From a virus, in the IMG/VR virus record IMGVR_UViG_3300017923_000012, positions 1 to 24,663 of that record: a DNA stretch of 24,663 bases; one strand, written 5' to 3'. This document shows positions 1 through 24,663 of this stretch, one piece after another. Below the pieces are notes generated by a model. It was given only the letters and a program-made list of their open reading frames with translations, was not told where the DNA came from and did not search any database. Made by a program: the position numbers and the translations under genes. Position 1 is the first letter of the stretch. Each line of letters starts with the position of its first letter.

Positions 1-91
1 GTTCGCGCGTTCGGCGAATTTGAAATCCACCGCGCCGGTGGGACAGGCTTCGGCGCATTTCCAGCAGCGGGTGCAGTGGGCGAGTGTCATG
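1..91 (-). CDS. 4Fe-4S ferredoxin-type protein, interrupted host gene (partial)
   Basis: Read on the minus strand from an ATG at 91, the 30 visible codons contain Cys6-x2-Cys9-x2-Cys12-x3-Cys16-Pro, the classic 4Fe-4S cluster motif followed by TGAVDF, as in bacterial ferredoxin domains of redox complexes. The frame stays open to the window edge. An in-frame stop lies just upstream (98-100) and no ribosome-binding site precedes the ATG. This is what is expected if the true 5' part of the gene was separated by phage insertion; the ATG may be incidental. This is probably host DNA flanking the prophage. Which redox protein it belongs to cannot be told. Confidence 0.6.
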
Positions 92-110
92 CGGCATCAG
101 GTTCTGACAC

Positions 111-160
111 TGGGATGAGACGGGATGAGAAGGGATAAAGCGGGACGTGACGGGGGCTAG
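111..160 (+). repeat. Five 10-bp direct repeats at the left end
   Basis: Consecutive decamers read TGGGATGAGA, CGGGATGAGA, AGGGATAAAG, CGGGACGTGA and CGGGGGCTAG. The first two differ by one base, and the series decays away from the host junction while keeping GGG at a fixed 10-bp register, about one helical turn. They may be terminal binding sites for the transposase or a host protein; that role is inferred from position only. Confidence 0.6.
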
Positions 161-239
161 CGTGGCATATCGAAAAAAGACGGCGCTTTTGACACTACCG
201 TCAGTTTTTACCCTCTGAATTGACGGTGCGACACGTGCT

Positions 240-294
240 TTTGACAAGAAAATCCGGCTGGCCAAGAAGACGCTAGTCGGATTTTCTTGTCAAA
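240..294. repeat. 20-bp inverted repeat near the left end
   Basis: The arm at 240-259 (TTTGACAAGAAAATCCGGCT) and the reverse complement of 275-294 match at 19 of 20 positions, around a 15-bp spacer. The left arm overlaps the second GCTTTTGACA copy, and GCTTTTGACA also occurs at 185-194, so TTTGACA occurs three times in this end. This fits transposase-binding sites in mixed orientation. It could instead form a transcript hairpin downstream of the repressor at 320-679, but neither strand shows a proper U-tract after it. Confidence 0.6.
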
Positions 295-319
295 GTGAAA
301 AGCAAGGGTGCTTTAACCT

Positions 320-679
320 TCAAGTCAGGTGGTCGTCTCCCCGGTCTTTGGCTGCTTCTAATATCAGGTCGTGTTTTTTTATTTGAGTACGGAGTAATTC
401 ATCGGTTGTGCAGCCCAAAGCATCTGCCAAGGCGATAGTGTGCTCACCTTTTGGGAGCTTTCCACCTTCGTAGCTTTGTATGGTGACAACACTAACACCA
501 ATGGCCTTGCCAAGTTCTTTTTGCGAAAAACCGTGCCCAGACCTAAGTTTTTTTAGCCTGGATCCAAAGTTTTTCTGTTCACACTTCGCGGGTGTGGAAC
601 TGTGAACCGAACTGTGAACTTCTTTTTTGTTCACAGTTCCATTATAATTATCCGTTTTATTTGACATAAACAAATCCAT
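320..679 (-). CDS. XRE-family phage repressor, short paralogue (Rep1)
   Basis: A 119-residue DNA-binding protein. Residues about 38-97 form an XRE/Cro-C1-type helix-turn-helix (FGSRLKKLR, then SQKELGKAIGVS and the recognition helix region VVTIQSYE). The N-terminal 37 residues are an extension with the repeated peptide HSSVHSS, encoded by a tandem operator-like repeat. It is paralogous to the minus-strand gene at 979-1764: from residue 15 the two N-termini align without gaps into the HTH. There is no C-terminal coiled coil. ATG 679 has an in-frame stop directly upstream; ATG 667 is an alternative start, and neither has a close Shine-Dalgarno sequence. It probably regulates its own promoter and perhaps early phage genes; the targets are inferred. 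Confidence 0.85.
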   Translation of the reverse strand: MDLFMSNKTDNYNGTVNKKEVHSSVHSSTPAKCEQKNFGSRLKKLRSGHGFSQKELGKAIGVSVVTIQSYEGGKLPKGEHTIALADALGCTTDELLRTQIKKHDLILEAAKDRGDDHLT

Positions 680-711
680 GGCTCAGGGGAAAGAAAAATT
701 TAACTGTGAAC
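577..711. promoter_or_regulatory. Operator array 1, mostly inside the Rep1 coding region
   Basis: Eleven-base sites of the form GAACTGTGAAC lie at 577-587 (inverted, hybrid form GAAGTGTGAAC), 597-607 (direct), 609-619 (direct), 629-639 (inverted) and 701-711 (direct, TAACTGTGAAC). A degenerate inverted copy sits at 721-731 and a further direct copy (CAACTGTGAAT) at 793-803. The first four lie within codons of Rep1. Starts are 20, 12 and 20 bp apart. Repeated half-sites around a repressor gene are the usual signature of cooperative autoregulation. Confidence 0.75.
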
Positions 712-766
712 TCCCCTCCTGCTCACAAGTGTAAAGTAAATCCTGGCTTTGCTTAGAATAAATAAA

Positions 767-795
767 ATAATTCTTGTAAGAGGTGTAAAGGTCAA
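767..795 (-). promoter_or_regulatory. Probable Rep1 promoter
   Basis: On the minus strand TTGACC (795 down to 790) is followed after 17 bp by AATTAT (772 down to 767), a good sigma-70 layout reading towards Rep1. The -35 box overlaps the outlying operator copy at 793-803, so occupancy of that site should block it. An AGGAGGGG tract lies at 713-720 but has no start codon at normal spacing. Confidence 0.5.
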
Positions 796-896
796 CTGTG
801 AATGGCTTCCGTTGCTAGCGCCCTTATGGGGAAACAGGTTTTTTAGCAGCTTGGCTCCTAGTGGATTTGCAATTTGATTGCCTGCAATCCGGCATT

Positions 897-940
897 AAAA
901 AAGGCAACGAACTTGACTACAAGCAGGTTGCCTATTTTTT
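897..940. terminator. Bidirectional intrinsic terminator-like hairpin after Rep2
   Basis: GGCAAC (903-908) pairs with GTTGCC (927-932) around an 18-nt loop and is flanked by A-rich sequence on the left and TATTTTTT on the right, so it yields a U-tract in either direction. It lies 40-80 bp beyond the stop of the minus-strand repressor at 979-1764. The stem is short, so efficiency is uncertain. The rest of 680-978 holds the Rep1 promoter and operator copies and no gene. Confidence 0.45.
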
Positions 941-978
941 CGTACTGCCGCCGCAACCAGAGGCCGCGACGGTAAAGT

Positions 979-1764
979 TCAGCCCGTGTCCTCAAACGGT
1001 GAATTGTCCCGCTGACCTCTTTCGAATTCCAGCTCTTCTTCGAGGCGTATATTTTGGTGCTCCAGGTTGCCGGCTTTTACTTTCAGGTCTTCCAGTTCCT
1101 CTTCAAGGTCTCGTTTTTCCGCTTCGATTTCTTTGCTCTTCGCTGTGATGCCATTATAGGCGCTTTTCAATTCTCTATTTTCCCCTTCCAAACCCTGCAA
1201 GCGCTTCTCCATTTCTTCCAGTCTTTGGTCTGTCTTGTCCTGTATATCCTGGATGCGGCGCTCCATGCGTACCGCGTCATGGAACGCGATGATATTTGAT
1301 TCCAGGGCTGTGCTGTAGACGGTCCCGGATTCCAGGATTTCCACCACCTGGGTGATCATTTCCCCGATCTTGGGGCGCTCCCGGTCGCGCCCTTGGTGTT
1401 CGTTCTGGCTTATCCCTCCGGCGCTGCCAGCTTCGCCGCCAACGCCAAACTGAGAAGGATCGGCTTGGTGGGGCGCCTCCTTTTGCCTGGCGGACACTCT
1501 CTCATCGCCCAGTAAAAGCCAATCTGTGGAGCAGCCAAGAAGATAGGCCATCTGGGCAAGGGTCTGCCCTTTAGGGATTTGTCCAGCCTCATAGCCGTAG
1601 ACCGTATTCTCGCTTACTCCGACTGCCTCTCCAAATTTATGCTGGGTAAAGCCTGCTTTTTTTCTGGCTTTCCTTAATCGCTCCCCAAATTCCTTTGGCT
1701 TACACTTTAGCTCAGGTGAAGTGTTAGCCGAAGTGTTAGCCTGCTTATCGTTAACACTTCGCAT
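979..1764 (-). CDS. XRE-family phage repressor with C-terminal coiled coil (Rep2)
   Basis: A 261-residue regulator. Residues about 26-85 are an XRE helix-turn-helix (FGERLRKAR, TQHKFGEAVGVS, recognition region ENTVYGYE). A polar linker follows to about 130, and from about 165 to 250 runs an almost uninterrupted Glu/Lys/Leu coiled coil that should oligomerise it. The start ATG 1764 has AGGGGG 4 bases upstream. It is a paralogue of Rep1 with a different recognition helix. The N-terminal 25 residues contain the doubled peptide NTSANTS, encoded by its operator repeats. Position next to the early promoter makes it the best candidate for the main lysogeny repressor (Mu c analogue by role, not by sequence). 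Confidence 0.85.
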   Translation of the reverse strand: MRSVNDKQANTSANTSPELKCKPKEFGERLRKARKKAGFTQHKFGEAVGVSENTVYGYEAGQIPKGQTLAQMAYLLGCSTDWLLLGDERVSARQKEAPHQADPSQFGVGGEAGSAGGISQNEHQGRDRERPKIGEMITQVVEILESGTVYSTALESNIIAFHDAVRMERRIQDIQDKTDQRLEEMEKRLQGLEGENRELKSAYNGITAKSKEIEAEKRDLEEELEDLKVKAGNLEHQNIRLEEELEFERGQRDNSPFEDTG

Positions 1765-1832
1765 GCAACCCCCTGCTTTTTTTGTATTTTATACTTTCCC
1801 ATAATAAATTGTGATAAATTTGAAGTGTAAGC
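1698..1832. promoter_or_regulatory. Operator array 2, mostly inside the Rep2 coding region
   Basis: Sites of the form GAAGTGTTAGC lie at 1698-1708 (inverted, AAAGTGTAAGC), 1718-1728 (direct), 1730-1740 (direct), 1750-1760 (inverted, GAAGTGTTAAC) and 1822-1832 (direct, GAAGTGTAAGC). Starts are 20, 12, 20 and 72 bp apart, exactly as in array 1. The fourth site abuts the Rep2 start codon, and the fifth lies in the spacer of the putative early promoter. The site sequence differs from array 1 at three of eleven positions. Confidence 0.75.
1788..1817 (-). promoter_or_regulatory. Probable Rep2 promoter
   Basis: On the minus strand TTATCA (1817 down to 1812) is followed after 18 bp by TATAAA (1793 down to 1788), placing transcription start just ahead of the Rep2 start codon. 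It lies back to back with the rightward promoter and close to operator 1822-1832, as in classical divergent repressor/early control regions. Confidence 0.4.
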
Positions 1833-1838
1833 CATAAA
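1809..1838 (+). promoter_or_regulatory. Probable early (transposition operon) promoter
   Basis: TTGTGA (1809-1814) and CATAAA (1833-1838) with 18-bp spacing read towards the plus-strand early genes. The operator copy 1822-1832 fills the spacer, so bound repressor would exclude RNA polymerase. The boxes are only partial consensus matches, so the exact start is uncertain. The rest of 1765-1926 is AT-rich leader without a gene. Confidence 0.4.
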
Positions 1839-1926
1839 AAACTTTGACTTCCACAAAAAGTTATGGTTTTTTGCACTCAAACGTAGCCAACAAGGTGCCC
1901 TTACCCAAGTTTTTTAACCTCAAAAT

Positions 1927-2388
1927 ATGGGTCACGCAATGTCTAATCGGAGACGCAGATCCGACACAGCACCGGGCCAGCTCCGGTTGCCACTGGACGA
2001 ACCGCCCAGCGCGGGCCTGCGGGCCGGGGAATTGAACCACAAGGACGCTGTGCGGGAGGCGCTGACAGAAGCGCTGCAGAATTCGCCGCTTTCCCGTGAG
2101 GAGGTGGCGAGGGAACTGTCGCGGGTGACGGGCCAGAGCGTGAGCGTACACCAGCTCAATAACTGGACCGGGGAGTCCAGGCGGGACCGGCATGTGCCAA
2201 TTGAATACGCGGCGGCACTGTCGGTGATCCTGGACACCGTGGAGATCGCCCGGGCGGCCCTGGCCGGCTCCGGCCTGGATGTCCTGTCGTCGGAGGAACG
2301 GCGGTATCTGGAGTACGGGCGGATGATGGCTGAAGAGCGCCAACGTCAGAAACAGAAAAAGAAGCTGCTGGAGGAGTTGGGGATATGA
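1927..2388 (+). CDS. Helix-turn-helix early regulator
   Basis: First gene of the rightward early operon, 153 residues. A basic, disordered N-terminus (SNRRRRSD) precedes a predicted helix-turn-helix around residues 55-85 (SREEVARELSRVTG, then SVHQLNNWTGES), a further helical region (PIEYAAALSVIL) and a very basic C-terminal helix (EERQRQKQKKK). Position between repressor and transposase matches the small regulators of Mu-like early operons, though I do not recognise a named family. ATG 1927 and ATG 1939 are both possible starts; neither has a clear ribosome-binding site. The stop overlaps the next gene start, implying translational coupling. Confidence 0.75.
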   Translation: MGHAMSNRRRRSDTAPGQLRLPLDEPPSAGLRAGELNHKDAVREALTEALQNSPLSREEVARELSRVTGQSVSVHQLNNWTGESRRDRHVPIEYAAALSVILDTVEIARAALAGSGLDVLSSEERRYLEYGRMMAEERQRQKQKKKLLEELGI

Positions 2389-2585
2389 GGACGGATGTGC
2401 GGATCTGGATGCTGCGCAATGGCATCCAAGCCGTTGACGCAGCCCGGGAACTCGGCGTGAGCCGGTCCACTATATCGCATTGGCTTGCCGGACGGCGGAC
2501 CTCAAAGCGGATTGAAGACTATTTTGTGGCGAAGGGGTGCCCGGAGCGGCACGTGCGAAACGGCAAGAAGCGCGAGGCGGCATAG
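2385..2585 (+). CDS. Small Ner-like HTH regulator
   Basis: A 66-residue protein that is essentially one helix-turn-helix: AVDAARELGVS, then the recognition helix RSTISHWLAGRR, followed by IEDYFVAKGCPE and a basic tail. Size, position directly before the transposase and single-domain build match Ner of Mu, which represses early transcription later in infection. The start overlaps the previous stop in an ATGA arrangement, and GGAG precedes it. Assignment as functional Ner rests on position and fold only; a Cro-like role is equally possible. Confidence 0.75.
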   Translation: MRTDVRIWMLRNGIQAVDAARELGVSRSTISHWLAGRRTSKRIEDYFVAKGCPERHVRNGKKREAA

Positions 2586-2605
2586 GGCCGCCCCGGGAAA
2601 CATAT

Positions 2606-2619
2606 AAGGAGGAGCTATG
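2606..2619 (+). promoter_or_regulatory. Orphan strong ribosome-binding site and start
   Basis: AAGGAGG (2606-2612) is followed at good spacing by ATG 2617, which opens a 73-codon frame to 2838. That frame is entirely antisense to the well-supported minus-strand gene 2627-3019 and resembles nothing known. The leader resembles those of the genes at 5262 and 7349 (A-rich, CATAT, AGGAGG), so this may be the displaced start of the gene that once followed the Ner-like gene. Confidence 0.4.
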
Positions 2620-2626
2620 TGTCGGA

Positions 2627-3019
2627 CTAAAGGGGCAGTTCCAACCAAGAGCGCATGCAGAGCCTTTTTAAACCAATACGGCAATCTTCCGGGAATGCAA
2701 TATGCTTTGGATTTGCCTGGAAGAATAGATTCGCCTCAACCAGACGATAAGTCCGGTGGGCGTAAACCTGGAGAATTTCGGGAGGCTCTTTTGAGAGCAA
2801 TTTCGCGACACACTCATAAGGATCATCAACCTCAGTAAACTCAAGGGCAGCTTCCAACAGGGTGTTTACACGCCCACGGTATTCTTCAATCAACGTTTCA
2901 TCTGGCTCACAAAGCTCAATGTTTTTTATGGCCTCGTACGGGAGGATTACAGGCAAATCATTGCTGACAATATCGTGGGATATCTCCCAGTAGTTTATGG
3001 TGGTTTCATTTTTCTGCAT
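2627..3019 (-). CDS. Accessory (moron-like) protein of unknown function
   Basis: A 130-residue, mostly acidic, apparently soluble protein, transcribed against the early operon between the Ner-like gene and the transposase. The start is well supported: AGGAGGTGG stands 4 bases before the ATG. Composition is clearly less GC-rich than the surrounding genes, and codon use differs (many AAT, ATT, GAA codons). This suggests separate acquisition. There is no signal peptide, membrane segment or familiar motif. Independently transcribed extra genes in prophage early regions often affect the host or exclude other phages, but nothing here shows such a role. Confidence 0.75.
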   Translation of the reverse strand: MQKNETTINYWEISHDIVSNDLPVILPYEAIKNIELCEPDETLIEEYRGRVNTLLEAALEFTEVDDPYECVAKLLSKEPPEILQVYAHRTYRLVEANLFFQANPKHIAFPEDCRIGLKRLCMRSWLELPL

Positions 3020-3155
3020 TTCCCCACCTCCTGCGGTTTTGGTGTTTGTTCAGGATAACAAAACCTAGCAGGGGGTTGGGGGACAATCAAGCAAGGTGAT
3101 CTTGCTGAGCCTCCGCCTGCACGGCCAGGCGGGGGCAACTGGAGGATCAGGGAGC

Positions 3156-5219
3156 ATGAAAAACGCGTACACAGCGCAAGAGATTGCCAGGGTTTTAGGA
3201 AGAACAAGGTCTGCGGTGGTGCACCGCGCCAAAAATGGCCGGTGGCCACAGGCCAAATGCGGTCGTCAGCGGCCGTATGTCGCGGCATCGTTGCCCGACG
3301 ATGTCCGGGCGGCGATCGTGGAGTACGAACTGGCTGAAGCGGCTCCGGCGGTTGCCGAGCCGCTCTTGCCGGAGGCTTCCAAGGGGAGCGCTCCGGCGAT
3401 CGACCCGGCCCGGCTCAAGGACTGGCAGCGGGAAATCCGGGACGCGAGGCTGGCCGTGCTTTCTATGGTGCAAAGCATGGCCCCGGTCTACGGCGGGATT
3501 ACCAAGGCCGAGCGTGCCCTGGCCGAGGCCAGCGGCGCTGACCGGCCTGGTGAGCGGCTTTCGCCGGAGCTGATCCAGGCCTTGCGCACGGCCAATGCCC
3601 GCCGTGGGGACTCCTGCCATGTGGGAGCGTCTACGCTGCGGCTTTGGCGGCGGACAAGGGACAAGCACGGCCCGGACGGGCTGGCCCCGGCCCCGATGGA
3701 GCGGCAGGCGGGCGACGATCCGGACTGGCTCCCGATTTTCATGAAGCATTTCTGCCGCCCGACAAAGCCCAGCGTGGCGCAGGTCTACGAATATGTGGCC
3801 AAGACCTGCAACGTCCGAATGCCCTCCCTGCGGACAGTGCAGCGGCAGATCCAGAATCTGCCGACGATGCGGGTGTTCAAGGGCCGGATGGGGCCACGGG
3901 AGATCAAGGCGCACACGGCCTACGTCAAGCGGACGACGGACGAGCTGCTGCCGGGCGATGTGTATACCGCTGACGGGCACAAGGCGGACCTGGAGGTTCA
4001 GCACCCGGAGCACGGCCAAGCGGTGCGGCCGGAGATCATCTCTGTTTTGGACGTGAAGACTCGCAAATGCGTCGGCTTCTCAGTGGAGCTGCACGAGCGG
4101 GCCTGGCTGGTGGCGGACGCCCTGCGTGTGGCCTGCCAGTGGAACGGCGTTCCGGCGATTTTTTACGTGGACAATGGCTGCGGATTCAAAAACGAACTGC
4201 TCAACGGGCCGGCCCTGGGCATCCTGCACCGGCTGGGCGTAACTCCCAAGTATTCGATTCCCTACAATTCTCAGGCCCGGGGCATTATCGAGAAATTCAA
4301 CGACACCTGCTGGGTGCGCTCCGCCCGGGATGTCCCGTCTTACGTAGGCTGGGACATGGACAAGGAGGCCAAGCAGAACGTCTTTAAACGGTCGCGCAAG
4401 GAGCTGGCCGAATACGGCACCAGTAAGTGGCTGATGCAATGGGAGACGTTCCTGGCTTGGGTCATGGAGCAGATCATGGACTACAACCACCGCCCCCACT
4501 CCGAACTGCCCAAGACCCGGGATGCGCAGACGGGGGCGAAGCGGCATATGGCTCCGGTCGAATACTGGAACTGCCTGGCGGACCAGACGGAGATCATCTG
4601 CCCCACCCAGATTGAACTGGACGACATTTTTCGGCCCTACGTCACGCGGACCTGCCGCCGCTGCCTGGTCCGGGCCTACAACGGCGAATACTACGCGCCG
4701 GAGCTGCAGGACTATCACGGCGAGCAAGTCCGGGTGGGTATCGACATTTTCAATCCGCAATGGGTCTGGGTGCGGGATTCGGAAGGCCGGATGATCACCA
4801 CGGCCCAGCTCGACGCTCACGCCAGGCCGTATTTTCACCCCTCGGTGGTGGAACAGGCGCGGGAAAAGCGCGCCCAGGAGCAGCTCAACAGGCTGGACGA
4901 ACGGAAGGCCAAGGTCCTGGAAGTGGCCCAGAAGCGGATCGAAAACGGGGGCGAGCCGGCCCCGCAACCGGAAGAGCTGCCCGCAGCGGCCCAGGAAGCC
5001 CAATTCGAACTGGAGCGGGAGCTATCTGAGGAGACACCGAAGGTGCCGGAAACCGAACTGGAGCGATTCAGGCGGGCCAAGCAACTGGAAGAGCGGATCG
5101 CTGCCGGGGAGGCTGTCTCGGACCAGGAGAGCACGTGGTTGAGACGGTATCAGCAATCCGGCGAATACGGCGGATATCAGGACATGTACGAGGACTTTGG
5201 CGAGGCGGTCTTCGGGTAG
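3156..5219 (+). CDS. A: Mu-type DDE transposase A
   Basis: A 687-residue integrase/transposase. Residues 1-60 resemble the winged-helix Mu end/enhancer-binding domain (TAQEIARVLGRTRSAVVHRAK, split across two helices). The catalytic RNase H-fold core has Asp273 (TADGH), Asp339 (YVDNG) and Glu379 (GIIEKF), close to Asp269/Asp336/Glu392 of MuA. A C-terminal beta-barrel region and a charged helical tail follow; the tail would contact the ATPase B and ClpX. The start was set at ATG 3156, preceded by GGAGG; the frame is open to 3096 but the added residues look non-coding. The protein binds both prophage ends, nicks and strand-transfers them. The B gene follows 42 bp downstream. Confidence 0.95.
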   Translation: MKNAYTAQEIARVLGRTRSAVVHRAKNGRWPQAKCGRQRPYVAASLPDDVRAAIVEYELAEAAPAVAEPLLPEASKGSAPAIDPARLKDWQREIRDARLAVLSMVQSMAPVYGGITKAERALAEASGADRPGERLSPELIQALRTANARRGDSCHVGASTLRLWRRTRDKHGPDGLAPAPMERQAGDDPDWLPIFMKHFCRPTKPSVAQVYEYVAKTCNVRMPSLRTVQRQIQNLPTMRVFKGRMGPREIKAHTAYVKRTTDELLPGDVYTADGHKADLEVQHPEHGQAVRPEIISVLDVKTRKCVGFSVELHERAWLVADALRVACQWNGVPAIFYVDNGCGFKNELLNGPALGILHRLGVTPKYSIPYNSQARGIIEKFNDTCWVRSARDVPSYVGWDMDKEAKQNVFKRSRKELAEYGTSKWLMQWETFLAWVMEQIMDYNHRPHSELPKTRDAQTGAKRHMAPVEYWNCLADQTEIICPTQIELDDIFRPYVTRTCRRCLVRAYNGEYYAPELQDYHGEQVRVGIDIFNPQWVWVRDSEGRMITTAQLDAHARPYFHPSVVEQAREKRAQEQLNRLDERKAKVLEVAQKRIENGGEPAPQPEELPAAAQEAQFELERELSEETPKVPETELERFRRAKQLEERIAAGEAVSDQESTWLRRYQQSGEYGGYQDMYEDFGEAVFG

Positions 5220-5261
5220 ACCGCCCCGCCGTCCTCAAAACCAACATATACAGGAGGGAAG

Positions 5262-6014
5262 ATGTCAGCAGAGGAGTTGAAAGTCAACGGCAATGGCAAC
5301 GGGACCATCGCCCCCTTGCAGAACGTGGCCCTGTTCACCTCGCTGGTGCGCAGGACGGTCAACCGCCCCGGCCACCTGCCGGGTATGGCCACATTCCACG
5401 GGTACTCGGGCTACGGCAAGACCTTTGCCGCCACCTACGCCGCGAACAAATTCGGGGCGCGGTACATCGAAATGGGCGAGTCCTGGACCAAAAAGAAATT
5501 GTGCGCCTCGATCCTGACAGAACTCGGAGTCCAGGCCCAGGCCCGGACCGTGTCGGACCAGATGGACCAGATCATCGAGGCCCTGGCTATCGACGGGGTC
5601 CCGTTGATCATCGACGAGGCCGACTACCTGGCTACCAAGGGGCTGATCAACCTGGTCCGGGAGATCCACGACAAGTCCGGCGCCCCGGTCCTGCTGATCG
5701 GCGAAGAGGGTTTGCCGGGCGCGCTGTCCAAGTGGGAGCGGGTGCACAACCGCATGTTGGACTGGGTTCCGGCGCAACCCTCCACGTTGGCCGACGCCAA
5801 ACACTTGGCCCGGCTCTATTGCCCGCACGTGAGCGTCGAGGACGCGCTGTTGGAGCAGATTACCGAAGCGGCCTCGGGCCGAGCGCGGCGGATCTGCGTC
5901 TCTCTGGAGCGGGTGCGCGAACTGGCGTCTGTGGAGGGCCTGGACAGTGTTGGCCCCGCCCAGTGGGGCAAACGGGAATTCTTTCGCGGCCAGCCGCCGG
6001 CGAGGAGGAAATAA
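5262..6014 (+). CDS. B: Mu B-like AAA+ ATPase, transposition target protein
   Basis: A 250-residue P-loop ATPase with Walker A GYSGYGKT (47-54), Walker B PLIIDEAD (114-121) and a conserved GEEGLP loop around the sensor region. B of Mu coats target DNA, delivers it to the transposase and gives target immunity by being displaced near the element's own ends. The C-terminal part (about 190-240) should hold the DNA-binding helices. Ribosome-binding site CAGGAGGG precedes ATG 5262. The gene overlaps the next by one base (TAATG), so they are co-translated. Confidence 0.93.
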   Translation: MSAEELKVNGNGNGTIAPLQNVALFTSLVRRTVNRPGHLPGMATFHGYSGYGKTFAATYAANKFGARYIEMGESWTKKKLCASILTELGVQAQARTVSDQMDQIIEALAIDGVPLIIDEADYLATKGLINLVREIHDKSGAPVLLIGEEGLPGALSKWERVHNRMLDWVPAQPSTLADAKHLARLYCPHVSVEDALLEQITEAASGRARRICVSLERVRELASVEGLDSVGPAQWGKREFFRGQPPARRK

Positions 6015-6586
6015 TGTCCAGATTGCCGGTAGACGAGCAGAACAAGCTGTTGCGCGGGCAGGACCTGTATTGGCGCATTATCCGCACTCTGGGCGCCAGT
6101 GGCGGCGAGTTCACCGTGCCGGACGTGGCGGGCAAGACCAATGCCGCCCGGGATAGCGTTCGGGAGTACATGACCCGCCTGGAGAAGGCTGGCTATCTGG
6201 TCCGCAGGGGCACGTGCGGAGGCATGGTCACGTTCGCCGTGGCCAAGGACAGCCGCTTCACCCCGCGCATCCGCCGGGACGGCTCTGAGGTGCCACCGAG
6301 CAAGCAGGACCAGATGTGGCGGACCATGAAGATGCTGAAGCGGTTCACAGTGCACGACCTGTCTGTGGCGGCCTCCACCGACACGGTGACGGTCTCGTCG
6401 GTCCACGCCGAGGACTATGTGCGGCACCTGGTCAAGGCCGGGTACGTGCGGCAGCTATCCGACGACCTTTTCGCGCTCTTGCCCAGCAAGAATACCGGGC
6501 CGCGCGCCCCGTACATCCAGCGAGTCAAGCACGTATACGACCCGAACCTGGATCGCGTGGTATGGAGGTCCGGCCATGACGAATAA
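6014..6586 (+). CDS. Tandem winged-helix protein of the transposition operon
   Basis: A 190-residue protein with two similar DNA-binding-like halves. Residues about 18-75 read as a winged helix (FTVPDVAGKTNAARDSVREY, then LEKAGYLVRRG), and residues about 105-155 repeat the pattern (FTVHDLSVAAS... VHAEDYVRHLVKAGYVRQL). The start ATG 6014 overlaps the stop of B and has AGGAGG upstream. Such proteins commonly follow B in BcepMu-like phages, but their function is unknown. An accessory role in replicative transposition or in regulation is an inference from position. Confidence 0.8.
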   Translation: MSRLPVDEQNKLLRGQDLYWRIIRTLGASGGEFTVPDVAGKTNAARDSVREYMTRLEKAGYLVRRGTCGGMVTFAVAKDSRFTPRIRRDGSEVPPSKQDQMWRTMKMLKRFTVHDLSVAASTDTVTVSSVHAEDYVRHLVKAGYVRQLSDDLFALLPSKNTGPRAPYIQRVKHVYDPNLDRVVWRSGHDE

Positions 6587-6938
6587 AGACAAGACGCTGG
6601 CGGCATGGGGCGGCCAGGCCCCGGACTGGGTGTTGGCGTTAGCGCAGGCCGCCGACCAGGGCATGAGCCGGCGCCAGCTGGCGGACATGATCGGCTACAG
6701 CCCCGCCGCCATCAGCCAGACCATGTCCGGCAAATACCGAGGCAGCCTGGACAAGCTGGCCGCCTCGGTCCGGGCGGGCCTGATGAGCGACGCGGTGCAG
6801 TGCCCGGTGCTGGGCGAGATCAGCGGGGAGCGGTGCCTGGCCGAGCAGCGACGCCCGCTGGCGGCCACGTCCGGGATGCGGGTCCGTTTGTGGCGGGCCT
6901 GCCGGAATTGCCCGCACAACATCGGCAAGGAGGGATGA
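6576..6938 (+). CDS. HTH protein with cysteine-rich C-terminus
   Basis: A 120-residue protein with an N-terminal helix-turn-helix at about residues 30-60 (SRRQLADMIGYSPAAISQTMSG) and a C-terminal half containing Cys residues in the pattern VQCPVLGEI...ERCLAEQ...ACRNCPHN, possibly a metal site. GGAGG lies 6 bases before ATG 6576, and the start overlaps the preceding gene by 11 bases. It resembles small XRE-like proteins that sit behind transposase B in Mu-like prophages. The target is unknown. The stop overlaps the next gene. Confidence 0.8.
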   Translation: MTNKDKTLAAWGGQAPDWVLALAQAADQGMSRRQLADMIGYSPAAISQTMSGKYRGSLDKLAASVRAGLMSDAVQCPVLGEISGERCLAEQRRPLAATSGMRVRLWRACRNCPHNIGKEG

Positions 6939-7111
6939 TGAACCGGTCCACAGCGATGCTCTTAGCCAGGTTTTTACTCCGGTTTTACGACCTGTTTGAA
7001 GGCTGGCTGGAGAAGAACGAAATCGCTCCTGAGGAAGGCGGTGTCATTATTTCCGAACTCGAACGCATAGAAAACGAAGGGGATTCGCAATGCTGTACGA
7101 AAAGATCATGA
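6938..7111 (+). CDS. Small early protein of unknown function
   Basis: A 57-residue, amphipathic helical protein (LARFLLRFYDLFEGWLEKN) with an acidic C-terminal half. AAGGAGGG precedes two adjacent ATG codons at 6935 and 6938; the second has the better spacing. It overlaps its neighbours on both sides, the typical packing of this operon, which supports expression. No family is recognised. Similar short ORFs fill the semi-essential early region of Mu. Confidence 0.6.
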   Translation: MNRSTAMLLARFLLRFYDLFEGWLEKNEIAPEEGGVIISELERIENEGDSQCCTKRS

Positions 7112-7335
7112 GCGTTTCGCAGGCCCTGTCCTGCCTGGCCGGGCAAGTCAGCGAAGAACAGTGGCAACTGATCAAGATGGCCAAGGGCGAGCTGATGGAC
7201 GCGGCGGATATGGCCGAAGAACTGGAAGGAGCGCCCTTGTATGCCGTGCGGGGCTTGTCGCGGACGCAGCCTCCGGCCTGTTTGCTGGCCAAGGACCAAG
7301 ACCAGACAGCCTGCCGCTGCAAAACCAACACATAA
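7090..7335 (+). CDS. Small early protein of unknown function
   Basis: An 81-residue protein whose first 50 residues are helical (SVSQALSCLAGQVSEEQWQLIK, then KGELMDAADMAEELEG). The last third has low complexity and ends with CRCKTNT, which may reflect drift into leader sequence. GAAGGGG lies upstream of ATG 7090, and the gene overlaps the preceding one by 22 bases. It stops 13 bases before the Gam gene. No function can be assigned. Confidence 0.6.
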   Translation: MLYEKIMSVSQALSCLAGQVSEEQWQLIKMAKGELMDAADMAEELEGAPLYAVRGLSRTQPPACLLAKDQDQTACRCKTNT

Positions 7336-7348
7336 ATCAGGAGGATAT

Positions 7349-7849
7349 ATGAGCTGTCAGAGTTGGAATGACGTGGATGAGGCGATCAAGCGGATGGGTG
7401 AGCTGGATATCGCTATGGAGCGCATCCAGGGTGATGCGACCATCCGCATCAACGAGGTCAAGAACGAGGCCAAACGCAAGGCCGCCCCGCTCTCTGAAGA
7501 GCGCAAGAAGCTGGAAAAGGCGGTGCAGGCGTTTTGCGAAGCGCACAAGGATGAATTCGCCAAGAGGCGGTCCAAAGCGCTTAACTTTGGAACCATTGGC
7601 TACCGCCTGGTGCGCTCCGTGGCTGTGCCCCGCGACAAGGACAAGGTGGCTGCGCTGATCAAGTCCCTGAAGGCGTTTGGGCTGCAGGGGTGCATCAAGA
7701 TTGAGGAGAAGCCGGACCGGGACAAAATCGCCGAACAGGACGACGCGACCATCGCCAAGCTGGGATTGAAGCGCACGGTCAAGGACAATTTCCGGGTGCA
7801 GCCGGACATGGAGCGGATTCAGGACACGGCGGAGGTGGTCAATGGCTGA
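7349..7849 (+). CDS. gam: Mu Gam-like host nuclease inhibitor
   Basis: A 166-residue protein of the Mu Gam family, Ku-like dimers that bind double-stranded DNA ends and block exonucleases such as RecBCD. A long N-terminal helical arm (residues about 8-70, KNEAKRKAAPLSEERKKLEKAV) is followed by the family's short beta region FAKRRSKALNFGTIGYR and then a helical C-terminal part. AGGAGG stands 6 bases before ATG 7349. The leader AAACCAACACATAAATC resembles that of the B gene. The length is close to Mu Gam (174 residues). The stop overlaps the next start. Confidence 0.9.
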   Translation: MSCQSWNDVDEAIKRMGELDIAMERIQGDATIRINEVKNEAKRKAAPLSEERKKLEKAVQAFCEAHKDEFAKRRSKALNFGTIGYRLVRSVAVPRDKDKVAALIKSLKAFGLQGCIKIEEKPDRDKIAEQDDATIAKLGLKRTVKDNFRVQPDMERIQDTAEVVNG

Positions 7850-8156
7850 GAAGCGCTTTCCAGAGAAGGTCGGGATCGTTGAGGCGTATGACGCCCTGGC
7901 CGCGCTGGATGGCCCTCCGGTGGCAGGGAGCCATAAGGAGGCCCTCGCGTGTCTCAAGCGATTCGTTTCTCAGGCAGAGGGTACTGAGGACGCCATAACC
8001 GTGACCATCACAGAGGGTGCCGATGGAGGGTCTCAGGTTTCTTCGTATTTCGGGCCTGAGGGGCTGGACAGATGGGAGGACACCCATTCCGGATTGCTCT
8101 GGCTGTCCATGATGCGCGCGGCTACTGACTCGAACAGCTTCGAGGTCGATGACTAA
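7842..8156 (+). CDS. Unknown acidic protein upstream of the hammerhead ribozyme
   Basis: A 104-residue acidic soluble protein without recognisable motifs; a helical first half (SHKEALACLKRFVSQAE) is followed by a strand-rich middle (AITVTITEG). It starts inside the end of gam (8-base overlap), so the two are translationally coupled. Its TAA stop (8154-8156) lies inside stem II of the ribozyme that follows. Ribosomes terminating here would therefore unfold the ribozyme, linking translation of this gene to cleavage of its own message; this coupling is inferred. Confidence 0.7.
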   Translation: MAEKRFPEKVGIVEAYDALAALDGPPVAGSHKEALACLKRFVSQAEGTEDAITVTITEGADGGSQVSSYFGPEGLDRWEDTHSGLLWLSMMRAATDSNSFEVDD

Positions 8157-8229
8157 AGCGAAATCCGGCGCTCAGGCTCTTGAGTGCCGGATCGTCCGAG
8201 GGTGACGCCTCGGGCCTGACGAGCAGTCA
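8150..8229 (+). ncRNA. Type II hammerhead self-cleaving ribozyme
   Basis: All conserved core bases are present in order. GAAA (G12-A15.1) is at 8160-8163. Stem III is 8164-8174 with 8181-8191, 11 bp and a 6-nt loop. U16.1 (8192) pairs with A15.1, and cleavage-site C17 is 8193. Stem I is 8194-8201 with 8208-8215, 8 bp and a 6-nt loop. CUGACGA (C3-A9) is at 8216-8222. Open stem II pairs G8223-C8159 and C8224-G8158, then, beyond an AAA bulge, 8225-8229 with 8150-8154. Because the ends lie in stem II it is a type II hammerhead. Predicted cleavage lies between 8193 and 8194. The bulge in stem II and loop I are placed for the usual tertiary contact. Confidence 0.9.
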
Positions 8230-8394
8230 GACGGTCATTGCCAGTGCCTTTGCTCCAATCCCCGAGGAGGCCCGGCGAATCCACCGGCGGTGTTGCTCCT
8301 GCCAGCCGGTACGAGCCAGCGGCCGCTGTAGCCGGGAGAGTGTGTATCGGGGAGCGTTTCATCACACGGGGCGGGCTGCGGCTCGCCCCTTTTC
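8194..8394 (+). ncRNA. Candidate ribozyme-released structured RNA
   Basis: From the predicted hammerhead cleavage point to the terminator, about 200 nt lack a convincing ORF but hold further structure. AGGAG-GCC(C)GG (8265-8275) pairs with CCGGC (8284-8288) and CTCCT (8296-8300), and a 12-bp perfect palindrome CAGCGGCCGCTG lies at 8317-8328 between CCGG blocks. Cleavage plus intrinsic termination would give a discrete RNA with a 5' hydroxyl and a hairpin at each end. A weak 81-codon frame across it was not accepted. Its function is unknown. Confidence 0.5.
8368..8393 (+). terminator. Intrinsic terminator
   Basis: GGGGCGGGC (8368-8376) pairs with GCTCGCCCC (8381-8389; one G-U pair) around the tetraloop TGCG and is followed by TTTT (8390-8393). 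The short U-tract suggests partial read-through to the following genes, which otherwise lack an obvious promoter. Confidence 0.75.
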
Positions 8395-8409
8395 ACAGGA
8401 GGAGAAGCG

Positions 8410-8676
8410 ATGTCTCACAAAATAGTTCACGAGTTTCTGCAGCAGTTCGGTGTGGAGTCGTTCGCGGAATTGGAGGAGTACGTTTCACGTCTCCAGGAGA
8501 TCAGCGAGCAGGCCGAACAGTTGCGCGGGCAGGTGCAGGACCTCATCGCCGCCCGGATGGGCCTGGAGCAGGCCCTGGCCGCCGAGCGCGTGGAACGGGT
8601 CGCCATGGAGCAGTCGCTTCGGGCCGAAATTCGCGATCTGGACGCAGAGATTCAGGCGGCTCAGGTGTATTTGTGA
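8410..8676 (+). CDS. Small coiled-coil protein
   Basis: An 88-residue protein that is almost entirely coiled coil from residue 20 onward (SRLQEISEQAEQLRGQVQDL, then RVAMEQSLRAEIRDLDAEI). AGGAGG stands 8 bases before ATG 8410, directly after the terminator, so this gene is well placed for its own translation on read-through transcripts. The stop shares bases with the next start (TGATG). No named family is recognised; oligomerisation is likely. Confidence 0.75.
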   Translation: MSHKIVHEFLQQFGVESFAELEEYVSRLQEISEQAEQLRGQVQDLIAARMGLEQALAAERVERVAMEQSLRAEIRDLDAEIQAAQVYL

Positions 8677-8873
8677 TGAGCAGGCCCCAGCAAAAGGACG
8701 TCCCGCCCTCGTTTTGCCGTGAGCATTGCGCAGCCTGGCACGCGACGAAGTGCGGCGGCTGGTGCGGGGCGAGCATGGGGGCCGAGCACCGGGGGCGCTG
8801 CTTGTGGCCCTGGAGCGAAATCAGGGAAATGCGGGCGCGGGGCGCCTCACAAGCAGCAAGGAGGCGTAAATGA
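8676..8873 (+). CDS. Small cysteine-rich, zinc-ribbon-like protein
   Basis: A 65-residue protein with Cys and His in close array (FCREHCAAWHATKCGGWCGA, then RCLWPW) and a basic Arg-rich C-terminus. The pattern suggests one metal site plus nucleic-acid contact. The start ATG 8676 overlaps the previous stop. Short cysteine-rich proteins of this kind occur in the early regions of several Mu-like prophages, but the function is unknown. The region 8874-8895 to the next gene is only spacer. Confidence 0.6.
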   Translation: MSRPQQKDVPPSFCREHCAAWHATKCGGWCGASMGAEHRGRCLWPWSEIREMRARGASQAARRRK

Positions 8874-8895
8874 TGCGTAACGGCGAGGCAACCGT

Positions 8896-9471
8896 ATGAA
8901 GGCCACCTGTCCTATTTGCGGCAATTATGGGCCGCTGGAGTCGTTTCTGGCCCAGGAGGATTACAAGAAGGCGCTGGCGGTGATCACTGCATTGCCCGGG
9001 GATCTGCCCCGCCAGACCGTTCGCTATCTGGCCATGTTTCGCAAGCCCGGATCGGACCGCGCCCTTACCGGCCCCAGGGCGCTGAAGATCGTCGAAAGAC
9101 TGCGGGACCTGGCCAATGCTGAACAGATTCAATGGAAGGGAAACCGGGTGTATGCCAACAGCCCCAAATATTGGGAGCAGGCTATTCAGGTCATTTTGGA
9201 CCGGGACGATCAGGGCAAGATCGAGCGCCCGCTGGATGGCCACAACTACCTGCGGGCCATCGCCTACGAGCAGGCATCCAAGGGGTTTGAGGCGGCTCAC
9301 AGGGAAAAAGAGCACAATGCCAATCGGAGGGCGGGCACGTCCGAGCTGCCGTCCGAAACTGAGCCCCGCCGCGATGACGCGGACAGGCCCATGTCTACTG
9401 CTGAGGCATTGGAGAAGACGCGGGAGCATTTAAAGGGGTGGCGTGAAAGATTAGGGGGTGGACATGAGTAG
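8896..9471 (+). CDS. Mu-like early protein with N-terminal CxxC
   Basis: A 191-residue protein starting with a small zinc-ribbon half (Cys5-x2-Cys8, CPICGNYG). A helical region follows (residues 20-120, with ALPGDLPRQTVRYLAMFRKPG, then GRALKIVERL-like helices), and then a charged disordered tail. Proteins with this build lie just before gemA in BcepMu-like phages. No reaction is known; nucleic-acid binding is a guess from the CxxC. It overlaps the next gene by 8 bases. There is no clear ribosome-binding site at ATG 8896, so the exact start is less sure. Confidence 0.75.
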   Translation: MKATCPICGNYGPLESFLAQEDYKKALAVITALPGDLPRQTVRYLAMFRKPGSDRALTGPRALKIVERLRDLANAEQIQWKGNRVYANSPKYWEQAIQVILDRDDQGKIERPLDGHNYLRAIAYEQASKGFEAAHREKEHNANRRAGTSELPSETEPRRDDADRPMSTAEALEKTREHLKGWRERLGGGHE

Positions 9472-9889
9472 ACAGCGCACGACCAGGCGAGGGGCCTTGG
9501 CCAAGGTCCATATCGCCAAAAAATCGCTGGGCCTGTCCGACGAGGAGTACCGAAACCTCTTGGAAGCGAAATTCGGTGCCGGATCGGCCAAAGGGCTAAG
9601 CCTTTCGCAACTCCAGCAGCTGGCCGACCACTTCCAGGCCCTGGGCTGGGAGCCAGCCCCGCCAAGGCGGTCCGGGCGCAAGCCAAAAAATATGGATACC
9701 AGGCGTGGCCCTCTCCTTTCCAAGATCGAGGCCTACCTGGCCGAGGCCGGGCGGCCCTGGGAGTATGCCGATGCCATTGCCAAGCGGGTTTGCAAGGTGG
9801 ACAAGGTGTCCTGGTGCAAGGCCGAGCAGCTGCAGAAGGTGGTGGCAGCCCTGGCCTACAACGCCAAACGGGAAGGGAGGCGTGTGTAG
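9464..9889 (+). CDS. gemA: GemA family regulatory protein (DUF1018)
   Basis: A 141-residue protein of the Mu GemA family. The family start is clear: a basic N-terminus, AKVHIAKKSLGLSDEEYRNLL at residues about 13-33, then SLSQLQQLADHFQALGW. A C-terminal domain follows (SKIEAYLAEAGRPWEYADAIAKR...VSWCKAEQLQKVVAAL). In Mu, GemA alters expression of host genes and DNA supercoiling-related functions and precedes mor. ATG 9464 with AGGGGGTGG upstream was chosen over the in-frame GTG at 9458. The stop overlaps the GTG of mor. Confidence 0.9.
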   Translation: MSRQRTTRRGALAKVHIAKKSLGLSDEEYRNLLEAKFGAGSAKGLSLSQLQQLADHFQALGWEPAPPRRSGRKPKNMDTRRGPLLSKIEAYLAEAGRPWEYADAIAKRVCKVDKVSWCKAEQLQKVVAALAYNAKREGRRV

Positions 9890-10182
9890 TGACGGAGGAC
9901 AGGACCGACCTGCCCGAGGTCTATCAGGAGATTGCGTCCCTGACGGACAGGGATACGGCCCGGAAGCTGGCTGAGCACTTCGGCGGCCAGCAGGTCTACT
10001 TCCCTTACTGGGATTCCGGGCACAAGCAGCGGGACCGGGCCATTGTATGCGATCGCAACCGAGGCCTGGAGCTGCCGGATCTGGCCCGCAAGTACGGCCT
10101 GACCGAACGAAGGATTAGGGATATCCTGGAGTCGAAACGGGTCAAGCAGATGCGCTTGCCCATACACGAGGAGGAATTATGA
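9889..10182 (+). CDS. mor: Mor-family transcription activator
   Basis: A 97-residue activator of the Mor/C family. The N-terminal half is the dimerisation part (LPEVYQEIASLTDRDTARKLAEHFGG, split helix, then QQVYFPYW). The C-terminal half is a helix-turn-helix (LPDLARKYGLTERRIRDIL, residues about 65-85). In Mu, Mor binds the middle promoter as a dimer and recruits RNA polymerase, switching on the next regulator, C. The GTG start overlaps the gemA stop, with GGAGG upstream. It is slightly shorter than Mu Mor (129 residues). No separate C gene is recognised here, so this protein may control late genes directly. Confidence 0.9.
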   Translation: MTEDRTDLPEVYQEIASLTDRDTARKLAEHFGGQQVYFPYWDSGHKQRDRAIVCDRNRGLELPDLARKYGLTERRIRDILESKRVKQMRLPIHEEEL

Positions 10183-10376
10183 GCCGAGAAATGTCGCCGG
10201 AAGAGAAAGTGCAAAATGCCCAAGGGCTGATTGAAAAGGCTCGCGAGCAGGGCCTGACCGATGTCGAGCCGGGGGACCTGCTCGCGGTGATGCAGATGGC
10301 AGCTACTGCGCTTCTAAGCCGCTACCCTGGTCATCACCCCGTTTTGCGGTTTCAGAATTTTCACGATAGCCATTGA
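10179..10376 (+). CDS. Small protein at the end of the early/middle operon
   Basis: A 65-residue protein with a helical body (SPEEKVQNAQGLIEKAREQG, then EPGDLLAVMQMAATALLS). The ribosome-binding site is excellent: GAGGAGG lies 5 bases before ATG 10179, and the start overlaps the mor stop. Its last 24 codons overlap the 3' end of the convergent gene at 10303-10515; the tail PGHHPVLRFQNFHDSH looks unlike the rest and may be read-through coding. Function unknown. Confidence 0.65.
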   Translation: MSREMSPEEKVQNAQGLIEKAREQGLTDVEPGDLLAVMQMAATALLSRYPGHHPVLRFQNFHDSH

Positions 10377-10515
10377 GTAGTTCTTGGGCCAAGGTGGTGA
10401 TAAACTGAGCGACGTCTTGGGCTGAGCGCTTGCCCACCGCTAGCGTGTTGCCTTTTTGCTGAACCAGGGTGTGGGCAACGTCCCGCGCCGCAGACCACGC
10501 AAACTCTTCTTTCAT
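10303..10515 (-). CDS. Small minus-strand accessory protein
   Basis: A 70-residue, mainly helical soluble protein (SAARDVAHTLVQQKGNTLAV, then AQDVAQFITTLAQELLNGY) with a polar C-terminus, read against all neighbouring genes. The start is well supported by AGGAGG 8 bases before the ATG. Its leader shares TGAACAAAC plus AGGAGG with the other minus-strand gene (2627-3019), suggesting similar expression. It sits between the early and late blocks, a usual place for accessory genes. No family is recognised. Confidence 0.65.
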   Translation of the reverse strand: MKEEFAWSAARDVAHTLVQQKGNTLAVGKRSAQDVAQFITTLAQELLNGYRENSETAKRGDDQGSGLEAQ

Positions 10516-10598
10516 TTTCGAGCCTCCTGTTTAAAGGTTTGTTCAAGTGGCAAGAAAGCTACCAGGAGGCGCGAGTCCCCTCAAGTACAGGGGCAAGC

Positions 10599-10630
10599 AA
10601 GGGCGGTCCTTACGACCGCCCTTTTCTTTT
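10599..10630 (+). terminator. Strong intrinsic terminator between early/middle and late regions
   Basis: AAGGGCGGTC (10599-10608) pairs perfectly with GACCGCCCTT (10614-10623) around a 5-nt loop, and TTTTCTTTT follows. It stops rightward transcription from the mor operon before the endolysin gene. The surrounding 10516-10685 contains a weaker CCCC/GGGG hairpin and an AGGAGG at 10563-10568 without a usable start. It presumably holds the late promoter, which I could not locate. Confidence 0.88.
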
Positions 10631-10685
10631 GATTCCTGAATCCCTTCATTTCCCTCCCACTGATGCCCTCCCTTATCCTGCCTCT

Positions 10686-11117
10686 ATGTACACGCCAGCG
10701 TATTTTCATTTGCACGAGCTAGTGCCGCAGTCCGTTTACAATGCCTACAGCGGCAGCTCCAGATTGTGGCTGTGCTTTGACCCGCTGATTCTGCGCGCCG
10801 GAGACCTGGCCCGCGAGCGCTACGGCAAGATGATTGCCAACACCTGGAAATGGGGTGGCCGTCATCAATACCGAGGGCTGCGCTCCTGGGACTGCGAGGT
10901 GGGTGCGGAACTGTCCCAGCACAAGTTCGGTCGGGCCCTGGATCTGGTACCGGTCGAGGCCGCGCCCGAGGAGATCCGCCAGGACATCCTCAAGGGTAGC
11001 GCCCCGGAGATCGCCGAGCTGATCAGCTGCCTGGAGATGGACATCTCCTGGCTGCACATGGATCGCGGCAACCGGACGGCGAATCACGAGTCCGGGCTGC
11101 AGCTCGTTTATCCGTAA
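10686..11117 (+). CDS. Endolysin, peptidase M15-type
   Basis: A 143-residue peptidoglycan peptidase of the M15 (D-Ala-D-Ala carboxypeptidase-like) fold. Zinc motifs are visible: Ser77-x-His79-x2-Gly82-x-Ala84-x-Asp86 (SQHKFGRALD) and SWLHMD with His124 and Asp126. It would cut peptide cross-links during lysis. It opens the lysis block, as in Mu. The start ATG 10686 has no good Shine-Dalgarno sequence. The frame is open back to 10539 but runs through the terminator, so the longer form was rejected. There is no signal peptide, so a holin must let it out. Confidence 0.85.
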   Translation: MYTPAYFHLHELVPQSVYNAYSGSSRLWLCFDPLILRAGDLARERYGKMIANTWKWGGRHQYRGLRSWDCEVGAELSQHKFGRALDLVPVEAAPEEIRQDILKGSAPEIAELISCLEMDISWLHMDRGNRTANHESGLQLVYP

Positions 11118-11138
11118 CTCCATCCATAGGAGGCAAGC

Positions 11139-11351
11139 ATGGAAGTTTTCGGCATTTCGATTTTGTCGCTCGTCCTTGGCGTTCTTGGCGGGGCGTTTCT
11201 CGGCCTGAAGTGGCTGGCCCCAAAAACCGAGGCCAAGTGGGATGATTCGATCATCGATGTGGTTGAGGGAGTGGCCGAAACCATGGGCGTGGACCCTGAC
11301 GAATTGGCCGGGAAAAGCCTGGGTCGGTTGAAAAAGAAAATCCTTAAGTAG
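11139..11351 (+). CDS. Small membrane protein, holin candidate
   Basis: A 70-residue protein with one N-terminal transmembrane helix (residues about 4-24, ISILSLVLGVLGGAFLGLKW) and a soluble, charged C-terminal half ending in KKKIL. AGGAGG is 6 bases before ATG 11139. Position directly after the endolysin makes it a candidate holin or anti-holin, though Mu-like phages also carry non-lytic membrane proteins here. The single membrane span fits a class III holin by topology only. Confidence 0.7.
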   Translation: MEVFGISILSLVLGVLGGAFLGLKWLAPKTEAKWDDSIIDVVEGVAETMGVDPDELAGKSLGRLKKKILK

Positions 11352-11364
11352 GCAGGGTGCAGCC

Positions 11365-11592
11365 ATGCTGGGAGGGGTCAGTGGATTCGGGAATTTTCTC
11401 GGCTTGTTGGCAGACATTGTGCGCGGCGTGCTCGGGGCCCGGAAAAAGCGGGAGGCCCAGGAACGCTATGAGGCTGTTGAGTCTGATCCTGCTGGCGAGT
11501 TCATTGCTCGCTATGGGGTGCGGGGTAGCGAAACGCGAGAGCCGCCCCCCTCTGCCTCCCCGGCCGATCCTGGAAAGCGCGGTTCCGAATGA
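11365..11592 (+). CDS. Small lysis-cassette protein, host frame of a nested gene
   Basis: A 75-residue protein with an amphipathic or weakly hydrophobic N-terminal segment (GFGNFLGLLADIVRGVLGARKK), a charged middle (REAQERYEAV) and a Pro/Ser-rich tail. It encloses, in another frame, the start of a lipoprotein gene, as Rz genes enclose Rz1. However, it lacks the long periplasmic coiled coil of a normal inner-membrane spanin. It may be an unusual i-spanin partner or an unrelated membrane-associated protein. The ribosome-binding site is weak. Confidence 0.55.
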   Translation: MLGGVSGFGNFLGLLADIVRGVLGARKKREAQERYEAVESDPAGEFIARYGVRGSETREPPPSASPADPGKRGSE

Positions 11593-11668
11593 TCGCGGCG
11601 GGATCTGCATCGATCGCGACGATACGGCGCGGCTACTGCATTACCTGGACAGGCTGGAGCGAAGGTGA
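11468..11668 (+). CDS. Rz1-like outer-membrane lipoprotein (o-spanin)
   Basis: A 66-residue lipoprotein starting inside the preceding gene in another frame. The signal peptide MRLLSLILLASSLLAMGC carries a lipobox with lipidated Cys18. A proline-rich stretch (SRPPLPPRP) follows, as is typical of Rz1 o-spanins, then a short helical C-terminus. Such proteins join an inner-membrane spanin to fuse or disrupt the outer membrane at the end of lysis, so the host is Gram-negative. AGGA lies 6 bases before ATG 11468. The stop overlaps the next start. Confidence 0.75.
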   Translation: MRLLSLILLASSLLAMGCGVAKRESRPPLPPRPILESAVPNDRGGICIDRDDTARLLHYLDRLERR

Positions 11669-11895
11669 TGGCTGATATTGCAGACCGCGCCCAGGGATCA
11701 GAGTCGTTGTTTCTCCTTGAGGCCCAGTCTCGCCATGAGGTTCGTCGACAAGGCTCTTCAGGTCTAGAGTTCGCCGCTGTGTGCGCTGAGTGCGGCGAAA
11801 TGATCCCCGAAAGGCGCAGAGCGGCTATCCCTGGCTGCGTATTGTGCGTGGAGTGTCAGAGCGAAAAGGACAACGAGAATGGACGTATTCCTTAA
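11668..11895 (+). CDS. TraR/DksA-type C4 zinc-finger protein
   Basis: A 75-residue protein whose second half is a C4 zinc finger of the DksA/TraR type: Cys39-x2-Cys42 and Cys60-x2-Cys63 (CAECGEMIPERRRAAIPG between them, another Cys at 57). TraR and phage homologues bind the secondary channel of RNA polymerase and mimic DksA with ppGpp. The short N-terminal helix fits that size class. ATG 11668 overlaps the lipoprotein stop (TGATG). Its position in the late operon is common in Mu-like phages. Activity on host transcription is inferred from the family. Confidence 0.85.
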   Translation: MADIADRAQGSESLFLLEAQSRHEVRRQGSSGLEFAAVCAECGEMIPERRRAAIPGCVLCVECQSEKDNENGRIP

Positions 11896-12241
11896 ATGGG
11901 TGCCCGTGGTCCTGCCTCTGTTGGTATTTATCCTGCAACTGCTGATGGCCTGGGCGTTTTGGAGTTTTCGGCAAAAGTTTGTGACGCGTGATGATTGTGA
12001 GTCATGTCGTGGAGAGATCGTTTGCAGTCATCAAAGGGCCGAGGCTCGTATGCAGCAACTGGAGCAAGGTCATGCCGTGCAAGAGGCCGCAGCGGCATAC
12101 CAGGTAACTACAGCCGATCTGGAAAAAATTTACGACCGAATAAATGGCGTTGACAGGAAAGTGAGTGACCAAAGTGGCGAATTACGAGCTATGCGCAGAG
12201 AGCTGGGGCTGATCAACCAGCACTTACTGGAGAAGTCATGA
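11879..12241 (+). CDS. Membrane-anchored coiled-coil protein (DUF2730-like)
   Basis: A 120-residue protein with one N-terminal transmembrane helix (residues about 7-30, WVPVVLPLLVFILQLLMAW), a short Cys-containing segment (CESCRGEIVC) and a coiled-coil C-terminal half (DLEKIYDRINGVDRKVSD onward). This is the build of the DUF2730 family found between the lysis genes and the terminase of Mu-like phages. The topology also suits an inner-membrane spanin, so it may partner the lipoprotein at 11468-11668. It overlaps both neighbours by a few bases. Confidence 0.8.
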   Translation: MDVFLKWVPVVLPLLVFILQLLMAWAFWSFRQKFVTRDDCESCRGEIVCSHQRAEARMQQLEQGHAVQEAAAAYQVTTADLEKIYDRINGVDRKVSDQSGELRAMRRELGLINQHLLEKS

Positions 12242-12525
12242 CATACAGGGAACGAATTACAGAGGCCAGGCGACTGGAGGTTCTGCAGCTACTAGCAGAA
12301 ACACCGGGGTATGAAGCGGGCGAAACGCTTATTTTTCGCGCTATGACCGTGGGCACCTCTGCCGATCAGCTCGTTTCGGATCTGGCTTGGCTGGATGAGC
12401 AGGGCTTGGTGTCGCTCTCCGATGTTTCAGGCGTTCGGCTCGCTAAAATTACGCAAAGAGGGCTGGACGTAGCTCACGGGCTTAGCAGGGTCCCGGGCGT
12501 GGCTCGGCCCCTGCCTGGGGAGTAA
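12238..12525 (+). CDS. Winged-helix phage protein before the terminase
   Basis: A 95-residue winged-helix protein (LEVLQLLAETPGYEAGETLI, then TSADQLVSDLAWLDEQGLV and the wing VSGVRLAKITQRG). Small ArsR-like proteins of this kind stand directly before the small terminase gene in many Mu-like phages (VpaChn25_0724-type). DNA binding is likely; the target is unknown. The start overlaps the previous stop in an ATGA arrangement. The next gene begins 2 bases after its stop. Confidence 0.8.
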   Translation: MTYRERITEARRLEVLQLLAETPGYEAGETLIFRAMTVGTSADQLVSDLAWLDEQGLVSLSDVSGVRLAKITQRGLDVAHGLSRVPGVARPLPGE

Positions 12526-12527
12526 AT

Positions 12528-13067
12528 ATGTCCAGGCGGTCGTCAGTTAACGCAATAAGCGCCGAAGCCCGGGATGAGCTGGATCGGATGGTCCGCGAGG
12601 GCCGGGCGACAATCGACCAAATTCGAAATCGGCTCTTGGAACTTGAGGGCGAGGAAGCGCCCAGCCGTTCGGCCATCGGGCGCTACGTCCAGTCGGCCAA
12701 GCAGCAGATGGAGCGCTACCGCCAGGCCCAGGAGGTGGCCAAGGTCTGGGTGGGCAAGCTGGAGGAGGAGCCGGACGGCGACGTGGGCCGGCTGCTCTCG
12801 GAGATGCTCAGGACGGTGGCCTTCAGCTCGCTTTCCGAGCTGGGGGATGACGAGCACGCAGCGGATGCAAAAGACATCCGGTTTCTGGCCCAGGCGATCA
12901 AGGACCTGGCCAGCGCGGACAAGATCAGCGCCGAGCGCGAGCTGCGCATCCGGCAGGAGGTGGCCAGGCAGGCCGCAGACAAGGCCGGCGAGGTGGCCAA
13001 GCGCGGCGGGCTGTCCAAGGACGCGGTGCAGGAGCTGCGCCGCGAGATTCTGGGGGTGGCCGAGTGA
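12528..13067 (+). CDS. Small terminase subunit (DUF3486, Mu gp27-like)
   Basis: A 179-residue protein of the Mu gp27/DUF3486 family. The N-terminal part is a helix-turn-helix DNA-recognition domain (DELDRMVREGRATIDQIRNRL, then SRSAIGRYVQSAKQQ); the rest is a long helical oligomerisation region. The small terminase recognises the packaging site near the left end of Mu-type DNA and recruits the large subunit. The order gp27-gp28-gp29 is preserved. The GTG start of the large subunit lies inside its final codons. Confidence 0.9.
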   Translation: MSRRSSVNAISAEARDELDRMVREGRATIDQIRNRLLELEGEEAPSRSAIGRYVQSAKQQMERYRQAQEVAKVWVGKLEEEPDGDVGRLLSEMLRTVAFSSLSELGDDEHAADAKDIRFLAQAIKDLASADKISAERELRIRQEVARQAADKAGEVAKRGGLSKDAVQELRREILGVAE

Positions 13068-14623
13068 GCGTGTCCCCGGAGATACCGAGCACGGCCAAGG
13101 CCGAGGTGCCGGCGGTCCTCTTGCCCTATCAGCGGGCCTGGATCGACGACCCGGCCAAGCTCAAGGTCAGCGAGAAGTCCAGACGGACCGGCCTGACCTG
13201 GGCCGAGGCTGCCGACGACGTGCTCATCGCGGCTGCGGCCAAGGGGGCCGGCGGCCAGAACGTCTACTACATCGGCTACAATCAGGACATGGCCATCGAG
13301 TACATCGAGGCCTGCGCCATGTGGGCCAAGGCCTTTTCCAGGGCCGCCTCGGCCATCGAGGAGGGCATCTGGGAGGAGGACTCCGAGGACAAGCACATCA
13401 AGACCTTCACCATCAAGTTCCCGGACTCCGGGCACCGGATCGTGGCCCTGTCCTCGCGCCCGGCCAACCTGCGGGGCAAGCAGGGCGTGGTGGTCATCGA
13501 CGAGGCGGCCTTCCACGAGAAGCTGGACCAGCTCCTGAAGGCGGCCCTGGCCCTCTTGATCTGGGGCGGCAAGGTCCGGGTGATCAGCACGCACAACGGC
13601 GACACCAACCCCTTCAACGAGCTGATCCACGAGGTGCGGGCCGGCAAGCGGCGCGGCTCGGTGCAGCGGATCGAGTTCCAGGAGGCGGTCAGCCAGGGGC
13701 TGTTCCAGCGGGTCTGCCTGCGCCTGGGCGAGGAATGGACCGAGGAGGCCGAGCGGCAATGGGTCCGGGAGGTCTACGATTTCTATGGCGACGACGCGGC
13801 CGAGGAGCTGGACGTGGTGCCCAGTCACTCGGCCGGCAGCTACCTGTCCAGGGTGCTGATCGAGTCGCGCATGGCCGAGGCCCCGGTGCTGCGGCTGTCC
13901 AGGGGCGACGACTTCGGCAAATGGCCGCTGCACCTGCGTCAGGCCGAGATCCGCGACTGGTGCGAGCGTGAGCTGTTGCCGCGCCTGGAGGCCCTGAACC
14001 CCGACCGGGAGCACTGCCTGGGCGAAGACTTCGCCCGCTCGGGCGACTTGACGGTCATCGCGCCGCAGGAGATCGGCCAGGACCTGGTCAGGCGGACCAA
14101 GCTCCTGGTGGAGCTGAGAAACATCCCCTTCAAGCAGCAGGAGCAGATCCTGTTCTACATCATGGACCGGCTGCCCGGGCTGCGTTCGGCCGCCCTGGAC
14201 GCGCGCGGCAACGGCCAGCAGCTGGCCGAGGCTGCGGCGGACCGCTACGGCTCGGCCCTGGTGCATCAGGTCATGCTCTCGGACAAGTGGTACGCCGAGG
14301 CCCTGCCCGGCTTCAAGGCGGCCTTCGAGGACGGCGACATCGAGGTGCCCAAGGACGGCGACGTCCTGGATGATTTGCGCATGCTGCAGGTCATCAACGG
14401 GGTGCCCAAGCTGCCCAAGGCCTCCAGCGGCAGGGGCGAGGAAAAGCGGCACGGCGACGCGGCCATCGCCCTGGCCCTGGCCTGGTACGCCTCCAAGCAG
14501 GAGGGCGCGCCGATCGAGTTCATGTCCACCGGCCGGGCCCGGGCCGGAGCCGAGGGCCTGGCGGCGATGGACAGGGTCGGCTTCGGGGCCGTGGCCGGCA
14601 ACGTGGACACCGGAGGATTCTAA
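13064..14623 (+). CDS. Terminase large subunit (Mu gp28-like)
   Basis: A 519-residue DNA-packaging motor. The ATPase half shows a variant Walker A (SEKSRRTGLT, 36-45), Walker B GVVVIDEAA (141-149) and a coupling motif STHNG (175-179). The C-terminal nuclease half has candidate metal ligands Asp322 (GEDFARSGD), Asp379 (ALDARGNG) and Asp465 (HGDAAIALA), an RNase H-like arrangement. It translocates DNA into the prohead and makes headful cuts, taking host DNA at both ends in Mu-type phages. The GTG start overlaps the small subunit stop by four bases. Confidence 0.93.
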   Translation: MSVSPEIPSTAKAEVPAVLLPYQRAWIDDPAKLKVSEKSRRTGLTWAEAADDVLIAAAAKGAGGQNVYYIGYNQDMAIEYIEACAMWAKAFSRAASAIEEGIWEEDSEDKHIKTFTIKFPDSGHRIVALSSRPANLRGKQGVVVIDEAAFHEKLDQLLKAALALLIWGGKVRVISTHNGDTNPFNELIHEVRAGKRRGSVQRIEFQEAVSQGLFQRVCLRLGEEWTEEAERQWVREVYDFYGDDAAEELDVVPSHSAGSYLSRVLIESRMAEAPVLRLSRGDDFGKWPLHLRQAEIRDWCERELLPRLEALNPDREHCLGEDFARSGDLTVIAPQEIGQDLVRRTKLLVELRNIPFKQQEQILFYIMDRLPGLRSAALDARGNGQQLAEAAADRYGSALVHQVMLSDKWYAEALPGFKAAFEDGDIEVPKDGDVLDDLRMLQVINGVPKLPKASSGRGEEKRHGDAAIALALAWYASKQEGAPIEFMSTGRARAGAEGLAAMDRVGFGAVAGNVDTGGF

Positions 14624-16066
14624 ATGGCGAGCAGGCCCGAGACCAGAGAGATCGCCTCCACCCAGGACGGCCGGGACATCACCCGGGGCTACATCTCCCC
14701 GCTGGAGATCCTGCGGCCCGAGGACCAGGTGCTGATGCGCCGGGGCGGCGGGGATCTGCGCATATACGAGGAGCTGAAGCGGGACGACCAGGTGGCGGCC
14801 ACCTGGGGCTCGCGGCAGGACGCGATCGTGCAGGCCGAGTGGTACGTGGAGGCCGGCGGCGAGTCGGCGGCGGACCAGGCGGCGGCCGACTTTTTGCGCG
14901 AGCAGCTCAGCCGCGTCCGCTTCGACGCGGTGACCAAGAAGATGCACTACGGGGTCTTCTACGGCTACGCCGTGGCCGAGTGCCTCTGGGCGCGGGACGG
15001 CTCCCGCGTGGCCCTGGAGGCGATCAAGGTGCGAAACCGCAGGCGCTTCCGCTTCGACGGGGCCGGGCGGCTGCGGCTTCTGACCGCCAGCGACCCCCAG
15101 GGCGAGGTCATGCCGGAGCGGAAGTTCTGGGTCTACTCGGCCGGGGCGGACCACGACGACGAGCCCTACGGCCTGGGCCTGGGCCACTACCTGTACTGGC
15201 CGGTCTACTTCAAGCGCTCGGGCTTGCGGCTGTGGCTGATCTTCCTGGACAAGTTCGGCCAGCCCACGGCCAGGGGCAAGTACCCGGCCAACGCCACGCC
15301 GCAGGAAAAGCAGAACCTGCTGGACGCCCTGCGGGCCATCCACACCGAGTCCGGGATCATCGTCCCCGAGGGCATGGACGTGGAGCTGATCGAGGCGGCC
15401 CGCTCGGGCACGGCCGACTACGCCACCCTGTACAGCACGATGGACCGGGCCATCGCCAAGGTCATCCTGGGCCATACCGGCAGCTCGGAATCAACTCCGG
15501 GGAAGCTCGGCGGCGAGGACATGGCCGAGCACGTGCGCGGGGACATCGTCAAGGCGGACGCGGACGTGATCTGCGCTTCCTTCAACGCCAGCGTGGCCAG
15601 GTGGCTGACCGAGTGGAACTTTCCGGGCGCGGCCACGCCCAGGGTCTGGCGCTCCTTCGAGGAGCCCGAGGACCTGAACAAGCTGGCCGAGCGCGACGGC
15701 AAGATCGCCCGGCTCGGCTTCAAGCCGACCCTGCAGTACGTCACCGAGACCTACGGCGAGGGCTGGGAGGAGGACGACCGGCCCGGTGGCGGCGGCCCGC
15801 TCGGCTTCGCCGAGGGCGACGACCAGGCCCCGACGGCCTTTGCCGACCGGCTTGAGGATGAGACCGAGGCGGAGATGGACCGGCTGATCGAGCCGGTGCG
15901 CCGCATGGTCCAGCAGGCCGGCAGCCTGGAGGAGGTCAGGCGGAACCTGGAGGGCATGTTCGAGGAGCTGCCCTCGGAGCAGCTGGGCAAGGTCATGCAG
16001 AAGGCCCTGGCCGCAGCCGAGCTTGCCGGGACCTATGAGGTGGCCGCCGGGGAGGGCGAGGAGTAA
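14624..16066 (+). CDS. Portal protein (DUF935, Mu gp29-like)
   Basis: A 480-residue protein of the DUF935 portal family. Features are the N-terminal STQDGRDITRGYISPLEILRPED region, a core with FYGYAVAECLWA and the sequence FKRSGLRLWLIFLDKFGQP, and the acidic C-terminal third. Twelve copies would form the ring at one prohead vertex through which DNA passes and to which terminase and neck proteins dock. The ATG directly follows the terminase stop. The length fits Mu gp29 (512 residues) roughly. Confidence 0.92.
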   Translation: MASRPETREIASTQDGRDITRGYISPLEILRPEDQVLMRRGGGDLRIYEELKRDDQVAATWGSRQDAIVQAEWYVEAGGESAADQAAADFLREQLSRVRFDAVTKKMHYGVFYGYAVAECLWARDGSRVALEAIKVRNRRRFRFDGAGRLRLLTASDPQGEVMPERKFWVYSAGADHDDEPYGLGLGHYLYWPVYFKRSGLRLWLIFLDKFGQPTARGKYPANATPQEKQNLLDALRAIHTESGIIVPEGMDVELIEAARSGTADYATLYSTMDRAIAKVILGHTGSSESTPGKLGGEDMAEHVRGDIVKADADVICASFNASVARWLTEWNFPGAATPRVWRSFEEPEDLNKLAERDGKIARLGFKPTLQYVTETYGEGWEEDDRPGGGGPLGFAEGDDQAPTAFADRLEDETEAEMDRLIEPVRRMVQQAGSLEEVRRNLEGMFEELPSEQLGKVMQKALAAAELAGTYEVAAGEGEE

Positions 16067-16863
16067 TGCCGATCGAGTACGGCGGACTGGGCTTTGCCGA
16101 GGCCATCCGGTTCTTCCGCAAGAAAGCCGATGTGCCCACCAAGCGCTGGAAGGATGTCTGGAAGGACGCCCACGACACCGGCTTCATGGTGGCCGGGGCC
16201 ATGAAGGCCGAGCTGCTGGCCGACCTGCGCCGGTCCGTGGACCAGGCCATCGCCGAGGGCACCACCCTGGAGGACTTCCGCAAGAGCTTCGACCGGACCG
16301 TGCAGAAGCACGGCTGGAGCTACAAGGGCAGCCGGGGCTGGCGGACGCGGATCATCTTCGAGACCAATCTCAGATCCGCCTACCAGGCCGGTCGCTACGC
16401 CCAGCTGACCGACCCGGACGTGCTGCAGGCCAGACTCTACTGGCAGTACCGGCACGGCGGATCGGCCGACCCCAGGGAGCAGCACCTGAGCTGGGACGGC
16501 CTGGTGCTGCCGGCGGACGATCCCTGGTGGCAGACGCACTACCCGCCCAACGGCTGGGGCTGCTCCTGCAAGGTGGTTTCCCTGTCCGAGGCCGACCTGG
16601 AGCACCTGGGCAAGGACGGCCCGGACCGGGCCCCGGCCGGTGGCACGTACCAGTGGACCGACTCCAAGACCGGGGAGGTGCACGAGGTGCCCGAGGGCAT
16701 CGACCCCGGCTGGGACTACGCGCCAGGGGCGACCGTGGCCGAGCGGACCAGGCGCTACGTGGAGAAGAGCGCCGGGACCATGCCGCAGGCGCTGGCCTCG
16801 GCCCTGAAGGCCTACGCGGCCAAGGTGCAGAAGGAAGAGCCCAAGAAGTTCGGAGGCAAGTGA
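16066..16863 (+). CDS. Head morphogenesis protein, Mu F / SPP1 gp7 family
   Basis: A 265-residue minor head protein. The SPP1 gp7/Mu gp30 (F) family is shown by the arginine-rich helix region GWRTRIIFETNLRSAYQAGR, followed by WQYRHGGSADPREQHLSWDG and the C-terminal signature YPPNGWGCSCKV (residues about 158-170). These proteins join the portal vertex during assembly and may travel with the DNA. It is shorter than Mu F, mainly at the C-terminus. It overlaps the portal stop by one base and the next gene by one base. Confidence 0.9.
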   Translation: MPIEYGGLGFAEAIRFFRKKADVPTKRWKDVWKDAHDTGFMVAGAMKAELLADLRRSVDQAIAEGTTLEDFRKSFDRTVQKHGWSYKGSRGWRTRIIFETNLRSAYQAGRYAQLTDPDVLQARLYWQYRHGGSADPREQHLSWDGLVLPADDPWWQTHYPPNGWGCSCKVVSLSEADLEHLGKDGPDRAPAGGTYQWTDSKTGEVHEVPEGIDPGWDYAPGATVAERTRRYVEKSAGTMPQALASALKAYAAKVQKEEPKKFGGK

Positions 16864-17378
16864 TGGCCGGCATCTCCCTGAGCGTGGACATCAACGACGA
16901 GGCCGTGACCCAGGCCCTGAAGCGCATGCGCCGGAGCATGGCCGACCCGGCCCCGGCCCTCAAGGAGATCGGCGAGCACCTGCAGGTTTCGGTGGACGAG
17001 CGCTTCCGCACCGAGACCGACCCGGAGGGGCGGCCCTGGGAGCCGCTGTCCCCGTTCACCCGGGCGAACAAGAAGAACGACAAGATCCTGACCGAGCGGG
17101 GCGGCCCGGGCCTGCGCGGCTCCATCCACTACCGGGTGAGCGACGGCGTCCTGGAGCAGGGCACGAACAAGATTTACGGGGCCATCCACCAGCTCGGCGG
17201 GACCATCAGGGCCAAGGGCGGCTCCCTGGCCATCGGCGACCCGGACGGGGCCTTCGCCCTGGTCAAGCAGGTGACCATTCCGGCCAGGCCCTACCTCGGC
17301 CTGTCGGACAGCGACCGGGAAGCGGTGCGCGAGATCCTGGAGCGCCACGCCATGCCCAGGGAGGCGGGCCGGGGATGA
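16863..17378 (+). CDS. Virion morphogenesis / tail completion protein (Mu G-like)
   Basis: A 171-residue protein of the phage virion morphogenesis family (Mu G, P2 S-like). Typical features are the N-terminal helix EAVTQALKRMRRSMADPAPALKEIGEHL, split by a linker, then EGRPWEPLSPFTR, LRGSIHYRV, YGAIHQLGG and the C-terminal IPARPYLGLSD. It acts in completing tails and their joining to heads. ATG 16863 shares its A with the previous TGA. It is followed by a 143-bp non-coding spacer that contains a strong hairpin. Confidence 0.9.
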   Translation: MAGISLSVDINDEAVTQALKRMRRSMADPAPALKEIGEHLQVSVDERFRTETDPEGRPWEPLSPFTRANKKNDKILTERGGPGLRGSIHYRVSDGVLEQGTNKIYGAIHQLGGTIRAKGGSLAIGDPDGAFALVKQVTIPARPYLGLSDSDREAVREILERHAMPREAGRG

Positions 17379-17414
17379 CCGAGGCGCAACTTTTCGCCCA
17401 CAGAAGCCCCAGAA

Positions 17415-17456
17415 TCGTTTCCAAGGCCCCTACCCGACCCTTGGGCCGGGAAACGA
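17415..17456 (+). other. Long stem-loop between tail-completion and protease genes
   Basis: TCGTTTCC (17415-17422) pairs with GGAAACGA (17449-17456), and inside it GGCCC (17425-17429) pairs with GGGCC (17443-17447), giving 13 bp with a small internal loop. No U-tract follows, so it is probably not a terminator. An RNA-processing, stability or attenuation element before the abundant head genes is possible. The remainder of 17379-17521 is an AT-rich leader with GGGGAGG before ATG 17522. Confidence 0.6.
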
Positions 17457-17521
17457 GGCAAAGGCATGTACACGAGGCCGTTAAACACCTTTTAAACACA
17501 TAGGCGAACCGGGGAGGTGGC

Positions 17522-18619
17522 ATGAAAGCGATAGAAATCTTTAAGCCGGGCAAGCACACGGCCATGAGCGGCGACCAGGTGGAGTTCTCCGAAGGCAGGC
17601 TCCAGGAGGCCGCCAAGGCCTACGACCCGGCCCTGCACGAGGCCCCGATCGTGGTGGGGCATCCCAGGACGGATCAGCCGGCTTACGGCTGGGTGGAGTC
17701 GCTGGCCTTCGCCGAGGGCTCCCTGCAGGCCAAGCCCCGCCAAGTGGACGAGAGATTCGCCGAGCTGATCCGGCAGGGCCGGTTCAAGAAGGTCTCGGCC
17801 AGCTTCTACCGGCCGGACTCGAAGGCCAACCCCAAGCCGGGGGTCTACTATCTCCGGCACGTGGGCTTTCTGGGGGCACAGCCGCCGGCCGTCAAGGGCC
17901 TGAGGCAGGTGGAGTTCTCCGAGGCGGACGAGGATGTGGTGGAGCTGGAGTTCGGCGAGACCGAGCGCACCCTGGCCAGGGTGCTGCGGGGCCTGCGGGA
18001 GTGGGTCATCGAGCTGGCCGGCACGCGCAAGGCCGACGAGGTGATCCCGAACTACCAGATCCAGGACCTGGAGCGGCAGGACGGGCAGGGGCCCGAGTAT
18101 TCGGAAACCGGAACGGGGGGTGACGAAGTGAGCACCGAGGAGCAGCGGAAAGAGATCCGCAAGGAAGTCGAGGCCGAGTTCGCCGAGCGCGAGCGCAAGC
18201 TGGCCGAGGCCGAGAGGCAGCGCCGGCGCGAGGCCCACGAGCAGGCCGTGGACAAGCTGGTCAGCGACGGCAGGGTGCTGCCCCGCCACAAGGACGGCCT
18301 GGTCCAGTTTATGGAGGCCGTAGACGGCGGCCAGGCCGAGATCGAGTTCGCCGAGGGCGCCGAAGGCGGCCAGGCCAAGAAGCTGCCCCCGGCCGACTGG
18401 CTAACCAGGTTTCTGGCCGAGCTGCCCCAGGCCGTGGACTACTCAGAGCGTGGCGGCGGCTCCGAAAGCGACGGCGCGACCGGCTTCGAGACGCCGGAGG
18501 GCCACAGCGTGGATCCGGCCAAGGCCAGGCTGCACAAGCAGGCCCTGGAGTACCAGGAGAAGCATCAATGCGACTACATCACCGCCGTCAGCGTGGTGAG
18601 TAAACAGGGAGGTGAGTAA
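17522..18619 (+). CDS. Head maturation protease with fused scaffold (Mu I-like)
   Basis: A 365-residue protein matching the Mu I/Z arrangement. Residues 1-about 170 are the protease part (IVVGHPRTDQPAYGWVESL with a conserved His, then FKKVSASFYRPD with a likely nucleophile Ser). The C-terminal half is a highly charged coiled coil (RKEIRKEVEAEFAERERKLA) that serves as scaffold. The protease cuts the scaffold and itself during prohead maturation. GGGGAGGTGG precedes ATG 17522. An internal in-frame start at 18128 would make the scaffold alone. It ends just before the decoration protein gene. Confidence 0.9.
   Translation: MKAIEIFKPGKHTAMSGDQVEFSEGRLQEAAKAYDPALHEAPIVVGHPRTDQPAYGWVESLAFAEGSLQAKPRQVDERFAELIRQGRFKKVSASFYRPDSKANPKPGVYYLRHVGFLGAQPPAVKGLRQVEFSEADEDVVELEFGETERTLARVLRGLREWVIELAGTRKADEVIPNYQIQDLERQDGQGPEYSETGTGGDEVSTEEQRKEIRKEVEAEFAERERKLAEAERQRRREAHEQAVDKLVSDGRVLPRHKDGLVQFMEAVDGGQAEIEFAEGAEGGQAKKLPPADWLTRFLAELPQAVDYSERGGGSESDGATGFETPEGHSVDPAKARLHKQALEYQEKHQCDYITAVSVVSKQGGE
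18128..18619 (+). CDS. Internal scaffold gene within the protease gene (Mu Z-like)
   Basis: In frame with the protease gene, GTG 18128 (codon 203) is preceded by the strong purine tract GGGGGGTGA at 4-base spacing. It starts exactly where the protease linker ends and the coiled coil begins (VSTEEQRKEIRKE). It would give a 163-residue scaffold. In Mu, the scaffold Z is made in the same way from within gene I. Its use here is inferred from the ribosome-binding site and domain border. Confidence 0.6.
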   Translation: MSTEEQRKEIRKEVEAEFAERERKLAEAERQRRREAHEQAVDKLVSDGRVLPRHKDGLVQFMEAVDGGQAEIEFAEGAEGGQAKKLPPADWLTRFLAELPQAVDYSERGGGSESDGATGFETPEGHSVDPAKARLHKQALEYQEKHQCDYITAVSVVSKQGGE

Positions 18620-18963
18620 TGAGCCAGTCCATCCCCATTCTGACCCTGACCCAGCAGGCCTCGGGCGCGGTGACCGCCCGCCGCTTCGTCGGTTTCGACG
18701 GGGCCCAGATCGGCACGGACGGCGCCCGGGCAATGGGTGTGTCCCAGCACGACGCCGAGGACGGCCAGGACATGGCCGTGGACGCGATCGGCACCACGGT
18801 GGTCGAGACCGGCGGGTCCTTCTCCATCGGAGACGAGCTAGTGGCGGACGCCTCGGGCCGGGCCATCGTTAACCCGGATGTCGGAGGCGAGGTGATCATG
18901 GCCGATCCGCTGGAGGCCTCCGGCGGCACCGGCGAGTTCGTCGAGGTCCTGCTGCGCAGATAG
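18619..18963 (+). CDS. Capsid decoration/cement protein (DUF2190-like)
   Basis: A 114-residue, beta-rich protein typical of the DUF2190 family that lies between scaffold and major capsid genes (TQQASGAVTARRFVGFDG, then GTTVVETGGSFSIGDELVAD and GRAIV). Such proteins form trimers on the outer capsid surface and stabilise it. ATG 18619 overlaps the protease stop by one base with GGAGG upstream. The structure and length fit; direct evidence for capsid binding is lacking. Confidence 0.82.
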   Translation: MSQSIPILTLTQQASGAVTARRFVGFDGAQIGTDGARAMGVSQHDAEDGQDMAVDAIGTTVVETGGSFSIGDELVADASGRAIVNPDVGGEVIMADPLEASGGTGEFVEVLLRR

Positions 18964-19001
18964 CTTTCAACCAACTTTCGACCTGACACGGAGGTATCCA
19001 T

Positions 19002-19940
19002 ATGACCATGAATCCAAGTCAAGTGCGGGTCATCGACCCGATCCTGACCAACGTCGCCCAGGGGTACGCCCACCCCGAGCGGGTCGGCCACGCGCTCTTC
19101 CCCAGGGTGCCGGTGCGCCAGCGCGGCGGCCAGATCATCGAGTTCGGGCGGGAGAGCTTCAAGCGCTACAAGACCAGACGGGCCCCTGGGGCGGCCACCA
19201 AGCGGCTGCAGTTCGGCTACGACGGCAAGCCCTTCGCCCTGGTCCAGGACTCCCTGGAGGGCCTGGTGCCCTGGGAGCACATGCAGGACGCCAACCAGGT
19301 GCCCGGGATCGACATGGGGGCCGAGGCGATCAACGAGGTCATGAGCATCCTGACTCTGTCCCTGGAGATCGAGCAGGCCAACCTGGCCACGGACGCCAAC
19401 AACTTCAGCGCCAGCAACAAGGTCAGCCTGGGCTCGGGCGAGTATTGGGACGACTACAGCACGCCCAGCGACCCGGCCGCCCAGGTACGGGAGTACCGGG
19501 AGACGGTGCGCGGCATCGTGGGCCTGCGGCCCAACGTGATGGTGGTCTCCGCCAAGGGCTTCGCCGCCCTGGCCGAGCACCCCAAGATCCTGGAGCGGTT
19601 CAAGTACACCTCCAGCGACTCGATCACGGCCGAGATGCTGGCCAGGCTGTTCAACCTGCGCCGGGTGGTCGTGGGCGACGCGGTGTACATGGAGGAAGGC
19701 TCGAACGCGATGGTCGACGTCTGGGGCAACAACGCCGTGCTGGCATATGTGCCGCAGCAGATCACCACGCGCCGGGCACCGTCCTTCGGCTACACCTATA
19801 CCCTGACCAACAACCCGCTGACCGAGGAGCCCTACAACGAGCGAAACCAGAAGTCCTGGGTCTATCCGGTGACCTATGAGCGGGCCCCGGTGCTGTCCGG
19901 CATCGAGTCCGGCTTCCTGATCCAGGGCCTGACCCAGTAA
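19002..19940 (+). CDS. Major capsid protein (Mu T-like)
   Basis: A 312-residue major head protein. Position after scaffold and decoration genes, length close to Mu T (305 residues) and family features support this: the N-terminal arm (VIDPILTNVAQGYAHPERVG), EFGRESFKRYKTRRAPG, and a C-terminal domain with YVPQQITTRRAPSFGYTYTL. It should take the HK97 fold and form the icosahedral shell. GGAGG is 8 bases before ATG 19002. A GC-rich hairpin just downstream may stabilise or attenuate the message. Confidence 0.9.
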   Translation: MTMNPSQVRVIDPILTNVAQGYAHPERVGHALFPRVPVRQRGGQIIEFGRESFKRYKTRRAPGAATKRLQFGYDGKPFALVQDSLEGLVPWEHMQDANQVPGIDMGAEAINEVMSILTLSLEIEQANLATDANNFSASNKVSLGSGEYWDDYSTPSDPAAQVREYRETVRGIVGLRPNVMVVSAKGFAALAEHPKILERFKYTSSDSITAEMLARLFNLRRVVVGDAVYMEEGSNAMVDVWGNNAVLAYVPQQITTRRAPSFGYTYTLTNNPLTEEPYNERNQKSWVYPVTYERAPVLSGIESGFLIQGLTQ

Positions 19941-19958
19941 TCCGAGGCCGTCCGTGAA

Positions 19959-19981
19959 GGGCCGGGTTTGAGCGCCGGCCC
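19959..19981 (+). other. GC-rich hairpin downstream of the major capsid gene
   Basis: GGGCCGG (19959-19965) pairs with CCGGCCC (19975-19981) around a 9-nt loop. It lies 18 bp after the capsid stop. Only CCTT follows, so it is a weak terminator at best; a stabilising 3' hairpin or attenuator that keeps capsid message in excess over tail genes is likely. Confidence 0.55.
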
Positions 19982-20017
19982 CCTTCCGGGCGCCCGGGCA
20001 ACTATCAAGGGGGCGAC

Positions 20018-20206
20018 ATGCCTACATATACCGTAAAATCACCGGTCAGGCGTCAGGGCCGGACGCATCGGCCCGGCGAGACTGTGGAGCTTGAAGGCCG
20101 CGAGGCCGAGCGTCTGCTGGCCCTGGGGGCCGTGGCAGAGGCCGAAAGCAAAAACGCAGGCGGCGGCGCGAAAAAGGCCGCCAAGGGCTCCGGCAAGGAG
20201 GAGTAA
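20018..20206 (+). CDS. Small Mu gp35-like protein
   Basis: A 62-residue protein with a small beta-rich N-terminal domain (YTVKSPVRRQGRTHRPGETV, then EREAERLLALGAV-like helix) and a Gly/Lys/Ala-rich tail. Proteins with the PGETVEL...ERLLALGAV pattern stand between the major capsid and gp36-like genes in many Mu-like phages. The role is unknown. AAGGGGG precedes ATG 20018. The next gene starts one base after its stop. Confidence 0.75.
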   Translation: MPTYTVKSPVRRQGRTHRPGETVELEGREAERLLALGAVAEAESKNAGGGAKKAAKGSGKEE

Positions 20207-20617
20207 ATGGCCTACGCCGTGCTGCAGGACCTGATCGACCGCTATGGGCAGACCGAGATCCTGGAGCTGACCGACCGGGACCAGAGCGGCCAGGTCGACG
20301 AGGCCGTGGCCCAGAAGGCCCTGGACGACGCTGCCGCAGAGGTGGACGGCTACCTGGGCGGCCGCTACGAGCTGCCCCTGGACAGCCCGCCGCCGGTGCT
20401 CTCGCGCCTGACCTCGGACATCGCCAGGTACCGACTGTATGACAACCTGGCCCCGGACGAGGTGCGCAACCGCTACGAGGACGCGGTCAAGTTCCTGCGG
20501 GCCGTGTCCGAGGGCAAGATCAGCCTGGGCGCGAGCCAGCCGCCGGAGTCGACCGGCTCGCCGCAAGTGGCCAAGGGGGTCCGCATGTTCGACACCGACA
20601 GCCTGGAGGGCTTTTAG
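20207..20617 (+). CDS. Head-tail joining protein, DUF1320 (Mu gp36-like)
   Basis: A 136-residue protein of the DUF1320/Mu gp36 family. It is mainly helical, with the family opening YAVLQDLIDRYGQTEILELTD-type helix, then AAAEVDGYLGGRYELPL and SDIARYRLYDNLAPDEVRNRY. By fold this family belongs with neck or head-completion proteins that extend the portal. AAGGAGGAG precedes the ATG. The next gene starts one base after the stop. Confidence 0.88.
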   Translation: MAYAVLQDLIDRYGQTEILELTDRDQSGQVDEAVAQKALDDAAAEVDGYLGGRYELPLDSPPPVLSRLTSDIARYRLYDNLAPDEVRNRYEDAVKFLRAVSEGKISLGASQPPESTGSPQVAKGVRMFDTDSLEGF

Positions 20618-20618
20618 G

Positions 20619-21173
20619 ATGCTGGCCGAGATCGAGGACGCCATCGTGGCCCGGCTCCAGGAAGTGCTGGGCGCATCCGTGCGCACGGCCGAGACCCTGC
20701 CCGGCCCCTGGGACGAGCAGTCCCTGGGCCTGGCCATGCGCCAGGCCCCCGGGGTCTACGTGTATTGGGACGGCGGCCGGGCCTCGCGGCAGCGGGCCCG
20801 GTCGGACATCTCCGCCGTCTACCGCGTCTACGCGGTGACCGGCCATGCCAGCGGCCAGCGGGAACGGAGGCGCGGCGCCTCGCACCAGATCGGTGCCTAC
20901 GAGATCCTGGAGCGAGTGGTGCCCGCCCTGCACGGCCTGTCCACCCCATACGGCCAGCTGGCCTTCGGGCGGATCGCGGTCCTGTCTCCGGCCAGCTCGC
21001 AGCGCAAGGGCATCGCCGTGTACGAGGCGGAGTTTTCCATCGAGGCGCCCTTCCCCGCCCTGCGGGACGCGGCCGACCTGGCCGACTTCGCCGTCTACTC
21101 GGCCACGCACGAGGTTGGCGGCGAGGATACGCCCGACACCTACAGCCACAAAGACATACCCACGGGAGGGTGA
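20619..21173 (+). CDS. Neck/tail protein, DUF1834 (Mu gp37-like)
   Basis: A 184-residue protein of the Mu gp37/DUF1834 family: an N-terminal helix (LAEIEDAIVARLQEVLG), then PGVYVYWDGG, VYRVYAVTGHASGQ and a long helix (AYEILERVVPALHGL), ending in a beta-rich part with GIAVYEAEFSIEAPF. It is thought to act at the head-tail junction or tail terminator. The start ATG 20619 lies one base after the gp36-like stop. The overall layout resembles tail terminator proteins of other myophages. Confidence 0.85.
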   Translation: MLAEIEDAIVARLQEVLGASVRTAETLPGPWDEQSLGLAMRQAPGVYVYWDGGRASRQRARSDISAVYRVYAVTGHASGQRERRRGASHQIGAYEILERVVPALHGLSTPYGQLAFGRIAVLSPASSQRKGIAVYEAEFSIEAPFPALRDAADLADFAVYSATHEVGGEDTPDTYSHKDIPTGG

Positions 21174-21175
21174 TC

Positions 21176-21367
21176 ATGAAGCGATTCATCAAGCCGGCCA
21201 AGGGCCTGAGGGTGCGCCGGCCGGGCAACGGCCGCCCGCTGCCCGAGGAGGGCGCCTGGGTCGAGTACAGCGGCTACTGGATGCGGCGCAGGGCCGAGGG
21301 CTCGGTCACGGAGGCCAAGCCGCCGAAGAAGCCGGCCAAGGCCGCGCCCGAGCAAAAGGAGGGATAA
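21176..21367 (+). CDS. Small protein, DUF2635 (Mu gp38-like)
   Basis: A 63-residue protein of the DUF2635/Mu gp38 family: FIKPAKGLRVRRPGNGRPLPEEG followed by VEYSGYWMRR across a short break, and a basic Lys/Ala tail. It always precedes the sheath gene in Mu-like phages. Its role is unknown. GGGAGG lies 6 bases before ATG 21176. The sheath starts 3 bases after its stop. Confidence 0.85.
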   Translation: MKRFIKPAKGLRVRRPGNGRPLPEEGAWVEYSGYWMRRRAEGSVTEAKPPKKPAKAAPEQKEG

Positions 21368-21370
21368 AGC

Positions 21371-22858
21371 ATGGCCATCAGCGCGACAGTTTTCAACGAC
21401 ATCCCGGCCGCCCTGCGGATTCCGGGGTGGTATATCGAGTTCGACAATCGCCTGGCCGGCAACGCCGTGTTCATGGGCAAGCTTTTGGTCATCGGCCAGA
21501 AGCTGTCCGGCGGCAGCCAGGAGGCCGGCTCCCTGGTCCGGGTGACCAGCAAGGAGCAGGCCGACGACCTGTTCGGCCGGGGCTCCATGCTGGCCGAGAT
21601 GATGCGGGCCATCAAGGAGGTGGACCTGTACACCGAGACCTGGGCCGTGGCCCTGGATGACGACGATACCGGCGTGGAGGCCTCCGGCTCCCTGGAGGTG
21701 ACCGCCGGGCCGAGCGAGACGCGGCCCCTGGCCCTGTACATCGCCGGGCGGCGGGTATGGGTGGACATGGCTGCGGGCGACGACCCGTCGGCAGTGGCCC
21801 AGAGCATCGTGGACGCCATCAACGCGGACGACCGCATGCCGGTGACTGCCGAGGTCAACAGCACCACTTCGAGCCAGGCGGACATCACATGCAGGTGGGC
21901 CGGCGAGACCGGCAACGACATCGACTTGCGCGACTCGGTCAAGGGCGAGAAGCGGCCCAAGGGGCTGGCCCTGACCTACACCCAGCCCACGGGCGGCTCG
22001 GTCAATCCGGCGCTCGATCCGGCCATCGCGGCGATGGGCGACGAGTGGTGGAACTGGATCTGCCTGCCCTACGCGGACACGACCAGCCTGGAGGCGATGG
22101 AGTCGGAGCTTGCCGACCGCTACGGCCCGATGCGCCAGGTTGGCGGCCGGGCTTTCTGCGCCTTCCGGGGCACGCACAGCGAGACCGGCACCTTCGGCGG
22201 CAACCGCAATTCGCCGCACGTGACCATCATGGGCACCAATCTGGTCCCGAGCCCGACCTGGATCTGGGCGGCGGTCAACGCCATCGTGGGGGCCAAAAAC
22301 CTGGCCAATGACCCGGCCAGGCCGCTGCAGCGCCTGGAGCTGCCCGGCCTGATCGGCCCGAGCGAGGACGTGCGCTGGAACGACGCCGAGCGGAACCTGT
22401 TGCTGTTCGACGGCATCGCCACCTACACCGTGGCCACGGACGGCACGGTGCGCATCGAGCGACAGATCACCACCTACCAGGAGAACGAGTCCGGGGTGGC
22501 CGACGACTCCTACCTGGACATCAACACGCCGGAGACCCTGGAGCGCATACGCTTCGAGCAGGTCAGCCTGTTCGCCCAGAAGTACCCGCGCCACAAGCTG
22601 GCGGCCGACGAGGACCGGGAGTTCTACGACCCATCCCAGCCGATCATGACCCCGAAGGTGGCTAAAACCGAGCTTTTGAATCTGTACCGGCTGACCTTCA
22701 TGGGCGACCGGGGCTGGGTGCGCGACTACGACGGCTACGCCGAGAGCCTGCAGGCTAGCATCGACCCGGACGACCCCAGCCGGCTGAACGTGATCGACCA
22801 GCCCATGCTGATCGGGCAGTACCGCGTGCACGCCCAGCAGACCCAGTTCCGCCGCTAA
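21371..22858 (+). CDS. Contractile tail sheath protein (Mu L-like)
   Basis: A 495-residue sheath subunit, length equal to Mu L. The N-terminus has NDIPAALRIPGWYIEFDN, and the middle contains the sheath Ala/Thr-rich insertion. The conserved C-terminal domain has YTVATDGTVRIERQITTY and SYLDINTPETLERIRFEQ. It assembles around the tail tube and contracts to drive DNA delivery, which makes the virus a myophage. AAGGAGGG is upstream of ATG 21371. Its stop codon is the loop of a hairpin. Confidence 0.95.
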   Translation: MAISATVFNDIPAALRIPGWYIEFDNRLAGNAVFMGKLLVIGQKLSGGSQEAGSLVRVTSKEQADDLFGRGSMLAEMMRAIKEVDLYTETWAVALDDDDTGVEASGSLEVTAGPSETRPLALYIAGRRVWVDMAAGDDPSAVAQSIVDAINADDRMPVTAEVNSTTSSQADITCRWAGETGNDIDLRDSVKGEKRPKGLALTYTQPTGGSVNPALDPAIAAMGDEWWNWICLPYADTTSLEAMESELADRYGPMRQVGGRAFCAFRGTHSETGTFGGNRNSPHVTIMGTNLVPSPTWIWAAVNAIVGAKNLANDPARPLQRLELPGLIGPSEDVRWNDAERNLLLFDGIATYTVATDGTVRIERQITTYQENESGVADDSYLDINTPETLERIRFEQVSLFAQKYPRHKLAADEDREFYDPSQPIMTPKVAKTELLNLYRLTFMGDRGWVRDYDGYAESLQASIDPDDPSRLNVIDQPMLIGQYRVHAQQTQFRR

Positions 22859-22876
22859 GCGGCGTTTAAACGGCGG
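22849..22876 (+). other. Alternative hairpins around the sheath stop codon
   Basis: CGCCGC (22850-22855) and GCGGCG (22859-22864) can pair with the stop codon TAA as the loop. Alternatively CCGCCG (22849-22854) pairs with CGGCGG (22871-22876). The two forms exclude each other. Terminating ribosomes would open the first, and the second borders the ribosome-binding site of the tube gene, so coupling of sheath and tube expression is possible. Confidence 0.5.
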
Positions 22877-22893
22877 TTAAAGGAGGACGAACC

Positions 22894-23250
22894 ATGAGCG
22901 GACGAATCACCGGGGTGGCAACCATCCGCGTGGACGGGAAGGAGTTCCCTACCGAGCGCGGCGCGACCCTGAACCCGGGCGGCGTGAACCGCGAGACCAA
23001 GATGGCCGGCAGGCGCGTCTACTACAACGAGGAGCCGGTGGCCCCGACCCTGCAGGCCACGGTGCTGCACACCGAGGACCTGGACCTGATCGAGATGGGC
23101 AAGATCCGAGACGCCACGGTCTTGTTCGAGTGCGACAACGGGCAGGACTACATGCTGACCGGGGCCTTTGTAACGGAAACGGCGGAGCTGTCCAGCGGCG
23201 ACGGAAGCGTGCGCCTGCGCATGGCCGCCCGGACATGCGAGAGGATATAA
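22894..23250 (+). CDS. Tail tube protein (Mu M-like)
   Basis: A 118-residue tail tube subunit of the Mu M family: GVATIRVDGKEFPTERGATL, then VYYNEEPVAPTLQATVLHTE and DYMLTGAFVTETAELSSGDG. The fold is a beta-sandwich that stacks as hexamers inside the sheath. AAAGGAGG is 8 bases before ATG 22894. The tube gene after the sheath and before the assembly chaperone is the standard myophage order. Confidence 0.92.
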   Translation: MSGRITGVATIRVDGKEFPTERGATLNPGGVNRETKMAGRRVYYNEEPVAPTLQATVLHTEDLDLIEMGKIRDATVLFECDNGQDYMLTGAFVTETAELSSGDGSVRLRMAARTCERI

Positions 23251-23251
23251 C

Positions 23252-23563
23252 ATGGACGACAAGATTAAATATATAGAAGACGGGGCGGTGATCCAGCTGG
23301 ACGAGCCGATCACGTACAAGGCCAGCAAGCTGGACGAGGAGAAAACGGTAAGCGAGATCGAGCTGACCACCAGGATCAAGGGCAAGCACCTGAAGGCAAT
23401 GGATCAGGCCGAGGGCGAGGTGGGCAAGAGCCTGGCGCTCATCGCCAAGTTGTCCGGGCTGCCCCGGTTCGCCGCGGACGAGCTGTCCGGCCGGGACTTC
23501 GCGGCGGCGATGGAGGTGATCGAACCTTTTTTGCCGGGGTCCCCGACGACTGGACGGGGCTAG
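23252..23563 (+). CDS. Tail assembly chaperone, short form (Mu gp41-like)
   Basis: A 103-residue protein of the Mu gp41 tail assembly chaperone group (VIQLDEPITYKASKLDEEKT, then SEIELTTRIKGKHLKAMDQ and LIAKLSGLPRFAADEL). It binds the tape measure protein during tail building. The gene starts one base after the tube stop. Near its end lies a slippery heptamer (23527-23533) that gives access to a longer form. The last ten residues after the slip (PGSPTTGRG) look like unselected read-on. Confidence 0.9.
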   Translation: MDDKIKYIEDGAVIQLDEPITYKASKLDEEKTVSEIELTTRIKGKHLKAMDQAEGEVGKSLALIAKLSGLPRFAADELSGRDFAAAMEVIEPFLPGSPTTGRG

Positions 23564-23691
23564 TCCGGTTTTTGGCCTGGATGTTTCCGGGGTTTTCGCC
23601 CCCGGATCTGTTGGAAATGGATATGCCGGATCTTATATGGTGGCACGGCCAGGCCGAAGAGCTGGCCGGGGAGCTGAAATCGAATGGCTGA
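23252..23691 (+). CDS. Tail assembly chaperone, -1 frameshift extended form
   Basis: The heptamer T TTT TTG (23527-23533) is in the right register for -1 slippage after codon 94. The new frame is open for 52 codons to TGA 23689-23691 and encodes a GpE-like segment (FLAWMFPGFSPPDLLEMD, then DLIWWHGQAEEL), which resembles the E' tail of P2 and lambda GT-type chaperones. The fused product would be 146 residues. Frameshifting at this locus is conserved in long-tailed phages. ATG 23580 within the segment is a weak alternative start. Confidence 0.75.
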
Positions 23692-24663
23692 GATGAAGAC
23701 AAGCATAATAATGCAGCTGGTGGACCGGGTCACGCGTCCGGTCCGCCGGGTGACGCAGTCGCTTTCCCGGGTGAGCCGCCGGGCCGGGCTGAACCGTTTG
23801 ACCGCCCAGGCCCGGCGGGTAAAGTCCGCTATTGGTGGCATGATTAGCAACCTGGGTAACTTGACCAGAAACCTTGCAATGATGGGAGGTGCGGCCGCAG
23901 GCGCGGTCTGGGGTCTGCACCGGCTGGTGTCCGGGTTCACGGAACCGGCCGATGCCGCGATCAAACTTTCGCGCAGGGTGTCTCTTACCCACGAGGAAGT
24001 CCAGAAGCTCATGGGCGCGGCAGAGCGCATGACCACCGGCGGCGGGCAGATGATTGCAAGCAACCTGGCCAGGTTTTCCCGGCGGATGGCTGAGGCAGCG
24101 GCCGGAACGGGTGAGGCAGCTGATGCTTACGAGTGGGCCGGGATTCAGCTTCGGGACTCGTCGGGCCAGATGCGCTCAGGCATGGAAGTGATCAAGGACC
24201 TCATGGATACTATGGAAAACATGGAATCCAAGGACATGCAGCAGCGTTTCGCCCAGGCCGTGTTCGGCAGATCCGGCGAGGAAATGGTCAACCTGCTCAA
24301 CCAGGGCCGGGGGGCGTTTGAAGCCGCGCTGCAGGAGTGGACGGACACCGGCGAGCTGCAGACGAAAGAACAAGCCGAGGCGGCGGAGCGCTACAACGAC
24401 AACATGGAAAACCTGATGGCCACGATCCGCGGCGTGCGAAACACCGTGATCGGTTCTCTGCTGCCTGCGCTAAACCAGTGGCTGCAGCGGATCACTCGGC
24501 TGACCCAGGCAAACCGGGGGGTGATAACCGAAGAGGTGTTGTCCGGCATCCGCAAGTTCTGGACGTTTCTGCGGCGCGTGGGGTCGGTTGTCTCCCGGGT
24601 CGCGGACCGGGTCGGGGGTTTTACAAACCTCCTTATCGGGCTGGCCGGGCTATTGGCTGGCAA
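23684..24663 (+). CDS. Tail tape measure protein (partial)
   Basis: An open frame from ATG 23684 to the window edge (326 complete codons). The N-terminus is basic and helical (VTRPVRRVTQSLSRVSRRAG), with a hydrophobic segment NLAMMGGAAAGAVWGLHRLV and then the tape-measure family part with SLTHEEVQKLMGAAERMTTGG, QRFAQAVFGRSGEEMVNLL and helical repeats; the last visible residues become hydrophobic. It sets tail length and would pass into the cell at injection. The start overlaps the chaperone frameshift product by 8 bases. Confidence 0.9.
   Translation, partial: MAEMKTSIIMQLVDRVTRPVRRVTQSLSRVSRRAGLNRLTAQARRVKSAIGGMISNLGNLTRNLAMMGGAAAGAVWGLHRLVSGFTEPADAAIKLSRRVSLTHEEVQKLMGAAERMTTGGGQMIASNLARFSRRMAEAAAGTGEAADAYEWAGIQLRDSSGQMRSGMEVIKDLMDTMENMESKDMQQRFAQAVFGRSGEEMVNLLNQGRGAFEAALQEWTDTGELQTKEQAEAAERYNDNMENLMATIRGVRNTVIGSLLPALNQWLQRITRLTQANRGVITEEVLSGIRKFWTFLRRVGSVVSRVADRVGGFTNLLIGLAGLLAG

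Follow-up and report, generated by a model that had tools for sequence, protein, structure and literature searches.

A type II hammerhead ribozyme among the early genes of a Mu-like phage, with a candidate structured leader behind it

What might a self-cleaving RNA do in the middle of the early genes of a Mu-like phage, and how firmly can such an element be recognized? We address these questions at one locus of an IMG/VR viral record of 24,663 bases, analysed whole and referred to here as the window. The window encodes a Mu transposase, Gam, GemA, a Mu portal (Portal_Mu), Mu protein F, and a contractile tail sheath, and the contig is therefore a Mu-like phage. For the transposase and Gam, the phage collection contains only distant relatives (at best 36% and 47% identity, respectively), and two transposase scans of genome contigs found no relative. 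Gam (7343-7849) is nearest to Helicobacter and Campylobacter Mu-like phages, at 42-47%, and the transposase (3156-5219) matches mainly Pseudomonas phages, at about 35%; these affinities suggest a mosaic ancestry. The genes of the locus are as follows.

7343..7849, + strand: gam (Mu host-nuclease inhibitor, DNA-end protection; PF07352, E 9.3e-39), the part with relatives of an open frame that runs from 7241
7842..8156, + strand: 104-aa gene upstream of the ribozyme, its start overlapping the end of gam
8397..8676, + strand: 88-aa gene (8410-8676) with the Shine-Dalgarno sequence AGGAGG (8397-8402)
8896..9889, + strand: the next conserved genes, a 191-aa PHROG 2161 gene (8896-9471) and gemA (9458-9889)

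The initial annotation of this DNA placed a complete type II hammerhead in a Mu-like early operon and proposed a covariance-model search as a check. This search, covering the whole window and all 4227 Rfam families, returned RF02276 (Hammerhead_II) at 8156-8232 on the + strand, with 49.9 bits against a cut-off of 37, E = 1.1e-7, and coverage of the full model (1-66 of 66). The match above the curated cut-off, together with the gene context, supports the claim. No other RNA family or ribozyme was found in the 24,663 bases by the Rfam scan, even at E<=1. The annotation went too far in describing the element as outside routine annotation and missed by gene callers, since a standard Rfam scan detects it above the curated cut-off. 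Its setting was likewise presented as unusual; both type and genomic setting are already published (PMC3088659; PMC10085705). Thus the kind of element and its place are known, and what is new is the ribozyme in this phage. Its parts are listed below.

8156..8232, + strand: type II hammerhead ribozyme (RF02276)
8158..8163, + strand: 3' strand of stem II (GC, 8158-8159) and core GAAA (8160-8163), with A15.1 at 8163 (sequence and cmscan alignment)
8163..8192, + strand: stem III hairpin, 12-13 bp (8163-8175/8180-8192), which would be the 3' end of the upstream product
8193..8194, + strand: predicted cleavage site, 3' of C17 (8193), by analogy with the family
8194..8215, + strand: stem I hairpin, 8 bp (8194-8201/8208-8215), loop GUGACG, which would be the 5' end of the downstream product
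8216..8224, + strand: core CUGACGA (8216-8222) and 5' strand of stem II (GC, 8223-8224) (sequence and cmscan alignment)
8158-8159/8223-8224, + strand: stem II, 2 bp, with G10.1-C11.1
8203..8229, + strand: pseudoknot of loop I UGAC (8203-8206) with the 3' tail GUCA (8226-8229), 4 bp (alignment)
8216..8230, + strand: competing hairpin CUGAC/GUCAG, which would hide core and pseudoknot strand (minimum-energy fold)

The core elements CUGANGA, GAAA, U16.1, and H17 are all present in the type II order. The core positions named in the initial annotation (GAAA 8160-8163, U16.1 8192, C17 8193, CUGACGA 8216-8222) are exact in both the sequence and the cmscan alignment. Stems I and III are closed by loops and stem II is open with the pair 10.1-11.1, which is the type II layout. 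The previously described 8-bp stem I and open stem II with G10.1-C11.1 stand; stem III has 12-13 bp rather than the 11 reported. Absent from that description and present in the window is the pseudoknot between loop I and the tail, which is common in type II hammerheads, though not universal (PMC3088659). Its third pair, G-C in each of the 23 other sequences of the alignment, is A-U in the window alone, which amounts to a compensated double change.

The fold of the region is better than that of any of 200 shuffles (z -4.85), and its minimum-energy fold is not the ribozyme fold. The competing fold lies 7.2 kcal/mol below the ribozyme fold computed without the pseudoknot; the folding program cannot score pseudoknots. 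By our own estimate, a pseudoknot of four pairs could offset most of this difference, and the two folds may be near balance. Similar competing folds are seen in other members of the family.

Comparison of the same spot in related phages, also proposed in the initial annotation, gave a counterpart. The nearest phage, L002, has a Gam 82% identical to that of the window and carries a type II hammerhead at the same locus (43.8 bits). The genes directly flanking the ribozyme are unrelated between the two phages; gam and the later genes are related. Read from the alignment, the pairs changed in compensation number two in stem I, one in stem III, and one in the pseudoknot. Core pair 15.1-16.1 is U-A in L002 and the normal A-U in the window. 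Natural U15.1-A16.1 hammerheads are rare and have been shown to cleave, more slowly (PMC3088659; PMC10085705); L002 shares this variant at the same locus, whereas the window itself has A15.1-U16.1. Broken core bases in relatives had been named as a sign against the ribozyme, and the outcome is divided: L002 departs from the usual core, with the pair kept, and the cores of the other relatives are intact. These more distant phages (L005, L007, L008, L106-L108, L114, L138, and L143) each carry a type II hammerhead, or a pair of them, among their early genes. In L005, two of them (9078-9142 and 9687-9753) flank one gene, an arrangement reported by Perreault et al. (PMC3088659).

We placed the window within a wider survey. 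Scanning viral contigs with a DNA pattern picked out 71 stretches; a structural check by a scanner demanding core and stems kept about a third of them and rejected about two thirds. The contigs kept by the scanner, plus four relatives found via transposase or Gam, form a set of 27, and 23 contigs rejected by the structural check serve as controls. RF02276 matches all 27 selected contigs, three of them under the Rfam cut-off, and none of the 23 controls. Of the 27 selected contigs, 19 encode GemA, against none of the controls (Fisher P 1e-7; 2e-6 leaving out the four contigs found via transposase or Gam). This association agrees with the enrichment of hammerhead and twister ribozymes near Mu-like phage genes described in PMC10085705, which cites earlier work. 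In an alignment of 24 sequences, from the cleavage site to the tail, stem I and the pseudoknot are paired in every cell, seven pairs have changed on both sides, and 0 of 500 shuffles reach the covariation score.

The ribozymes are also tightly packed between genes. In 28 of 36 ribozymes, an open frame has its stop codon starting 3-12 nt ahead of C11.1, and a start codon with a Shine-Dalgarno sequence lies 14-25 nt past stem II in 23 of 36, so that the intergenic space is usually the ribozyme itself. Each feature occurs at about 5% of random same-strand places; this baseline consists of random positions, not of other intergenic elements, and part of the effect is therefore genome compactness. 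In the window, the TAA stop (8154-8156) of the 104-aa gene touches the 5' edge of the ribozyme, and the next start codon lies 185 nt beyond it, a distance shorter in most relatives. Neither the 104-aa gene (7842-8156) nor the 88-aa gene (8410-8676) has a family match or a relative in L002, and no promoter-like site was found between 7800 and 8950.

Two further arrangements were seen along the way. L018 (IMGVR_UViG_3300043331_001805) carries six type II hammerheads in about 6 kb (at 5818, 6899, 7618, 8655, 10631, and 12020), each with a gene start 14-24 nt on, the first such gene being an amidoligase (PF12224); this contig is without GemA, and all six hammerheads fall just under the Rfam cut-off. 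In L033, at about 4974-5150, a hairpin stands behind the hammerhead, followed before gemA by a sequence on the opposite strand that is tRNA-like in appearance.

The long interval between the ribozyme and the 88-aa gene holds a candidate leader and a hairpin.

8260..8352, + strand: conserved structured leader RNA (candidate), conserved in L002, with a probable copy in L103
8260-8265/8347-8352, + strand: leader P1 (CCCCGA/UCGGGG)
8271-8276/8331-8336, + strand: leader P2 (CCCGGC/GCCGGG), junction GAA/GUA
8266-8270 and 8337-8346, + strand: purine-rich internal loops of the leader, GGAGG and AGAGUGUGUA, respectively
8368..8393, + strand: 9-bp G+C-rich hairpin followed by UUUU, terminator-like, below the terminator scan threshold

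Two blocks of the leader are identical between the window and L002 (5679-5768): 19 bases, CCCGAGGAGGCCCGGCGAA, and 13 bases, GTAGCCGGGAGAG. Between these blocks the sequence diverges, and beyond them the genes are unrelated. A covariance model built from these two copies only was run on 677 kb of related loci; its best match, L103 2390-2463, reached 21.1 bits (E 0.083), with the next matches at 18.6. The L103 site had been spotted by eye before the model was run, so the match is a confirmation rather than a discovery, and its E-value alone is weak. This probable copy begins directly after the stop codon that ends one small gene and lies upstream of a second, within the same early region. It has one P1 pair and one P2 pair changed on both sides and is not accompanied by a hammerhead. 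The leader has no Rfam 15 match in the window at E<=1; in L002, the Rfam matches are weak and far below cut-off, and none is a + strand match to the leader. No relatives were found in the phage and plasmid collections.

Exact-pattern scans of viral contigs for the leader gave L002 and, in the last scan, L103. The other matches look like chance and were set aside; as some of them have 8-bp P2-like pairings, the leader pattern alone is weak evidence. A coding origin was rejected: the first block reads PEEARR in both phages, but the second falls in different frames and the few changes are nonsynonymous. Judged from the sequences, the constraint is thus more likely to act on the RNA (or DNA) than on a protein. 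A CUCCU/AGGAG pseudoknot is possible in the window and L002, not in L103, and we do not claim it. The simplest guess is that the leader regulates the small gene behind it. Tentatively, it could be a structured RNA, not yet described, through which Mu-like early operons control a swappable small gene, with the hammerhead trimming the 5' end of this RNA in this lineage.

The hairpin at 8368-8393 scores below the threshold of the terminator scan and was not accepted as an intrinsic terminator. Between the hammerhead and the next gene, the related phages L011 (near 7094-7220), L068 (near 7985), L078 (near 8855, - strand), and L012 (near 3600, - strand) each have a G+C-rich hairpin with CCUCCU or CCCUCCUC within the loop, then a T run. 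A GGAGG Shine-Dalgarno sequence follows the hairpin in L011, L068, and L012, so that loop and Shine-Dalgarno could pair in these three.

What, then, would the ribozyme do? We regard it as probable that a self-cleaving type II hammerhead lies in the early mRNA of this Mu-like phage and splits that message. The transcript would fold into stems I, II, and III, with the loop I/tail pseudoknot docking stem I on stem II, and the RNA would cut itself between 8193 and 8194; cleavage at this position is very likely. The cut would part the upstream message (transposase, gam, and a small gene) from the downstream one (a small gene, the PHROG 2161 gene, and gemA), a division of the operon that we hold to be somewhat better than an even bet. 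In a type II hammerhead, loops close both stem I and stem III, so each new end would carry a hairpin: stem III, with a 2',3'-cyclic phosphate, would terminate the upstream RNA, and stem I, bearing a 5'-OH, would start the downstream one. From general knowledge of bacterial RNA decay, the odds that these ends are protected seem about equal either way. If they resist decay as they should, the two halves could be kept and translated at different levels, and the downstream half would carry the further conserved folded leader before its next gene. Hairpin-ended products are inherent in the type II layout and would suit the division of an operon into separately stable parts.

In L002, compensatory changes affect stem I, stem III, and the pseudoknot despite unrelated flanking genes, and they favor a working ribozyme. 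Published type II hammerheads from prophages cleave in vitro, and the A. tumefaciens triple also does so in E. coli (PMC3088659). Against it stand the minimum-energy fold, which hides core CUGAC in a hairpin with the tail, and the slow type of core in L002. This fold is also the sole point in favor of chance resemblance, which we reject, its probability being negligible: the RF02276 E-value holds over the entire window and library, the sister phage has a hammerhead at the same locus, and 0 of 23 control contigs match. By sequence and structure, the window element is a real hammerhead of type II. A ribozyme in decay, or one that works very slowly, with little effect and retained by recent descent, would likewise fit the unfavorable fold, as well as the U15.1-A16.1 pair of L002, but the core of the window is intact, its pseudoknot has undergone a compensated double change, and stems are paired in both phages although neighboring genes have been exchanged. 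We judge this reading rather improbable. One published type II hammerhead cleaves at above about 1 per minute in 0.5 mM Mg2+ (PMC3088659).

The 5-bp competing hairpin takes on another meaning if the ribozyme is a conditional switch, in which the tail GUCA has two alternative partners, loop I in the active state and core CUGAC in the inactive one, and upstream translation decides. A ribosome at the stop codon of the upstream gene would cover the 5' part of the ribozyme, timing fold and cut; the stop codon at the ribozyme edge in the window and most relatives is in line with this. The competing hairpin is not conserved, however, since the tail is GCC in L002 and most relatives, and close packing may merely reflect compact phage genomes, which leaves a switch unlikely. 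Cleavage at 8194 could also provide the 5' end of a released small RNA, with the leader as its body and the hairpin at 8368-8393 as its 3' end. The conserved leader between ribozyme and hairpin, the 9-bp hairpin with UUUU, and the hairpin and T run between ribozyme and next gene in L011, L012, L068, and L078 speak for it; against it, the window hairpin is below the terminator threshold, that of L002 lacks a U run, and L103 has the leader without the ribozyme. Such an RNA is very improbable.

The splitting of the early message by a hammerhead is therefore the reading we carry forward, in a family that is already known. Prophage-borne type II hammerheads have been in the literature since 2011, and the window shares with those of RF02276 (Perreault et al. 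2011, PMC3088659) the core, the open-stem-II permutation, the stem lengths, the 2-bp stem II, the loop I/tail pseudoknot, and the prophage setting. It differs from the relatives examined by a stem III longer than most, by the A-U pair in the pseudoknot, and by its distance from the following start codon, 185 nt against the usual 14-25. Like the ribozymes associated with Mu-like genes in PMC10085705, it stands in the early region near gam and gemA; nothing essential differs, and the conserved leader does not figure in the part of that description consulted. The same paper states the role of hammerheads in Mu-like phages as open.

Two points go beyond the first reading of this locus. The tight packing of stop codon, ribozyme, and Shine-Dalgarno sequence is one, and its presence in most relatives points to mRNA splitting or translation coupling. 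The leader behind the ribozyme is the other, and the most useful new lead. With a ribozyme, a slow-core relative at the same site, exchanged flanking genes, and a conserved leader downstream, this pair of phages offers a test system for what hammerheads do in Mu-like early operons.
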